Assembly (NCBI RefSeq): GCF_004217315.1
Contig: NZ_SGWR01000002.1
Location: 922,414-986,413 of the forward strand
Direction of reading: 5' to 3'
Source of the DNA: Corticibacter populi
GTDB lineage: Bacteria > Pseudomonadota > Gammaproteobacteria > Burkholderiales > Burkholderiaceae_C
DNA: 64,000 bases
Shown here: positions 1 to 64,000 of the stretch, piece by piece
How positions within the stretch are numbered: position 1 is the first letter of the stretch
Layout of the letters: each line of letters starts with the position of its first letter
Notes under the pieces: model-generated
Seen by the model: the letters and a program-made list of their open reading frames with translations, nothing else
Databases searched by the model: none
Told to the model about the DNA's origin: nothing
Position numbers and translations under genes: made by a program

Positions 1-537
1 CTTGCGCACCCACAAGCGCGAGAGACTGCCCTCGCGCTCGCGGCCATCCCAGGCGCCGGGCATCTCGCCTTCGAGCGGCACGAAGGCGTACTGCCGGAAC
101 CAGCTCGGCACGCCCGGCGGCAGCGCCATCGGTGGCTGATCAGCCTGCGGACCGCCCTGCAGCGGCGCCGAGAAATCGCTGGCCGACCAGGTCTGGCGGC
201 GCGCGGCGGTGAGCACCGTGGCGGTAGTGGCAATGCTGGTGCCGCCATCGGCATCCTGCACGTGCTGTTCGATGATCCAGTGCTGGGTCGAGCGGTTGGT
301 GCGCACCGGCCGCACCAGCAGGCGAAACGGCCCTTCGGGCACCGGCCCGGCAAAGTTCACGGTCATCGCCGCCGGCTCGCCCAGCCGCGCGGGGTGCTGC
401 AGCACCGCATGGAGCAGCACGGCCGCTGTGATGCCGCCGAACGGCCCGACCATGTTCCAGTATTCGGGCGTGGTACGGCCGTGGAAGACGCCTTCGGCAT
501 CGCGGCTGAGGGCAATGGCCTCGTCAAAGGGGTGCAT
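1..537 (-). CDS. Acyl-CoA thioesterase family protein (C-terminus beyond window edge)
   Basis: 179 residues are visible; the gene runs off the left end of the window. The protein begins MHPFDEAIALSRDAEGVFHG and continues with an EYWNMVGPFGG segment. That segment is typical of double-hotdog TesB-like acyl-CoA thioesterases (4HBT_3/thioesterase-like superfamily), which hydrolyse acyl-CoA to free acid and CoA. The start is the ATG at 537, preceded by AAGGAGA at good spacing. An ATG four bases further upstream is in another frame and stops after five codons. It lies downstream of the acyl-CoA dehydrogenase on the same strand, but a 366-bp gap holding a palindromic repeat separates them, so co-transcription is uncertain. 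The family call is by eye; substrate chain length cannot be read. Confidence 0.75.
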   Translation of the reverse strand, partial: MHPFDEAIALSRDAEGVFHGRTTPEYWNMVGPFGGITAAVLLHAVLQHPARLGEPAAMTVNFAGPVPEGPFRLLVRPVRTNRSTQHWIIEQHVQDADGGTSIATTATVLTAARRQTWSASDFSAPLQGGPQADQPPMALPPGVPSWFRQYAFVPLEGEMPGAWDGREREGSLSRLWVRK

Positions 538-903
538 GCATGTCTCCTTGTCTGTTCTGTCTCGTGACCCGATCCGGCCCGGTCATGGTGTCCAGCCGCG
601 GCCGCGGTTTCGTCGACTGGCGCCGCTCACGCACAACCGTGCGACGTGTCATGCACGCCACTATGGCAGGCTTGGCCGCCCCGTCAGCCACGGCGGCGAC
701 AGCGGGCCCTCAGAACCTGTTCACGATCTTCCAGTGGGCAAGACGCCCGTTGCAGCCCAGACTGGCCATCTGGGCAAGGCGGGCAACGCCGCCCGGTGCG
801 TTTTTGACCTCCTGCCCTTCGGGTTGTCCCGGCAGGCGCGCGCTGCGGTGTGACAAATCCTCGCCGGGGCAACGCGACCCATGCAAAGATCATGAACAGG
901 TTC
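538..903. other. Intergenic region holding a palindromic repeat
   Basis: This is the gap between the thioesterase start and the acyl-CoA dehydrogenase stop. The right half is the TIR-bounded repeat described at 713-903. The left half (538-712) carries the thioesterase ribosome-binding site. I see no other gene or clear promoter in it. Confidence 0.5.
713..903. repeat. Stop-codon-flush palindromic repeat, copy 1 (191 bp)
   Basis: The terminal inverted repeats are GAACCTGTTCACGATCTT on the left and AAGATCATGAACAGGTTC on the right. The right end directly abuts the TGA stop codon (904-906) of the acyl-CoA dehydrogenase. The interior shares a diverged stretch of about 50 bp (CCCGTTGCAGCCCAGACTGG and following) with the copy at 6718-6850. 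No coding capacity is evident. It resembles a MITE or REP-like element; a role as terminator is possible. Confidence 0.75.
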
Positions 904-2703
904 TCAGGCCAGCGCGTGACTGGTTTTCATCAGGCTGGCCGAATTGGCCTGCAAGCGCCTGAAGGCGGTCTCGACCTCGGGCAGCAGCCGTGCGAAATAG
1001 AAGCGCGCGGTCTCCAGCTTGGCGCTGTAGAACGGGTCGGTGCTGCCGGCCGCGATCGCCGCCTGCGCCACCTGGGCGGCGCGTGCCCACAACCAGCCGA
1101 AGCTCAGGTGGCCGACGACGCGCAGGTAATCCACCGCCGCCACGCCGATCTCCTCGGGGTTGCGCTGGGCCTTGGCGGCAATCGCCTGGGTCAGCTCGGT
1201 GAGGCGCTCGCCCAGATCCTGCAGCGGCAGCAGGAACTCGGCCATCTTCGGCTCGCGGGCGTAATCGGCCGCCCAGCCGGCAATGGTCTTGCCGAACTGC
1301 GTCAGCGCCTTGCCCTGGTCGCCCATGACCTTGCGGCCCAGCAGGTCCAGTGCCTGCACGGCGTTGGTGCCTTCGTAGATCAGGTTGATGCGGGCATCGC
1401 GCACCAGTTGCTCCATGCCGGTCTCGTGGATGTAGCCATGGCCGCCAAAGACCTGCTGGCAGCCGATAGTCGCTGCCAGGCCGTTGTCGGTGAGGAAGGC
1501 CTTGACCACCGGCGTCAACAGCGCCAGCTGCGCGGCGGCCGCGACGCGCGCGGCCTCATCGGGGTGGCTGCGCGCCTGGTCGAGCAACAGCCCGCAATAG
1601 CTGCCGAGCATGCGGCCGCCTTCGGCCCAGGCCTTGGCGGCGAGCAATTGGTGGCGCACGTCCGGGTGGACGATGATCGGGTCGGCCGGCTGCTCGGGCG
1701 CCTTGGGACCCGAGAGGCTGCGCATCTGCAGCCGCTCCTTGGCGTAGGCCAGCGCGTTCTGGAACGCGATTTCGGTCAGTCCCAGCGACTGGTTGCCCAC
1801 ACCCAGGCGCGCGCCGTTCATCATCACGAACATGGCCGCCAGGCCGCGGTGCGGTTCGCCCACCAGGTGGCCGATGGCGCCATCGAAGGCCAATTGTGCG
1901 GTGGCATTGCCGTGGATGCCCATCTTGTGTTCCAGGCCGGTGCAGAAGACCGGATTGCGCTCGCCCAGCGAGCCGTCGTCGTTCAACCTGAATTTGGAGA
2001 CCACGAACAGGCTGATGCCCTTGCTGCCGGCCGGCGCATCGGGCAGACGCGCCAGCACCAGGTGCACGATGTTCTCGGCGAGATCATGTTCGCCGGCGCT
2101 GATGAAGATCTTGTTGCCGGTGATGCGATAGCTGCCATCGGCCTGCGGCTCCGCCTTGGTACGCAGCAGGCCGAGGTCGGTGCCGCAATGCGGCTCGGTC
2201 AGGCACATGGTGCCGGTCCACTCGCCGCTGGTGAGCTTGGGCAGGTAGCGTTGCTTGAGCGCATCGCTGCCATGCGCGTGCAAGGCCTCATAGGCGCCGT
2301 GCGAGAGGCCCGGGTACATGGTCCAGGCCTGGTTGGCGCTGTTGAGCATTTCATAGCAGCTCTGATTGAGCACGAAGGGCAGTCCCTGGCCGCCATAGGC
2401 CGGGTCGGCGGCCAGCGCCGGCCAGCCGGCCTCGATGTACTGGCGATAGGCCTCCTTGAAGCCATCGGGCGTCTTGACGCTGTGGCTGGCGACATCCAGC
2501 GTGCAGCCCTGCAGGTCGCCCACCGCATTGGTCGGCGCGACCACCTCGGCGGCAAACTTGCCGGCCTCCTCGAGCACGGCGTTGAAGGTGTCCCGGTCCA
2601 GCTCGGCATAGGGCGGCAGCTGGGCCAGCGCGTCCACCGCGCCATACATTTCGTGCAGCACGAACTGCATGTCGCGGATCGGGGGGATGTAGCTCAGGGC
2701 CAT
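904..2703 (-). CDS. Acyl-CoA dehydrogenase, DmdC/AcdA-like long form (599 aa)
   Basis: An FAD-dependent acyl-CoA dehydrogenase of the roughly 600-residue type with a C-terminal extension domain, the group that includes 3-methylmercaptopropionyl-CoA dehydrogenase DmdC. It forms the alpha,beta double bond of an acyl-CoA and passes electrons to ETF. Visible motifs are the N-terminal MALSYIPPIRDMQFVLHEM typical of this group, CLTEPHCGTDLG, KIFISAGEHDLAENI, KMGIHGNATAQLAF, GGHGYIHETGMEQL, and IYEGTNAVQALDL, whose Glu is the expected catalytic base. The start is the ATG at 2703, preceded by AAGGAGAC; the open frame extends upstream without a ribosome-binding site. It lies 71 bp downstream of a TetR gene on the same strand, which suggests an operon and local control. 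The exact acyl substrate is unknown. Confidence 0.9.
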   Translation of the reverse strand: MALSYIPPIRDMQFVLHEMYGAVDALAQLPPYAELDRDTFNAVLEEAGKFAAEVVAPTNAVGDLQGCTLDVASHSVKTPDGFKEAYRQYIEAGWPALAADPAYGGQGLPFVLNQSCYEMLNSANQAWTMYPGLSHGAYEALHAHGSDALKQRYLPKLTSGEWTGTMCLTEPHCGTDLGLLRTKAEPQADGSYRITGNKIFISAGEHDLAENIVHLVLARLPDAPAGSKGISLFVVSKFRLNDDGSLGERNPVFCTGLEHKMGIHGNATAQLAFDGAIGHLVGEPHRGLAAMFVMMNGARLGVGNQSLGLTEIAFQNALAYAKERLQMRSLSGPKAPEQPADPIIVHPDVRHQLLAAKAWAEGGRMLGSYCGLLLDQARSHPDEAARVAAAAQLALLTPVVKAFLTDNGLAATIGCQQVFGGHGYIHETGMEQLVRDARINLIYEGTNAVQALDLLGRKVMGDQGKALTQFGKTIAGWAADYAREPKMAEFLLPLQDLGERLTELTQAIAAKAQRNPEEIGVAAVDYLRVVGHLSFGWLWARAAQVAQAAIAAGSTDPFYSAKLETARFYFARLLPEVETAFRRLQANSASLMKTSHALA

Positions 2704-2774
2704 GGTTTGTCTCCTTGTTGAATGATGGGGGAATGACGAGCGCGGGTTGCCGGAAGAAGGGGAGGCCAAGCGCG

Positions 2775-3422
2775 TCAGTGCTGACCGGAATGCACCGGGC
2801 GGCTGGCGCGGATCAGGCGCGCAAAGCCGTTCTGTGCGCGCTGCAGCGAATCGCCATTGCCCAGGAAGCGCGCGTCGTAATGCAGCGCCAGCACCAGCCC
2901 GTGGATCTCGAACACCAACTGGCGCGCATCGGCGTCATCGCGCAATTGACCCAGCTCGCGGCATTGTTCGGCCGCGCGCAGCAATGCCGCCATCCATGTG
3001 CGCACCGACTGGTTGAGCGCCTCGCGCACCGGGCCGGGCCGGTCGTCGAAATCGACCGCGCCGCTGATGAAGATGCCCGAATCGACATCGGAGAGCACGC
3101 GCTGCATCCAGCGGCCGACCATGCCTTCGAGCCGTGGCAGGCCACGCGGCAGCGCCAGTGCCGGCAGGAACACTGCCTGCTCGAAGCTGTGGTGGTAATG
3201 TTCGACCACGGCGATCTGCAGTTCCTCGCGCGAGCCGAAATGCGCAAACACGCCGGACTTGCTCATGCCGGCCAACTCGGCCAGCGCGCCAATGGACAGC
3301 CCCTCGAGCCCGACCTGGGCCACCAGCCGCATGGCGGCGTCGAGGATGGCGTGGCGGGTCTGCTGGCCCTTGTTGAAAAGGGCCGTCTTCTCCGCGGCGG
3401 AGGCAATGGATTTCGATGGCAT
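2775..3422 (-). CDS. TetR/AcrR family transcriptional regulator
   Basis: 215 residues. The N-terminal helix-turn-helix spans roughly residues 25-70 (RHAILDAAMRLVAQVGLEGL ... LAELAGMSKSGVFAHFGSREEL), the classic TetR DNA-binding signature, followed by an all-helical ligand-binding domain. It is encoded immediately upstream of, and co-oriented with, the acyl-CoA dehydrogenase. A 24-bp near-perfect palindrome begins 29 bp before its start codon, so autoregulation of the tetR-dehydrogenase unit is the likely arrangement. The ligand may be an acyl-CoA or fatty acid, by analogy with other TetR-acyl-CoA dehydrogenase pairs, but this is inference. Confidence 0.85.
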   Translation of the reverse strand: MPSKSIASAAEKTALFNKGQQTRHAILDAAMRLVAQVGLEGLSIGALAELAGMSKSGVFAHFGSREELQIAVVEHYHHSFEQAVFLPALALPRGLPRLEGMVGRWMQRVLSDVDSGIFISGAVDFDDRPGPVREALNQSVRTWMAALLRAAEQCRELGQLRDDADARQLVFEIHGLVLALHYDARFLGNGDSLQRAQNGFARLIRASRPVHSGQH

Positions 3423-3450
3423 GGTGCGGTTGCGAAGCGACAGCCCGCAA

Positions 3451-3474
3451 AAAATAGAACGATCGTGCTATTTT
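3451..3474. promoter_or_regulatory. Probable TetR operator palindrome
   Basis: AAAATAG-A-ACGATCGT-G-CTATTTT is a 24-bp inverted repeat with a single mismatched pair. It is centred 40 bp upstream of the TetR start codon and about 180 bp upstream of the divergent NUDIX/MBL gene. Its size and position fit a TetR-dimer operator; binding is inferred. Confidence 0.65.
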
Positions 3475-3640
3475 AGGAAGAATCGATCATTTGGCAAGTG
3501 TTTGGCGATATTGGGAGGCATTGGGAATGTCTTTGTCCCATGGCCTGCAAGCCATGCCCTGACTGCCGGCCCATGCTGCCCTGTGGGGGACTGACGCATG
3601 GGCGCTGCCAGGCGGGGCCCAGGCTGCTATAAACCGCCTC

Positions 3641-5344
3641 ATGGTCCGCCCCCACACGCATCTCCATCCGCCTGCACCGCCAGCCGCGCCGCGGCTGGCC
3701 GTTTCGCTGATCCTCGTGCGCGATGCACCGGCAGACAAGGCCGATGACGGCGGCATCGAGGTGCTGCTCTCGCGCCGCTCGCCTGCGGCGCGCTTCGTGC
3801 CAGGCGCCTACGTCTTCCCCGGCGGCAGCGTCGATGCGCAGGACGCCCGGGCACTGGCCGGTGCCGACGCGCGCTCGGACCAAAGCGCACAGGACCTCAC
3901 GCTCGCCCACGCCGCCGTGCGCGAAAGCCTGGAAGAGGTGGGCATTCTGCTGGCCCGCACCGCCGAAGGTGCCTGGGTAAGCTCGGCGCAGATCGCAGCA
4001 CACATTGATCGCCACCAGCCCCTGGCACCGCAGATCGCCGCGCGGGGCTGGCGGCTGGCGCTGGATGCCGTGTTTCCGTTCGGCCACTGGACCACCGATC
4101 GCGACTACCCAATCCGCTTCGATGTGCCGTTTCTGATCGCGTCCGCGCCACAAGGGCAGCAGGCCGAGGCCGATGGCGTCGAACAGTTCGACCCGCTCTG
4201 GATCCGACCGGCCGAGGCGCTGCGGCGCCATGCCGATGGCCAGCTCGCACTGGTCTACCCCACCGTGCGCAGCCTGCGCCGGCTGGCCGGCTTCGACAGC
4301 GCAGAAGCCTTGCTGGCCGCGTGTGCGCGCGGCCCGGTGATGCCGCCGAGCTGCCCACGCGCCGGCCTCGTGCAGGGACGCGAAGAGCGCTTCATGGAGC
4401 ATGAGTTGCCGTTCGGCGAGTTGGCGCTGGTCTGCCCGGACGGCCAGCTGGCGCATGAACTGGCCTGGCAGTCTGAACAGCCCGTGGCGCTGCTGCGTCA
4501 CCTGCGCCGCCTGACCGCACCCAACGCTGGCGTGATGACCGGCCCCGGCACCAACACCTACCTGATCGGCGAGCCGGCGACCGGCTATCTGGTGCTCGAC
4601 CCTGGCCCCGACGACGCGGCACACCTGCAACGCATCATGGCAGCGACGAACGGCGACATCCGCCACATCGTCTGCACCCATTCGCACCCCGACCACTCAC
4701 CCGGCGCGCGGCCCCTGCAAGCCCTGGTGGAAACCACCCGGATGTCCGTGCCTCCCATCACCGGCATGGCCTCCCGCCCCACGGCCCGCGCCGACAGCCG
4801 CTTCACCCCCGACCGGGAACTGGCCAGCGGCGACGAACTGCAGCTGCACGGGCAGGCCCACGGCCAGCCGCTGGGCCACACGCTGCTGGCCGTGCACACG
4901 CCCGGCCACGCGGCCAACCACCTGTGCTTCCTGCTCAAGGAAGACGCCCTGCTGTTCAGCGGCGACCATATCCTCGGCGGTACCACCACCGTCATCAGCC
5001 TGCCCGACGGCAACATGCAGGACTACCTCGATTCGCTGACGCGCCTTGACACCCTGTGCGAGACACACGGGGTGGAATTCGTCCTCCCAGCCCATGGCCA
5101 TGTGCTGCATGGTGCCCGGCAGGTCATCGCCCAGCTGCGCAGCCACCGGCTGCGCCGCGAGGCACGGGTGCTGGCGGCCGTCCAGCAGGCACCGCAAGGC
5201 GCGGTGGACGACTGGCTGGCGCTCGCCTACGCGGACACCCCCCGGGCCATGTGGCCGGTGGCGCGCCACTCGCTGCTGGCGCACCTGCAGCGCCTGGCCA
5301 CGCTGCATCCGCAGTTTGGGATTGAGCGCGTGCTCTCAGCCTGA
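3641..5344 (+). CDS. NUDIX hydrolase-metallo-beta-lactamase fold fusion protein
   Basis: 567 residues with two domains. Residues about 20-200 are a NUDIX domain: FVPGAYVFPGGSVD, then, after an insertion, AVRESLEEVGILL, which carries the REXXEEXG core. This split layout resembles NUDT19/RP2-type CoA diphosphatases. Residues about 285-500 are an MBL hydrolase resembling LACTB2/glyoxalase II: CTHSHPDHSPG supplies the HxHxDH zinc ligands, followed by HTPGHAANH, FSGDHILGG and PAHGHVLHG. The start is the ATG at 3641. It lies divergent to the tetR-dehydrogenase unit, which suggests a role in acyl-CoA or CoA-thioester turnover; that role is inferred. Both catalytic motifs look intact. Confidence 0.85.
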   Translation: MVRPHTHLHPPAPPAAPRLAVSLILVRDAPADKADDGGIEVLLSRRSPAARFVPGAYVFPGGSVDAQDARALAGADARSDQSAQDLTLAHAAVRESLEEVGILLARTAEGAWVSSAQIAAHIDRHQPLAPQIAARGWRLALDAVFPFGHWTTDRDYPIRFDVPFLIASAPQGQQAEADGVEQFDPLWIRPAEALRRHADGQLALVYPTVRSLRRLAGFDSAEALLAACARGPVMPPSCPRAGLVQGREERFMEHELPFGELALVCPDGQLAHELAWQSEQPVALLRHLRRLTAPNAGVMTGPGTNTYLIGEPATGYLVLDPGPDDAAHLQRIMAATNGDIRHIVCTHSHPDHSPGARPLQALVETTRMSVPPITGMASRPTARADSRFTPDRELASGDELQLHGQAHGQPLGHTLLAVHTPGHAANHLCFLLKEDALLFSGDHILGGTTTVISLPDGNMQDYLDSLTRLDTLCETHGVEFVLPAHGHVLHGARQVIAQLRSHRLRREARVLAAVQQAPQGAVDDWLALAYADTPRAMWPVARHSLLAHLQRLATLHPQFGIERVLSA

Positions 5345-5383
5345 GCACATCCGCCCAGGCAAGGGGTCTGACTGTCACAAACA

Positions 5384-5413
5384 ATAACGATAATTTAGTA
5401 TTATTATTGTTAT
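5384..5413. promoter_or_regulatory. AT-rich inverted repeat upstream of DUF1624 gene
   Basis: ATAACGATAAT and ATTATTGTTAT form 11-bp arms with one mismatch and an 8-bp spacer. They lie in a strikingly AT-rich patch within GC-rich DNA, 81 bp before the next start codon. The arms contain GATAAT-like hexamers reminiscent of Fur-type boxes, but no regulator can be assigned. Confidence 0.4.
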
Positions 5414-5493
5414 CCGATTGTTCAACAGCCAGGATGCCTGCGCATCCACGCCGCCGTGCCGCCCCGGCCGGTCTTCCTCCCTCTCCATCCCTC

Positions 5494-6717
5494 ATGTCCA
5501 CCTCGACCGCCACAGCGCCCCTGCAGGCGCCATCCTCCATTGCCGCCGCACGCTCGCGCCTGCAGTCCATCGACGCGCTGCGCGGCTTCGTCATCGTGCT
5601 GATGCTGCTCGACCACGTGCGCGAAACCTTCTACCTGCATGCCCAGGTGAGCGACCCGATGGACGTGACCGCCACACCACCGGAGCTCTTCTTCTCGCGC
5701 CTGCTGGCGCACCTGTGCGCGCCGGTGTTCGTGTTCCTCACCGGACTTTCGGCGTGGCTGTATGCGCAAAAACACGCTGGCGACGGGGGCGACGGGCGCG
5801 CCGCCGCATCGGCGTTCCTGTTCAAGCGCGGCCTGTTCCTGGTGCTGCTGGAGCTGACGCTGGTCAACTTCGCCTGGACCTTTCAATTCCCGCCCAGCGT
5901 GGTCTACCTACAGGTGATCTGGGCCATCGGCCTGAGCATGCTGGCGCTGGCCGCGCTGGTGTGGCTGCCGCGCCCGGCACTGGCGCTGCTGGGCCTGGCG
6001 CTGGTGGCAGGCCACAATCTGCTCGACGGTCTGCATTTCCCGGCCGGCCACGCGCTGCACGTGCCCTGGGCCATCCTGCACGACCGCGGCTGGCTGGAGG
6101 CCGCCCAAGGCCTGCGCCTGCGCACCTCCTACCCGGTGCTGCCCTGGATCGGCGTGATTGCGCTCGGCTATGCGGCGGGCCCCTGGTTCGGGCGAGGCAC
6201 CGATGCCGCCAAACGCCAGCGCCTGCTGCTCGCCAGCGGCCTGGGCGCGCTCGTCCTGTTCCTCGTGCTGCGCGCCATCAACGGTTATGGCGACAAGCCC
6301 TGGGTGGCCACCGATAGCCTGCTCGCCAATGTGATGGGCTTCGTCAACATCACCAAATATCCGCCCTCGCTGCTGTTCCTGGCGCTGACGCTGGGCCTGG
6401 GCCTGTTGCTGCTGCGCTGGCTGGAGCGCTGCCAGCAGGCCCACGGCGGCCAGCTGCCGCCTGCGCTGGCCTGGCTGATGGCTTTTGGCGCCGCGCCCAT
6501 GTTCTTCTATCTGCTGCACCTCTATGTGCTCAAGCTGCTGTACCTGGCGGCAGTGGCGATCTGGGGCACCAACCAGGGCCAGTATTTCGGCTTCGATGGC
6601 ATCTGGGCGGTCTGGCTGTGCACCATCGTGCTGGCTGCGGCCCTCTACTGGCCGGTCAAGGCCTTCGCCGGTTTCAAGGCACGCCGGCGCGACATCGCCT
6701 GGCTGAAGTACTTGTGA
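5494..6717 (+). CDS. DUF1624 / heparan-alpha-glucosaminide N-acetyltransferase-like membrane protein
   Basis: 407 residues. The N-terminus SRLQSIDALRGFVIVLMLLDHVRETFYL is the hallmark opening of DUF1624 and related acyltransferase-3-like membrane proteins. About ten hydrophobic segments follow, spread to the C-terminus. Family members are predicted to transfer acetyl or other acyl groups across the inner membrane onto sugars. The ATG at 5494 (MSTSTATAPL) is chosen over an upstream in-frame start because the preceding 29 residues are Pro/Arg-rich and unlike the family. The TGA stop directly abuts repeat copy 2. The substrate is unknown. Confidence 0.75.
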   Translation: MSTSTATAPLQAPSSIAAARSRLQSIDALRGFVIVLMLLDHVRETFYLHAQVSDPMDVTATPPELFFSRLLAHLCAPVFVFLTGLSAWLYAQKHAGDGGDGRAAASAFLFKRGLFLVLLELTLVNFAWTFQFPPSVVYLQVIWAIGLSMLALAALVWLPRPALALLGLALVAGHNLLDGLHFPAGHALHVPWAILHDRGWLEAAQGLRLRTSYPVLPWIGVIALGYAAGPWFGRGTDAAKRQRLLLASGLGALVLFLVLRAINGYGDKPWVATDSLLANVMGFVNITKYPPSLLFLALTLGLGLLLLRWLERCQQAHGGQLPPALAWLMAFGAAPMFFYLLHLYVLKLLYLAAVAIWGTNQGQYFGFDGIWAVWLCTIVLAAALYWPVKAFAGFKARRRDIAWLKYL

Positions 6718-6850
6718 GAACCTGTTGACGATCCTTTCGTGGGTCACGCAGGAGGTCAAAAATGCCGTAGGCAAAACACCCGTCGCAGCCCAAACTGGAC
6801 GTCTGTACACGACGGACAACGCAGCCCGCGAAAAGATCATGAACAGGCTC
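6718..6850. repeat. Stop-codon-flush palindromic repeat, copy 2 (133 bp)
   Basis: The left end GAACCTGTTGACGATCCTTTCG starts at the base after the DUF1624 TGA stop. The right end CGAAAAGATCATGAACAGGCTC is its imperfect inverted repeat. The interior contains CCCGTCGCAGCCCAAACTGG, matching copy 1 in direct orientation, and GCAGGAGGTCAAAAATGCC, matching copy 1 in inverted orientation. Confidence 0.75.
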
Positions 6851-6941
6851 CAAGGCCACTGCGGGCATTTGCCCATGGCGCTGCCGGGCCAATCCGACTA
6901 GTGTGCGTGGATTATCACATGCCACCAGCGGGAGAAGCCCC

Positions 6942-7202
6942 ATGTCCGACCTGAACAGCGCCTTCGAAGCAGCCGTGCGTGAATCCAAGACACTGCCGGA
7001 AAAACCCGACAACGAACTCCTTTTGCAGCTCTACGCACTCTACAAGCAGGCCACCCAGGGCAACAACACGACCGAGCGACCCGGTGGCTTCGACTTCGTC
7101 GGCCAAGCCAAGTGGGATGCCTGGACAGCCCAGCAGGGCCTGAGCCAGGACCATGCCAAGCGATCCTACGCCGAGCTGGTGGCCGCGCTTAAGCGGTCCT
7201 GA
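6942..7202 (+). CDS. Acyl-CoA-binding protein (ACBP)
   Basis: 86 residues, the normal size of a single-domain ACBP. ACBPs bind long- and medium-chain acyl-CoA in the cytosol. Recognisable positions are LLLQLYALYKQATQG, the GGFDFVGQAKWDAW block with the conserved Lys-Trp, and the final SYAELVAALK helix. The ATG at 6942 is preceded by GGGAGA; an upstream in-frame GTG lacks a ribosome-binding site. It lies convergent with uvrA, and a short palindrome fills the 71-bp gap. Its closeness to the acyl-CoA dehydrogenase, thioesterase and NUDIX/MBL genes suggests a loose acyl-CoA theme. Confidence 0.9.
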   Translation: MSDLNSAFEAAVRESKTLPEKPDNELLLQLYALYKQATQGNNTTERPGGFDFVGQAKWDAWTAQQGLSQDHAKRSYAELVAALKRS

Positions 7203-7240
7203 ACAAGGACGCATGCCAGCCAGTTGGCTCAGGCGCCCCG

Positions 7241-7273
7241 GAACCTGTTGACGATCTTTTCGTGAACAGGTTC
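7241..7273. repeat. Stop-codon-flush palindromic repeat, minimal copy 3 (33 bp)
   Basis: GAACCTGTT and AACAGGTTC arms of 9 bp enclose a 15-base loop (GACGATCTTTTCGTG). The right end abuts the uvrA TGA stop (7274-7276). It is a bare fusion of the two ends seen in copies 1 and 2. As a hairpin between convergent genes it could act as a bidirectional terminator. Confidence 0.7.
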
Positions 7274-10200
7274 TCAGCCCGGCAGGCCCAGATAGGGCCG
7301 CAGGTAGCGGCCGGTGAAGCTGGCCGGATTGGCCGCCACGGTCTCGGGCGTGCCCTGCGCGACGACTTGGCCGCCGCCCTTGCCGCCTTCGGGGCCCATG
7401 TCGATGATCCAGTCGGCCGTCTTGATGACGTCCAGGTTGTGCTCGATCACGACAATCGTGTTGCCGGCGTCGCGCAATTGCTGCAGCACCTGCACCAGCA
7501 GCGCGATATCGGCGAAATGCAGACCGGTGGTGGGCTCGTCAAGGATGTAGAGGGTGCGCCCGGTGTCGCGCTTGGAGAGCTCCAGCGCCAGCTTGACGCG
7601 CTGCGCCTCCCCGCCCGAGAGCGTGGTGGCGCTCTGGCCCAGGCGGATGTACGAGAGGCCCACGTCCATCAGGGTCTGCAGCTTGCGCGCGATCGTCGGC
7701 ACGTCCTGGAAGAAGGCCAGCGCGTCTTCCACGGTCATGTCGAGGATGTCGGCGATGTTGCGGCCCTTCCACTGCACTTCCAGCGTCTCCCGGTTGTAGC
7801 GGCGGCCGTGGCAGATGTCGCAGGGCACGTAGACGTCGGGCAGGAAATGCATCTCCACCTTCACCACGCCATCGCCCTGGCAGGCCTCGCAGCGCCCGCC
7901 AGCGACATTGAACGAGAAGCGCCCGGGCCCGTAGCCGCGCTCCTTGGCGGTGGGCACTTCGGCGAGCAGTTCGCGGATCGGCGTCATCAGCCCGGTGTAG
8001 GTGGCCGGATTGCTGCGCGGCGTGCGGCCGATCGGTGCCTGGTCGACGTTGATGACCTTGTCGAACTGCTCGATGCCGACGATGTCCTCGTGCGGTGCGG
8101 GTTCGGCATGCGCGCGGTAGAGGCGCTGCGCAACGGCCGCATACAGCGTGTCGTTGACCAGCGTGCTCTTGCCGGAGCCGGAAACGCCGGTGACGCAGGT
8201 GAGCAGGCCCACCGGGAAGTCGACCGAGACGTTCTGCAGGTTGTTGCCGCGCGCATGGATGATGCCGAGCCTTTGCAGCGCCGCCGCATCGCGCTGCGGG
8301 GATGGCTCTGGCGATGCGGCGGCGCCACGCTGGCCGGCGGCGCGCGGGAAGGCCTTCCCCTCGGCAGCCGGTTTGCCCGCGGCGGCCGCGTCGCCGCGCA
8401 GCGGCAGCCAGGGCGTGCGCCGCGCCGGCACCTCGATGCGCAGCGCGCCGCTGAGGTAGCGGCCGGTGAGCGAGGCCGGATCGGCGCAGATGGCGACATA
8501 GTCGCCCTGCGCCACGACCTGGCCGCCATGCACGCCGGCGCCCGGACCCATGTCGACGATCTGGTCGGCCGCGCGCATCATGTCCTCGTCGTGCTCGACC
8601 ACGATCACGCTGTTGCCGATGTCGCGCAGATGCCGCAGCGTGGCGATGAGCCGGTCGTTGTCGCGCTGGTGCAGGCCGATGCTGGGCTCGTCGAGCACGT
8701 ACATCACGCCGGTCAGGCCCGAGCCGATCTGGCTGGCCAGGCGGATGCGCTGCGCCTCGCCGCCCGAGAGGGTCTCGGCGCTGCGATCCAGGCTCAGGTA
8801 ATTCAGGCCCACGTCATTGAGAAAGCGCAGCCGCGTGGCGATCTCGCGCACCACCTTGGCAGCGATCTCGGCCTTGCTGCCGGCCAGCTGCAGCTGCTCG
8901 AACCAGTGCTGGGCATCGGCCAGCGTGTCGTGGCTGACATCCTGGATCGGCCGCGCCGCCGCGCCCTCGCCCAGCATCACGTTGAGCGCCTCGCGGCGCA
9001 GGCGCGCGCCGCCGCAGGTCGGACAGACCTGCGTGGCCCGGTACTTGGCCAGCTCCTCGCGCACCACGCTCGATTCGGTCTCGCGGTAGCGCCGCTCGAT
9101 GTTGGGCACGATGCCCTCGAACGGATGCGTGCGCACCACCGGCTTGCCCTTGTTGGGGCCGCTTTCGGTCACGTAGGTGAAGGCGATGTCCTCATCGCCC
9201 GAGCCGTACAGGATGATCTGGCGGATGCGCTCGGGCAGGGCCTCGAAAGGCGTTTCCTCGGCATCGAAGCCATAGTGCGCGGCCAGGCTCTGGATGTGGC
9301 TGAAGTAGTAGGCATTGCGCCGGTCCCAGCCCTTGACGGCGCCAGCGCCCAGACTCAGCGTCGGGAAGGCGATGATGCGTGCCGGATCGAACACCTCCTG
9401 CTGGCCCAGGCCGTCGCAGCCCGGGCAGGCGCCAATGGGCGAATTGAACGAGAACAGGCGCGGCTCCAGCTCGGGCAGCGTGTAGTCGCAATGCGGGCAG
9501 GCGAACCTGGCCGAAAAGCCGTGCTCGACGCCGCTGTCCATCTCCAGCGCGATGACGCGGCCGCTGGCATTGGTGCCGCCAATGGCCAGCGCCGCCTCGA
9601 AGCTCTCGGCCAGACGCTGGCGGATGTCGGGCCGCACCTTCAGGCGATCGACCACCACGTCGATGTCGTGCCGGTCGTTCTTCTGCAGCGGCGGCAGCGC
9701 ATCCTCGGTGACCACCTGCCCGTCGACGCGAAATCGCACGTAGCCACGCGCGCGCATGGCCTCGAACAGATCGGCAAACTCGCCCTTGCGGCCGCGCGCC
9801 ACGGGCGCAAGAATCATCAGCCGGGTGTCCTCTGGCAATGCCAGAACGGCATCGACCATCTGGCTGACGGTCTGCGAGGACAGCGGCACGTGGTGCTCGG
9901 GGCAATAGGGCGTGCCGGCGCGCGCATACAGCAGGCGCAGGTAGTCGTTGATCTCGGTGACCGTGCCGACGGTGGAGCGCGGGTTGTGGCTGGTGGCCTT
10001 CTGCTCGATGCTGATGGCCGGCGAGAGGCCCTCGATCAGGTCGACGTCGGGCTTGTCCAGCCGCCCGAGGAACTGGCGGGCATAGGCCGAGAGGCTCTCG
10101 ACATAGCGGCGCTGGCCCTCGGCATATAAGGTGTCGAAAGCCAGCGAGGACTTGCCCGAGCCGGACATGCCGGTTACCACCACCAGGCGGTGGCGCGGGA

Positions 10201-10417
10201 TGTCCAGATCGATGTTCTTGAGGTTGTGCGTGCGTGCACCGCGGATGCTGATGCTGCCCGCGTCGGCCGGCGTACCCGCGCAGCCACAGCCACAGCCACA
10301 GCCACAGCCTTGGCCTTGCGCGTGCGGCGCCGCGTCGGCGCCGGCGGACAGGGCCGGCGGCACATCATCGGGCAACACGTCGTCACGCGGAAATGTCTGG
10401 GAATGGAGATGATTCAC
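7274..10417 (-). CDS. uvrA: Excinuclease ABC subunit A (UvrA) with Gly-Cys repeat N-terminal extension
   Basis: DNA-damage recognition ATPase of nucleotide excision repair; it loads UvrB at lesions. Visible parts are two ABC modules with Walker [13 protein letters not shown] and [12 protein letters not shown], two LSGGEAQR signatures, Walker [12 protein letters not shown] and [12 protein letters not shown], and zinc-ligand pairs CPHC/CPGC and CEAC/CDIC. The family core begins at [12 protein letters not shown]. Ahead of it are roughly 50 residues containing five Gly-Cys pairs encoded by a hexanucleotide repeat (10281-10310). The start is uncertain: GTG at 10417 is used because no ATG lies nearer the core, but an internal GTG is possible. 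A Pro/Ala-rich linker separates the two halves. About 1047 residues is longer than most UvrA. Confidence 0.95.
10281..10310. repeat. Five-unit hexanucleotide tandem repeat in the uvrA 5' region
   Basis: CAGCCA is repeated four times and followed by CAGCCT. Read on the minus strand it gives alternating Gly and Cys codons (GGC TGT) near the UvrA N-terminus. Copy-number change in units of six would lengthen or shorten the protein without a frameshift. Confidence 0.9.
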
Positions 10418-10542
10418 GTCTGGAGGCTGCACCAGAAAAAGCAGAACCTGACATGATACCCACCCTTGACCGCCCATGCCGCGGCACCGTCTCGTCGGGC
10501 AACCTGCGCACCTCGGCCGAGGCGCCGGATTTTGCTGCAGTT

Positions 10543-11052
10543 CTAGATCGGCGTGGTGATCGGCTCGAACGTGGCGAATCTTCCCCCCAGCCATCCAAGC
10601 GGCAAGGCACCACCGTCACGGCCAACGACTCCGGTCACCTCGCCGATGAAAAGGGAATGCGTGCCGAATGGAATCTCCATTCGGGTATCGCAAAAGATGG
10701 CCGCACATGCCGACGGCAAATAGGGAATGCCATCCCGACCGACCCAGTCGTCGGTCGAAAACCGCTCATCGCGACGCATGCTGTCGGAAAATGGCGCGAC
10801 CAGATCGACTTGGTCCACCGCGAGCAGATTGATGCAGTATTTGCCCGTGCGCGAGATCGGGCCACAGGCGCTGGCGGCATTGTTGACCGAGATCAGCATC
10901 GAGGGCGGATCCATCGAAACCGGAATCACCGCCGAGGCGGCGAGACCCACTGGCAATTTCCTGTCGAGATCGATGGTCGTAATCAAGGATATGGGCCCTG
11001 GCATTTTGCGCATGGCGGCCTTGAGGAGATCTCTGTATATGCTTTCAGTCAT
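10543..11052 (-). CDS. Flavin reductase family protein (partner of FMN-dependent monooxygenase)
   Basis: 169 residues of the flavin reductase-like (DIM6/NtaB, RutF-type) split-barrel fold. The order matches the family: start [41 protein letters not shown], then [15 protein letters not shown] and GKYCINLLA. Such proteins reduce FMN with NAD(P)H and pass it to a monooxygenase. It lies 153 bp downstream of an LLM-class monooxygenase on the same strand, the usual two-component pairing. The ATG at 11052 matches family starts; ATG 11100 is an alternative without a better ribosome-binding site. Confidence 0.85.
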
Positions 11053-11205
11053 ATTCAATACCTGATTGATGGCTTCATCCAATCTTGTTCGGATGGGCAT
11101 GCTGCGTAATGGCACACGCTTGTCTTGTGCGCGCATGTCCGTGCGCCACAGAGGGCCACGGAGGAGCGCATCGCATTGCCCATCCGGTTTCAGAAAACGC
11201 GTGCT

Positions 11206-12528
11206 TCAGCTGTATTTCTCGACGCCGAGGTGATCGCGCAAATGCTGGCCCGTGTATTCCTTGCGGAAGATTCCGCGTTGCTGCAATTCCGGCACCACGA
11301 GACGCGTGAAATCTTCCACGCCCTGCGGGAAATGGGTGGGTACGGCCAGGAACCCATCGCAGGCGTCGTTCTCAAGCCACTCCTGCATCGTGTTGGCGAT
11401 CGTCGCAGGGGCCCCCACCATCTTCATGTAACTGCCTTCTGCAAACCGCCGCGCTGTTTGCAGAATGGACAGATTCTCCCGGCGCGCCAGGTTCACGATC
11501 GCGTCGCGATGCGATTTGCCGGCGTTCGTTTCCGGCAGATCCGGCATGGGCCCGTCGAGGTCGTAATCCCTGAAGTTCAGGCCTCCGGAATGGGGCATCA
11601 GGTGGGTGATCGCGAGCTCTTCGGGAATGAGGTCCCTCATGCGTTCACGGAACGCCTGCGCTTCCTCGTCGGTCTTGCCGACGATGGGAGTGATGCCCGG
11701 CAGCACCTTGATCTTGTCGGGGTCCCGGCCGAAGCGCGCCGCGCGTTGGCGAATATCCTCGCGGAACGCGCGGCTGGCCGCCATGTCCGTTTGCAGGGTG
11801 AAGACCACATCGGCCGTTCTCGCGGCCAGCTCCCGCCCCGGTTCGGACGAACCCGCCTGGAAAATGACGGGGCGGCCCTGCGGACTTCTGCCCATCGTGA
11901 GCGGCCCCCGAACCTTGAAGAACTTCCCTTCATGCCGGAGGAAGTGCATCTTGTCCACATCGAAGTAGACCCCGCTTTCCTTGTCGCGAATCACGGCGCC
12001 CTCGTCCCAGCTGTCCCATAGCCCGGTCACGACATCGATGAACTCGCTGGCGCGCTCGTAGCGCTCGGCATGTCCGAGATGGGCATCCAGTCCGAAGTTC
12101 TGCGCCTCGCTCTCGTTGAAGGAGGTCACCAGATTCCAGCCCACGCGTCCATTGCTGATGAAATCGATCGAAGCAAATCGGCGCGCCAGGTTGTAGGGCT
12201 CGTTGAAACTGGCGGTGGAGGTCGCCGCAAGGCCGAGATGCTTGGTGGCCATCGCCAATGCCGGCAGCAGCATCATCGGATCGAAATGGATCGACCGCGG
12301 GTTGGCTGCGCCATAGGTGTCGCCTTTCATGATGTCGTTGCTTCGGGGCACCGCCGCCTGGTCCTCGAAGAAGATGGCATCCAGCTTGGCTTCTTCGGCA
12401 AGCTTTGCCGCCCTGACATAGTGCTCGATACCCACATCCACTTCAGGAATGGCATCCGGCAGGCGCCAGGCGCCCAGATGCTGCCCCGGGAAAAGAAAGA
12501 GCGCCAAACTCATCGTTTTTGTCGTCAT
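11206..12528 (-). CDS. LLM class FMN-dependent monooxygenase, NtaA/SnaA/DszA family
   Basis: 440 residues, the normal length of NtaA/SnaA/DszA/DmoA monooxygenases. These use reduced FMN from a separate reductase and O2 to cleave C-N or C-S bonds, or to oxidise heterocycles. Family signatures are LALFLFPGQHLGAWR near the start, LDAIFFEDQ, TSTASFNEPYNLARRFASIDFIS, GRVGWNLVTSFNESEAQNFG and PVIFQAGSSEPGRELAARTADVVFT. The ATG is preceded by AAGGA at good spacing. It follows the LivKHMGF transporter on the same strand after 179 bp, and the flavin reductase follows it. Substrate unknown; the context points to an organic nitrogen compound. Confidence 0.9.
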   Translation of the reverse strand: MTTKTMSLALFLFPGQHLGAWRLPDAIPEVDVGIEHYVRAAKLAEEAKLDAIFFEDQAAVPRSNDIMKGDTYGAANPRSIHFDPMMLLPALAMATKHLGLAATSTASFNEPYNLARRFASIDFISNGRVGWNLVTSFNESEAQNFGLDAHLGHAERYERASEFIDVVTGLWDSWDEGAVIRDKESGVYFDVDKMHFLRHEGKFFKVRGPLTMGRSPQGRPVIFQAGSSEPGRELAARTADVVFTLQTDMAASRAFREDIRQRAARFGRDPDKIKVLPGITPIVGKTDEEAQAFRERMRDLIPEELAITHLMPHSGGLNFRDYDLDGPMPDLPETNAGKSHRDAIVNLARRENLSILQTARRFAEGSYMKMVGAPATIANTMQEWLENDACDGFLAVPTHFPQGVEDFTRLVVPELQQRGIFRKEYTGQHLRDHLGVEKYS

Positions 12529-12707
12529 CGATATGTCCTTGTTGGTTCAAAAAGTGTTCGAATACCTGAATGGGTCGTCAGAGGGCACCCCTGGAAAATC
12601 GGCGGGAGTTCACCTTGGATTCATCATGAAAGACTCCTTGCTGATGAAAATCAGAGAGAAAAGGGGAAACAGGTCGGCCTTGCATCATGCAGAGCTGGGG
12701 GTATGCG

Positions 12708-13412
12708 TCAGCCTCCCAGATAGGCCTTGCGGATGTCCTGGTTGGCCAGCATCTCGCCGGCGGTGCCTTCAATGACGATGTGTCCGTTCTCGAGCAGATA
12801 GGCGCGATCGCACATCTCAAGCGCGGCATAGGCGTTCTGCTCCACCAGGAGCACGGTGGTGCCCTCGCTGCGGATTTCGGTGATCAGGGCGAAGATCTGC
12901 TCGACGATGTTGGGTGCCAGCCCCAGGGAAGGCTCGTCGAACATCACCAGCCGGGGGCGCGACATCAAGGCGCGGGCAATGGCCAGCATCTGCTGTTCGC
13001 CGCCGGAGAGCGTCCCGGCCACCTGGCTGACGCGTTCGCGCAGGCGCGGAAAGCGGTCGAACATCTGCTCCATGTCGCGGCGCACGCGCTGGCGGTCCTG
13101 CCGGCGATACGCGCCCATTTCCAGGTTCTCGCGCACCGTCAGCTGCGGAAACACGCGCCGCCCTTCCGGGCAGTGGGAAATGCCCGCATCGATGATGGCC
13201 GCCGGCGTGGCACCGGAGATGGTCTCGCCATCGAAGACGATCCGGCCATGCGCCAGGGGCTCCAGGCCATTGATGGCGCGCAGGGTCGTGGACTTGCCGG
13301 CGCCGTTGGCGCCGATCAGCGTCACCAGCTCGCCCTCGCGCACCTCAAGGCTGATCCGGTCGATGCCGCAGGTCGCCCCATAGTTCACGGAGACTTGTTC
13401 AAGCTTGAGCAT
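12708..13412 (-). CDS. livF: Branched-chain amino acid-type ABC transporter ATP-binding protein LivF
   Basis: 234 residues. Walker A is GANGAGKSTT, the signature is LSGGEQQM, and Walker B is LVMFDEPSLGLAP, with the final AYLGG typical of LivF. It pairs with LivG to power a HAAT-family importer in the inner membrane. Its start overlaps the end of livG by 14 bp, indicating translational coupling. The name follows the family; the transported solute is unlikely to be a branched-chain amino acid given the catabolic neighbours. Confidence 0.9.
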   Translation of the reverse strand: MLKLEQVSVNYGATCGIDRISLEVREGELVTLIGANGAGKSTTLRAINGLEPLAHGRIVFDGETISGATPAAIIDAGISHCPEGRRVFPQLTVRENLEMGAYRRQDRQRVRRDMEQMFDRFPRLRERVSQVAGTLSGGEQQMLAIARALMSRPRLVMFDEPSLGLAPNIVEQIFALITEIRSEGTTVLLVEQNAYAALEMCDRAYLLENGHIVIEGTAGEMLANQDIRKAYLGG

Positions 13413-14181
13413 TTTTGATTCCCGAACCCAGGTAGGCCCGAATCACTTCGGGATTGCTTTGAATGTCGGCGGGCGAGCCCGTGGCGATCAGCCTGCCATA
13501 GTTGAGCACCACGATGTGGTCGGAAATGCTCATGACCATGTGCATGTCGTGCTCGACCAGCAGCACCGTCACGCCGCTGCCGCAGATGCGGGTGACCATC
13601 CGCTTGAAGTCCTCCGTCTCCGAGGGGTTGAGGCCCGCCGCCGGCTCGTCGAGCAGCAGCACGCGCGGCTTGGCCGCCAACGCCAGGCCCACGCCGAGAA
13701 TGCGCTGCTCCCCGTAGGACAGGTTGCTGGCCTGTTCATCGGCGCGGTGGTCCAGGCCGAGAAACTCCATCAACGCCTCGGCCTGCCCGCCCAGGCGCCG
13801 CTCCTCGGCGCGAAAGCCCGACGGGCGCAGCAGCGCCTGCAGCACACCCGACGTGCCCTGCAGGTGCAAGGCCGTCAGCAGGTTCTCCTTGACCGTGCAG
13901 TTCGGAAAGACGCTGGTTCTCTGGAAGCTGCGGATCAGGCCGTGCCGGGCCACCTGCTCCGGTGCCAGGCCGGTGATACTTTTGCCGAACAGCAGCACCT
14001 CGCCGGCCGTGGGCCGCATGTAGCCGGAGATCACGTTGAACGTGGTGGTCTTGCCGGCTCCGTTGGGGCCGATCAGGCTGACGATCTTGCCGGCAGGCAC
14101 GTCGAAGCTGACCTCGTCCACCGCCTTGAGGCCGGCAATGTGCATGCTGATGTTGCTGACGCGAAGGGCCGTCTCGCTCAT
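13399..14181 (-). CDS. livG: Branched-chain amino acid-type ABC transporter ATP-binding protein LivG
   Basis: 260 residues beginning MSETALRVSNISMHIAGLKAV. Walker A is GPNGAGKTTT, the signature is LSYGEQRI (typical of LivG), and Walker B is VLLLDEPAAGLNP, with H-loop VEHDMHMVM. The ATG overlaps the livM stop as ATGA (14178-14181). The frame stays open far upstream across livM and livH, but the start is fixed by this overlap and by family length. Confidence 0.92.
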   Translation of the reverse strand: MSETALRVSNISMHIAGLKAVDEVSFDVPAGKIVSLIGPNGAGKTTTFNVISGYMRPTAGEVLLFGKSITGLAPEQVARHGLIRSFQRTSVFPNCTVKENLLTALHLQGTSGVLQALLRPSGFRAEERRLGGQAEALMEFLGLDHRADEQASNLSYGEQRILGVGLALAAKPRVLLLDEPAAGLNPSETEDFKRMVTRICGSGVTVLLVEHDMHMVMSISDHIVVLNYGRLIATGSPADIQSNPEVIRAYLGSGIKNAQA

Positions 14182-15233
14182 GCGGCGCTCCTCGGTGCCA
14201 GGGCACGCTTGGCGGACTTGCCGGCCCCAGGCCATTTTCCGAACCGCTTGTGAACGGTGCGGCCCGCGGCCGGCACGATCCCCTGCGGCATGAAGATCAG
14301 CACGGCGATCATCAGCAGGCCATAGATGATCCACTGGACTTCCGGTGCAACCGTGCCGCGCAGCAGCTCCGGCAGCAGGCCGAACAACAGGCCCCCGACC
14401 ACCGGCCCCGCCAGGGTGCCCTTGCCGCCGATGATGACCATGATGATCATCGTCACCGTGAACATGAACATGAACACGTCCGGATCGATGATGCGCACCG
14501 TGTGCGCGTAGAGGCCGCCGGCCGCCCCGGCGATGGCCGCCGATGCCACCGTGGCGACGATCAGGTAGTGGGTCACCTTGATGCCCACCGAGCGGGCCAG
14601 GGTTTCGTTCTCGCGCAGGGCGATCATGGCGCGGCCGACGCGGCTGTGGACCATGGCGGCCACTACCAGGTAGGCGATGACGGCCACGGCCAGAATCAGG
14701 TAGTAGGTGGACTTCTTGGTCACGATATCGATGGTGCCGCCGGGCAGCCACAGGGTCAGCGCGGGAATGCTGTTGAGCGCCATGGGGCCCTCGGTCAGGT
14801 CGATCCAGTTCATGGCCACCATGCGCATCACCTGCGCAAAGCAGATCGTCACGATCACGAAGTACGCGCCACGCACCCTGAAGGCGACGCGGCCGATCAG
14901 CCCGCCCGCCAAACCGGCGACGGCGATGCCCGAGACGAACGCCACCCACACCGGCTTGGGGGCGACCACCCAGGGCTCGGCAAAGCCCGGCAGGGTGAGG
15001 TCGAACCCCAGGGCCAGCAACGCAGAGGTGTAGGCGCCGATGCCAAAGAAGGCAACGTGGCCGAGACTGAGCTGCCCGGTAAAGCCCAGCAGCAGGTTCA
15101 GGCTGATGGCCGCAATGATGAAGATGCCGGTCGACGCCATGATGGACAGCAGGTACGGATCGGGCATGAGCACGGGCACCAGCGCCAGCGCGACGGCGCT
15201 GGCGAGGAAGAGAATGGTCTTGAGTGGATGCAT
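14178..15233 (-). CDS. livM: Branched-chain amino acid-type ABC transporter permease LivM
   Basis: 351 residues, about nine to ten hydrophobic helices. The conserved LivM blocks are NLLLGFTGQLSLGHVAFFGIGAY, GAYFVIVTICFAQV and VHSRVGRAMIALRENE (cytoplasmic coupling helix), then GGKGTLAGPVVGG. It is an inner-membrane translocation subunit partnered by LivH, 6 bp downstream of livH and overlapping livG. The C-terminal tail is basic (WPGAGKSAKRALAPR). Confidence 0.92.
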   Translation of the reverse strand: MHPLKTILFLASAVALALVPVLMPDPYLLSIMASTGIFIIAAISLNLLLGFTGQLSLGHVAFFGIGAYTSALLALGFDLTLPGFAEPWVVAPKPVWVAFVSGIAVAGLAGGLIGRVAFRVRGAYFVIVTICFAQVMRMVAMNWIDLTEGPMALNSIPALTLWLPGGTIDIVTKKSTYYLILAVAVIAYLVVAAMVHSRVGRAMIALRENETLARSVGIKVTHYLIVATVASAAIAGAAGGLYAHTVRIIDPDVFMFMFTVTMIIMVIIGGKGTLAGPVVGGLLFGLLPELLRGTVAPEVQWIIYGLLMIAVLIFMPQGIVPAAGRTVHKRFGKWPGAGKSAKRALAPRSAA

Positions 15234-15239
15234 CGCCGC

Positions 15240-16112
15240 TTACCCCACACGCTGCTTGGTGGAAAAAATGCCCTGTGGACGGAAAGCGAGAATGGCCAGG
15301 ATGATCAGGAAGCCGAAGGCATCGCGATACGCCGTGGAAACATAGCCCGCGCCGAACTCCTCGACAAAGGCCAGCACGAAGCCGCCGATGGCCGCGCCGC
15401 TGATGCTGCCCAGGCCGCCCAGGATCACGATGGCAAAAGCCTTGAGGTTGACCAGATCGCCCATCGTCGGGCTGACGACGAACACCGGCGCCAGCAATGC
15501 CCCCGCGACGGCCGCCATGCACGAACCCAGCGCAAAGGTGAACATGTAGATGCGGGAGACGTTGACCCCGACGATCTTGGCGGCGTCCTTGTCCTGGAAG
15601 GTCGAGCGCATGGCCAGGCCGATGCGGGACTTCTCGATCATGAAATAGAACACCACCAGCAGCAGCACCGCCGTGCACAGCACGAAAAGGCGGATGGGGG
15701 AGATCGACACGCCCGCCCAGTGCAGCGACTCCGGGCCGAAAGGCGATTCCACCGCCTTGGCAATTCCGCCCCACAGCAGCAATTCCGTGTTCTGCATGAT
15801 CAGCATCAGCGCGATCATGATCAGCATGACCTCGTCCATGGATTCCAGCTTGCGCTTGCGCAGCAGCACGAACTCCACCGCCGCGCCCACCACGAAACCG
15901 AAGATGGCAGCCAGCACGAGCGAGCCGAAGAAGTTCAGGCCCATCAGCGAGACCAGGGCGTAGGTGACGTAGGCGCCCAGCGCATAGAACTCCCCATGCG
16001 CGAAGTTCACCACCTTCATGATCCCGAAGATCAGGGTCAGCCCGATCCCCAGCAGCGCATAGGTCGAGCCCAGCACCAAGCCGTTGGCAGTGTGTTGGAG
16101 AAACTGTTCCAT
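15240..16112 (-). CDS. livH: Branched-chain amino acid-type ABC transporter permease LivH
   Basis: 290 residues. The LivH opening is FLQHTANGLVLGSTYALLGIGLTLIFGIMKVVNFAHGEFYALGAY. The EAA-like loop follows (RIGLAMRSTFQDKDAAKIVG), then AFAIVILGGLGSISGAAIGGF. It is the second gene of the transporter operon, 168 bp after the solute-binding protein gene, with livM following almost immediately. Confidence 0.92.
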   Translation of the reverse strand: MEQFLQHTANGLVLGSTYALLGIGLTLIFGIMKVVNFAHGEFYALGAYVTYALVSLMGLNFFGSLVLAAIFGFVVGAAVEFVLLRKRKLESMDEVMLIMIALMLIMQNTELLLWGGIAKAVESPFGPESLHWAGVSISPIRLFVLCTAVLLLVVFYFMIEKSRIGLAMRSTFQDKDAAKIVGVNVSRIYMFTFALGSCMAAVAGALLAPVFVVSPTMGDLVNLKAFAIVILGGLGSISGAAIGGFVLAFVEEFGAGYVSTAYRDAFGFLIILAILAFRPQGIFSTKQRVG

Positions 16113-16280
16113 GTTGCAATCCGGTTGGCAGGCTCCCGTGCGGGGCCTGGTTGTTCATCGTGGCGGTGCAAGCGGCCAAGCGGCTAAACGGCGGGCCGCT
16201 GCCGAGGGGGCAAGGGGATGCAGGCAAATGGCAGGCCTTGCCCCGCAAGCGGGCTCCACCCGGCAGCGTGCCCGGCCCTG

Positions 16281-17441
16281 TCACTTGACCGAGGGAACGC
16301 CATCCTTGAGTTCGACCACGTACACGTTGGGCGCAGCCTGGCCGCTTTCCTTGCCCTCCGGGCCCACCTTGGCGAACGCGATGTCACCATTCACGCCAGC
16401 CAGATCGACCTTCCAGAGCGCCTCGCGGATGGCCTCCGGCTCGGCCTTGCCGGCCACCCGGATCGCCTCGGCGATCGTCAGGATGGCGTCATAGCCACGG
16501 AAGCCCTCGGTCTGCCCCGGAAAGTCCAGGCCCTTGGCCGTCCAGCCTTCCATGAACTCCTTGGCCACCTCGGGGTGCTTGGCCTTCTCCACCGCCCATG
16601 GCGCGAAGAACACCAGATGCTGGCTGGCATAGCCCTTGGCCGCCGGCGCCTTGAGCAGCAGCTCGGGGAAGGAGCCGCCGGTCGTGATGACACGCTGGGG
16701 CACCTTCTGCTCGCTGGCCTGGCGGATCGCCAGCGTCAGCTGCTCGATGCCGGACGTGATGATCAGGGTGTCCGAGCCCGTGCCCTTAAGCGCCGCCAAC
16801 TGGGCGGAGAGGTCCGTGGCATCGGCCGTCATGGTCTCCATGCGACCGATGGCGATGCCCTTGGCCTCGAACATCTTCTTGAACTCAGTGGCTGCCCCCA
16901 GTCCCCAGTCGTTGTTCACCGACAGGAAGTCCACCTTCTTGATGGCGGGGTCATAGGCATCGACCAGGCTGGCAAAGGCCTTGGCCTCCATCTCGGAGGT
17001 GGGGCTGGTACGGAAAATCCATGGGTTGCCAGCCGTGGTGATCTTGCCGGAGGAGGCCGTCTCGACCACCATGGGCACGCCATACTCTTCGAGCTTGGGC
17101 ATGACCGCCAGCGTGTAGGTGGAGCTCCAGGCCCCCATCAGAACGGGCACCTTGTCGCGGAGGATCAGCTTTTCCACCGAGTTGACCGCCTCGCGCGGGT
17201 TGGACTTGTTGTCCTCGATCACCAGTTCCAGCGGCTTGCCCAGCACGCCGCCCTTCTTGTTGATCACGTCCGCGGCGATTTTCGCGCCCTCGGTCACATA
17301 AGTTCCAGAGGCCGCAACCGCGCCGGTCAAGGGCTCGGAGATGCCGATCTTGACGGTATCTTGCGCCTGCGCGGTCATCGCCGAAGCCAGCAAGGCCGCC
17401 GCGCCGGCAAGATGCATGCGGGATGAACACTTTTTCTTCAT
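16281..17441 (-). CDS. ABC transporter substrate-binding protein, LivK/AmiC-like
   Basis: 386 residues. A signal peptide (MKKKCSSRMHLAGAAALLASAMTAQAQ, cleaved after AQA) is followed by a type I periplasmic binding fold: KIGISEPLTGAVAASGTYVTEGAKIAADVINKKGGVLGKPLELVIEDNKS. That start is typical of ligand-binding proteins for the LivHMGF class. ATG 17441 is chosen over one 39 bp upstream because it opens a proper signal sequence and is preceded by AAAGGA. A GTGGTATACCAC operator lies 44 bp upstream. Neighbours suggest an amide or ureide ligand; this is inference. Confidence 0.88.
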   Translation of the reverse strand: MKKKCSSRMHLAGAAALLASAMTAQAQDTVKIGISEPLTGAVAASGTYVTEGAKIAADVINKKGGVLGKPLELVIEDNKSNPREAVNSVEKLILRDKVPVLMGAWSSTYTLAVMPKLEEYGVPMVVETASSGKITTAGNPWIFRTSPTSEMEAKAFASLVDAYDPAIKKVDFLSVNNDWGLGAATEFKKMFEAKGIAIGRMETMTADATDLSAQLAALKGTGSDTLIITSGIEQLTLAIRQASEQKVPQRVITTGGSFPELLLKAPAAKGYASQHLVFFAPWAVEKAKHPEVAKEFMEGWTAKGLDFPGQTEGFRGYDAILTIAEAIRVAGKAEPEAIREALWKVDLAGVNGDIAFAKVGPEGKESGQAAPNVYVVELKDGVPSVK

Positions 17442-17484
17442 TGCTCGAAATCCTTTCAAACGTGGAAAACTGGCCTTCACTTAG

Positions 17485-17496
17485 GTGGTATACCAC
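17485..17496. promoter_or_regulatory. GntR-type operator, perfect palindrome GTGGTATACCAC
   Basis: A 12-bp perfect inverted repeat 44 bp upstream of the solute-binding protein start. It has the TGGTATACCA core expected for FadR/FCD-subfamily GntR regulators, and recurs before other transcription units of the same island. Confidence 0.75.
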
Positions 17497-17584
17497 TTTA
17501 ATGACGGGCTGACGGGCCTGCCGAACCGGCGCACCGCACCGCCATCGCTGCGATCCGCACGCCGGAACATGGCGCATCAGATCG

Positions 17585-17596
17585 GTGGTACACAAC
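17585..17596. promoter_or_regulatory. Degenerate second GntR-type site GTGGTACACAAC
   Basis: It matches the palindrome at 17485 in its left half and partly in its right half. It lies exactly 100 bp from that site, so cooperative binding is conceivable. Weak on its own. Confidence 0.4.
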
Positions 17597-17813
17597 ATAT
17601 GCAATATTCAGGCCAATCTTGTATCCAAGAAGCGCCGTGCCGTGCGTCCGGTCACCGGCCTGAAAAAGTCTTCTTTTGGTGCATCCGGCCACGATCGAGG
17701 CACCAACACGGCGTCCGCCGCGGCCCGCCCGGCGCAAACGCACCGAATTGGCCTGGAGAGGCGCTGCGGAGCAAGGCCGGAGCGCCATGGGCAACCGCAT
17801 TTCATGCGCCCGC

Positions 17814-19106
17814 TCATGCTCCCACGGCCGCGCGCTCCGACAGCACGCGCAGCTCGGGAAGAATGGGCGCATCCGCCTCGAAGCGCTCGCCAGCGCGGTA
17901 GCAAAAGAGCGGGCGGAGCTGGCGGTCCGTGGAAACCTGCGTGCCTTCGTTGTCATGGATCACCCATTGGCCGCGCATGTCTTCGAGCACGGAAACGTCC
18001 GCGACGCCGCCGACCTTCAAGGTGCCGATCTCGCCCTCCATCCCGGCCAGCTTGGCGGCATTGCTGGTGACCATGGCCACCACATGGCCGAGCGGCAACC
18101 CCAGCGCCAGCATGCTGGTCATGGCCGAGGCCAGGCTGAAGCGTTCATTGCCCTTGAAGATGTGGGTGCTCTCGTCAGGGTGCCAGTCCGGCGTGCCCGG
18201 CGGTGGCGGCACGATGGTGTTGTAGCCGTGCATGTCCGCGCCCAGGGTGTCGGGAACAATGCCCGCATCCAGCACGATGCGCGCGGTCTTGAAGCTGAAG
18301 TGCGAGCCGTGGCCGACATCGATCTTGAGGCCCCGCGCAATGGCTTCCTTGACCATCGGGTGGATCTGGCCATTGAGCTCGACGAAGCCGCCGGGATGGC
18401 GGCTGAACGGGTGCGCCAGGATGTCGCCGGCCTTGAGCAGGTCCACCACCTGGTTGAAGATGCTGTCCGGATTGACGTCCTTGCCGCCCTGCTCGGGCTT
18501 GGGCCACAGTTGGCCGAAGTGGATGTAGACGGGCAGGTTCGATTCCCGGCCGATCTGCGCGGCCAGCTTCATCACGTCCAGCCCCCAGCGCGCAAAGCCG
18601 CCGATTTCGGCATGCGCCTTCAGCCCCCGCACGATGTCAGGGTTCGTCCTCGCGGCCTTGACCGTGGCGTCCACGTCCAGGCATTCGGGACGGTACAGCT
18701 CGGGGTAGTAATGGCCTTCGAGGCCGCCGACCAGGTACGCCGACAGGTAGGAGAGAATGCGCGTCTTCGAGCGCTCGATGATATGGCTGCGAAAGCCCGG
18801 CAGGGTGATGCAGCTGGCGCCGCCCTGATCGACCATGGTGGTCACGCCCGAATGCACGCCGCACATGTCCGGCTCCAGGCCGAAGCGGCCGGTCACCCCC
18901 TGATAAATGTGACCATGCGTGTCGATCATGCCCGGCAGCACCAGCTTGCCCCGGCAGTCGACGACCTGCGTTCCCGGCGTCATTTGCGCATCCAGATCCG
19001 GGCCTATCGCGGCGATGGCGTCCTGCCGGATGAGCACGTCGAAAATGCCGTCGCGCTGCGCGGCAGGGTCGATCACTCTGCCGCCTTTGAGGAGGATATC
19101 GGTCAT
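17814..19106 (-). CDS. Amidohydrolase/deacetylase family metallohydrolase
   Basis: 430 residues of the amidohydrolase superfamily, close to the EF_0837/AHA_3915 deacetylase group. Metal and catalytic positions are visible. They are HxH in LPGMIDTHGHIYQG, the likely carbamylated Lys in GLKAHAEIGG, His in LPVYIHFGQL, DVGHGSHFSF, and the Asp in TLGADMHGYN. The N-terminal LLKGGRVIDP and C-terminal GTLKVGGVADVSVLED form the small beta domain. Superfamily members hydrolyse cyclic or linear amides. The ATG at 19106 has AAAGGA upstream and an operator 40 bp upstream. It lies upstream of the LivKHMGF operon, suggesting that the imported compound or a product is its substrate. Confidence 0.85.
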   Translation of the reverse strand: MTDILLKGGRVIDPAAQRDGIFDVLIRQDAIAAIGPDLDAQMTPGTQVVDCRGKLVLPGMIDTHGHIYQGVTGRFGLEPDMCGVHSGVTTMVDQGGASCITLPGFRSHIIERSKTRILSYLSAYLVGGLEGHYYPELYRPECLDVDATVKAARTNPDIVRGLKAHAEIGGFARWGLDVMKLAAQIGRESNLPVYIHFGQLWPKPEQGGKDVNPDSIFNQVVDLLKAGDILAHPFSRHPGGFVELNGQIHPMVKEAIARGLKIDVGHGSHFSFKTARIVLDAGIVPDTLGADMHGYNTIVPPPPGTPDWHPDESTHIFKGNERFSLASAMTSMLALGLPLGHVVAMVTSNAAKLAGMEGEIGTLKVGGVADVSVLEDMRGQWVIHDNEGTQVSTDRQLRPLFCYRAGERFEADAPILPELRVLSERAAVGA

Positions 19107-19145
19107 ATGGGGTTTCCTTTACTTGATGAAACGACTCGAGATTGA

Positions 19146-19157
19146 GTGGTATACCAC
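19146..19157. promoter_or_regulatory. GntR-type operator, perfect palindrome GTGGTATACCAC
   Basis: Identical in all 12 bases to the site at 17485. It lies 40 bp upstream of the amidohydrolase start, in the 253-bp divergent gap shared with the MarR gene. Confidence 0.75.
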
Positions 19158-19359
19158 GTAATAGCAATAATAGTGCCTGAATGGCACATGCGTGCCGGCG
19201 CCCGCCGCGCCTGCCGGCGCGCGACGGCGACACAAACGCCGGTGGTCCGGCGCCGAGTCGCTACACTGACAGCATGTGGGCGGCCAGGCCTGCAGGCACC
19301 AGGCGCAAACGGATCGAGGGACGCCTTGTGCAACCCCCGTGTACCCTGACGACATCCAT

Positions 19360-19977
19360 ATGACTCGACCAGCGACCAAGAAGACCAGAAAAACGGCCCC
19401 TGACGGCGCCATCTCCGGGCCGGAGAAAAATGCCGGCCGCAAGGCGCCATCTCCCCTTCCCGACCAACGGCCAGCACAACGGGCAGGCAAACGCACCGCC
19501 GGAACGCAGGCAAGGACAAGGGCCGAATCCAGTCTGCTCAGCCGGCCCGGCTTCCTGATCCGGCGCCTGCATCAGATCCACTGCGCCCTGTTTGCCGAAG
19601 AGGTCACCGATGCGGCCATCACTCCGGTGCAATACAGTCTGCTCTCCACCCTGAATGACCATGGCGAACTGGACCAGAACTCACTGGCCCATTACATCGG
19701 GCTGGAACGCACCAGCGTGGCGGAAGTGCTGCCGCGCCTGAGCGACCGGGGCCTGCTGGAGCGGCGCCGCAGCGAGCAGGACGGCCGCATCCGGCTGGTG
19801 AGGCTCACCGACGCGGGCCGCGAACTGGTCAAGGCCATCCAGCCAGCCGTGTTGCGCGCCCACGCGCGCACCATCGAGGCGCTGCCTGCCCCTGAGCGCA
19901 AGGAACTGGTCCGCATGATGGCGCTGCTGGTCGCCTCCGACACGAGCGAGCGGGCGCCGCTGCTCAAGCACCGCTGA
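19360..19977 (+). CDS. MarR family transcriptional regulator
   Basis: 205 residues. The first 55 are a basic, Pro/Ala-rich, low-complexity tail. The winged helix-turn-helix follows: LDQNSLAHYIGLERTSVAEVLPRLSDRGLLERRRSEQDGRIRLVRLTDAGRELV, the MarR signature with its DxRxR wing. The preceding LLSRPGFLIRRLHQIH is the usual dimerisation helix. The start at 19360 lacks a strong ribosome-binding site, so the true start may be downstream. Its 3' end overlaps the convergent GntR gene by 14 bp. It is divergent from the amidohydrolase and could co-regulate it. Confidence 0.85.
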   Translation: MTRPATKKTRKTAPDGAISGPEKNAGRKAPSPLPDQRPAQRAGKRTAGTQARTRAESSLLSRPGFLIRRLHQIHCALFAEEVTDAAITPVQYSLLSTLNDHGELDQNSLAHYIGLERTSVAEVLPRLSDRGLLERRRSEQDGRIRLVRLTDAGRELVKAIQPAVLRAHARTIEALPAPERKELVRMMALLVASDTSERAPLLKHR

Positions 19978-20839
19978 CGTCCCCGGCCGGTGCGTCCTCC
20001 GCGCCACCCACGTCATCGTCACCCGCATTCCCGAGCGACTGCAGGCTCTGGCGCTTGGCCATCTGGATCTGGTTCAAGGTGATCTTCCTGATTTCGGCCT
20101 GGCTGGCAACGATGTGCGCGCTCAGCAGCCGGCAGGCCTCTTCGCCTCGCCCGGCGCTGATGGCCCGCAGTATCTGTCCGTGCTCCTCATAGGTGGACTC
20201 GATGCGGGCGGCCCAGGTGAAATCCAGGCGGCGGATGATGCGGATGTGCTCGGTGACGTCGCGATGGACCCTGGCAATTTCCGCATTGCCGGCCGCCTCC
20301 ACCAGCGCGCCATGAAACTGTTCGTCCAGGCCGCCGACGCGCACGGAATCGGTTTCGCGCGCCTCCATCGGGCCCAGCCAGATGGCCGCCAGCGCATCGT
20401 AGCGCTCGGACAGGAAGGCCGCCGGCTCCAGGCACAGGCGCCGCACGGCCTCGACCTCCAGCAGCCTGCGCAGCACGTACAGTTCCTCGAATTTCTTGAA
20501 GTCGATGGGCAGCACGCGCCAGCCGGCCCTGAACAGCACCTCGACATAGCCTTCCTGCTGCAGGCGATAGAGCGCCTGCCGCACGGGCGTGCGGGAGACG
20601 TCGAGCCGCGCGCAGATGCCGCCCTCGGTGAAGCGATCGCCCGGCACCAGGCGAAAGCTCGCAATGTCCTGCTTCAGCCGCAGATACACCTCTTCCGCAC
20701 GGGATGGCCGCGACCTGGACGTGCTGCCATCCAACCGCACCTCCTTGCCGGCAGCCGCATCCATGGCGCCACCACCGGCATCGACGGTCTCGCCCAACTC
20801 GCGAGCCTTGCCACAGGACGGGTTGCCATGCTTTCCCAT
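19964..20839 (-). CDS. GntR family regulator, FCD (FadR-C) domain
   Basis: 291 residues. After a 45-residue low-complexity N-terminus, residues about 50-115 are the GntR winged helix: AEEVYLRLKQDIASFRLVPGDRFTEGGICARLDVSRTPVRQALYRLQQEGYV. Residues about 125-265 are the all-helical FCD ligand domain (LYVLRRLLEVEAVRR, Asp and His positions in DEQFHGALVEAAGN and STYEEHGQIL). It is the last gene of the atzG-atzE-atzH operon; its ATG lies two bases after the atzH stop. FCD regulators bind TGGT-N-ACCA-type palindromes, matching the repeated operator here, so it is the prime candidate controller of the island. Confidence 0.9.
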   Translation of the reverse strand: MGKHGNPSCGKARELGETVDAGGGAMDAAAGKEVRLDGSTSRSRPSRAEEVYLRLKQDIASFRLVPGDRFTEGGICARLDVSRTPVRQALYRLQQEGYVEVLFRAGWRVLPIDFKKFEELYVLRRLLEVEAVRRLCLEPAAFLSERYDALAAIWLGPMEARETDSVRVGGLDEQFHGALVEAAGNAEIARVHRDVTEHIRIIRRLDFTWAARIESTYEEHGQILRAISAGRGEEACRLLSAHIVASQAEIRKITLNQIQMAKRQSLQSLGNAGDDDVGGAEDAPAGDVSGA

Positions 20840-20841
20840 GG

Positions 20842-21219
20842 TCAATCCATCCAGCTCACGTGCGCGGACACCACACGCCATCCCTCCGCCTGCCGCAGCC
20901 AGGTCTGTGACTGCCGCCCGATGCGTGTCTGCCCCTGCCGGCGAAACTCCAGATGGCTGGTCGCAATGTCCCGTCCATACGTGGTGATCTCCCGCCGCAG
21001 AACCTCGCGCTCCAGGCCCTTGCCGGGCCGCTGCGCGCGAAATTGCTGGATCGCCGCGTAGCCGTAGAGGTTCTCGGATGCGCCATAGCGGATGGTGGTA
21101 GGGCTGCTCCAGAACAGTGCGTCCAGCTCCGCCACCGCATTGCCGGTCAATGCGCGCTCGTAGCGATCGCATTCGGCGCTGACTTCCGCCAGGACTTCTG
21201 GCAAATTGATCTCATGCAT
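20842..21219 (-). CDS. AtzH/HpxZ-like protein (DUF3225 fold)
   Basis: 125 residues of the NTF2-like AtzH/HpxZ family. It begins [21 protein letters not shown]; later segments are [23 protein letters not shown] and [23 protein letters not shown]. In the cyanuric-acid pathway of Pseudomonas sp. ADP, AtzH acts after AtzEG on a carboxylated urea. In Klebsiella, HpxZ belongs to the oxalurate gene set. It sits between atzE and the GntR gene with 30-bp and 2-bp gaps, so co-translation is likely. Confidence 0.85.
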
Positions 21220-21249
21220 CCGGTTGGCCTCCCTTTCATGATTGGGTGT

Positions 21250-22671
21250 CTACGCACCATGCACAGCCGCAAGCGCGGCAGGGCGCACGCCAATGCCATC
21301 GTCATCCAGCCGGTCCAGCCAATGCGCTGCCCGCAGGGCCAGGCCCTCGCGCCAGGGGGCGGCAATCAGCTGCACGCCGACGGGCAGACCGCCAGCAGCA
21401 TCCGGCCAGGTGGGCGCAACCACCACCGGACAGCCTGCAAACGAGATCGGCTGCGCCAGCATGCCCATGGACGCGCGGGTCGGCTGCGGCACGCCGTTGA
21501 GCTTCAGCCAGGGCTGCCCGATCGGCGTGGCCTCGCAGGGCGTCGCAGGTGCCAGCAGCACATCCCAATGCCGGAACAATTGATTGACCGCATCGCGGTA
21601 GGCCCGGCGAAAACGCTGCGCCCTGGCATACCAGTGCGCTGGCTGCAAGGCGCCGGCAATGAAGCGATCCACCGATACGGGCTCGAAATCCGCAGCCCGC
21701 GTGCGCAATTCCGCCAGGTGCAGGCTGCCGCCTTCGCTGGCGGTCACGATGAATGCGGCCGCACGGGCCCGCTCGGCCTCCGGCCACTGCACCCGCCCGG
21801 GGAGTGCGCCCAGCCGCTCGGCCACCATCGCCACGGCCTGCCGGGCCGAGTCGTAGGCATTGTCTTCAAAGTACCCGCCCAGCACCCCTACGCGCAAGCC
21901 GTCCAGCCCTTGCCCCAGTGCGGCACCCACCGGCTGGACCGTGGTGGCCAGGCAGGCGGGATCCTGCGGGTCCGGCCCCTGCAGCGCGTCATAGACAAGC
22001 GCCAGCAGCTGGGCCGAATCGGCCAGCGGACCGACATGGTCCAGGTTGTGGACGAAGGGGTAGGCACCGCGCCGCGACAGGCGGCCGAAGGTCGGCTTGA
22101 GGCCCCAGACGCCGCACAGCGATGCCGGAACGCGGATGGAGCCATTGGTGTCCGAGCCCAGGGCCACGGGCACCAGCCCCGCCGCCACCGCCGCGCCCGA
22201 GCCCCCCGAGGAGCCACCGGCGATGCGCGTGAGGTCATGCGGATTGCGCGTTGGCCCATAGTGGCTGTTCTCGGTGGTGAAGCCATAGGCAAATTCGTCC
22301 ATGTTCAACGCGCCGGTCAGCACCGCACCCGCACTGCGCAGCCGTTCCACCAAGACCGCGTCGGACCGCGCTGCCGCCGCATGGCGACGGATCTTGGAGC
22401 CGGCCAGGGTCACTTCCCCCTCGATATCGAAGAGGTTCTTGACCGCATAGGGCAGCCCGGCCAGTGGCGGCAGCGCCCGTCCGGCGCGCCGCATGGCGTC
22501 AATGGCCTCGGCCTCGCGCTGCGCCCTGGCGGATGTCTGCAGCGTGTACGCATTGACAGCGGGATGGGTGGCTTCGATGCCGGATTGGCACTGCGCCAGC
22601 CAGTCGTTGGCGGCAAGATCCGCGCTGGCCACGGCAGCCAGGCATTCCAGACTGCCGGCGGGGATGCTCAT
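21250..22671 (-). CDS. AtzE/HpxY family amidase
   Basis: 473 residues of the amidase signature family, closest by context and length to AtzE (1-carboxybiuret hydrolase) and HpxY. The Ser-cisSer-Lys triad is visible: Lys in GLPYAVKNLFDIEG, and the Gly/Ser-rich stretch RIAGGSSGGSGAAVAAG with the nucleophile in GSDTNGSIRVPASLCG. The downstream LKPTFGRLSRRGAYPF is also typical. It forms a GatC-GatA-like complex with the small AtzG protein encoded 53 bp upstream. It probably hydrolyses a carbamoyl, ureide or carboxylated-urea intermediate in the cytoplasm. The exact substrate is not readable. Confidence 0.88.
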   Translation of the reverse strand: MSIPAGSLECLAAVASADLAANDWLAQCQSGIEATHPAVNAYTLQTSARAQREAEAIDAMRRAGRALPPLAGLPYAVKNLFDIEGEVTLAGSKIRRHAAAARSDAVLVERLRSAGAVLTGALNMDEFAYGFTTENSHYGPTRNPHDLTRIAGGSSGGSGAAVAAGLVPVALGSDTNGSIRVPASLCGVWGLKPTFGRLSRRGAYPFVHNLDHVGPLADSAQLLALVYDALQGPDPQDPACLATTVQPVGAALGQGLDGLRVGVLGGYFEDNAYDSARQAVAMVAERLGALPGRVQWPEAERARAAAFIVTASEGGSLHLAELRTRAADFEPVSVDRFIAGALQPAHWYARAQRFRRAYRDAVNQLFRHWDVLLAPATPCEATPIGQPWLKLNGVPQPTRASMGMLAQPISFAGCPVVVAPTWPDAAGGLPVGVQLIAAPWREGLALRAAHWLDRLDDDGIGVRPAALAAVHGA

Positions 22672-22724
22672 GATGTCGGTTCTTTCTGATCTCTGTATGG
22701 AAATGCGGCCCTTTGTGCACTCGC

Positions 22725-22940
22725 TCAGGGCCTCGCTGCGTCAGGGTATGGCGCCGGCCAGTACAGGCTGGCTGGCTCGTCTTCCACCGGCAAATCGCAG
22801 GCTTCCAGCAATGCCGCCATGGCAACGGTTCTGGACAGGTGGTCCGCCACACGTGCCACCTGCGCGGCATCCAGGGGCAGCGACAGCAAGTCGGCACTGC
22901 TCCGCACATATGCTTCCAGATCCTGGCTGTTCCGACTCAT
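22725..22940 (-). CDS. AtzG/HpxX-like small subunit (GatC-like, DUF4089)
   Basis: 71 residues: MSRNSQDLEAYVRSSADLLS, then LPLDAAQVARVADHLSRTVAMAALLEACDLP and DEPASLYWPAP. Length, helical pattern and position just before the AtzE-type amidase identify the GatC-like partner, which wraps round and stabilises the amidase. The ATG at 22940 is preceded by GGAG; an ATG 36 bp upstream is less well placed. It is the first gene of a four-gene operon ending with gntR. Confidence 0.82.
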   Translation of the reverse strand: MSRNSQDLEAYVRSSADLLSLPLDAAQVARVADHLSRTVAMAALLEACDLPVEDEPASLYWPAPYPDAARP

Positions 22941-23158
22941 CGACGTTTCTCCGGTTGAAAGACTGCCAAACTGCAAGCCCCAAGATCACCGGGGCCGGCA
23001 CACCCAGGCAGACGTGCCTGCGCAGGACTTGCCGATGTGCGCACATGGTCGTCCGCACATGGACGTGCGCATGGAGCCGAGCGGCGTCCGTGAACGCAAG
23101 GACAAGCCCCATTTCGCACACGTCATCTTGGATACAAGCCCTGCACACGGGCAAGCAA

Positions 23159-23170
23159 GTGGCATGCCAC
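23159..23170. promoter_or_regulatory. Variant GntR-type palindrome GTGGCATGCCAC
   Basis: A perfect 12-bp palindrome that differs from GTGGTATACCAC only by a compensating T/A to C/G pair in each arm. It lies 219 bp upstream of the atzG-like start. Confidence 0.55.
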
Positions 23171-23439
23171 ATAATAAGCATACCACCGTGCGAGAAGAGC
23201 GCTGGCGGCGCGGCGTCGGCAAGGCCATCCGCGTGCGCACCTGCGTCCACCGATGCTCATTGCCTGGCCCATGCATTGCCGGTGCGTCGCTTTGGTGCAT
23301 GCAGCACTCTGCTTTCGGTTCCCCCTCTCGGCGTGCCACCCTTGCCGCAGACCGCGCGCCGGGCAGCAGGCGGCTTCGCACGCAAAGCAATCGATCCCCC
23401 TGTCTTGCGCATGACACGGCTCTTTCATGCTAGATTTAT

Positions 23440-23451
23440 GTTGTATACCTC
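23440..23451. promoter_or_regulatory. Degenerate GntR-type site GTTGTATACCTC
   Basis: It keeps the GTATACC centre and matches the palindrome at 10 of 12 positions. It lies 79 bp upstream of the DUF1116 start codon, where an operator would be expected. Confidence 0.5.
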
Positions 23452-23529
23452 TTACTTGCCGGGCTGCTGCGCCATGCCATGGCTGCTTTGCCGGTGCCAC
23501 GCCCACTCCTATGCCGAGGTCAGGTCTGC

Positions 23530-24630
23530 ATGGACATCTTCTCCATCCATCACATCGCTGGGCGGTTCAACGCCATCGCCCTGGTCGACATCGCGCCGCG
23601 GTCCGACGTGTTGCCGGAACTGCCCACCACCACCTTTCTGCATGCCGGCCCGCCCCTGGCCGGCGCCGTGCCGCAGGCAATGCGCCGCGCCACGCTGTTC
23701 GCCATCCTGTACGAAGGGCTGGCAGGCGATGCCGCGCAGGCTTGCCACATGCTCGATTCGGGTGCGGTGACCTTGCGCCCGGCCCAGGACTTTGGCGTCG
23801 TCACCCCGCTGGCGCAGGTCGTCTCGGCCAGTGCCCCGCTGGCCGTGGTGCAGGGAGCGAATGGGCGCCGCTTCGCTCCCCTCATCGAGGCGGGGGTGCC
23901 GGCATTGCGCTTTGGCAATCCGCCGGACGATGCCGCGGCCCGGCTGCGGATGATGGAACTGTTCGGCCTTCAGGTCCTCAGGCCAGCGCTCGCCCGGCAG
24001 CCTGTTGCCCTGGCTCCGCTGGTGCTCGCTGCCCTGCAGCAAGGCGAGGAATGCCATGCGCTGACCAGCGCCGCCAATGCAAGGCTGGTGGAGTCACTGT
24101 CCTTGCCCGCGCGGGACAGGGCCTTGCTCGCGGCCTATCCCGCCTTTGTGCTTCCCATCCTGATGGCCGCCAGCAGTGCATGGCTGCAGGAGAGCGCAAG
24201 CCCGATCAGCGCGGTCGGCGGCAATGGCCTGCAATTCGGCTGGCGCGGGCGTGGGGAAACGGCCTGGCGCACCGTGGATGCCGTGCCGCCGGCCGGCGTG
24301 TCCATGGAAGGCATGCAGACCCGCGAAGCCCTCGGAGCCATCGGCGACAGTGCCGTCATCGATTTCGCCGGCCTCGGCGGACAGGCGCTGGCGTTCAGCC
24401 CCGCGCTCGCGCAAACCTATGCCAGCTTTCTGCCGCAGGATCTCCGGGCGCATCGCGCCGCCGTTCTCGATGCCAGGACCGGCAATGCCAGTCCCGAAGC
24501 CATCGCCGCCAGCGGGCAATCCGCCCTGGTGAACCTGGCCATCCTCGGCGCGCCAGCCTGCTCGGGCCTGATCGGGCGCGGGGTCTACGCCGCCCCGCCA
24601 TCACTATTCACGCCGGCGCGCAGGCAATAG
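23530..24630 (+). CDS. DUF1116 protein, AllG/YlbE-like (oxamate carbamoyltransferase subunit family)
   Basis: 366 residues. It aligns by eye with E. coli YlbE/AllG along most of its length: TTFLHAGPPL, FAILYEGLAGDAAQA, VVSASAPLAVVQ with NGRRFAPLIEAGVPALRFGN, GEECHALTSAANARLVESL, NGLQFGWRGRGE, and IGDSAVIDFAGLGG. AllG forms, with AllF/FdrA and AllH, the complex that cleaves oxalurate to oxamate and carbamoyl phosphate. No FdrA, AllH or carbamate kinase gene lies in this window, and the protein is shorter than AllG (about 420). The ATG at 23530 follows GAGG and AGG motifs; an earlier ATG at 23479 is less family-like. It is divergent from the AtzGEH operon, so a shared ureide pathway is likely. 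Confidence 0.72.
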   Translation: MDIFSIHHIAGRFNAIALVDIAPRSDVLPELPTTTFLHAGPPLAGAVPQAMRRATLFAILYEGLAGDAAQACHMLDSGAVTLRPAQDFGVVTPLAQVVSASAPLAVVQGANGRRFAPLIEAGVPALRFGNPPDDAAARLRMMELFGLQVLRPALARQPVALAPLVLAALQQGEECHALTSAANARLVESLSLPARDRALLAAYPAFVLPILMAASSAWLQESASPISAVGGNGLQFGWRGRGETAWRTVDAVPPAGVSMEGMQTREALGAIGDSAVIDFAGLGGQALAFSPALAQTYASFLPQDLRAHRAAVLDARTGNASPEAIAASGQSALVNLAILGAPACSGLIGRGVYAAPPSLFTPARRQ

Positions 24631-24646
24631 GGCGCGCAGGCGCCTC

Positions 24647-24660
24647 AGAACAGGTACTCA
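24647..24660. repeat. Degenerate end of the GAACCTGTT repeat family
   Basis: Minus strand TGAGTACCTGTTCT: the aldehyde dehydrogenase TGA stop (24658-24660) is followed by a one-base variant of the repeat end. It fits the stop-flush rule of the full copies but has no second arm. Confidence 0.4.
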
Positions 24661-26142
24661 GAACGGGAACTGGCGCTTGCCGAGCTGGAAGGTCACCCAC
24701 TTCACCTCGGTCATCTCGTGCATGGAGGCCTCGCCGCCTTCGCGTCCCAGGCCGCTGTTCTTGACGCCACCGAAGGTGATGTGCGGCTCGTCGGCAATGG
24801 TGGTGTCGTTGATGTGCACCATGCCGGATTCGACCCGGTGGGCGAACTCGAAGGCACGCTGCAGGTCGTTGGTGACAACCGCCGATGACAGGCCGAAGCT
24901 GGTGTCATTGGCCAGATGGACGGCGTGATCGAAGTCATCGGCGCAATAGATGCTGGTGACGGGGCCGAACGACTCCTCGCCATAGATGCGCATGGCCGGC
25001 GTCACGCCCGTCAGCACGGTCGGCTGGAAGTACGGGCCCTCGTGCGTGCCGCCTGTCAGCACGCTGGCGCCCTGGCCCACCGCATCCTCGATCTGCCCCA
25101 TGATGAAGTGCGCCTGCGATTCGCGCACCAGCGGCCCCACCACCGTCTCGGGTGAACGCGGGTCGCCCACCCGGATGGTTCGGGCCTTGGCCACGAATTT
25201 CTCGCAGAAGGCCTCGTACAGTGGCTTCTCCACGATGATGCGCGAGTTGGACATGCAGACCTGCCCCTGGTGAAAGAAGATGCCGAATGCGGCGGCATCC
25301 ACGGCATAGTCCAGATCTGCATCCTGGAGCACCACGGTGGGGCTCTTGCCCCCCATCTCCAGGCAGACCCGCTTGAAATGCCTGCCGCACTCCGCGGCCA
25401 GCACGCGGCCGACCTTGCTGGAGCCGGTGAAGGTGATCATGCGCACGCGCTCGTCGCTGACCAGCAGCCTGCCCACTTCGGCATCGCCTGGCACCACGTT
25501 CAATACGCCAGGGGGCAGGCCGGCCTGCTCGAAGATCTCGGCCATCTTCAATCCCACCAATGGCGTCAGCTCCGACGGCTTGAGCACGAAGGTGTTGCCA
25601 GCCGCCAGGGCAAACGCCACCTTCTTCATGCCCAGCAGCAGCGGCGAGTTGAACGGCGAGATGCCGCCGATCACCCCCAGCGGCTGGCGGATCGTCATGC
25701 TCACCACGCCCGGCGTGGTGGTGGGGAACGTCTCGCCATGCGGCTGGCGGATGCAGCCGGCGGCGGAGCGCAGGCAGTCCACGGCGTAGTCCACCTCCCA
25801 GGGCGCCTTGATCCAGACGGAGCCGTTCTCCTGAATGATCAGGTCGCGCAGCGCATCGCGGTGGGCGGCAAACAGGTCCGCCGCACGCAGCAGCAGGGCC
25901 TCACGCTCGCCGGCCAGCATGGCCGCCCAACCCGTCCGGGCGGCATGCGCGGCGGCGATGGCGGCGTTCACGTCCTCGGCGCTGGCCTGCGCCACCTGGG
26001 CGAACACCGCGCCCGTGGCGGGGTTGACGTCGTCGGCCACCAGGCCGGCGCTGCTCAGGCACCATCGACCATTGATGTACATGGGTGCGACGCGGGTGCC
26101 GAATTCTGCGGGAGTAATGGGAGACAGGGGGCCGGTAGTCAT
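24658..26142 (-). CDS. Aldehyde dehydrogenase family protein
   Basis: 494 residues, NAD(P)-dependent aldehyde oxidation to the acid. Visible are MYINGRWCLSSAG (N-terminal strand), FTGSSKVGRVLA (cofactor loop), the general base Glu in CLEMGGKSPTVVL, and the nucleophile Cys in FGIFFHQGQVCMSNSRIIV. Also present are EESFGPVTSIY and FGGVKNSGLGREGG. The QVCMS variant resembles vanillin, benzaldehyde or salicylaldehyde dehydrogenases. The ATG at 26142 is chosen; an in-frame ATG five codons upstream is possible. It is the last gene of the operon that begins with the GMC oxidoreductase, fitting sequential alcohol-aldehyde-acid oxidation. Confidence 0.9.
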   Translation of the reverse strand: MTTGPLSPITPAEFGTRVAPMYINGRWCLSSAGLVADDVNPATGAVFAQVAQASAEDVNAAIAAAHAARTGWAAMLAGEREALLLRAADLFAAHRDALRDLIIQENGSVWIKAPWEVDYAVDCLRSAAGCIRQPHGETFPTTTPGVVSMTIRQPLGVIGGISPFNSPLLLGMKKVAFALAAGNTFVLKPSELTPLVGLKMAEIFEQAGLPPGVLNVVPGDAEVGRLLVSDERVRMITFTGSSKVGRVLAAECGRHFKRVCLEMGGKSPTVVLQDADLDYAVDAAAFGIFFHQGQVCMSNSRIIVEKPLYEAFCEKFVAKARTIRVGDPRSPETVVGPLVRESQAHFIMGQIEDAVGQGASVLTGGTHEGPYFQPTVLTGVTPAMRIYGEESFGPVTSIYCADDFDHAVHLANDTSFGLSSAVVTNDLQRAFEFAHRVESGMVHINDTTIADEPHITFGGVKNSGLGREGGEASMHEMTEVKWVTFQLGKRQFPF

Positions 26143-26204
26143 GGTGGAACTTCTCATGGAAAGCGGAGGGAACGGAGATTCAAGACAAGGAAAGCATTCG
26201 AGGT

Positions 26205-27164
26205 CTAGCCATGCAACGGCCGTGCCACGCGCGGCAGGACCTGCCTGGGCAACGCACAGTGCACGCCCTTGTTGATGTCCACGGTCTGCGTGACGTGCAG
26301 GTCGCCGGCCACGCTGCACAGCGAATAGGCGTCCAGCGGTGCCATGCCATAGTCGGCCCCCAGCCAGGCGATCATCTCGCGCAGCGCTTGCCTGGCCGCT
26401 TCATCGAGATCCTCGTTAAGCCCCATGCTGATGAGGTGCGTGGGCGATTCGGCGCGGGGCATGCACAGCTGCGCATGCTTGATCAATTCAAAGCGGAAGG
26501 TGCCGCGCAGGCTCGTCTCGATGGCGGTGAGACACACCTCGCCGTGTCCCTGCGCGGCATGGCCGTCACCGGCGGAGAACAGCGCGCCCGGATTGAACAC
26601 GGGAAAGCGCACGCAGGTGCCGGCCACCAGGTCACGGTTGTCCATGTTGCCGCCATGCGCCATCGGGATCATCGAATTGACGGCCCCCAGCTCGGGCGCC
26701 GGCGCCACGCCGAAATTGCCGAAGAACGGCCGCAGCGGCACATCCGAACCGAAGGGCATCTGCGCAACGCCGCGCGCCGCGTCCAGCGGAATGTGCATCA
26801 GGCGCCCGACGGGAAAGTCATCGGGCAGGGTGCCGCGCCCGGGCTTGACCAGGTTCCAGCCCCAGGACTGGCGCAATTCGATGGAGAGCAGATGAACCTC
26901 CAGCGCATCGCCGGGCTCGGCGCCTTCCACCCAGATCGGCCCGGTCAGCAGGTGCGGGCCGAGGCGCTTGTCGGTGCCGGCAAGCACGCCGCGGTGCTCC
27001 GCGAGGATGAGCCGCTCATCGGCAGGCAGGTCGGCGGGCTCGCCCGAGAGCGTGTCGATGGTGACCGTGTCGCCCGGCCGCACGCGCAGCACCGCCGGCC
27101 GGGCGGCGTCCCACGCGCCCCAGCACACGGTCTGCGGCGAAGCGGGCAGGTAATGGTGTGTCAT
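26205..27164 (-). CDS. Acetamidase/formamidase family protein
   Basis: 319 residues of the FmdA/AmdA family of metal-dependent amidases, which release ammonia from short amides. Family marks are VLRVRPGDTVTIDTLSG near the start, GPHLLTGPIWVEGAEPGDALEVHLLSI, FFGNFGVAPAPELG, MAHGGNMDNRDLVAG and VFNPGALFSAGDGHAAQGHGEV. The ATG at 27164 is preceded by GGGGAGA. It sits between the transporter permease and aldehyde dehydrogenase genes in one co-oriented run, so an amide intermediate is expected in the pathway. Confidence 0.9.
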   Translation of the reverse strand: MTHHYLPASPQTVCWGAWDAARPAVLRVRPGDTVTIDTLSGEPADLPADERLILAEHRGVLAGTDKRLGPHLLTGPIWVEGAEPGDALEVHLLSIELRQSWGWNLVKPGRGTLPDDFPVGRLMHIPLDAARGVAQMPFGSDVPLRPFFGNFGVAPAPELGAVNSMIPMAHGGNMDNRDLVAGTCVRFPVFNPGALFSAGDGHAAQGHGEVCLTAIETSLRGTFRFELIKHAQLCMPRAESPTHLISMGLNEDLDEAARQALREMIAWLGADYGMAPLDAYSLCSVAGDLHVTQTVDINKGVHCALPRQVLPRVARPLHG

Positions 27165-27192
27165 GCAGGTATCTCCCCTCATCCCTGGCGCC

Positions 27193-28029
27193 TCAGCCCT
27201 TGACGGCGCCCATCGTCAGGCCACGCACGATGTGCTTTTGCAGCAGGAAGACCGCCAGCAGCACCGGCACCATGGACATCACGCCCACGATCGCCATCGC
27301 GCCCCAGCGCACGCCCTGCGTGGTGATCAGCAGCGGCATGGCGACCGGCAGGGTGCGGGTGCCCTCGCCGCCCAGCATGAAGGCGAACAGGAATTCGTTC
27401 CAGGCAAAGATGAAGCACAGCACGCCGGTCGAGACAATGCCCGAGCGCAGCAGCGGAAGCACCACGCGCAGGAAGATCGCCGGGCGGGAATAGCCCTCCA
27501 CCATCGCCACCTCTTCCAGCTCGATGGGCAGGTCGCGGCAGAAACTGCGCGTCACCCAGATGTAGAAGGACAGGTTGAAGGTCATGTAGGCCAGCGTCAG
27601 GCCGATGAAGGAGTCCAGCAGCTCGACCTTGGCAAACACCAGATAGAACGGAATGACCAGGCAGATGGGCGGCGCCATGCGCGTGCCCAGCACGAAAAGG
27701 AACATGTCGTCCCGGTACTTCAGGTCGAAGCGGGCAAACGCGTAGGCCGCCGGTGTGCCCACCAGCACCACCAGCAAGGTGCTCAGCGACGCCAGCACGA
27801 AGGAATTGACCATGTAACCCAGGAAGCCGCTGTCGATGACGTACTTGAAGTGATCGAGCGTGGGCGTGAAAAGCCACTGCGTCGGGCGCGCGAACATCGC
27901 GGTCTCCGGGCGGAACATCATGGAGGCGAACCAGATGACCGGGAACAGCACGATCAGGGTGACGGCCACGACCACCAGGGTGGCCAGCCAGGAGACGGGC
28001 TCCGCAGAGCGAGAACGTTTCTTGAACAT
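27193..28029 (-). CDS. Carbohydrate-type ABC transporter permease (MalG/UgpE-like)
   Basis: 278 residues with about six membrane helices and the EAA-type loop IELEEVAMVEGYSRPAIFLRVVLPLLRSGIVS. The C-terminus LLQKHIVRGLTMGAVKG is the typical MalG/UgpE tail. It forms the inner-membrane pore with the partner permease encoded 21 bp upstream. GGGAG precedes the ATG. CUT1-type fold; solute unknown. Confidence 0.9.
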   Translation of the reverse strand: MFKKRSRSAEPVSWLATLVVVAVTLIVLFPVIWFASMMFRPETAMFARPTQWLFTPTLDHFKYVIDSGFLGYMVNSFVLASLSTLLVVLVGTPAAYAFARFDLKYRDDMFLFVLGTRMAPPICLVIPFYLVFAKVELLDSFIGLTLAYMTFNLSFYIWVTRSFCRDLPIELEEVAMVEGYSRPAIFLRVVLPLLRSGIVSTGVLCFIFAWNEFLFAFMLGGEGTRTLPVAMPLLITTQGVRWGAMAIVGVMSMVPVLLAVFLLQKHIVRGLTMGAVKG

Positions 28030-28050
28030 CAGACAACTCCCGGGGTTCGC

Positions 28051-28929
28051 TCAGAAGGCGTTCAGGCGCTTCTTGGCCACGTGGTAGAAGACACTGCACA
28101 GCAGGAAGAACATCACCCAGATCACCACCGCAAAGGCGGCCGACTCGCCAATGCGCCACTGCTCGAAGCTCATCTTGTAGGCGAGCATGCTCGGCGACTC
28201 GGTGCTGACCCCCGGCCCGCCGGCCGTGAGCATGTAGATGGAGTCGAATACCTTGAAGGCATCGATGAAGCGCAGCATGCCGATGACGGCCAGCAGCGGC
28301 GCCATCATCGGCAGCGTCAGGCGGTAGAACACCTGCCACGGGCTGGCGCCATCCACCGCGGCGGCGCGATAGGGGCTCACCGGCAGGGCCTGCCGGCCGG
28401 CAAAGAAGGCCAGGATCATGAAGGGCGTCCACTGCCAGATGTCCACGAACGCCAGCGCCACCAGCGCGTAATCGGCCGAGGAGAACACCGACGTGCCGCT
28501 CAGCCAGCCGAAGCGCTCGAGCACGTTGTAGGAAATCAGGCCCCACGAGCCGGCGAACATCACCTTCCAGAGCAGGCCGACCACGATGGGCGCCATCATG
28601 CTGGGGATGAACAGCAGCGGCAGCCACACGCTGCGCAGCCAGATGCCGCGGTTGAGCAGCAGCGCTCCCGCCAGGCCCAGCCCGAACTCCAGCGGGACGG
28701 CGATCAGCACGAACTTGGTCGCCACCCACAGGCTGTTCCAGAAGCGGTCGTCCGAGAACAGGCGCTGGTAATTGGCGAACCCGGCCAGATCGCCGATCTG
28801 GCCGTAGTTGACCTCCCGGAAGCTGATGTAGACCGCAAAGCAGAACGGCAGCAGGCTCACCACCACCAGCACCAGCATGGCCGGTGCAATCAGGGCCCAC
28901 GGATACCAGTTTTTGTGCGTCAACTGCAT
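28051..28929 (-). CDS. Carbohydrate-type ABC transporter permease (MalF/UgpA-like)
   Basis: 292 residues with about six membrane helices. WYPWALIAPAMLVLVVVSLLPF opens the family, and the EAA loop is PYRAAAVDGASPWQVFYRLTLPMMAPLLAV. YMLTAGGPGVSTESPSMLAYK is a further permease landmark. The ATG at 28929 is preceded by GAGAGG; the longer upstream open frame belongs to the solute-binding gene in another frame. It pairs with the MalG-like permease. Confidence 0.9.
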   Translation of the reverse strand: MQLTHKNWYPWALIAPAMLVLVVVSLLPFCFAVYISFREVNYGQIGDLAGFANYQRLFSDDRFWNSLWVATKFVLIAVPLEFGLGLAGALLLNRGIWLRSVWLPLLFIPSMMAPIVVGLLWKVMFAGSWGLISYNVLERFGWLSGTSVFSSADYALVALAFVDIWQWTPFMILAFFAGRQALPVSPYRAAAVDGASPWQVFYRLTLPMMAPLLAVIGMLRFIDAFKVFDSIYMLTAGGPGVSTESPSMLAYKMSFEQWRIGESAAFAVVIWVMFFLLCSVFYHVAKKRLNAF

Positions 28930-28973
28930 ACGGCCTCTCTCTTCGTTGGGATTGCGCGGGGGCGGCGTTACTG

Positions 28974-30404
28974 TTACTGGTCCAGCGTGCACTTGTCGCC
29001 GCAGATGGATACCAGCTTGGCCTGGCCCTGCTTGGCGGCCTGCTCGGGTGTCAGGCGGCCAAGGCCGACCTGCTGCACGATGGGCGCCAGCGCGGTGTCG
29101 ATCTCGAAGAATTTCGGCAGCTTGGGCTTGGCCGGCAGGACTTCCAGCGTGTCCTTCATGGCACCGTAAAGGCTGGCCGTCTCGGGGTTCTGCAGCGCCG
29201 GCAGTCCGAAGACGGAACTGCGGATGGGCACGCCACCGGCACCCTTGGCGATCAGCTCGGCCTGGGTTTCCTTGTCCACCAGCCATTGCAGGAAGAGGAA
29301 GGTCGCCTCTTTCTTCTTGCTGGCCTTGGAGATGGCGATCAGAGAGGGCTCGCCACCGGCGTGCCTTGCGCCCTGGTAGGCCGGGTTGCGCGGAATGCCG
29401 CCATAGACGAACTGGCCGGCCAGCGCCGAGGCCCCCGGTTTGTCGATCCCCAGCACGAAATCGCTCCAGGCGATGGACTGCGCGGCAATGCCGTTGCCCA
29501 TCACCGTGGGAACGTCCACCAGCGAGTACTCGGCCTGGCCGGGCGGCGCGTACTTCCACAGCTTCGCCCAGAAGGTCATGGCGGCGATGTTCTCGGGGCT
29601 GTCGAAGTGGGGACGACCCTGCGCGTCATACAGGCCGCCGCCCCAGTTGACCAGGAAGTTCTCCCACAGCGTGGTGAAGGTGGTACCAGCGGGAATGCCC
29701 TCCATCACGATGCCGTAGAAATCGCTGGCCAGGGGCTTGCCCGCGAGGGTCTGGCCGGACTTTCGCGTGAAGAATTCCGCGATGTCCAGCAGCTGATCCA
29801 TGGTCTTGGCGGGTGCCAGGTCGTAGCCATACCTGGCCTTGAAGGCCGCCTGCTCCTGCGGGTCTTCCAGCAGGTCCTTGCGGGCCCAGTAGATCTGGTT
29901 GTAGTTCCAGGTCAGGTAGCCGTAGTGCTTGCCACCCCATTGGGTCAGCGTGCCCGCGGCGGGCTGGAGGAAGTCACTGGCGTCGAGCGCGGGATTGGCC
30001 AGCTTGGCATCGCTTGCAAAGCCATCGATGGGCTCGAGCACCTTGCCGGCCAGCAGCGGCCCCATCTGCAGGCCGTGCAGCATGATGCCGTCGTAATAGC
30101 CCCGGCCGGAGAACAGGTCGGCCTGCCCCTTGTTGATCACATCGGCATGGCCCAGCAGTTCATAGTCCACCTTGATGCCGGTCTCTTCCTCGAACAGCGG
30201 CACCAGCTGCTTCATGGTTTCCTGCAATGGCGTGATTTCGTCGAGCACGCGAATGGAGGTGCCGGCATAGGGCTTGGCAGCTTCCTTGTAGGACCAGCCT
30301 TGCGCCTGCACCAGGGAAGGGCCAAGCATCAGGCAACTCCAGAGGCCGACAAGAACCGGGCGGGCCAGGCCGCGCCGCGGGGCGATGGAGAATCTTTTTG
30401 TCAT
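28974..30404 (-). CDS. ABC transporter extracellular solute-binding protein (family 1)
   Basis: 476 residues. The signal peptide is the N-terminal 35 residues (basic MTKRFSIAPRRGLARP, then hydrophobic, cleaved after VQA). The mature protein has the type II binding fold with IRVLDEITPLQETMKQLVPLFEEETGIKVDYELLG, TWNYNQIYWARKDLL and an LFLQWLVDKETQ C-terminal helix. AAAAGG precedes the ATG at 30404. The neighbouring genes (two ATPases, two permeases) recall the GlpSTPQV glycerol-type transporter layout. The ligand is unknown. Confidence 0.88.
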   Translation of the reverse strand: MTKRFSIAPRRGLARPVLVGLWSCLMLGPSLVQAQGWSYKEAAKPYAGTSIRVLDEITPLQETMKQLVPLFEEETGIKVDYELLGHADVINKGQADLFSGRGYYDGIMLHGLQMGPLLAGKVLEPIDGFASDAKLANPALDASDFLQPAAGTLTQWGGKHYGYLTWNYNQIYWARKDLLEDPQEQAAFKARYGYDLAPAKTMDQLLDIAEFFTRKSGQTLAGKPLASDFYGIVMEGIPAGTTFTTLWENFLVNWGGGLYDAQGRPHFDSPENIAAMTFWAKLWKYAPPGQAEYSLVDVPTVMGNGIAAQSIAWSDFVLGIDKPGASALAGQFVYGGIPRNPAYQGARHAGGEPSLIAISKASKKKEATFLFLQWLVDKETQAELIAKGAGGVPIRSSVFGLPALQNPETASLYGAMKDTLEVLPAKPKLPKFFEIDTALAPIVQQVGLGRLTPEQAAKQGQAKLVSICGDKCTLDQ

Positions 30405-30445
30405 GGGGAGCCTTTTAACAGAGTGTTGAAAAAATGGCGCGAGCT

Positions 30446-31612
30446 TCATGGCGCCGGGGAGGAGACCGCGAGCAACCGCCCACTGTTCGGATGAAAGAGA
30501 CACAGGCCCTGCGCCGGCATGCCCACCGAGACGCGCTGATCGATCGACCATTCGGACGCTGCGGGCACCTTGGCACGAATGCGCTGGCCCGCCACGGTGA
30601 GCGTCAGCAGCGTGTACTTGCCAAATGGTTCCACTGCGTAGACCGTCGCCGGCAGGCCGTCCGGGCCCAGCAGCACGTCGGCCTGGACCTCGGTGTGCGC
30701 GGGCAGGAAGCCCAGCGTGGCCGCCAGCACGCCCTCGGCGGCCATGCGTTCCCCCACCCACTGCGGCAACAGGGTGTCCGAGCCGTCGAAGCGCGCCCAC
30801 CACTGCCCTTGTTGCTGGTGCAGCTGAATGGACAGCAGGTTCATCGAGGGATCGCCCGTCAGGCGGGCCACGTCGGTGTCGGCGGGCGACTGCGTCAGCG
30901 CCGCCGCATTGCCGACCTGGCGGATGCCGCCATCGACGAGCATCACCACGCGATCGGCCACCGCCATGGCTTCGACCACGTCCGGCGTGAACCAGAGCGT
31001 GGGTTGGGCCAGGGCCTTTTGCCGCCGGCGGATCTCACCGCGCAGCTTGTGGCGCAGCTTGGCATCGAGATGGCCGATGGGCTCGTCCAGGATGAACAGA
31101 TCCGGCTGCTGCACCAGCGTGCGGCACAGCGCCACCCGTTGCTTCTGGCCGCCGGACATGTCCGATGGACGGCGCTCGGCCAGGTGCGCGATCTCCGTCA
31201 GTTCCATCAGATCCATGACGCGCTGGCGGATCCGCGGCGCATCGGGCTTCTCGCGGCAGGCGGGCGAGCGCAACGGCGAGGCAATGTTGTCGAAGGCCGT
31301 CATGTTCGGGTACAGCGCGAAGGACTCGAACATGTGCGCCACATGGCGCCTCTGGGGCGGCTGCGCCAGCAGCTCCCGCCCCGCCAGCTGCACGGATCCG
31401 GCATCCGCCGTCTCCAGCCCGCTGACGAGCCGGCCCAGCGTGGTCTTGCCTGCCCCGGACGGCCCCGCCACCGCCACGATTTCGCCCGGCTGAACGTCCA
31501 GGCCGACATGCTTCAAGACCTGCGTGCGCTGGAACGACTTGCTCAGGCCCGAAATGCGCAACCCGGCCTGCGCCAGTGCCGCAGCCTCCACTGTCAATGG
31601 GTCTGTGCTCAC
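30446..31612 (-). CDS. MalK-type ABC ATPase, degenerate partner with no H-loop histidine
   Basis: 388 residues: an ATPase domain followed by a C-terminal MalK-like (TOBE) regulatory domain. Walker A GPSGAGKTT, signature MSGGQKQR and Walker B LFILDEPIGHLD are present. The switch region reads LWFTPDVVEAMAVADRVV, where MalK-type proteins have VTHDQ, so the H-loop His is replaced by Pro. The start codon overlaps the stop of the other ATPase gene (ATGA at 31609-31612), implying a heterodimer made in equal amounts. One of the two ATP sites is therefore probably catalytically weak. Confidence 0.88.
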   Translation of the reverse strand: MSTDPLTVEAAALAQAGLRISGLSKSFQRTQVLKHVGLDVQPGEIVAVAGPSGAGKTTLGRLVSGLETADAGSVQLAGRELLAQPPQRRHVAHMFESFALYPNMTAFDNIASPLRSPACREKPDAPRIRQRVMDLMELTEIAHLAERRPSDMSGGQKQRVALCRTLVQQPDLFILDEPIGHLDAKLRHKLRGEIRRRQKALAQPTLWFTPDVVEAMAVADRVVMLVDGGIRQVGNAAALTQSPADTDVARLTGDPSMNLLSIQLHQQQGQWWARFDGSDTLLPQWVGERMAAEGVLAATLGFLPAHTEVQADVLLGPDGLPATVYAVEPFGKYTLLTLTVAGQRIRAKVPAASEWSIDQRVSVGMPAQGLCLFHPNSGRLLAVSSPAP

Positions 31613-32730
31613 GCCTGCTCTCCCAGAAGGTTTCGGGTGGTTTTCGCATCGAAGACATGCACATGGCGTGGCTCGACCTGGAACCGCAGGGTCTGCCCGG
31701 CCAGGAAACCGCTGGGCCCGCCCACCTCCATCACCAGCGGCCCCATGGCGCTTTGCAGCTGCAGCACATCATGGTCTCCGCGTGTCTCCACGGTGTCGAT
31801 GCAGGCGTCGAATGCGGGAATGTCCGCGCGTTCCGGCGCGGCCAGCCGCACATGCTCCGGCCGGATCCCCACCACCAGTTCGCGCCCCGTCGCGCCCTGC
31901 AGGATGGCGCCATGCGGCACCAGCGGCAGCGCCAGTTGCGCCCCTCCGGCCAGTGCCAGCTGAACGGCGGAGGCATCGCTGGCAAGCAGCTCGGCGGGCA
32001 GCAGGTTCATGGGCGGCTCGCCGATGAAGCTGGCCACGAACAGATTGGCCGGCCGTGCATAGATCTCGGCGGCGGTCGCCACCTGCTGCAGCACGCCCTT
32101 GTCCATCACGGCGATGCGGTCGGCCATGGAAATGGCTTCCGTCTGATCGTGCGTGACCAGCACGGAAGTCAGCTTGGCGGCCTTTTGCAGGCGGGCGATT
32201 TCGCTGCGCAGACCGACCTTCTGCGCGGCATCCATGTGGCTCAGGGGCTCGTCGAACATGATGAGATCGGGCTCCCGCACCAGGGCGCGGCCAATCGACA
32301 CGCGCTGCTGCGCACCGCCGCTGAGCTTGCGCACATTGGCGTCACGCACATCCTGCAGTTCCAGCAGATCGATGATGCGATCGACCGCGCGCTGGACCTC
32401 GCTGTGGAGATACGAGCGAATGCGCAGCGGAAAGGCAATGTTCTCGAACACGCTCAGGTGCGGATACAGCGCATAGTCCTCGAACACCATCGCCACGTTG
32501 CGCGAGGCGGTGTCCAGCTCCGAGACATCCTTGCCATTGAAGAGAATGCGCCCGCCGCTGATGCATTCGATGCCTGCGATCAGTTTGAGCGTGGTGGACT
32601 TGCCGCACCCGCTGGGGCCGAGCAGTGCCAGCATCTCGCCCTGCCGGCACTGCAGGCTCAGGCCCTCGATGGCGAATGTGGTGCCGTCATAGCTCTTGCT
32701 GACGCCTTGCAATTCAACGGCTGCCATCAT
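31609..32730 (-). CDS. MalK-type ABC ATPase, canonical partner
   Basis: 373 residues. Walker A is GPSGCGKSTT, the signature is LSGGAQQR (Ala for the last Gln of LSGGQ), Walker B is IMFDEPLSHMD, and an intact switch reads SVLVTHDQTEAISMADR. The C-terminal TOBE-type domain includes VVGIRPEHVRL. The start is one of two adjacent ATGs (32730 or 32727) behind GGGAGGT; it overlaps the end of the GMC oxidoreductase gene by 17 bp. With the following ATPase it should form the asymmetric motor of the importer. Confidence 0.9.
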   Translation of the reverse strand: MMAAVELQGVSKSYDGTTFAIEGLSLQCRQGEMLALLGPSGCGKSTTLKLIAGIECISGGRILFNGKDVSELDTASRNVAMVFEDYALYPHLSVFENIAFPLRIRSYLHSEVQRAVDRIIDLLELQDVRDANVRKLSGGAQQRVSIGRALVREPDLIMFDEPLSHMDAAQKVGLRSEIARLQKAAKLTSVLVTHDQTEAISMADRIAVMDKGVLQQVATAAEIYARPANLFVASFIGEPPMNLLPAELLASDASAVQLALAGGAQLALPLVPHGAILQGATGRELVVGIRPEHVRLAAPERADIPAFDACIDTVETRGDHDVLQLQSAMGPLVMEVGGPSGFLAGQTLRFQVEPRHVHVFDAKTTRNLLGEQA

Positions 32731-34318
32731 GACCTCCCATGCCGCAACCGCGGTGCGCTTCAAGCATCCCCTGCGCGGCCTGCTCGCCAATGAGCACGCA
32801 GGGTGCGTGGGTGTTGCCGGTCGTGACCTCGGGCATGATGGAGGCATCGGCCACCCGCAGGCCCTGCACGCCGTGCACGCGCAGCGCGCCATCCACGACG
32901 GCGTCATCGCCCTGGCCCATGCGGGCAGTGCCACTTTGGTGGAAATAGGTGCCGGCCGCCTGCCGCAGCCAGGCCTGCGACGCCTTGTCATCCAGATCTC
33001 CGGGCATCAGCTCGCGCCGGCGAAACGGTGCCAGCTCCGGCGCATTGCCAAGCTCCCGGCACAGCTTCACGCAGGCCATCAATGCCTGCACATCCTCCGG
33101 CGCCGAGAGAAAATTCGCCTCCACGCGCGGTGCCTGGTCCGGATCCGCACTGGCGAGGCGCACCCGCCCCCTGCTTTGCGGACGCACCAGTCCGGGCGCC
33201 AGGGTCCACGCCGCGGCACGATCACTCGGCAGGCCATAGGCCGGCCCCGTGACCTCGCTGCCGAAGGCGCATTCCTCCAGCACCGGCTGCAGATCGGGCC
33301 GGTCCAGCCCCGCCCGGCTCTTCCAGAACAGCGTGAACTCGGCCGCGTTGTTGCGGGGCGGCTCGGGGGTTTGGTATTCCCAGACACATCCGGCCACCAG
33401 GATGTGGTCCTGGAAGTTGGCGCCCACGCCAGGCAGATGGTGGCGGCACTCGATACCGTGGCGGGCCAGCTCCGCCCTGTCGCCAATGCCCGATAGCATG
33501 AGGATCTTCGGCGTGTTGATGGCGCCGGTGCAAAGCACCGCCTCGGCGTCCACCGCGACTTCGAGAACCTGGCCCCGATGGCTGAACTCGACACCCTTGA
33601 CGGTTTGCCCATCGAGCACCAGCCGGCGCACCTGCGCATGCAGCAGCACCGTCAGATTGGGACGTGCCATGGCGGGGCGCAGGTACGCACCGGCAACCGA
33701 CACACGTCGGGCACCCGCCGCCACATTGACGTTGGCGATGCCGCATGCCCCGTCGCCCTCCATCGCCGCGCCATTGAGATCGTCCACCTCGGGAATGCCC
33801 GCCGCCACACAGGCCCTTGCCAAGGCCTGCGCGACCGGCACCGGATCCTGCGGCTTGGTGATGAACATCGGACCATCGGTACCCCGGCGCTGCGGATCGG
33901 GCGTGCCCTGCCAGTTCTCGATGCGCTTGTAGACCTGCAGAACCTGTTCATAGGACCAGCGCGCATCACCGCTTTCCCTGGCCCACAGCTCGAAATCATT
34001 CCTGTGGCCACGGGCCCAAATCAGGCCGTTGGTGCTGGAGCCGCCGCCCAGCACCCGCCCCATCGGCAACGGCAACCGCCGCCCTGCCGTGTGTGGCGAG
34101 GCTTCGGCCACAAATCGCCAGTCGCGCTCGCCGCCGATGTTGGACATCCACAACCGGGAGTCCTCCACCGCCGGCACGCGTTCATCGCCGCCGGCTTCCA
34201 GCAGCAGCACCGTCGCATCCGAGTCCTGCGCCAGCCGGCTTGCCACCACGCAACCGGCCGCGCCACCACCACAGACCACATAGTCATAGGAGGGCAAAAG
34301 CTCCCTTGGCTGGCTCAT
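32714..34318 (-). CDS. GMC family oxidoreductase (choline dehydrogenase-like)
   Basis: 534 residues. The FAD-binding motif is VVCGGGAAGCVVASRLAQD near the N-terminus, followed by LLLEAGGDE. GMC signatures are GRVLGGGSSTNGLIWARG and GAINTPKILMLSGIG. The catalytic His region is TYFHQSGTARMG and the end region is LRVADASIMPEVTTGNTHAPCVLIGEQAA. It oxidises an alcohol to an aldehyde or ketone. It is the first gene of the operon, with operator GTGGTACACCAC 120 bp upstream, and the aldehyde dehydrogenase at the operon end would take its product. Confidence 0.92.
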   Translation of the reverse strand: MSQPRELLPSYDYVVCGGGAAGCVVASRLAQDSDATVLLLEAGGDERVPAVEDSRLWMSNIGGERDWRFVAEASPHTAGRRLPLPMGRVLGGGSSTNGLIWARGHRNDFELWARESGDARWSYEQVLQVYKRIENWQGTPDPQRRGTDGPMFITKPQDPVPVAQALARACVAAGIPEVDDLNGAAMEGDGACGIANVNVAAGARRVSVAGAYLRPAMARPNLTVLLHAQVRRLVLDGQTVKGVEFSHRGQVLEVAVDAEAVLCTGAINTPKILMLSGIGDRAELARHGIECRHHLPGVGANFQDHILVAGCVWEYQTPEPPRNNAAEFTLFWKSRAGLDRPDLQPVLEECAFGSEVTGPAYGLPSDRAAAWTLAPGLVRPQSRGRVRLASADPDQAPRVEANFLSAPEDVQALMACVKLCRELGNAPELAPFRRRELMPGDLDDKASQAWLRQAAGTYFHQSGTARMGQGDDAVVDGALRVHGVQGLRVADASIMPEVTTGNTHAPCVLIGEQAAQGMLEAHRGCGMGGHDGSR

Positions 34319-34831
34319 TGATCAAGTTCTCCTGCATCTTCCCGAACCGCCGCCGGGTGATGCTCCAGGCCGCGCAAGCTGCTGCCGGGTCATGCATCGG
34401 GGCGGATCGTTTTGGTTCACCGTTCGACCACATAAATGTGGTACACCACCTAAAGCAAGCTTCATGCCAGGGCGAGTGAATCTAGCAGCAGGGAAGCACG
34501 CAGGCGGGCTCCCGCCGCCTGGCAAAACGGCTGGAAGCAGCGGGGCACGCAAGGAGTCTGCAGGGGAGGAAGTGGCCACAGGCCCCGATCTGGCGGGCAC
34601 TGGCGCACATGTTCAGTGCCATCGCACCGTAGCGCTTCAGCGCGGCGCGGCATGGCGCCGCCCGCAGGCCCGATGGCACATGGGCGCAGCGTGCACCGCC
34701 ATCGTGCATGGCGGCTCGGTGTCGCATGCCGAAGATCCGCGCACACCCTGGCACTGTGCGACCGGGTTTCGACATGCGCCCGTCGAAGCATCGGCGGCCG
34801 AAAGACCGTTCTGGCACCTGCTCACGTCACG
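34319..34831. other. Intergenic region upstream of the GMC operon
   Basis: 513 bp. It carries one operator-like palindrome at 34438-34449. The remaining stretch to 34831 has several open frames in all directions but none with family-like composition or a ribosome-binding site; I see nothing else in it. Confidence 0.45.
34438..34449. promoter_or_regulatory. GntR-type operator GTGGTACACCAC
   Basis: It differs from the perfect palindrome by one base. It sits 120 bp upstream of the GMC oxidoreductase start, linking this operon to the regulon seen at 17485 and 19146. Confidence 0.65.
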
Positions 34832-35698
34832 TCAATCGCCACCGCCGCCGCAACCTCCGCAGCCACCACCACAGCCGCTTCCTCCATCAGCACCGGCATC
34901 GGTGCCTGCAGCACCTGCGGCGCCGGCACCGCTGTCCGGCGGATGGCGCAACTGGTGCAAGGCCCACAGGCCCGAGCCGGTCAGCACCACGGTCCCGAAC
35001 AGCGCCACCGCCAGATCGGCCTCGTCGGCGGCCGGTGCGCGACGCAGCCGCTCGCTGCGCCGGCGCGCCAGCGCATACACGGCCTTGCCTTCGGCCGTGC
35101 GGGCATCGACGCTGCGCCAGCGCAGCAGCGCCACCACCGCCGTGACGGCCATGGCCAGCAGCAGCCAGCCCACCGGCTTGTCGCGGGCGAGGCCGAGCAG
35201 GCACTTGAGCATGCCGAACGCCACCAGCAACAGCAGCGGCAAGGCCTGATACAAGCCTTGCCGGGCCTGCCGCAAGACATCCAGCAACAGGCCGGCGCGC
35301 ACCAGCGTCTGCGCCGCCGCCTGGGCCTGGTCATGCAAGGCGTACTCGATATCGCTCCAGCGGAACGGCGAATGCAACTCCAGCACCGCCTGGGCCGCGC
35401 CATCGCCGGCAAACGATTCCGTATCCCTGCGCGTGTGACGGAACTGCTGTCCGTCGACTTCGACCACGCCGGCAGCCAGCAGGCGCGCCATCACACTTTC
35501 GGCAAGGCGTACCGCACCGCCCCCCAGGTAAGCCAGCAAGGCGGAATCCTGCAGCGCCTGCTGCACACCCTGTCTGTCGCGTCGCGGCTGCCCCAGCCAG
35601 GCCGGCACCGCCAGGCTGACCGCCAATGCCAGCACGAACAACACGGCATACAGCTTCAGAAAAGGTCCGGCGGTCAGGTCAAGCGGTCCGAGCGGCAT
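34832..35698 (-). CDS. TIGR04222-type membrane protein with Gly-Cys-rich tail
   Basis: 288 residues. An N-terminal helix (LYAVLFVLALAVSLAVP) precedes a soluble stretch of about 120 residues (QDSALLAYLGGGAVRLAESVMARLLAAGVVEVDG). Two or three more membrane segments follow, with a C-terminus rich in Gly and Cys (GCGGGCGGCGGGGD). This architecture and tail are diagnostic of TIGR04222 proteins, whose function is unknown. The ATG at 35698 is chosen; the longer frame upstream is Cys/Trp-rich shadow. It lies 19 bp after its partner gene and forms a pair with it. Confidence 0.75.
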   Translation of the reverse strand: MPLGPLDLTAGPFLKLYAVLFVLALAVSLAVPAWLGQPRRDRQGVQQALQDSALLAYLGGGAVRLAESVMARLLAAGVVEVDGQQFRHTRRDTESFAGDGAAQAVLELHSPFRWSDIEYALHDQAQAAAQTLVRAGLLLDVLRQARQGLYQALPLLLLVAFGMLKCLLGLARDKPVGWLLLAMAVTAVVALLRWRSVDARTAEGKAVYALARRRSERLRRAPAADEADLAVALFGTVVLTGSGLWALHQLRHPPDSGAGAAGAAGTDAGADGGSGCGGGCGGCGGGGD

Positions 35699-35717
35699 GG
35701 CAAAAGCTCTCAGGTCT

Positions 35718-36353
35718 TCAGGCGCTGGCCCCGACCAGGGTCTGCAGCAGCACTGCCAGCCCCAGTGCCAACAGCGCCAGCAGAAGGGCTTGCCGCAGCC
35801 AGCGACGCAGGGCGTGGCGGGGAATGATGATGGCATCGCGCGGATGCACGCGGCGCGCCCGCGGATCCTGCAACAGGCGCTGCGCGGCGCCAGGCCAGAT
35901 ATCTGCCGGAGCCGCTGCGCCGAAGACCTGCTCGTAGCGGCGCAGCGTCTGCGCATACTGCTCGAAGAAGCGTGCCCGCTCGGCCGGGCCGCCAGCCGTG
36001 GGCCGGTGATGCAGCGGTCGCCCCAGCACCTCGGGGCAGAAGCGTTGCCAGTAGTCGTGCGTGAACGTCAGGTGCAGGTGCCAGGCCTGATCAACCGCAT
36101 CCGATGGTGTGGCCTGCCCGCTGCCGGTGACCGCCAGAAAACAGAAACGGCGGTACTCCTCCATCACCCGTCCGGACTGCGCCAGCGACCAGCCGTTCTC
36201 ATGCGCCAGGCGCTGGATGAAAGAGAAATCCGCCGTTTCCGGTCCCACCTGGTAGGCGTCCAGTCGCTGCCAGACCGGATGGCTGCGGCTGGGGCCGGCA
36301 GCGGCGACCTCCACCGCCGGCTCCCGCAACCCGTCAGAACGGAATGTCGTCAT
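35718..36353 (-). CDS. Glycine-rich-domain-like hypothetical membrane-anchored protein
   Basis: 211 residues. Residues about 30-150 resemble the glycine-rich domain-containing protein-like family: [57 protein letters not shown] conserved DxxWHxHL-type motif is visible. The C-terminus is a single membrane helix ([19 protein letters not shown]). Such genes are often partnered with TIGR04222 genes, as here. The ATG at 36353 lies inside the end of ssb (20-bp overlap) with a poor ribosome-binding position, so the start is tentative. Confidence 0.6.
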
Positions 36354-36840
36354 CCTCGAAGTTGTCGAAGGCCTTGGGCTGGGCCGGTGGCGCCGGCGGG
36401 CGCTGTGCGGCGGCTGCCGCCGGTGCGCGGGCCGGGGCAGCAGGAGCCGAGCCGCCGCCGAAGGACGGGGCTGCACCGCCTTCATAGCCGCCACCACCGC
36501 CTTCGCCACGGCCGCCGAGCATCTGCATCACGTCCGCGCGGATTTCTGTGGTGTAGCGGTCATTGCCCTGCTGGTCCTGCCACTTGCGGGTGCGCAGGCG
36601 GCCCTCGATGTAAACGGGCGAGCCCTTGCGCAGGTACTGCGAAGCAATCTCGGCCAGGCGGTCATTGAAGACCACGTTGTGCCACTCGGTCAGCTCGCGG
36701 CGCTCGCCGGTCTGGCGGTCCTTCCACTGCTCGGTCGTCGCCACGCTGACGTTGGCCACCTGCCCGCCACTGGGGAAGGTGCGCAGTTCCGGATCACGGC
36801 CGAGATTGCCGACGAGAATGACTTTATTGACTGATGCCAT
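36334..36840 (-). CDS. ssb: Single-stranded DNA-binding protein
   Basis: 168 residues. The OB fold is residues 1-110: [55 protein letters not shown], and [21 protein letters not shown] disordered Gly/Ala/Pro linker follows, and the C-terminal acidic tip NFEDDDIPF recruits replication and repair partners. It coats single-stranded DNA in replication, recombination and repair. It lies 99 bp downstream of the MFS gene on the same strand. Confidence 0.97.
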
Positions 36841-36939
36841 GGCTGGTTTCCGCTCTTGAATGGTTGCTCACAAAGCGCCGCGCCCGCGAGGGCACGACCT
36901 TGCACAATCCCTCCATTGTGCCGCAGCTTGCGTCCACGG

Positions 36940-38172
36940 TCAGCAGCCCGGCTGGCCGGGGGCCGCCCCGGGCTCCGCCGCCCGGCCGACCGGACGCCCA
37001 CCCAGCGCCACCAGCAGCCAGAGCAGGGCCAGCACGGCCGTCACGGCAAACAAGCCCACCGGGCCCCAGGCCTTGACCAGCAGCCCGCCAATGGCACCAC
37101 CGGCAAACAGCCCGAGCGATTGCAGCGTGTTGTAGGCGCCCAGCGCAGCGCCACGCGCGGCCGGGCCGCTCAGGCGCGAGACCTGGCTGGGCTGCATGGC
37201 TTCGAGCGCGTTGAAGCCGCAGAAGAAGATGAACAGCAGCACGCCCAGGCCCCACAGCGGCGGCAAGGCATGGCTGGCGTGACTGCTGACGTAGCTGACA
37301 CAGGCCAGCGCCAGCTGCACCAGCAGGATCAGGCCAATGCCGGCGCGCATGGCCAGCGTGAAATGGCCGCGCCGCTCCAGCGCGAACACCACGCCCAGAA
37401 AAAGCACCGAGGCCAGCACCGCCGGCAGGTAGAGCTGCCAGTGCGCCTCGCGGGCCAGGCCGGCGGCCACCAGCAGCGCCGGCACGGCGCTCCACATGGC
37501 CATTTGCACGGTGTGCAGGATGAACACGCCGAGATCCAGGCGCAGCATGCCCGGCGTCTGCCACCAAGGCGCGGCCGGCACGGCACCGGTCGCCGCGGCG
37601 GCCTCCGACCGTGGCGGCTCGACAGGCACCAGCCACAGCACCACCGCAATGCCCGCCAGCGCCAGCGCGGCGGTGAGCCAGAACAGCCCGGCCAGGCCGA
37701 TGCGCGCGCCCAGATACGGCCCCAGCACCAGTGCCAGCGAGAAGGTCATGCCGATGCTGATGCCCACCAGCGCCATGGCCTTGGTGCGTACCTGGTCGCG
37801 GGTGAGGTCGGCCAGCAACGCGGTGACCGCCGCCGACACCGCGCCCGCGCCCTGCACGGCACGGCCGATCACCAGGCCCCAGACCGAATCGCTCAGCGCC
37901 GCCAGGCCGCTGCCAGCGGCGAACACCAGCAGCCCGAAGACGATGACGCGCTTTCTGCCAAGCCGGTCCGAGGCCATTCCCAGCGGCAATTGCAGCAATG
38001 CCTGGGTGAGGCCGTAGATGCCCATGGCCAGGCCGATCAGGGCCGGGTCGTCGCCACCCCGGTAGCCGCTGGCGGCCAGCGAGAACACCGGCAGCACCAG
38101 GAACAGCCCCAGCATGCGCAGGGCAAAAATGGATGCCAGCGCAAGACTGCTGCGCCGCTCGTCGGCCGTCAT
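36940..38172 (-). CDS. Major facilitator superfamily transporter (DHA1-type, YajR-like)
   Basis: 410 residues and twelve predicted membrane helices. The MFS motif A is present as GMASDRLGRKRVIV after helix 2, and motif C-like GPYLGARIGLAGLFW follows. The N-terminal ALASIFALRMLGLFLVLPVFSL resembles YajR/DHA1 proton-driven exporters. The ATG at 38172 is used; TTG 38244 and GTG codons upstream are alternatives and no ribosome-binding site is clear. It is encoded just upstream of ssb, a common Burkholderiales arrangement. Substrate unknown. Confidence 0.88.
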   Translation of the reverse strand: MTADERRSSLALASIFALRMLGLFLVLPVFSLAASGYRGGDDPALIGLAMGIYGLTQALLQLPLGMASDRLGRKRVIVFGLLVFAAGSGLAALSDSVWGLVIGRAVQGAGAVSAAVTALLADLTRDQVRTKAMALVGISIGMTFSLALVLGPYLGARIGLAGLFWLTAALALAGIAVVLWLVPVEPPRSEAAAATGAVPAAPWWQTPGMLRLDLGVFILHTVQMAMWSAVPALLVAAGLAREAHWQLYLPAVLASVLFLGVVFALERRGHFTLAMRAGIGLILLVQLALACVSYVSSHASHALPPLWGLGVLLFIFFCGFNALEAMQPSQVSRLSGPAARGAALGAYNTLQSLGLFAGGAIGGLLVKAWGPVGLFAVTAVLALLWLLVALGGRPVGRAAEPGAAPGQPGC

Positions 38173-38282
38173 GCGCGCTTGGTTGGATGGGGTCACGAAT
38201 GCAAGTGTGGGGAAAAGTAGGGGCAGGAGGCGGCGGGAAGCCAAGCGGGAATTCTAGGGCCTGTTGGGATTCATGAAGTGCC

Positions 38283-38942
38283 CTATGGCAAGGCCAGTTC
38301 GCGCCACTGCCCGGATGACAGGCCGTCAAGTGCCCAGTCGCCGATGCGCACGCGCACCAGCCGCAGAGTGGGCAGGCCGACGGCGGCTGTCATGCGGCGC
38401 ACCTGGCGGTTGCGGCCTTCGCGGATGGTCAACGCCAGCCAGCTGGTCGGCACCGTCTTGCGAAAGCGCACCGGTGGCTGGCGCGGCCACAGGCGCGCCT
38501 GGGCCTCCTCGTCGGGCACGCGCAAGGCCTCGGCCGGCAGCGTTGGCCCGTCCTTGAGCAGCACGCCATCGCGCAGCGCCTGCAATTGCGCCTCGCTGGC
38601 CGTTCCTTCGACCTGCACCCAGTAGGTCTTGGCCAGTTTGTGGCGTGGATCGGCGATGCGCGCCTGCAGCCGGCCGTCATTGGTCAGCAGCAGCAGGCCT
38701 TCGCTGTCGAGGTCGAGCCGGCCGGCCGGATACACGCCCGGCACATCGACGAGATCCGCCAGTGTGGCGCGTCCCTGGCCATCCTGAAACTGCGTGAGCA
38801 CACCATAGGGCTTGTTCAGCGCCAGCAGGCGCGGCTGCGCGGGAGCCGGACGGGCCACACGGCGTGGCGGCACTCCCGCTCGGCCAGGGGGCGATGGAGC
38901 ACGGGGCCGGGAAGGGCGGGGAGGGGAAGAGGGAGCGCGCAT
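38283..38942 (-). CDS. rluE: 23S rRNA pseudouridine synthase, RluE type
   Basis: 219 residues. A basic, Pro-rich N-terminal tail is followed by the RsuA/RluE core: [13 protein letters not shown], the catalytic-Asp motif [21 protein letters not shown], and [23 protein letters not shown]. Without an S4 domain and with this size it fits RluE, which modifies U2457 of 23S rRNA. RluF/RsuA relatives carry an S4 domain and are less likely. Confidence 0.85.
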
Positions 38943-39188
38943 CGGGGCACCAGTGGATGGTGAGGCATCTTACCGGTTCCGGAGCTGTCGATGCAGGCCG
39001 GAGGCGCCGAACCCCATGGCATCCCTGCATCGGAGTCAGGGCATATCAGTGAATACCAGTGGACAAAACAATCATCATCAGTATCGCCAGACAATACCAT
39101 TGAACAGACCCAATACCGCTTCGGGACGCCATTGCGTATAAACCCATGATTGAAAAAACGTCAATCCATTGCAAAAGGCCTGGACAGC

Positions 39189-41045
39189 ATGACAAACCAT
39201 GATTGCACGGAGCAACCCAACCCAGCCGCCGGGGCGCCCGATATGCCTGATACGCCCGATACGCAGCTGACGCGGCGTCCAGCTAGCAACGGCCGTTTCA
39301 GCTCGCACGATGGGCTGTCGCTGTTCTACCGCCACTGGCCGGCGCAGCCTCCCGGAGGGGCCGAGGCCGATCAACCGGTGCGGACCATTGTGCTGCTGCA
39401 CCGCGGGCACGAGCATTCGGGACGCATCGCGCATCTGGTCGATGAGCTGGATCTGCCGCAGTTCCAGTTCTTCGCCTGGGATGCGCGCGGTCATGGCCTC
39501 TCCGAGGGGGTGCGCGGCGACAGCCCCGGCTTCGCCACCAATGTGCGCGATCTGCAGACCTTTGCCGAGCACCTGCAAGCCGCGCATGGCGTCCAGGCCC
39601 GCGATATGGCGCTGGTCGCGCAAAGCGTGGGAGCGGTGCTGGCGGCCACCTGGGTGCACGACTATGCGCCGGACATCCGTGCCCAGGTGCTGGCCTCGCC
39701 GGCCTTCGACATCAAGCTCTATGTGCCCTTCGCGCGCCCCGGCCTGGCGCTCTTGCAGAAACTGCGCGGCAAGTTCTTCGTCAACAGCTACGTGCGGCCG
39801 CGCTTTCTCACGCACGACCCTGCGCGCGTGGCCTCCTATGCCAGCGATCCGCTGGTGACACGGCCCATCGCCGTGAATGTGCTGCTCGACCTGTATGCAA
39901 CGGCCGAGCGCATCGTCGCCGATGCCCAGGCGATCCGCGTGCCCACGCAACTGCTGATCTCCGGCAACGACTTCGTGGTGCGTCCGGGGCCACAGAAGCA
40001 ATTCTTCGCGCGCCTGGGCACCACCATCAAGGAGCAGCACGTGCTGCCGGGCTTCTACCACGATACGCTGGGCGAGCGCGACCGGCATCTGGCCGTTGCA
40101 CAGGCGCGGCGCTTCATCCTGCAGGCCTGGCAGGCGCCGGCCGCCCCCAGCCTGCTGCATGCCGACCAGCTCGGCCCGACCTGCGCCGAAGCGCAGCAGC
40201 TGGCCGCGCCGCTGCCCGAGGGCTCGCTGCGCCAGCGCTACTGGCAGTTCACGCGCGCCGCCATGCGCTGGGGCAGCCGCTACTCCCAGGGCATCAGGCT
40301 CGGCTTCGAGACCGGCTTCGACTCGGGCAGCACGCTCGACTACGTGTACCGCAACCAGGCGGACAGCCCCTCCCGGCTGGGCCGGCTGATGGACCGCAGC
40401 TACCTCGACTCGATCGGCTGGAAGGGCATCCGCGCGCGCAAGCGCCATGCCGAGGAACTGCTGCACCTGGCCATGCAGCGCCTGCACGAGGCCGGCGAGC
40501 CGGTGCGCATCACCGACATCGCTGCCGGGCATGGCCGCTACATCCTCGAAGCCATCACCGGCCGCCCCGCCGGGCTGCCGCTGCCCGAGCACATCCTGCT
40601 GCGCGACTGGAGCGACATCAACGTGCGCGATGGCCAGGCGCTGATCGAGGCCAAGGGCCTGGCCGGCGTGGCCCGCTTCGCCAAGGGCGATGCCTTCGAC
40701 CGGCAGGATCTGGCCAGGCTCGCGCCCAGGCCCAACCTGGCCGTGGTCTCGGGCCTCTATGAGCTGTTCGGCGACAACCGCATGGTGGGCGACTCGCTCG
40801 CCGGCCTGGCCGAGGCAGTGCCACCCGGCGGCTACCTGGTCTACACCGGCCAGCCCTGGCACCCGCAGCTGGAACTGATCGCCCGGGCGCTGACCAGCCA
40901 CCGCGCCGGCCAGCCCTGGGTGATGCGACGCCGCACCCAGGCCGAAATGGACGAGCTGGTGGCCCGCGCCGGTTTCGTCAAGCTGACCGAGCGCATCGAC
41001 GCCTGGGGCATCTTCACCGTCTCGCTGGCGCAGCGCAGGGCATGA
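39189..41045 (+). CDS. Bifunctional alpha/beta hydrolase-class I SAM-dependent methyltransferase
   Basis: 618 residues. Residues about 20-330 are an alpha/beta hydrolase of the serine aminopeptidase/monoglyceride-lipase type: WDARGHGLSEG, nucleophile region LVAQSVGAVLAATW (Ser in AQSVG, not GxSxG), Asp in LLISGNDFVVRPG, and His in LPGFYHDTLGER. Residues about 400-610 are a methyltransferase-like domain with SAM motif I ITDIAAGHGRYILEAI. The fused form is known from pseudomonads and related proteobacteria next to PAP2-phosphatase genes, as here, suggesting lipid or phospholipid remodelling. The ATG at 39189 is chosen over TTG 39150. It overlaps the next gene by ATGA. Confidence 0.85.
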   Translation: MTNHDCTEQPNPAAGAPDMPDTPDTQLTRRPASNGRFSSHDGLSLFYRHWPAQPPGGAEADQPVRTIVLLHRGHEHSGRIAHLVDELDLPQFQFFAWDARGHGLSEGVRGDSPGFATNVRDLQTFAEHLQAAHGVQARDMALVAQSVGAVLAATWVHDYAPDIRAQVLASPAFDIKLYVPFARPGLALLQKLRGKFFVNSYVRPRFLTHDPARVASYASDPLVTRPIAVNVLLDLYATAERIVADAQAIRVPTQLLISGNDFVVRPGPQKQFFARLGTTIKEQHVLPGFYHDTLGERDRHLAVAQARRFILQAWQAPAAPSLLHADQLGPTCAEAQQLAAPLPEGSLRQRYWQFTRAAMRWGSRYSQGIRLGFETGFDSGSTLDYVYRNQADSPSRLGRLMDRSYLDSIGWKGIRARKRHAEELLHLAMQRLHEAGEPVRITDIAAGHGRYILEAITGRPAGLPLPEHILLRDWSDINVRDGQALIEAKGLAGVARFAKGDAFDRQDLARLAPRPNLAVVSGLYELFGDNRMVGDSLAGLAEAVPPGGYLVYTGQPWHPQLELIARALTSHRAGQPWVMRRRTQAEMDELVARAGFVKLTERIDAWGIFTVSLAQRRA

Positions 41046-42469
41046 GCGGCACGGCCACGGGAGTCCCCCAGCAGCAGCGCGAGCCGGGCCTGTGGAAGGC
41101 CGCGCTGTGGCGGCTGGCCTTGCTGGGCGCCTTCTTCTTCATCAGCTACGGCTTTGCCAACCAGGTCAGCGAGCAGCGCGCCATCGCCGGCGACGTGGGC
41201 AGTATCGTGTTCGATTGGGAACGCCACATTCCACTGTGGCCATGGACCATCGTGCCCTACTGGTCCATCGACCTGCTCTACGCCATCTCGGTGTTCACCT
41301 GCACCACGCGCCGCGAACTCAGTGTGCATTGCTGGCGCCTGCTGACCGTGCAGGTCATTGCCGTCACCTGCTTTCTGCTGGCGCCATTGCGCTTTGCCTG
41401 GGAGCGGCCCGCGATCGATGGCCCGTTCGGCGCCATGTTCGATCTGCTGATGGGTTTCGACAAACCCTTCAACCAGGCGCCTTCGCTGCACATTGCGCTG
41501 CTGGTGGTGCTGTGGCTGCAGTTCGGCCGCCATCTGCACAGCCGCTGGGGCAGGGCGTTGCTGCATGGCTGGTTCGTACTGATCGGCCTGTCGGTGCTGA
41601 CCACCTGGCAGCACCATTTCATCGATGTGCCCACGGGCGCCCTGCTGGGCTTCTTCGTGGTCTGGCTCTGGCCGCAGGAGGCTTCTGCGGCAGAGGCCGT
41701 GACCGCGCATCCCCAGCAGGCCGGCACGCGGCGCCGGCTGGCCGGCGGCTATGCGCTCGGCGCGACGGCGCTGGCCGCGCTGGCGCTCGCCGGCGGCCAG
41801 GCGGGTCATGGCACCGCCTTGTGGCTGCTGTGGCCGGCCATCGCATTGATGATGGTGGCGAGCTTCTATGCCTGGGGCGGCGCGGCCGGCTTCCAGAAAC
41901 GCACCAGCGGCCGCCACAGCACGGCCAGCCGCGTGCTGCTGGCACCCTACACCCTGGCCGCCTGGCTCAATGCCCGCTGCTGGACCCGCCGCCATCCGCA
42001 CCCCTGCGACATCGGTCATGGCCTCTGGCTGGGCCGCCTGCCGGGTCAGAAAGATCTGGCCGACATGCGCCAGCATGCTTGCATGCGCTTGCGCGCCGTG
42101 GTGGACCTGTGCGCCGAACTGCCCTTCCCGCCTGCGGCTGCGGGCGGGAGGCAGGCCAGCATCGATTACCAGACCCTGCCGTGGCTGGATCTGGTCGTGC
42201 CCGATGCCCATCAGTGCCGCGCCGCAGCCGATGCCATCGAAGCGGCGCGCCAGCGCCATCCGCAGGGCACCATCCTGGTGTGCTGCGCGCTCGGCTATTC
42301 GCGCAGTGCCATGGCCGCCGCCAGCTGGATGCTGTGGCATGGTGGCGCCAGTAGCGCGGCCGAAGCCGAGGCATGGCTGCGCCGGCATCGGCCACAGGTG
42401 GTGCTGCGGGACGGGCACCGGCAAGTCCTGCAGGAAGTCGCCACGCATGCTCTGGCGGCACGACCATGA
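41042..42469 (+). CDS. PAP2 phosphatase-dual-specificity phosphatase fusion membrane protein
   Basis: 475 residues. The N-terminal half is a PAP2 membrane phosphatase with motifs NQAPSLHIAL (PSGH variant) and TTWQHHFIDVPTG (H-x3-D). A further membrane stretch follows, and residues about 330-475 are a dual-specificity/tyrosine-phosphatase-like domain whose active-site loop is VCCALGYSRSAM (Cys-x5-Arg). Related fusions dephosphorylate lipid phosphates. The start overlaps the upstream hydrolase-methyltransferase stop (ATGA), so the two are translationally coupled. Confidence 0.85.
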   Translation: MSGTATGVPQQQREPGLWKAALWRLALLGAFFFISYGFANQVSEQRAIAGDVGSIVFDWERHIPLWPWTIVPYWSIDLLYAISVFTCTTRRELSVHCWRLLTVQVIAVTCFLLAPLRFAWERPAIDGPFGAMFDLLMGFDKPFNQAPSLHIALLVVLWLQFGRHLHSRWGRALLHGWFVLIGLSVLTTWQHHFIDVPTGALLGFFVVWLWPQEASAAEAVTAHPQQAGTRRRLAGGYALGATALAALALAGGQAGHGTALWLLWPAIALMMVASFYAWGGAAGFQKRTSGRHSTASRVLLAPYTLAAWLNARCWTRRHPHPCDIGHGLWLGRLPGQKDLADMRQHACMRLRAVVDLCAELPFPPAAAGGRQASIDYQTLPWLDLVVPDAHQCRAAADAIEAARQRHPQGTILVCCALGYSRSAMAAASWMLWHGGASSAAEAEAWLRRHRPQVVLRDGHRQVLQEVATHALAARP

Positions 42470-42520
42470 CCAGGCGGTACCCAGACGAAAAACCAGACCA
42501 TCATCAGAAAGCTCCCGCCC

Positions 42521-43024
42521 ATGCCCGCGCCGCCCCGTGACCTGCACGACGACGAAGCCCTGCGCTACCAGTGGGCCACGCTGGCCGCCTTGCTACGGCA
42601 GACCCGCATACTCGACGGGCTCGGCACGCTGCTGCTGGCCCTGGCGCTGCTGGCAGCCCTGGCGGGCGCGCTGGCGCCTATCTTCGCGCCACACCAGACC
42701 GCCTGGCGCCCCGGCTGGCCATGGCAGGCCGGGCTGGGGCTGAGCATGGCCGCCGCGCTGGTGCAGAAGTACCATGCGCTGCGCTGCGCGCTCGATGCCG
42801 AGTTGTTCGACTGGCTCGCCAGGCAGGCCCCCAACCCGGCAACAGCCGCCGAGCAGCTGGATACGGCCCTCGTCCAGTTGAGACTGCGGCGCGCAGACCA
42901 TCTGCCACCGCGCGACTGGCCCGAACGCCAGCGTGCCGCCCTCGCCCTGCTGCGCCGGCAAGGGCTGTGGCTGCTGCTGCAGGCGGTGACGCTGCTTGGC
43001 AGCTTCTGTTGGCTGCGACATTGA
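42521..43024 (+). CDS. Conserved hypothetical membrane protein
   Basis: 167 residues with a first membrane segment LLLALALLAALAGALAPIF and a second LGLSMAAALVQKYHAL. A charged region follows (LDAELFDWLARQAP), and a hydrophobic C-terminal helix ends it. I do not recognise the family. It follows the PAP2/DSP gene by 51 bp in the same orientation and probably belongs to the same lipid-related unit. Confidence 0.65.
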   Translation: MPAPPRDLHDDEALRYQWATLAALLRQTRILDGLGTLLLALALLAALAGALAPIFAPHQTAWRPGWPWQAGLGLSMAAALVQKYHALRCALDAELFDWLARQAPNPATAAEQLDTALVQLRLRRADHLPPRDWPERQRAALALLRRQGLWLLLQAVTLLGSFCWLRH

Positions 43025-43098
43025 ATCTGCCGCCACGCCGGACGGTCTCGGTCACCGGGAAAAGAAGGCCTCGGCCTTGCACGAAGGCGCGAAAAGCA

Positions 43099-43128
43099 CG
43101 AAAGGCCACTCTGGAAAGTGGCCTTTCG
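43099..43128. terminator. Bidirectional hairpin terminator between convergent genes
   Basis: CGAAAGGCCACT and AGTGGCCTTTCG form a perfect 12-bp stem with a 6-base loop, lying between the membrane-protein gene and the convergent GDSL-like gene. The T-tract is short on both strands. Confidence 0.65.
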
Positions 43129-43168
43129 TTGTCAGCATTCCATCAAGGGTGCCGGAGTACCGCTGCGC

Positions 43169-44137
43169 TTACCAGCGATCCGTGATCTCGTCGTAGGCGT
43201 AGGTGCCCAACTGGCGGTGTGCACTGGGGGTGACATAGACCGGATCGGCAAACATGTAGCTGTCGTAGCTGCTGTCGATCAGGGTGTCGGTCGTGCACTT
43301 GGCCGAGCTGACCTGGCCGGTGCCAATGCCGATGCCATTGCCGTCATCCACCGAATTGCAGACCGGATCGGCGATGTTGGAGAAGCTGAAGTAGGACGGA
43401 TAGCCGTACATGTAGTTGACGTAGTACTCGAAATCCACCGACAGCGCGTTGCTCACCTTCTGCTCGACGGCGGCGATCTTGATGCCGTCATTGAAATGGC
43501 GCACCAAGCTGTCGGAATTGCCATCGAGCAGCCCTGTATAGCCGCTGTTGGCCGTGCCCCATGGCGTCTCATCGAGCCGGTACAGCAATGCGACGACGAC
43601 GTACTTGGCGCCGTTGTCTTCCAGCCGCTTGACCTGCGTCATCAGGGCAATGCCTGCCTCGCGGGCCGATTGCCGTGCGGACGCGACATCCAGTGTGCCG
43701 TCCATGACCTGCCGCGCCAGCGCAATCACGTCGGAGGCACCGGCGCTGATCAACACCAGATCATCTTCTCCAAATTGATTGGAGGCGAGAAAATTGGAAA
43801 CTTGGGCCTGCACGCTCGTGGCGCCCCCGCCGGTGGCATCCTCCGCGGTGACACGCGCATTGCCTTCTGCATAGCTGTAGCCGCCATTTGCCTGTGCAGT
43901 GATACTGCGTCCATAGCTGCTGGCAACCTGTTCCGTCCAGTTCTTCAGTGCCGCACTGTCATCGTTGACCGTGAAATAGGACCCGCTCTGGCCGATGTCC
44001 GCAGTCGCGTCGCCGAAGGCGATGAAGCGCGTCGGCGAAATGGCGGACTCCACCGTGCTGGACCCGCATGCGGTCAGGCTCAGCGCCGCCACGCCTGCTG
44101 CAACGAAAGCGATGCAGCGACTCCATTGAAATGCCAT
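43169..44137 (-). CDS. SGNH/GDSL-like lipoprotein lacking the catalytic serine
   Basis: 322 residues. It has an N-terminal lipoprotein signal with lipobox ALSLTACGS, then a GDSL/COG3240-type fold. Block I reads FIAFGDATADIGQSG where active enzymes have FGDS(L)xD, so the nucleophile Ser is Ala. Block III reads LISAGASDVIAL, Ser for the GxND Asn. The C-terminal His region DPVYVTPSAHRQLG is retained. The ATG at 44137 opens the signal peptide and has GGAG upstream. It may be a catalytically dead surface lipoprotein, or use a non-classical mechanism. Confidence 0.75.
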   Translation of the reverse strand: MAFQWSRCIAFVAAGVAALSLTACGSSTVESAISPTRFIAFGDATADIGQSGSYFTVNDDSAALKNWTEQVASSYGRSITAQANGGYSYAEGNARVTAEDATGGGATSVQAQVSNFLASNQFGEDDLVLISAGASDVIALARQVMDGTLDVASARQSAREAGIALMTQVKRLEDNGAKYVVVALLYRLDETPWGTANSGYTGLLDGNSDSLVRHFNDGIKIAAVEQKVSNALSVDFEYYVNYMYGYPSYFSFSNIADPVCNSVDDGNGIGIGTGQVSSAKCTTDTLIDSSYDSYMFADPVYVTPSAHRQLGTYAYDEITDRW

Positions 44138-44369
44138 GTTCGTAAACTCCGGGTTGGTTTGCTCTGCCGGCAAGGCAGTTGGTCGATGTCCATCGGCCAA
44201 TCGGTCGGTTTGTCCTGCCGATTGGCGTCAAAGGGGTCCTAGTTTAGCGGGGCTTGCCGCCGCATTGTGAATGCACTGGAAATTCCGTGCAAAGATCTTG
44301 CGGCGGCTCTTGCGGGATGTTGCAACCATTACCACCGATACCACCTCCATTGCGTGTGGTGTCACAGCA

Positions 44370-45398
44370 TCAGGCGCTGGCGGCGGCGCGGTTGAGGCGG
44401 TCGCGCACACCATCCCAGGCGGAGCCGGCCGGCAGCTCCTCGATCCAGATCAGGCGCACGCCCAGGCCATCGAACTCGCGCAGCAGGCGGAACAGCTCGT
44501 GTGCGACCTGCTCGGGCTGCGCGGGCATGCGCCGCAGCACCAGTTCGCGCGAGGCGCTCTTCATCGGCGTGCGGCTGTAGACGGCGATGTGGCGCGCCTG
44601 GGCACCCAGCACATCGAGACCCGCCTGCAGCGACGCCGCATCCATCAGGCGGACCTTGGCGTTGGGCGCGTAATGAGCCGTCAGCGTGCCGGGAGCACGC
44701 GGCGTGTCATCTTCCGCGTCGTCGATCAGCGCGTGCTCACCCGGCCCGGTCGCGCCATGCACATCGACCGGCAAGCCGCACGCCTGGGCAATGGCCGCGG
44801 CCGCAATATGGCCCGGCCGCAGGATGACGGGCCGGCCCCGGCTGCAGTCGACGATGGTCGACTCGATGCCCACCTCGCAGTCGCCGCCGTCGAGCACCAG
44901 CAGGTCGTCACCGAACTCGGCCGCAACGTGCGCAGCGCTGGTCGGGCTGACGCGCCCGAAGCGGTTGGCGCTGGGCGCGGCAATGCCGCGCACCGGTGGC
45001 TCGGCCTGCAGCGCCGCCAGCATCAGCTGGCGCGCCACCGGGTGCGAGGGCGAACGCAGCCCGATGGTGGCCTGGCCGGCCGCCGCTGATTCTGCCGCGC
45101 CCGGACGGCGCGGCAGAATCAGCGTCAGCGGTCCAGGCCAGAAGGCCTGCATCAACGCCAGGGCAAATGGCGGAATGTCGGCGGCAAAGTGCTGCGCTGC
45201 CGCCACATCGGGCACGTGCACGATGAGCGGATGGTCGCTCGGGCGGCCCTTGCGCTCGTAGATGCGCGCCACTGCCGCGCCATTCTCCGCATCGGCGGCC
45301 AGCCCATAGACGGTCTCGGTCGGCAGGCCCAGCAGCTGGCCCTGCTGCAGCGCCTGAACGGCCGCGGCCATGGCGTGGGAATCGGGCAGGAGAATCAT
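44370..45398 (-). CDS. tsaC: L-threonylcarbamoyladenylate synthase (Sua5/TsaC)
   Basis: 342 residues, the longer Sua5 form. The YrdC domain (residues 1-200) shows GQLLGLPTETVYGLAADA, ERKGRPSDHPLIVHV, FWPGPLTLILPRR, GLRSPSHPVARQLM, and the APSANRFGRVSPTSAAHV block. The C-terminal domain ends with LREFDGLGVRLIWIEELP. It makes threonylcarbamoyl-AMP from Thr, bicarbonate and ATP for the t6A37 tRNA modification. It is third in a purE-purK-tsaC run; the ATG at 45398 is used instead of an upstream TTG. Confidence 0.92.
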   Translation of the reverse strand: MILLPDSHAMAAAVQALQQGQLLGLPTETVYGLAADAENGAAVARIYERKGRPSDHPLIVHVPDVAAAQHFAADIPPFALALMQAFWPGPLTLILPRRPGAAESAAAGQATIGLRSPSHPVARQLMLAALQAEPPVRGIAAPSANRFGRVSPTSAAHVAAEFGDDLLVLDGGDCEVGIESTIVDCSRGRPVILRPGHIAAAAIAQACGLPVDVHGATGPGEHALIDDAEDDTPRAPGTLTAHYAPNAKVRLMDAASLQAGLDVLGAQARHIAVYSRTPMKSASRELVLRRMPAQPEQVAHELFRLLREFDGLGVRLIWIEELPAGSAWDGVRDRLNRAAASA

Positions 45399-45443
45399 GG
45401 CGGGAGTGGCGGCTGGCGACGGCAATGCAGAAATGCGGAAATG

Positions 45444-46640
45444 TCAGAAGTCGAGTGGCAGGCCCAGTTGCCGGGCCGCGCGCGCGGCCGTCTCCAGCGC
45501 AACCTCCGTCGTGTCGGCAGTGATGGTGACGTGGCCCATCTTGCGGCCGCGGCGCGCCTCGGCCTTGCCATAAAGATGCAGGTGCACGCCCGGCAGGCCC
45601 AGAATGGCGGCCCAGTCCGGGGTGCGCGGGGCCTGCGAGCCGCTGGGGAACCACAGGTCGCCCAGCACATTGAGCATGACGGCCGGGCTGTGCTGGCGCG
45701 GCGCCGTCAACGGCAGTCCCGCCAGCGTGCGCACCTGCAACTCGAACTGCGAGACATCGCAGGCATCGATGCTGTAGTGGCCGCTGTTGTGCGGGCGCGG
45801 CGCCATTTCGTTGGCGACCACGCTGCCATCGCCAAGCACGAAGAACTCCACGCACAGCACGCCCACGTAACCGGTGCCCTCGGCGATGCGCCGCGCCGCC
45901 TGCAGCACCTGCTGGGCGACCGGCTCGGCGATGTGGCCCGGCAGCACCAGCGTGGTGGCCAGAATGCCGTTGCGGTGGATGTTGCGTTGCACCGGCAGGT
46001 GGACGATGGTGCCGTCGAAGCCGCGCGCCAGCACCACCGAGACCTCATAGTCGAGTTCCAGGCGCTGCTCCAGCACGCAGACCACCTGCCCAAGCGTCTG
46101 CCAGGCCTCGCGCAGCGCAGCGCGGTCGGCCACGGTGATCTGGCCCTTGCCGTCATAGCCGAGCCGGGCCGTCTTGAGGATGCCGGGCAGCAATTCCTCA
46201 TCGACCGCCTGCAGCGCAGCCTCGGAATCGATGACGGCAAACGGTGCGCAGGGCACACCGAGCTGGCGGAAATGGTTTTTCTCGGTGGCACGGTCCTGGG
46301 CAATGGCCACCGCGGCCGCGGCCGGTGCCACACGCTTCAATTGCGCCAGTGCGGTCAGCGCGGCCGCCGGCACGTTCTCGAATTCGGTGGTGATGGCATC
46401 GGCCTCATGGGCCAGTGCGGCCAGTCCCTCGGCATTTTCATAGCCGGCGGCGACGTGTCGGTGGCTGACCAGTCCGGCCGGGCTGGCGGCATCCGGGTCC
46501 AGAACCGCCGTGCGGTAGCCCATGGACTGGGCGGCATGCACGAACATCTGTCCCAGTTGGCCGCCGCCCATGACCCCCAGCGTGGCGCCAGGCAGGATGG
46601 ACGGGAAGGCGGCTGGCTCGTTGGTGGCATGCGCGCTCAT
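45444..46640 (-). CDS. purK: 5-(carboxyamino)imidazole ribonucleotide synthase
   Basis: 398 residues. The ATP-grasp carboxylase of purine synthesis converts AIR, ATP and bicarbonate to N5-CAIR. Visible are TLGVMGGGQLGQMFVHAAQSMG (start), TEFENVPAAAL, RLGYDGKGQITV, and VLCVEFFVLGDGSVVANEMAPRPHNSGHYSIDACDVSQFE. It lies 43 bp downstream of purE, its metabolic partner. Confidence 0.96.
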   Translation of the reverse strand: MSAHATNEPAAFPSILPGATLGVMGGGQLGQMFVHAAQSMGYRTAVLDPDAASPAGLVSHRHVAAGYENAEGLAALAHEADAITTEFENVPAAALTALAQLKRVAPAAAAVAIAQDRATEKNHFRQLGVPCAPFAVIDSEAALQAVDEELLPGILKTARLGYDGKGQITVADRAALREAWQTLGQVVCVLEQRLELDYEVSVVLARGFDGTIVHLPVQRNIHRNGILATTLVLPGHIAEPVAQQVLQAARRIAEGTGYVGVLCVEFFVLGDGSVVANEMAPRPHNSGHYSIDACDVSQFELQVRTLAGLPLTAPRQHSPAVMLNVLGDLWFPSGSQAPRTPDWAAILGLPGVHLHLYGKAEARRGRKMGHVTITADTTEVALETAARAARQLGLPLDF

Positions 46641-46683
46641 ATGCGGTGCAATCCTCTGTTGGTCGGTGGTTTTTCGTCCGGCG

Positions 46684-47181
46684 TCACGAAGCCAGGGGCG
46701 GCAGCGTCATGTTGCGCGCCACTTCCGTCTGCGCGGCGCGGAACTGCTGCAGCTTCTGCTGCAAGGCCTCGTCATGCAGCGCCAGCATGGCCACCGCAAA
46801 CAGCGCGGCATTGGCGGCGCCGGCAGCGCCGATGGCAAAGGTGGCCACCGGCACGCCCTTGGGCATTTGCACGATGCTGTGCAGCGAATCAACGCCGTGC
46901 AGGTGCCGGCTGGCCACCGGCACGCCCAGCACCGGCACGGTGGTCTTGGCCGCCAGCATGCCCGGCAGGTGGGCCGCGCCACCGGCACCGGCAATGATGG
47001 CCTGCAGACCACGCGGACCGGCCGCCTCGGCGTAGGCGAACATGTCGTCGGGCATGCGATGGGCCGAAACCACACGTGCCTCATGGGCAACGGCGAACTG
47101 CTCGAGAATGGAGACGGCGTGCTGCATGGTGTCCCAGTCGCTGCTGGAACCCATGACCACGCCGACCTGAATGCGTGTCAT
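46684..47181 (-). CDS. purE: 5-(carboxyamino)imidazole ribonucleotide mutase
   Basis: 165 residues. Class I PurE converts N5-CAIR to CAIR. The family start [17 protein letters not shown] is followed by [43 protein letters not shown] and [19 protein letters not shown]. It is the first gene of purE-purK-tsaC. Confidence 0.97.
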
Positions 47182-47428
47182 GGCAAAGTCGGGGCAAGGC
47201 GGTTGAAAAGGCGGATTCTACGTGCTGGCTGGCCGCTCCATCGCGCCCGCCTTGCGAGGCACGGCCTTTTGCGGCCCATGCAAGCCCCATCCCCGCCCAT
47301 GGCTGCGCCGGGCACTATATAGTTCTGTCATCCCCGTGCGCAAGCCGCAGACGCCATGGTAAACAGCCCGCGGCCATGCCATTCATCCCTTTCATGCCAA
47401 CGCCGCCTGAGCGATTGAAGAGATTCCC

Positions 47429-48328
47429 ATGATCGATGTCACCATTGAAAATTTCGAAGCCGAAGTGATCCACGCCTCCATGCAGACGCCGGTGCTGGTG
47501 GACTTCTGGGCACCCTGGTGCGGTCCCTGCCGCACGCTCGGACCCATCCTGGAAAAGCTGGAGACGGCCTATGGCGGCCGCTTCAAGCTCGTCAAGATCG
47601 ACTCCGACCAGGAGCAGCAGATCGCCAGCATGTTCGGCGTGCGCAGCATTCCGACCTGTGTGCTGATGGTCGAAGGCCGCCCGGTCGATGGCTTCATGGG
47701 TGCGCTGCCGGAAGGGCAGGTGCGCGAGTTCCTCGACAAGCACCTGCCGGCCGGCGAAACCATCCCCGAGGAAGAGGACCTGCAGGAGCCAGAGCCGGAA
47801 ACCGATCTGCAGACCCGCCTGGAGCAGCTGCAGAAAGCCGTGCAGGAAAAGCCGGACGATGAGCAGGCCCGGTTCGACTACGTCAAGCTGCTGCTGGAGA
47901 TGGGCCTGGAGGACGAGGCCAAGGTGGCATTTGCCCCGGTCATCGCGCTGGCCGAGACGTCACAGCGCTACGGCGCGCTCAAGACCTGGATGGACGCGCT
48001 GGACCTGGTGCACCACCTCGGCGATGCCAATGCCCGCCTGAAGGAACTCGATGCCGCGATTGCCTCCAACCGCCGCGACTTCGCCGCCCGCTTAGAGCGC
48101 GCGCGCATCCTGCTCGCGCACAACCAGTGGACCGCCGCGATGGACGAGCTGCTGGAGATCCTGATGCGCGACAAGGGCTGGGAAGACGGCCTGGCCCGCA
48201 AGGCCTATGTGGCCATCCTGGAGCTGATTGAGCCGCCGCGCCCGCCGGTGGCCGAAGGCCAGATTCCGCCCGAGGACCCCACTGTGGCGAGCTACCGCCG
48301 GCGCCTCTCGAGCGTGGTGCTGAGCTGA
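47429..48328 (+). CDS. Thioredoxin-TPR protein, YbbN/CnoX-like
   Basis: 299 residues. The N-terminal thioredoxin domain (1-110) has the complete active site FWAPWCGPCRTLG and cis-Pro region VRSIPTCVLMVEG. A helical C-terminal half with TPR-like repeats (QARFDYVKLLLEMGLEDEAKVAF) follows. This is the layout of YbbN/CnoX, a holdase and redox chaperone; E. coli CnoX lacks the CxxC motif, whereas this protein keeps CGPC and may be redox active. It is divergent from purE, followed after 112 bp by hemJ. Confidence 0.9.
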   Translation: MIDVTIENFEAEVIHASMQTPVLVDFWAPWCGPCRTLGPILEKLETAYGGRFKLVKIDSDQEQQIASMFGVRSIPTCVLMVEGRPVDGFMGALPEGQVREFLDKHLPAGETIPEEEDLQEPEPETDLQTRLEQLQKAVQEKPDDEQARFDYVKLLLEMGLEDEAKVAFAPVIALAETSQRYGALKTWMDALDLVHHLGDANARLKELDAAIASNRRDFAARLERARILLAHNQWTAAMDELLEILMRDKGWEDGLARKAYVAILELIEPPRPPVAEGQIPPEDPTVASYRRRLSSVVLS

Positions 48329-48440
48329 GTCAAGGCCGGCCTGCCGCGCTTGCGGCACCATCGGGTGTCCGCAACGGCAGTTGCCATGATGGCCGATCCT
48401 TGCCCGCAAGAAGAGTGGCAGCCCAACAAGAATTCCCACG

Positions 48441-48875
48441 ATGACATATCTCCTGGTCAAGGCCTTTCACATCATTTTCGTCACCAGCTGGTTTGCCGGC
48501 CTGTTCTACCTGCCGCGCATCTTCGTCAATCTGGCGGAGGTTCCGGCCAGCTCGGTGGCCGAGCAGGAGCGCCTGCTCGGCATGGCCCGCCGCCTGTTGC
48601 GCTTTACCACCATCCTGGCCGTGCCAGCCCTGGCACTGGGCCTGTGGCTGTGGCTGGGCTATGGCATCGGGCGCGGGCCCGGCAATGGCTGGATGCACGC
48701 CAAGCTGACCCTGGTGGTGCTGGTGCTGGGCTACCACCATGCCTGCGGGGTACTGCTGCGCAAGTTCGCGGCCGGACAGAACCAGCACTCATCGCGCTGG
48801 TACCGCTGGTTCAACGAAGTCAGTGTGCTGCTGCTCATCGGCATCGTGGTGCTGGTGGTGGCCAAGCCATTCTGA
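48441..48875 (+). CDS. hemJ: Protoporphyrinogen IX oxidase, HemJ type (CopD-like membrane protein)
   Basis: 144 residues with four membrane helices. MTYLLVKAFHIIFVTSWFAGLFYLPRIFV, with its His and the YLPRIFV motif, and the C-terminal WYRWFNEVSVLLLIGIVVLVV are characteristic of HemJ. It performs the penultimate step of haem synthesis in bacteria without HemG or HemY. A clear terminator follows at 48942. Confidence 0.88.
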   Translation: MTYLLVKAFHIIFVTSWFAGLFYLPRIFVNLAEVPASSVAEQERLLGMARRLLRFTTILAVPALALGLWLWLGYGIGRGPGNGWMHAKLTLVVLVLGYHHACGVLLRKFAAGQNQHSSRWYRWFNEVSVLLLIGIVVLVVAKPF

Positions 48876-48941
48876 GCAGCCATCCCATCGTCGGAAACAG
48901 GCAATCATTTCACCGGGCATTCGCCCCGCATTCCAGACCTA

Positions 48942-48971
48942 CAGGCGCAGTGTGACTGCGCCTGTTTTTTT
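48942..48971 (+). terminator. Rho-independent terminator of hemJ
   Basis: CAGGCGCAG-TGTGA-CTGCGCCTG is a perfect 9-bp stem followed by seven T residues, 66 bp after the hemJ stop. Confidence 0.9.
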
Positions 48972-49073
48972 GCCCATTTTTTCCGCCACTGCGCCATGAC
49001 GGGGCCTGGTGACAGGCCTGTCAGGCAGAGCATTTGCACGTCTTTCCATTGTGCATTTCCAGCGTTTTCCGCA

Positions 49074-49288
49074 TGTGGATAACTTTGTGGGGAAAACCGG
49101 GACTGATCGGAACTTATCCACAGGCAGGGGCATTTCCAGCCATCCATCCACATTGACGCATCCATCCCATCCCTTCTCCAACACATGGTTTAATGAATTC
49201 CAAGACATTGTTTTTCAATGAGAAAGAAAACTTATCCACAAAAAGATGGCAGGCTTACTACTATGACTACTTCTTTTCTTCCAAAAAG
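49074..49288 (-). other. Candidate replication origin (oriC-like module A) with three perfect DnaA boxes
   Basis: DnaA boxes matching TTATCCACA exactly lie at 49074-49082, 49114-49122 and 49232-49240 (the last two on the plus strand, the first inverted). A relaxed box CCATCCACA is at 49144-49152. An AT-rich tract (49182-49300) includes the conserved block TACTATGACTA. Read on the minus strand, box starts are 88, 30 and 40 bp apart. The same arrangement recurs in inverted orientation at 59053-59267. Nearby parS sites and mnmG support origin proximity. dnaA is not in the window. Confidence 0.65.
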
Positions 49289-49438
49289 AAAACAGTGGTA
49301 GTGGAGCTGTTGAAAAGATGCTTTTTGCGTCGCGGCCATGCGTTGCCCATATCGGTTGAATGAAAATCAAGGAGCGGCGCCTGCGGTGCATGTGATTGCA
49401 CGCCCGTCAGGTCACAACCCTTTTTGCAGTCGGCATTC

Positions 49439-50143
49439 ATGGCAGAACAGATACAAGCACACACAATGACGGAAATCGATTTCGACAATCTCGATGCCTA
49501 TGCACGCTACAAGCTGATGGCCAGTTTGATCGTGCCCAGGCCGATTGCACTGGTGACGACACTGGCTGCCGACGGCACGGTGAATGCGGCGCCGTTCAGC
49601 ATGTTCAATATGGTCGGGGAGGAGCCACCGCTTCTGATGATCAGCATCAACAAGCTGGCAGAGGGATCGCTCAAGGACACGGCCGCGCACATCCTCCGCA
49701 GCGGCGAATTCGTGGTGCACATCACTGATGAGCCGATGGCAGCGGCCATGCACCGTTGCGGGGATGCCTTGCCGCGCACGCACAGTGAACTCGCCCATGC
49801 GGGCCTGACCGCCATGCCATCGCAGCGCGTGCGTCCGCCGCGCATTGGCGAAGCACCGGTGGCCTTCGAGTGCGTGCTGCACGAGACGCTGGAGAGCGCG
49901 AGTCGCTATGTTTTCATTGGCCGCGTGCTGTGGCTTGGTGCACGCCAGGGGCTGGTCGATACCGGGCGTTGGCGCGTGTCACTGCAGGATTATTTTCCGG
50001 TCGGGCGCTTCGGCGCGAGTTTCTACGTCGATTGCCGCAACCGCTTTGCCATCGATGGGGCGGGCCAGCCCGTGCGGTCAGGCACAGGCCGCGGTGTGCC
50101 TGCAGGCGCGGCCGACACCAGCACGGCAATCGATGAGATCTGA
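49439..50143 (+). CDS. Flavin reductase family protein
   Basis: 234 residues of the flavin reductase-like split barrel: YARYKLMASLIVPRPIALVTTLAADGTVNAAPFSMFNMVGEEPPLLMISIN, typical of the YwrF-type family, then TAAHILRSGEFVVHI and HSELAHAGLTAMPS. It probably reduces FMN or is an FMN-binding oxidoreductase. ATG 49439 and ATG 49466 are both possible; an earlier TTG is unlikely. It is unrelated in position to the monooxygenase system at 11 kb. Function otherwise open. Confidence 0.8.
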   Translation: MAEQIQAHTMTEIDFDNLDAYARYKLMASLIVPRPIALVTTLAADGTVNAAPFSMFNMVGEEPPLLMISINKLAEGSLKDTAAHILRSGEFVVHITDEPMAAAMHRCGDALPRTHSELAHAGLTAMPSQRVRPPRIGEAPVAFECVLHETLESASRYVFIGRVLWLGARQGLVDTGRWRVSLQDYFPVGRFGASFYVDCRNRFAIDGAGQPVRSGTGRGVPAGAADTSTAIDEI

Positions 50144-50234
50144 TAGCGTTTTCAAAGCCTCGCCATGCTTGCCATGACACCTGAATGGCTCTGAAGGGCG
50201 CGCCGATGGCGCGTGGATGGAGCTCCGCCGGATT

Positions 50235-50660
50235 TCAACGGTTGGCGTCGAGGATGGCCATGGTGATGCGTGAAATGCAGACCATTTTGCCGGCGTCGTC
50301 GACGATCTCGATCTGCCAGACGTGGGTGGTGCGGCCCAGATGCACCGGTCGCGCCGTACCTGTGACCCAGCCGGAGGTGGCCGGGCGCAGGTGGTTGGCA
50401 TTGATGTCCAGCCCCACGGCATGGCAGCCCTCGGCGGCGGCATAGTAGGCTCCCATCGAACCCAGGGTCTCGGCCAGTACCACGCTGCAGCCGCCATGCA
50501 GCAGCCCGAAAGGCTGCTTGGTGCGGGTATCGACCGGCATGCGGGCGCGCAGGAAATCATCGCCGATTTCGGTCGCTTCGATGCCCAGATGGCTCACCGC
50601 CGTGTTGGCATGTGACTTGGACATGAGTTCGAGGTTGAATTCTTTTTTCCAGATGGACAT
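50235..50660 (-). CDS. Hotdog-fold acyl-CoA thioesterase, YdiI/MenI-PaaI-like
   Basis: 141 residues: MSIWKKEFNLELMSKSHANTA, then HLGIEATEIGDDFLRARMPVDTRTKQPFGLLHGGCSVVLAETLGSMGA. The latter contains the family's HGG plus catalytic Glu (AETLGS) motif. Aryl- or acyl-CoA thioesterases of the YdiI group have this length. The start follows from the motif position; the frame is open far upstream without support. It lies convergent with the flavin reductase and divergent from the aminotransferase. Confidence 0.88.
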   Translation of the reverse strand: MSIWKKEFNLELMSKSHANTAVSHLGIEATEIGDDFLRARMPVDTRTKQPFGLLHGGCSVVLAETLGSMGAYYAAAEGCHAVGLDINANHLRPATSGWVTGTARPVHLGRTTHVWQIEIVDDAGKMVCISRITMAILDANR

Positions 50661-50828
50661 GGTGTTTGCGCCGCGTTGGAGAAATGGTCGCTCGATTCTA
50701 TCGATGGGCGCAGCCGGCTGCTGTCGCCTGCGGTATGCGCCGGATGTCCCGCTTTCGCGGGCTATCACCGGGATGGCCGGACCTGGCGGCGCGGTATGCT
50801 TGACGCTTTGATTGTCAAAAGGAAACCC

Positions 50829-51965
50829 ATGCCCGGACTGCTGCCCGATGTCGATCCCGATGGCCTGCTGGAGTTCTCGGTGGTCTACACCGATCGTGCG
50901 CTCAACCACATGTCGCAACGCTTTGTTGGCGTGATGCAGGACATTCTGGCCACGCTCAAGCAGGTCTACCAGGCCCATACCGCCGTGCTGGTGCCCGGTA
51001 GCGGCACCTTCGGCATGGAGGCGGTGGCACGCCAGTTCGCCAATGGGCAGAAAGTGCTGATCGTGCGCAACGGCTGGTTCAGCTACCGCTGGTCGCAGAT
51101 CATCGGGATGGGCCAGTTCGGCCTGCCGGGCGGGGAGGTGGTCTGCCAGGCAAGCCCGCAGGGCGAGGGCGGCGAGGCGCCGTGGGCGCCGATGCCGGCG
51201 GAGCAGGTGGCCGAACGCATTCGCGCCGAGAAACCGGCGGTGGTGTTTGCCCCGCATTGCGAGACGGCCAGCGGCATACTGCTGCCCGATGCCTACATCC
51301 GAACTGTGGCCGAGGCCGCGCATGCCGTGGGCGCGCTGCTGGTGCTCGACTGCATTGCCTCGGGTGCCGTCTGGGTGGACATGCAGGCCACGGGCGTGGA
51401 TGTACTGATCAGTGCGCCGCAAAAAGGCTGGAGCAGCTCGCCCTGCTGCGCGATGGTGATGCTTTCGCAGCGTGCGCGTGAAGCCATCGATGCCACGCAA
51501 AGTTCGAGCTTTGCCTGCGACCTGAAGAAATGGATGCAGATCGCCGAAGGCTATGAGAAGGGCCAGCATGCCTACCACACCACCATGCCCACTGATGCGC
51601 TGCTGCGCCTGCGCGATGTGATGCTGGAGACGCGCGAGCTGGGTTTCGAGCACATGCGCGAGCGCCAGATCGAACTGGGCACCAAAGTCCGCGCGCTGTT
51701 GGAGCAAAAAGGCTTTGCCAGCGTGGCCGCGGCAGGTTTCCAGTCGCCGGGTGTGGTGGTGAGCTATACCACCGACCCGGATATCCAGAGTGGCCGCAAG
51801 TTCCTGCAAGTGGGCCTGCAGGCCGCCTCGGGCGTGCCGCTGATGTGCGGCGAGGGGGCCGATTTCCGCACGTTCCGGCTGGGCCTTTTCGGCCTGGAGA
51901 AATGGCTGAACGTGGACCGCACGGTCGGCCACCTGCAGCAGGCGCTCGAACGAATGGGGGTCTGA
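50829..51965 (+). CDS. Class V aminotransferase (alanine-glyoxylate/serine-pyruvate type)
   Basis: 378 residues, PLP-dependent. MPGLLPDVDPDGLLEFSVVYTDRALNHMS is an unusual N-terminus for the family. VLVPGSGTFGMEAVARQF binds the cofactor phosphate, and HCETASGILLPDAYI follows. The PLP Asp is in LLVLDCIASGAVW and the Schiff-base Lys in LISAPQKGWSSSPCCAMV. A strong AAAGGA precedes the ATG. Its TGA stop directly abuts repeat copy 4. Likely substrates are small amino acids with glyoxylate or pyruvate; not certain. Confidence 0.85.
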   Translation: MPGLLPDVDPDGLLEFSVVYTDRALNHMSQRFVGVMQDILATLKQVYQAHTAVLVPGSGTFGMEAVARQFANGQKVLIVRNGWFSYRWSQIIGMGQFGLPGGEVVCQASPQGEGGEAPWAPMPAEQVAERIRAEKPAVVFAPHCETASGILLPDAYIRTVAEAAHAVGALLVLDCIASGAVWVDMQATGVDVLISAPQKGWSSSPCCAMVMLSQRAREAIDATQSSSFACDLKKWMQIAEGYEKGQHAYHTTMPTDALLRLRDVMLETRELGFEHMRERQIELGTKVRALLEQKGFASVAAAGFQSPGVVVSYTTDPDIQSGRKFLQVGLQAASGVPLMCGEGADFRTFRLGLFGLEKWLNVDRTVGHLQQALERMGV

Positions 51966-52148
51966 GAACCTGTTCAAAGTCTCTGCATGGAGCCGCATGG
52001 CAACGCCATGCCCTGTGGGTTGCGGCTGAAATGCTGCGTCTGCGGCGTTGCAAAGCCTCGCCGGGCCACCAGCCCGGCTGCGTTTTGCGCCTTGCAGCCA
52101 CAACCTTTCAACCACAACGGCTCTCATGCCAAGACTTTGAACAGGTTC
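51966..52148. repeat. Stop-codon-flush palindromic repeat, copy 4 (183 bp)
   Basis: The left end GAACCTGTTCAAAGTCTCTG begins one base after the aminotransferase TGA. The right end CCAAGACTTTGAACAGGTTC is its inverted repeat with few mismatches. The interior differs from copies 1 and 2 but has further palindromes (GCCGGGCCACCAGCCCGGC). It lies between convergent genes. Confidence 0.75.
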
Positions 52149-52229
52149 TGAGACCAGTCTGGTCGTTGGCAGATGATGGTGTAGATGGTGGCCTGGTCCG
52201 GATCTGGGCTTGCGGTCAGGCGCTCCGCT

Positions 52230-53765
52230 TCAGGCGGCCACCGCTTCCCGGACCTTCATGCTGCCGGTGCGCTCGAAACGGGCATGCCAGGAAAGGGCCT
52301 CGTCCAGTAGCATCGGCGTGTGCTTGCCGCGTGAGTGGTGCAGCGCTCGCTCAAAATATTCCTGCAGCATGGGCCGGTACTCGGGCGCGCTGCAGTTGTC
52401 GATGATGAGGCGGGCGCGCTGCTTGGGGGCTAGGCCGCGCAGGTCGGCCAGGCCGCGTTCGGTCACCAGGATCTGCACGTCATGCTCGGTGTGGTCGACG
52501 TGCGAGACGGCCGGTACGATGCAGGAGATGTCGCCACCCCTGGCGCTGGACTTGGCCATGAAGATCGACAGGTAGGCATTGCGGGCGAAATCGCCCGAGC
52601 CGCCGATGCCGTTCATGATGGACGAGCCCATCACGTGTGTGGAGTTGACGTTGCCGTAGATGTCGGCCTCGATCATCGCGTTCATGGCGATCACGCCCAG
52701 GCGCCGGATCAGCTCCGGGTGGTTGCTCATCTCCTGCGGGCGCAACACGATCTTGTCGCGGTAGAAGTCGATGTTGTCGACGAAGTCCTGTTCGCCTTCG
52801 GGGCTGAGCGAAAAGCCCGTCGCTGAGGCGCCGACCATTTTGCCCGAGCGCAGCATGGCCAGCATGCCATCCTGCATGACCTCGGTGAAGGCCGTCAGGT
52901 TCTCGAACGGGCCATTGTTGAGCCCGGCCAGCACCGCATTGGCGATGTTGCCCACACCCGACTGCAGCGGCAGCAGGCTTTTGGGCAGCCGGCCATGGCG
53001 GACCTCGCTTTTGAAGAAGTCGATCAGGTGGCCGGCGATCTGCTCGGAGTCGGCATCGGCGGGCTTGAAGGGCGAATTGCGGTCGGCCTTGTGGGTTGGC
53101 ACGACCGCGATCACCTTGGCCGGGTCGCAGCGCAGGTAGGGCTCGCCAATGCGGTCATGCGGGTGCACCAGCGGAATCGGCACGCGGTGCGGCGGCAGCT
53201 GCGTGCCGTAGTAGACGTCGTGCATGCCGGCCAGGCCCAGCGGCTGGCGTTCGTTGACTTCTAGGATGACGAGATCCGCCTGGTCCAGCCAGGTTTTGTT
53301 GTTGCCCACCGAGGTCGATGGAATCAGCCTGCCGTCGGGCAGGATGCCGGCGACCTCGATCAAGGCCACGTTGAGCTTGCCGAAGAAGCCGAACCAGACA
53401 TACTGCGCCACATGCGAGAGGTGCATGTCGATGTAGTTGATGTCGCCCTGGTTGATGCGCTCGCGGCTGGTCGGGTCGGACTGGTAGGGCAGGCGCATGT
53501 TGATGCCATTGACCTTGGCCAGTGCGCCGTCGATCTCGGGCCCGGTGGAGGCGCCGGTCCACATGCCGATCTTGAAATGGTGGCCCTGGGCCAGTTGCGC
53601 CTCGATGCGCCTGGCCAGCGCCATGGGCACTTCCTTGGGCGCGCCCGAGCCGGTGAAGCCGCTCATGCCGACGTTGCAGCCTTCGGGAATCAGGGCCGCG
53701 GCGGCATCGGCGGACATGATCTTGCTCTTGAAGGCCGGACATTGGATGCGATCGTATTCAGGCAT
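52230..53765 (-). CDS. Succinate CoA-transferase (acetyl-CoA hydrolase/transferase family)
   Basis: 511 residues, the length of AarC/Cat1 succinyl-CoA:acetate CoA-transferases. Family marks are GMSGFTGSGAPKEVPMALARR, HKADRNSPF, and SGVGNIANAVLAGL with FTEVMQDGMLAML, whose Glu is the expected acyl-carrying residue. NSTHVMGSSIMNGIGGSGDFARNAYLSIF and LVTERGLADLRGLAP follow. It moves CoA between succinyl-CoA and acetate. It is divergent from acetoacetyl-CoA synthetase across a regulatory gap, suggesting a short-chain acid activation theme. Confidence 0.93.
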   Translation of the reverse strand: MPEYDRIQCPAFKSKIMSADAAAALIPEGCNVGMSGFTGSGAPKEVPMALARRIEAQLAQGHHFKIGMWTGASTGPEIDGALAKVNGINMRLPYQSDPTSRERINQGDINYIDMHLSHVAQYVWFGFFGKLNVALIEVAGILPDGRLIPSTSVGNNKTWLDQADLVILEVNERQPLGLAGMHDVYYGTQLPPHRVPIPLVHPHDRIGEPYLRCDPAKVIAVVPTHKADRNSPFKPADADSEQIAGHLIDFFKSEVRHGRLPKSLLPLQSGVGNIANAVLAGLNNGPFENLTAFTEVMQDGMLAMLRSGKMVGASATGFSLSPEGEQDFVDNIDFYRDKIVLRPQEMSNHPELIRRLGVIAMNAMIEADIYGNVNSTHVMGSSIMNGIGGSGDFARNAYLSIFMAKSSARGGDISCIVPAVSHVDHTEHDVQILVTERGLADLRGLAPKQRARLIIDNCSAPEYRPMLQEYFERALHHSRGKHTPMLLDEALSWHARFERTGSMKVREAVAA

Positions 53766-54148
53766 TGTCTCGTGGGTGTCAGAACCGGTTGGAACAAGCC
53801 TGTGATGCTACCCCTGACGGGTGGATCAGTCATGGTTTCTAACTAGGTATTAACCCTTGAATAATCGCTTCATCGGTCCGGCAGACCCTCAATTTTTCAT
53901 ATATCGATAATCGACCTCTGTATTTTGAAAATGCAGACCGATTATGTTGCATTGCAATAAATGCATATTGCAGTGCAATAAATACCGTGATTATGGGTCT
54001 GGATGCCTGGATTCGTGCCAGCCCTTGCAGCCAAGGCCCCGGCGGGCGGGCGCCGCCACAGAGGGGCAAGCCCGATATCGCATCGGTGACAGGCTCCCCG
54101 TGAAAACACCAAGGTGCCCGAAGGCCGCCGTGCTTACCCTCGAAGGCC
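53766..54148. other. Divergent regulatory gap between CoA-transferase and acetoacetyl-CoA synthetase
   Basis: 383 bp without a gene, AT-rich in its left half (53840-53990). It contains the phased direct repeat at 53949-53983. I see no other defined element. Confidence 0.5.
53949..53983. promoter_or_regulatory. Phased 14-bp direct repeat upstream of acetoacetyl-CoA synthetase
   Basis: GCATTGCAATAAAT and GCAGTGCAATAAAT differ by one base and start 21 bp apart, two helical turns. Each contains a TGCAnTGCA-like core. They resemble a pair of activator or repressor half-sites; the regulator is unknown. Confidence 0.5.
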
Positions 54149-56236
54149 ATGAACACACCGGCCTACATCCCGCAAATCCGCCTCTACCAGGATTGGCTGG
54201 CCCGCACGCGTGGGCTGCATTTCGATGATTACGACCAGCTCTGGCGGTGGTCCACCACCGAACTGGAGGCATTCTGGGCCAGTATCTGGGAATATTTCGA
54301 CATCCAGTCGCATACGCCATACGAGAAAGTGCTGGCAGAGAATGTGATGCCCGGCGCGCACTGGTTCACCGGCGCGCAGGTCAATTTCGCGCAGCAGGTG
54401 CTGCGGCATGTCGATGCGGCCGCGGCCGCCGGTCTGCCCGCCATCATTGCCGACAACGAGGAAGGCGTGGCCAGCACGCTGTCCTGGCCCGAGCTGCACC
54501 AGCAGGTTGCGGCGCTGGCGGTCCATCTGCAGGAGCTGGGCGTGCAGCCGGGCGATCGCGTGGCAGCCTACCTGCCCAACATCCCGCAGACCATCGTGGC
54601 GTTTCTGGCCACCGCCAGCATCGGCGCAGTCTGGAGTGTGTGCGCTCCCGACATGGGCACCCATGCCGTGTTGGATCGCTTCCGACAGATCGAACCGGTG
54701 GTGCTGATCGGGGTCGATGGCGTGTTCTATGGCGGCAAGGCCATCGACCGGCAGGACGTATGCCAGCAGATCCTCGCCGCGCTGCCCAGCGTGCGCCATG
54801 CCATCGTGGTCGGCAATCGTGACCCCGAGGTGTCATGGCCCGGCTGGCAGCGTTTTGCCGATCTGCTGCGGCGCGACAGCGCCTCCGTACAGGCCTTCGA
54901 GCCGCGCTGGCTGCCGTTCGAGCATCCGCTGTGGATCGTCTACTCCAGCGGCACCACGGGCCTGCCCAAGCCCATCGTGCATGGCCATGGCGGCATGATG
55001 CTGGTGCAGCTGCAACTGGGCACGCTGCACAACGACATCGGCTGCAGCTATGCTGCCAACAGCCTCGGCGAGCGCTACCACTGGTACAGCTCGACCGGCT
55101 GGGTGATGTGGAACGCCCAGGTCGGCGGCCTGCTGGCTGGCACCACCATCGTGATCTTCGACGGCAACCCCGCCGGCGCGCGCGACAGGCCCGACATGAG
55201 CACGCTGTGGCGCTTTGCCGCGCGCCACCGCGTCACCTTCTTCGGTGTGGGCGCGGCTTTCTACGCCTTGTGCGCCAAGGCGGATATCGATCCGGCCCAG
55301 TGCGGCGACCTGCGCCGCATCCGCGTGCTGGGCAGCACCGGCTCCCCACTGAGCGAGGACGTACAGAACTGGGGCACGGCGTTCATGCGCCGCGCCGGCG
55401 TGGCTGGCAAAGACGGGCAGGGCATCTGGTGGAGCAACATCTCGGGCGGAACGGATTTCGCCGGCGCCTTTCTCGGTGGCAACCGCGAGCTGCCACAGAC
55501 GCCCGGACGCATGCAATGCCGCATGCTGGGCGCGGCCGTGCAGGCCTGGGACGAAACCGGCCAGGCGGTGGCAGACCAGGTGGGTGAGCTGGTCTGCACC
55601 CAACCGATCCCCTCGATGCCGCTGTACCTGTGGGGCGATGCCGATGGCAGCCGCTACCGCAGCAGCTATTTCGACACCTACGCGCCCGGCCACGGGCGCC
55701 ATCCGCACGGCGGCGATCTGCCGCCCTCAGCCGGCGCGGTGTGGCGGCATGGCGATTGGCTGAGCATCGGTGGCGATGGCAGCTGCGTGATCTATGGCCG
55801 CTCGGATGCCACCATCAACCGCCACGGCCTGCGCATGGGCACCAGCGAGGTCTACAGCGCCGTCGAGGCCCTGCCCGAAGTGCTCGATGCGCTGGTGGTC
55901 GATCTGGAGTACCTGGGGCGCGCGAGCCATATGCCGCTCTTCGTGGTGCTGCGCGAAGGCGTGGTGCTCGACGCCGCGCTGCGCCAGCGCATCGACGATG
56001 CGATCCGAGTGGCGCTTTCGCCGCGCTTCGTGCCCGATGCCATCGTGCAGGTTGCGCAGGTGCCGCGCACGCTGAGCGGCAAGAAGCAGGAACTGCCGAT
56101 CAAGAAGCTGTTGCTGGGCCAGCCGGTCGAGAAAATCATCAACCGCGACACCATGGCCAACCCCGACTGCCTGGATTGGTACGTGGACTTTGCGCAGCGG
56201 CACCTGAGCAACGTACCGGCCGCATCGCAGGCCTGA
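54149..56236 (+). CDS. Acetoacetate-CoA ligase
   Basis: 695 residues, a long adenylate-forming ligase of the acetoacetyl-CoA synthetase group (family length about 650-700). The N-terminal WSTTELEAFWASIWEYFDI is group-typical. The AMP-binding P-loop is WIVYSSGTTGLPKPIVHGHGG. Later come HWYSSTGWVMWNAQVGGLLAG, GRSDATINRHGLRMGTSEVYSAVEALPEVLDALVV, and the catalytic Lys region TLSGKKQELPIKKLL. It activates acetoacetate for ketone-body use or PHB turnover. Confidence 0.93.
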   Translation: MNTPAYIPQIRLYQDWLARTRGLHFDDYDQLWRWSTTELEAFWASIWEYFDIQSHTPYEKVLAENVMPGAHWFTGAQVNFAQQVLRHVDAAAAAGLPAIIADNEEGVASTLSWPELHQQVAALAVHLQELGVQPGDRVAAYLPNIPQTIVAFLATASIGAVWSVCAPDMGTHAVLDRFRQIEPVVLIGVDGVFYGGKAIDRQDVCQQILAALPSVRHAIVVGNRDPEVSWPGWQRFADLLRRDSASVQAFEPRWLPFEHPLWIVYSSGTTGLPKPIVHGHGGMMLVQLQLGTLHNDIGCSYAANSLGERYHWYSSTGWVMWNAQVGGLLAGTTIVIFDGNPAGARDRPDMSTLWRFAARHRVTFFGVGAAFYALCAKADIDPAQCGDLRRIRVLGSTGSPLSEDVQNWGTAFMRRAGVAGKDGQGIWWSNISGGTDFAGAFLGGNRELPQTPGRMQCRMLGAAVQAWDETGQAVADQVGELVCTQPIPSMPLYLWGDADGSRYRSSYFDTYAPGHGRHPHGGDLPPSAGAVWRHGDWLSIGGDGSCVIYGRSDATINRHGLRMGTSEVYSAVEALPEVLDALVVDLEYLGRASHMPLFVVLREGVVLDAALRQRIDDAIRVALSPRFVPDAIVQVAQVPRTLSGKKQELPIKKLLLGQPVEKIINRDTMANPDCLDWYVDFAQRHLSNVPAASQA

Positions 56237-56283
56237 GAACCCGTGACAAGGGCCCGCTCGCGCCACATCAATGCATCATTGAA

Positions 56284-56826
56284 TCACTGCACGGGCCGGT
56301 AGTAGCGCCTGCCGTTGAAGTCGCGGTATTCGTACTGCTGCGCCTGCACGGGCGCCGGCTGGGCCTGGTAGTAGGGCTGCGCAACAGGTGCCTGGTAGGT
56401 CTGCACCGGTTGGCTGTAGACCGGTTGCGACTGCACATAGGCCGCAGGCGGATAGGCTCCATTGTCGTAATAGCCGCCCTGATAGGACCCTTGGTAGGCC
56501 GGTGCGGGTGGCGCGTAGGCACTCGCCTGCGGCTGGCTGGGCGCGGCCGATTGCGACAGCGCATAACCCAGAATGCCACCGATCAGCAATGCCCCGATCG
56601 CCACGTCGGCATGGTTGCTGCGGCGGGATTCGTAGCGCTGGCGCGGTGGCTGGTAGGGGCGGCCCGGGCCGCCATACTGGTGGCTGTGACCGTTGCTGTA
56701 GCCACTGCCATAGCCAGGGTGGTAACCGCGGTCGTACCGCTGGCCGTAGCCTTGCTGGGCCATGGCCGAGCCGGCCGCCAGCAGGGCTGCCAAAGCCAGT
56801 GCGATGCCGGTGAGTTGTCTGGGCAT
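56284..56826 (-). CDS. Gly/Tyr/Gln-rich exported protein of unknown function
   Basis: 180 residues. The signal peptide MPRQLTGIALALAALLAAGSAMA is cleaved at AMA-QQ. A Gly/Tyr-rich stretch (QRYDRGYHPGYGSGYSNGH) follows, then a hydrophobic Gly-zipper-like segment VAIGALLIGGILGYALSQ. A Pro/Gln/Tyr-rich low-complexity region and a conserved-looking tail EYRDFNGRRYYRPVQ complete it. I do not recognise the family; it is probably periplasmic or envelope-associated. ATG 56826 opens the signal peptide. Confidence 0.6.
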   Translation of the reverse strand: MPRQLTGIALALAALLAAGSAMAQQGYGQRYDRGYHPGYGSGYSNGHSHQYGGPGRPYQPPRQRYESRRSNHADVAIGALLIGGILGYALSQSAAPSQPQASAYAPPAPAYQGSYQGGYYDNGAYPPAAYVQSQPVYSQPVQTYQAPVAQPYYQAQPAPVQAQQYEYRDFNGRRYYRPVQ

Positions 56827-56992
56827 ATCGAAAATCCTTTCAACCGGATGAGCAGTATCCATGCAGCCATCAACGCGGCTGCGAGCACATCAGCTTACAC
56901 AGCGCATGTAAAGCTGCAATAACGACAGGTTTCGCTGTCGAGAACAGGTATTGAGGGTGGCAGGATCGCCTTGGCGCGGATAATCGCGCTCC

Positions 56993-58879
<1,887 letters not shown>

Positions 58880-58902
58880 AGTCGGCCCAGCGCTGGAAAA
58901 AG

Positions 58903-58930
58903 AAAAAGCCACTGTCATAGTGGCTTTTTT
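58903..58930 (+). terminator. Rho-independent terminator of uup
   Basis: AAAAAGCCACT-GTCAT-AGTGGCTTTTT is an 11-bp perfect stem with a U-tract, 24 bp after the uup stop. Confidence 0.9.
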
Positions 58931-59052
58931 ATGGCTCGTACACGGTCATTCCACCTGCAGGGTGAGACCGTGCACGGACAGGATCGCTCTTCACACAAGG
59001 CGAAAACGGTAAGAAAAGCGCGATGCCAATGTTCTCACCATGACTATGAAGA

Positions 59053-59267
59053 CTTTTTAAAAAAAGGAAATAGTCATAGTAATAGGCCTGCTGCCGTTCT
59101 GTTGACAAGTGCTCTTTTCCTTTTCAGAACAGCTGGTTGCAGACCTGGAAAGCATGTGTTGCAACGGCGGTAAACAGCAGGTCCGATTGTGGATGGATCA
59201 CCTCTCGGGCTCCAATCTGTGGACAAGTGGTCTTTTATTCCCGGCGCTGCCCAAAGACTTGTCCACA
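59053..59267 (+). other. oriC-like module B, inverted and diverged copy of module A
   Basis: 215 bp, exactly the length of module A. DnaA-box positions are TGTTGACAA (59100), TGTGGATGG (59188), TGTGGACAA (59218) and TTGTCCACA (59259, inverted). Their starts are 88, 30 and 41 bp apart, against 88, 30 and 40 in module A. Shared blocks include TAGTCATAGTA, CATGTGTTG, GTGGATGGAT, TTCCCGG/GTCCCGG and CAAAG before the last box. An AT-rich run (TTTTTAAAAAAAGGAAATAG) sits at the left end. The boxes are the TTGTCCACA variant rather than TTATCCACA, so function may be weaker. Confidence 0.6.
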
Positions 59268-59307
59268 GCTTGTCATGGCCCGCGGCTGCCGTCCGCGACG
59301 GTGCTGC

Positions 59308-60417
59308 TCAGCCCAGCGCGGGATAGTCGGTATAGCCGGTGGCGCCACCGCCATAAAAGGTGGCACGCTCGGGTGTGTTCAGCGCCGCATCGCGCTGCCA
59401 GCGTTCGACCAGGTCCGGGTTGGCAATGAAGGGCCTGCCAATGGCGACGATGTCGGCCTGGCCAGCCTGCAGGACCTGCTCGGCCAGCGCCTTGTCATAG
59501 CCGTTGTTGACCATCCAGGCGGCCGTGCCCCCCGCAGTGCGGTAGGCGTGGCGCAAGGCCGCATAGTCGAAAGGCCGCTCGGGCAGCACGCGCGGGCCGC
59601 CGGTGGCGCCTTCGATGATGTGGATGTAGGCCAGTGCATGGCCCGCCAGTTGCTGCAGCACGTAGGTGAACAGCGGCTGCGGGTCGGCATCCTCGATGCC
59701 ATTGGCCGGCGTGACGGGCGAGAGGCGGATGCCGGTGCGGCCGGCGCCGATCTCCCCGGCAATGGCCGCCACCACTTCCAGCAGCAGGCGGGCGCGGTTC
59801 TCGATGCTTCCGCCATAGGCGTCGGTACGCTGGTTGGCGCCGGTCTTGAGGAACTGGTCGATCAAATAGCCATTGGCGGCGTGGATTTCGATGCCATCGA
59901 AGCCTGCCTCGATGGCCGCGGCGGCGGCACGGCGGTAGTCGGCAATGATGCCGGGGAGTTCATCGAGCGCGAGCGCGCGGGGCGTGGAGGTTTCCACGAA
60001 TGCGCCCTGACCATTGGCATCGATCACATAGGTCTTGGTGGCTGCTGCCAGCGCCGACGGGGCTACCGGCGCAGCGCCGCCAGGCTGCAGGCTGACATGC
60101 GAGACGCGCCCGACGTGCCAGAGCTGCGTGACGATGGCGCCGCCCCTGGCATGCACCGCAGCGGTCACGGGCTTCCAACCCTCGATCTGCTCGGGCGCAT
60201 ACAGCCCCGGCACGTCGGCATAGCCCTGGCCCTGCTGGCTGATGGCGGTGCCTTCGGTGATGATCAGGCCGGCGCTGGCGCGCTGGGCATAGTATTCGGC
60301 ATTGAGGGCGTTGGGCACGGCGCGTGGCGAGCGGTTGCGCGTCAGCGGCGCCATGGCGATGCGGTTGCGCAGATGCAGGCTGCCGGCCTGCACAGGCGTG
60401 AACAGGATGGAACTCAT
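59308..60417 (-). CDS. Alkene reductase, Old Yellow Enzyme family (NemA-like)
   Basis: 369 residues, FMN TIM barrel. LFTPVQAGSLHLRNRIAMAPLTRNRS, LIITEGTAISQQGQGY, VTQLWHVGRVSH, GFDGIEIHAANGYLIDQFLKTGANQRTDAYGGSIENRARLLLEVV and GRPFIANPDLVERW are the classic OYE blocks, including the His-Asn pair. It reduces activated C=C bonds or nitro esters with NAD(P)H. The ATG at 60417 fits the family start. The gst gene lies 32 bp upstream on the same strand. Confidence 0.94.
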   Translation of the reverse strand: MSSILFTPVQAGSLHLRNRIAMAPLTRNRSPRAVPNALNAEYYAQRASAGLIITEGTAISQQGQGYADVPGLYAPEQIEGWKPVTAAVHARGGAIVTQLWHVGRVSHVSLQPGGAAPVAPSALAAATKTYVIDANGQGAFVETSTPRALALDELPGIIADYRRAAAAAIEAGFDGIEIHAANGYLIDQFLKTGANQRTDAYGGSIENRARLLLEVVAAIAGEIGAGRTGIRLSPVTPANGIEDADPQPLFTYVLQQLAGHALAYIHIIEGATGGPRVLPERPFDYAALRHAYRTAGGTAAWMVNNGYDKALAEQVLQAGQADIVAIGRPFIANPDLVERWQRDAALNTPERATFYGGGATGYTDYPALG

Positions 60418-60449
60418 GGAGTGACGGACCTTTCGTCTTTTTTGCAGGT

Positions 60450-61058
60450 TTACTTGAGCAGGCCTTCGGCCTTCAGCGCGGCCTGCACGGCTGGGCGTGC
60501 CGCCACGCGGTCGCGGTGGGCCTGCAGGTGCGGATAGGCGCCGATGTCGAACTTCACAGGCACCGTCCAGCTGGTGACGGTGAACAGATAGGCATCGGCA
60601 ACGCCGAACGATTCGCCGCAGAAGTAGGGCTGTGTGGCCAGTACGTTATCGACGAACTGGAAACGGTTCTGCAATGCCGCCACGGCATCTTGGCGCGCCT
60701 GCTCGGCGCTGCCGGGCTTGAACAGCGGGCCGAAGTTCTTGTGCAGTTCGGTGCTGATGAAATTCAGGCGGCTTTGCAGCACGTAGCGCTCGAAGCTGCC
60801 ATTGGCCGGCGCGAGCTGCTTGTCCGGCACCTGGTCGGCCAGGTACTGCACGATGGCCACGCCTTCGGTGAGGCGGCGGCCGTCGTCGAGCTCCAGCACC
60901 GGCACATAGCCGAGTGGATTGATGGTGTAGAAGTCGGTGCCGTCGCGCAGCTTGTGGGTCTTGGTGCTGGCCAGCACCAGTTCGTGCGGCAGGCCCGCCT
61001 CCTGCAGGATGATGTGCGGGGAAAGTGAACAGGCGCCGGGGCTGTAGTAGAGCTTCAT
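60450..61058 (-). CDS. Glutathione transferase, beta-class GstA-like
   Basis: 202 residues. The N-terminal thioredoxin fold MKLYYSPGACSLSPHIILQEAGLPHELV contains the beta-class active-site Cys (PGACSLSPH). Then come NPLGYVPVLELDDGRRLTEGVAIVQYLAD and a helical C-terminal domain with FGVADAYLFTVTSW. It conjugates glutathione to electrophiles. It is probably co-transcribed with the downstream Old Yellow Enzyme gene, a detoxification pair. Confidence 0.92.
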   Translation of the reverse strand: MKLYYSPGACSLSPHIILQEAGLPHELVLASTKTHKLRDGTDFYTINPLGYVPVLELDDGRRLTEGVAIVQYLADQVPDKQLAPANGSFERYVLQSRLNFISTELHKNFGPLFKPGSAEQARQDAVAALQNRFQFVDNVLATQPYFCGESFGVADAYLFTVTSWTVPVKFDIGAYPHLQAHRDRVAARPAVQAALKAEGLLK

Positions 61059-61224
61059 GCAATCCTCTTGGTGATGGGAAAACGGTCCCGAAGGGACGAT
61101 TGGCGCGGTGCTGCGCAGCGCCGGCGCCACTGACCATTCGACTATAGCCAGAATCACCAGAAGGTGCTTGTGTGGGCTCGTCCGGCCGGACCGGAACGCC
61201 TTGCACGATAGGCGCGGCCAAGAC

Positions 61225-61258
61225 AAAAAAAGGTGACCGGGGTCATCCCCCGGTCACC
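61225..61258 (-). terminator. Rho-independent terminator of the PepSY gene
   Basis: On the minus strand GGTGACCGGGG-GATGA-CCCCGGTCACC is an 11-bp perfect stem followed by seven T residues, 61 bp after the PepSY stop. Confidence 0.88.
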
Positions 61259-61318
61259 CGGCTTGTCGTGCGCGCATGTTTGCAGCACCCCAGGACCAGG
61301 ACATGGCCCTGGCGCCCG

Positions 61319-61864
61319 TCAGTCTTGCTTGGTGCGCAGGATGGAGCCGTCGGCTGCGTCGATCTTCACCTCGAAGATGCGGCCGTCGGCCTGCAGGATG
61401 TCGACCTCGTAGCTGGTCTTGCCCCAGTGGGAGTCAAGCTGCGCCGAGAAGGGCGTGCCCGGGGTGTTCTTGACGGCGGCATCGATGGCCTGGGTGATGT
61501 CGATGCGCGCTTCCTCCAGGCGCGACAAGTCCTTGCGCGACGCCTTGCCATCATTCTTGAACTGGTCGATGGCGCCGGTGGCGGCATTGACGTGCACCTC
61601 GATGTTCTCCTGCTGCGCGGTGATGATCTCCAGTTCGTAGCGCACCACGCCATCGTCACGGTCGAGATCGATGTCGATGACCTTCCCGGGAGCGGCTTCG
61701 AGGCCCTTCTCGATGGCCTGTGGCAGGCTGAGGCTGGCGCTCGAGAGACGGGCGCGGACTTCATCGGGCGAGTCGGCCAGCGCTGGCGCGGCCAGGCTGA
61801 AGGCCATGGCGGCCGCTGCCAGGATGTTGCGAGCGTTCACTTCGGATGTTTTGATTGTGGTCAT
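61319..61864 (-). CDS. PepSY domain-containing exported protein
   Basis: 181 residues: a signal peptide (to ALADSPDE), then two PepSY-like repeats, SLPQAIEKGLEAAPGKVIDIDLDRDDGVVRYELEI and DITQAIDAAVKNTPGTPFSAQLDSHWGKTSYEVDIL, each with the VxxxxxxYEVxI pattern and an AADGSI/NAATGAI turn. Such periplasmic proteins may inhibit proteases or bind partners. A strong terminator lies downstream. Confidence 0.85.
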   Translation of the reverse strand: MTTIKTSEVNARNILAAAAMAFSLAAPALADSPDEVRARLSSASLSLPQAIEKGLEAAPGKVIDIDLDRDDGVVRYELEIITAQQENIEVHVNAATGAIDQFKNDGKASRKDLSRLEEARIDITQAIDAAVKNTPGTPFSAQLDSHWGKTSYEVDILQADGRIFEVKIDAADGSILRTKQD

Positions 61865-61951
61865 TGGTTCCTCCTGTGTTGATCAAGGCACCATTTTGGC
61901 GCAGTATTTAGGCCGTGTTTGTCATCCAAGGCCGCATTGCCGGTGCGGGAT

Positions 61952-61967
61952 TGTTCCACGTGAAACA
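61952..61967. promoter_or_regulatory. parS site (ParB-binding), intergenic, TGTTCCACGTGAAACA
   Basis: An exact match to the 16-bp bacterial chromosome parS consensus, in the gap between the PepSY gene and mnmG. ParB loads here to organise and segregate the origin region. Confidence 0.92.
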
Positions 61968-62113
61968 GGCCTGTCCGTATGGGTTTCCTTCCTGACGGCA
62001 TGGCGGGCAGGGCGCTTGTCGGAGTGAACCGGTAAAATCGCCGGTTTGATATGCCCGGCGCAAGACCCTGTTCTTCTTCTTTCGGTCTTGCCGCCTGATG
62101 AGGCCCACGCACC

Positions 62114-64000
62114 ATGTCCGATCTCACTCCCTACACCTACCCGCAGGAATTCGACGTCATCGTCGTCGGTGGCGGCCATGCCGGCACCGAGGCAGCGCTG
62201 GCGGCTGCCCGCATGGGCTGCCGCACGCTGCTGCTGACGCACAACATCGAGACGCTGGGGCAGATGAGCTGCAATCCTTCGATCGGTGGTATCGGCAAGG
62301 GGCATCTGGTGCGCGAGGTCGATGCGCTCGGCGGCGCCATGGCGCTGGCTACCGACGAGGGCGGCATCCAGTTCCGCACGCTCAACAGCAGCAAGGGACC
62401 GGCGGTGCGTGCCACGCGTGCGCAAGCCGACCGCATTCTCTACAAGGCGGCCATCCGCCGCATGCTCGAAAACCAGCCGAACCTGTGGTTGTTCCAGCAG
62501 GCCGTCGAGGACCTGATGCTCGATGGCGAACGGGTGGTGGGCGCCGTCACGCAGGTGGGCATTCGCTTCCGTTCGCGCACTGTGGTGCTGACGGCCGGCA
62601 CCTTTCTCGATGGCCGCATCCACGTGGGCCTGAACAACTACCAGGCCGGCCGGGCCGGCGATCCGCCGGCGGTGTCGCTGTCGGCGCGCCTGAAGGAGCT
62701 GAAGCTCCCGCAGGGGCGGCTCAAGACCGGCACGCCGCCGCGCCTCGATGGCCGCAGCATCGACTTTTCCAAGTGCATCGAGCAGCCCGGTGATGGCGTG
62801 CCCGGCGGCGAGCGGCCCGGACACATGCCGGTGTTCAGCTTCATGGGCAACCGGACCATGCACCCGCGCCAGATTTCCTGCTGGATCACGCACACCAATG
62901 CGCGAACGCACGAGATCATCCGCAGCGGTTTCGACCGCAGCCCGATGTTCACCGGCCGCATCGAAGGGGTGGGGCCACGCTACTGCCCGAGCGTCGAGGA
63001 CAAGATCAACCGCTTTGCCGACAAGGACAGCCACCAGATCTTTCTCGAACCCGAAGGCCTGACGACGCACGAGGTCTATCCCAACGGCATTTCCACCAGC
63101 CTGCCGTTCGACATTCAGTACGAACTGGTGCGGTCGATGCCGGGGCTGGAGAATGCCCATATCCTGCGGCCCGGTTATGCGATCGAGTACGACTATTTCG
63201 ATCCGCGCGGTCTCAAGAACAGCTTCGAGACACGCCAGATCCAGGGCCTGTTCTTCGCCGGCCAGATCAACGGAACCACCGGCTATGAGGAAGCGGCTGC
63301 GCAAGGTCTGTTCGCGGGGCTGAATGCCGCGCTGCAGTGCCAGGGCAAGGAACCCTGGCTGCCCCGCCGCGACGAGGCCTACCTGGGCGTGCTGGTCGAT
63401 GACCTGATCACCAAGGGTGTGACCGAGCCTTACCGCATGTTCACCAGCCGCGCCGAGTACCGGCTGCAGCTGCGCGAGGACAACGCCGACCTGCGCCTGA
63501 CCGAGGCCGGCCGCCGGCTGGGCCTGGTGGACGACGCACGCTGGGATGCGTTCTGCCGCAAGCGCGATGCCATCGAACGCGAGACAGCACGGCTGAAGGC
63601 CACCTGGGTCAGCCCGCGCAACCTGCCGCAGAGTGAGGCCGAGCGCGTGCTGGGCAAGGCCATCGAGCATGAGTACAGCCTGTTCGACCTGCTGCGCCGC
63701 CCCGGCATCGGCTATGCAGATCTGATGGGTCTGCAGGCCGAGGCCTCCGCAGCGCCGATTGCCGCCCCTGATGTTTCACGTGAAACATTGGGAGACCTGT
63801 ACGAGCCGGTGGCCGAGCAGGTCGAGATTGCCGCCAAGTACAGTGGCTACATCGACCGGCAGAAGGACGAGGTCGAGCGCGCGCAGCACTTCGAAAACCT
63901 GCTGTTGCCCGAGGACCTGGACTACGGCCAGGTTACCGCGCTGTCCTTCGAGGTGCGGCAGAAGCTCGCCCAGCATCGTCCGCAGACGTTGGGGCAGGCC
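62114..64000 (+). CDS. mnmG: tRNA uridine-5-carboxymethylaminomethyl synthesis enzyme MnmG (C-terminus beyond window edge)
   Basis: 629 residues are visible, nearly the full family length. The FAD-binding motif is [22 protein letters not shown]. Also seen are the GidA signatures [40 protein letters not shown], the [12 protein letters not shown] block, and [19 protein letters not shown]. With MnmE it installs cmnm5U at the wobble position of several tRNAs. The ATG at 62114 gives [14 protein letters not shown] parS site lies within the coding sequence, encoding DVSRET. mnmG next to parS and usually rsmG-parAB marks the origin region of many proteobacteria. Confidence 0.97.
63772..63787. promoter_or_regulatory. 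parS site inside mnmG, TGTTTCACGTGAAACA
   Basis: A perfect palindrome and a parS-consensus variant, located in frame within mnmG. It is about 1.8 kb from the first parS, as expected for a parS cluster near oriC. Confidence 0.9.

What the first reader, a model, noticed from the sequence alone, without database searches (positions are those of the whole stretch)
49074..59267. Two 215-bp oriC-like modules in opposite orientation, about 10 kb apart
Read on the minus strand, 49074-49288 aligns colinearly with 59053-59267 on the plus strand. Both are exactly 215 bp. The four DnaA-box positions are 88, 30 and 40 bp apart in one and 88, 30 and 41 bp in the other, with the last box inverted in each. 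Shared blocks outside the boxes include TAGTCATAGTA, CATGTGTTG and GTGGATGGAT. One copy has TTATCCACA boxes, the other TTGTCCACA. This looks like a duplicated or bipartite chromosomal origin, or an origin split by inversion of the segment between them.
Basis: partly seen in the sequence, partly recalled or inferred. Interest (0 to 1): 0.85.

Follow-up and report, generated by a model that had tools for sequence, protein, structure and literature searches.

The report
Two complete replication origins, one chromosome
A bacterium related to Lampropedia carries two complete copies of its predicted DNA-replication start site 10 kb apart and far from the usual place, and related bacteria often carry such copies too, although a bacterial chromosome is normally thought to need only one.

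Summary
In detail: two inverted 215-bp modules align at score 180; 1000 shuffles reach at most 96. A sequence model of 43 such modules, these two included, finds only these two in the genome at E<=0.01 and hits annotated E. coli oriC, not used to build it, at E=5.5e-8. The GC-skew turn lies at 43-49 kb, at module A, 630 kb from dnaA; mnmG and parS-like sites adjoin. This is very likely the chromosomal origin, duplicated rather than split.

It is not one genome's oddity: of 160 family genomes 100 have one module, 47 two, 9 three, 4 none. Of 100 with module and dnaA places listed, multi-module genomes have them away from dnaA in 46 of 49; single ones lie within 3 kb in 32 of 51. In Lampropedia aestuarii the B copies are intact, A is decayed, and the skew turns next to B.

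Likely mechanism: one leading origin plus a retained second module. No replication data were seen; whether B ever fires is untested.

The parts
49074..49288 (-). Module A, complete oriC; the leading origin in this genome
   Evidence: 97.6 bits, E=1.9e-29 in the window (A and B are among the 43 rows of the model); one of only two matches in the genome at E<=0.01; skew turn
49253..49300 (-). AT-rich region with DnaA-trio-like TAGTCATAGTAGTA (49256-49269), 15 bp from R1
   Evidence: 48-bp AT content reached by 0.16% of window positions; trio and gap read
49232..49240 (-). R1-like DnaA box TGTGGATAA
49201..49213 (-). IHF-like site, 1 mismatch to WATCARNNNNTTR (consensus recalled)
   Evidence: 22 of 47 modules have at most 1 mismatch there, 1.3 expected from shuffles
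49144..49152 (-). inner box TGTGGATGG (TGGGGATAA, TGGGGACAA or similar in many relatives)
49114..49122 (-). inner DnaA box TGTGGATAA
49074..49082 (-). R4-like DnaA box TTATCCACA, inverted to R1
49289..59052 (.). spacer: flavin-reductase-like, class V aminotransferase, acetyl-CoA hydrolase/transferase, AMP-binding synthetase and ABC-F-like proteins; GC skew +0.04, sign of the right arm
59053..59267 (+). Module B, second complete but diverged oriC
   Evidence: 80.8 bits, E=2.9e-24 in the window; keeps 47 of 58 family-conserved columns, A keeps 50
59071..59085 (+). DnaA-trio-like TAGTCATAGTAATAG, 14 bp before the degenerate R1, in an AT-rich stretch
59100..59108 (+). degenerate R1 TGTTGACAA
59188..59196 (+). 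inner box TGTGGATGG
59218..59226 (+). inner box TGTGGACAA
59259..59267 (+). R4-like box TTGTCCACA
61952..61967 (.). parS-like site, 1 mismatch (consensus recalled)
62111..64000 (+). mnmG (gidA), runs off the window
   Evidence: Pfam GIDA E=1.1e-168; tblastn
63772..63787 (.). parS-like site, no mismatch

Best explanation
The window holds the real chromosomal origin of this Comamonadaceae bacterium, 630 kb from dnaA and present as two complete E. coli-type oriC modules. Shown by sequence: the anatomy of both modules, the skew turn at A, and two or three such modules in a third of the sampled family genomes. Inferred: DnaA binds R1 and R4, IHF bends the DNA between them, DnaA spreads from R1 onto the trio and melts the AT-rich end, and the helicase is loaded there. 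Replication starts mostly at A; its rightward fork copies the spacer and B passively. B is kept as a weaker second start site (or as a DnaA-binding partner of A); in L. aestuarii the B copies seem to lead and A has decayed. The whole 10-kb stretch, next to parS-like sites, works as one origin zone with redundant modules. (The confidence is for the core: duplicated oriC with A leading. The rivals on B's role overlap with it.)
For: The family model finds only A and B in the genome at E<=0.01 (both were used to build it). It finds E. coli oriC at its annotated place, E=5.5e-8 in 23 kb, and nothing at E<=10 in 20 kb around this genome's dnaA. Skew is negative in 17 of 18 samples of 20 kb over C2:1-922 kb, some near zero, and positive from A to about C2:1026 kb. 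mnmG and two parS-like sites lie 2.7-4.5 kb right of B. Survey: 56 of 160 genomes have 2-3 modules; of genera with two or more sampled genomes, 16 are all multi, 25 all single, 3 mixed, so pairs are retained. A and B agree in 49 of 58 conserved columns but 40 of 86 variable ones, p=4e-6: constraint since they parted. L. aestuarii: B copies E=3.6e-30 and 4.1e-28, A E=1.3e-7 without a trio, skew turn next to B.
Against: No replication data. B has a broken R1 and TTGTCCACA boxes, and the spacer skew (+0.040, standard error 0.012) says that forks from A, not B, cross it: B may fire rarely or never. The IHF-like match in B has 2 mismatches. The cumulative skew has its minimum at 42,956 and nearly the same value at 49,300 (-778, -772; -731 between), so the turn is not resolved to A alone. 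Skew samples at C2:820-922 kb are about zero. The E. coli match starts at model position 26, so it does not cover the trio. Sister placement of A and B may mean a recent duplication, leaving less time for selection to show.
Confidence: 0.82

Rival explanations
1. A alone is the origin; B is a decaying relic of a former origin copy with no present function.
For: Degenerate R1 and boxes in B; skew puts the turn at A. In L. aestuarii the other copy decayed, so copies do decay.
Against: B keeps 47 of 58 conserved columns, whereas the decayed copy of L. aestuarii keeps 36; B matches the model over its full length; 16 of 19 genera with a multi-module genome and two or more sampled genomes are multi throughout.
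Confidence: 0.3
2. B is a DnaA-titrating or DnaA-recharging locus like datA or DARS, not a start site.
For: Weaker boxes, close to the origin.
Against: B keeps the AT-rich stretch and trio, which such loci do not need (recalled); it is a full-length match to an oriC model.
Confidence: 0.15
3. Both modules fire in the same cells, giving a true two-origin chromosome with forks meeting in the spacer.
For: Both complete; pairs kept across the family.
Against: Spacer skew is that of a region copied from one side: positive in 14 of 16 spacers of 15 direct-pair genomes when modules are read forward, and +0.04 here.
Confidence: 0.12
4. The true origin is at dnaA and the modules are regulatory.
For: In 32 of 51 single-module genomes the module is within 3 kb of dnaA.
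Against: Here no module is found at dnaA; one TTATCCACA in 20 kb there, and skew is negative on both sides (-0.049 before, -0.016 after).
Confidence: 0.03

Closest known systems
Escherichia coli oriC
   Same: Order of R1, IHF site, inner boxes and inverted R4 (box names recalled); recognised by the family model; also next to mnmG
   Different: E. coli has one copy; here two. The match to E. coli does not include the TAGTAGTA-like trio block
Cupriavidus metallidurans CHR1 origin (PMC2864759, passages read)
   Same: Skew transition about 90 kb from dnaA, preceded by 213 nt with 3 perfect DnaA boxes
   Different: No second copy of that cluster is described in the passages; a further group of four one-mismatch boxes in 65 nt is, about 130 kb away
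Bipartite origins of B. subtilis and H. pylori (described in PMC4403523; own papers seen as listings)
   Same: Two DnaA-box regions in one origin
   Different: There the parts are split by dnaA and are not two full copies (partly recalled); here each module is complete and the spacer is 9.8 kb
Putative double origins, Gao 2015 (PMC4403523, text read in full), e.g. Ralstonia pickettii 12D
   Same: Two candidate oriCs on one chromosome, one away from dnaA
   Different: Those lie 150-882 kb apart or come with duplicated dnaA; the text gives a few representative species and no alignment of the two as copies of one module

Membership tests
E. coli-type oriC | cluster of DnaA boxes in fixed spacing | tested here: met
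   Both modules: 88/30/40-41 bp steps; E. coli oriC matched by the same model
E. coli-type oriC | AT-rich unwinding element next to R1 | tested here: met
   48-bp AT content reached by 0.16% (A) and 0.03% (B) of window positions
E. coli-type oriC | IHF site between R1 and inner boxes | tested here: inconclusive
   A 1 mismatch, B 2 mismatches; family 22 of 47 with at most 1
E. coli-type oriC | GC-skew turn at the module | tested here: met
   A: turn between 43 and 49.3 kb. B: not at the turn in this genome
E. coli-type oriC | autonomous replication | not testable with these tools
   needs a plasmid test
BUS origin (DnaA-trio), module A | at least three 3'-NAN-5' trios within 16 bp of a DnaA box (criterion of PMC8287927) | tested here: met
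   TAG TAG TAA, 14 bp from R1 TGTGGATAA
BUS origin (DnaA-trio), module B | same criterion | tested here: inconclusive
   TAG TAA TAG, 14 bp from TGTTGACAA, which is two mismatches off a DnaA box
Bipartite origin (B. subtilis, H. pylori type) | two complementary box clusters split by dnaA | tested here: not met
   dnaA is at C2:340 kb, the spacer proteins are others; each module complete
datA / DARS | DnaA boxes and IHF site without an unwinding element (recalled) | tested here: not met
   both modules keep the AT-rich stretch and trio

The most novel reading that the evidence does not exclude
A third of the sampled genomes of one bacterial family naturally keep two or three complete oriC copies, mostly close together; the role of leading origin passes between them over evolution (A here, B in L. 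aestuarii), and doubling goes with freeing the origin from the dnaA neighbourhood. Both copies are usable start sites, so the one-oriC rule does not hold for these chromosomes.
Probability: 0.4. Interest if true: 0.9.

Novelty: new variant of a known kind. Interest (0 to 1): 0.78.

Why it matters
One oriC per bacterial chromosome is the working rule, and natural exceptions rest on scattered predictions (PMC4403523). Here complete copies of one well-defined module recur in 39 of 115 sampled genera and keep the multiple state in 16 of 19 such genera sampled twice or more. This gives many natural cases in which to test whether two origins can share a chromosome, how initiation stays once per cycle, how origins move, and what a second copy is for. 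It also warns that setting base 1 at dnaA misplaces the origin in many of these genomes.

Tried and rejected
DNA search with either module alone found the two copies and, with A, same-genus kin, but was too weak beyond; the R1-R4 gap pattern (22 of 399 genomes) and then the sequence-only model solved this. Considered and dropped: chance similarity; a split origin (both complete); a mobile repeat (no ORF list entry fits one in the modules; neighbours of the A copy are shared by L. aestuarii and L. puyangensis). That the better-scoring module always sits at the skew turn: not so, in G408, G244 and G313 the lower-scoring 5' module does. That one copy stays at dnaA while the other moves: seen in none of the 49 multi-module genomes, but 9 of them had a match not listed there (two of the nine are known to lie away). 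A mirrored trio arm before the AT-rich stretch: p below 0.05 in 5 of 13 genus modules, uncorrected.

Limits: one search used stricter filters and its list of places was cut, so counts are lower bounds and one search covers the stronger matches. 11 of its 160 genomes gave rows to the model; of the other 149, 145 match. Modules on another contig than dnaA were counted as away (6 of 19 single, 16 of 46 multi with no listed module on the dnaA contig). Fisher tests (genomes p=1e-9; one genome per genus p=9e-8) are not corrected for deeper kinship. The paper library is open-access only.

Full report
Observation. The two modules are real and as described. Their local alignment scores 180 against a maximum of 96 for 1000 shuffles of A, and 165 against 86 with the five exact boxes masked. 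No other place in the 64-kb window matches the family model at E<=10, and none other in the whole genome at E<=0.01. A and B were themselves among the 43 rows of that model.

Where it lies. The window is C2:922414-986413 of a 4.2-Mb genome in 9 contigs. dnaA is at C2:340 kb, with dnaN, gyrB and yidC beside it (Pfam), 630 kb away, with one TTATCCACA in that 20-kb stretch and no module at E<=10. GC skew is negative in 17 of 18 samples of 20 kb between C2:1 and C2:922 kb (+0.008 at 820 kb; four others within 0.013 of zero), and turns positive in the 8-kb block that begins at 48 kb of the window; the last 16 kb of the contig are about zero. The finer curve has its minimum at 42,956, is nearly as low at 49,300, and rises from A on; block means are -0.026 left, +0.040 spacer, +0.049 right, standard errors about 0.01. 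mnmG and two parS-like sites lie 2.7-4.5 kb to the right of B. The genus (GTDB) is that of Lampropedia aestuarii, L. puyangensis and Vandammella: lengths of contigs G006:C75, G002:C11 and G007:C13 equal those of named records. Lampropedia is in Comamonadaceae.

Anatomy. In the modules' own direction: AT-rich stretch, trio block (TAGTAGTA-like), short gap, R1 (TGTGGATAA), IHF-like site, a conserved AAnCnTGTG, inner boxes, and an inverted R4 (TTATCCACA). The sequence-only model finds annotated E. coli oriC at 26.7 bits, E=5.5e-8 in 23 kb, although E. coli was not used to build it; the match runs from model position 26 to 206, so it leaves out the trio. This is the main ground for calling the module an oriC.

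Relatives. In L. aestuarii the same two places are occupied relative to acetyl-CoA hydrolase, AACS, ABC-F and GST genes, on one contig, with A and B in opposite orientation; in L. puyangensis they lie on two contigs, and the same orientation follows from the neighbouring genes. B is doubled in both. The immediate neighbours of A differ between the window and these two species, so orthology of place A is likely, not proven. All 10 genomes of the genus have at least one match at E<=0.01: counts 2, 3, 1, 2, 1, 4, 2, 1, 2, 1; one of the four is a weak partial match, G008's only match is partial, and G004 and G008 are under 90% complete.

Family survey. Of 160 genomes (completeness 95% or more), 4 have no match at E<=0.001, 100 one, 47 two, 9 three. 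By genus: 39 of 115 with a multi-module genome, 73 single only, 3 none. For 100 genomes with a listed module and a dnaA position: one module, 32 within 3 kb of dnaA and 19 away; two or more, 3 within and 46 away. Modules on another contig count as away; 9 multi-module genomes have a match that was not listed. In one genome looked at (G095) the two modules lie in the gap between the dnaA ORF and the next ORF downstream. Steps between modules on one contig run from 0.27 to 46 kb, leaving out one pair that spans the record's start; in 35 of 40 such genomes the listed modules point the same way, in 5 they do not, this one among them.

Which copy leads. In 15 direct-pair genomes, read so that modules point forward, the spacer skew is positive in 13 (in G019 by only 1.6 standard errors), zero then positive in one with three modules (G013) and negative in one (G259). 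The left flank is negative in 12 (G389 and G012 within one standard error of zero), about zero in 2 and positive in one of 2.3 kb (G262). So the 5' module tends to sit at the turn; the stretches are 1-20 kb, and single cases are weak. Wider samples show the sign change around the modules in G179, G389 and G408, weakly in G152, and not in G313. In G389 the sample between dnaA and the modules keeps the left sign, so dnaA is not at the turn. In the window the turn is at A. In L. aestuarii, in its own contig direction, skew is -0.058 before B, +0.016 in the spacer, +0.052 beyond A, with the cumulative curve flat from 77 to 85 kb, just inside B at 74.9-76.3 kb. In both species the copy at the turn is the intact one.

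History. The tree (47 modules, 233 columns, bootstrap not fully settled) makes window A and B sisters (96/95), while in genus g19 the two copies form two clades across species (100/99 each). So copies can be old, or be renewed by duplication or conversion within a lineage.

What is not shown. No experiment; no read depth; no proof that B starts replication. Of papers I read the text of PMC4403523 in full, passages and the first part of the results of PMC8287927, passages of PMC10225481 and PMC2864759; others only as listings. Ten searches of an open-access library listed no title or abstract start that reports paired complete oriC modules in Comamonadaceae; several found more papers than they listed, subscription journals are mostly missing, and the DoriC entries themselves were not searched.

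Noticed in passing
L078:1601-1713 (Lampropedia aestuarii, upstream of mnmG): Four DnaA boxes in tandem at 17-bp steps (one TTGTCCACA, three TTATCCACA) and a fifth inverted, upstream of mnmG; perhaps an iteron-like or DnaA-controlled array.
   Followed up: no
window:59020-59099 and L082:10432-10511: In some Lampropedia-group modules the trio block has a mirrored copy on the other side of the AT-rich stretch (8 bp in B, 11 bp in L082), as if trios lay on both strands.
   Followed up: partly
G191:C1:2591202-2591677: Two modules 276 bp apart in opposite orientation beside dnaA, a rare inverted pair at the common place of single modules.
   Followed up: no
G126, G142, G150, G190: Four family genomes of 97-100% completeness without a module match at E<=0.001; origin unknown.
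   Followed up: no
L090:8846 (G008:C55): TTATCCACA followed by near-copies (TTGTGCGCA, TTGTACACG); possible further DnaA-box cluster.
   Followed up: no
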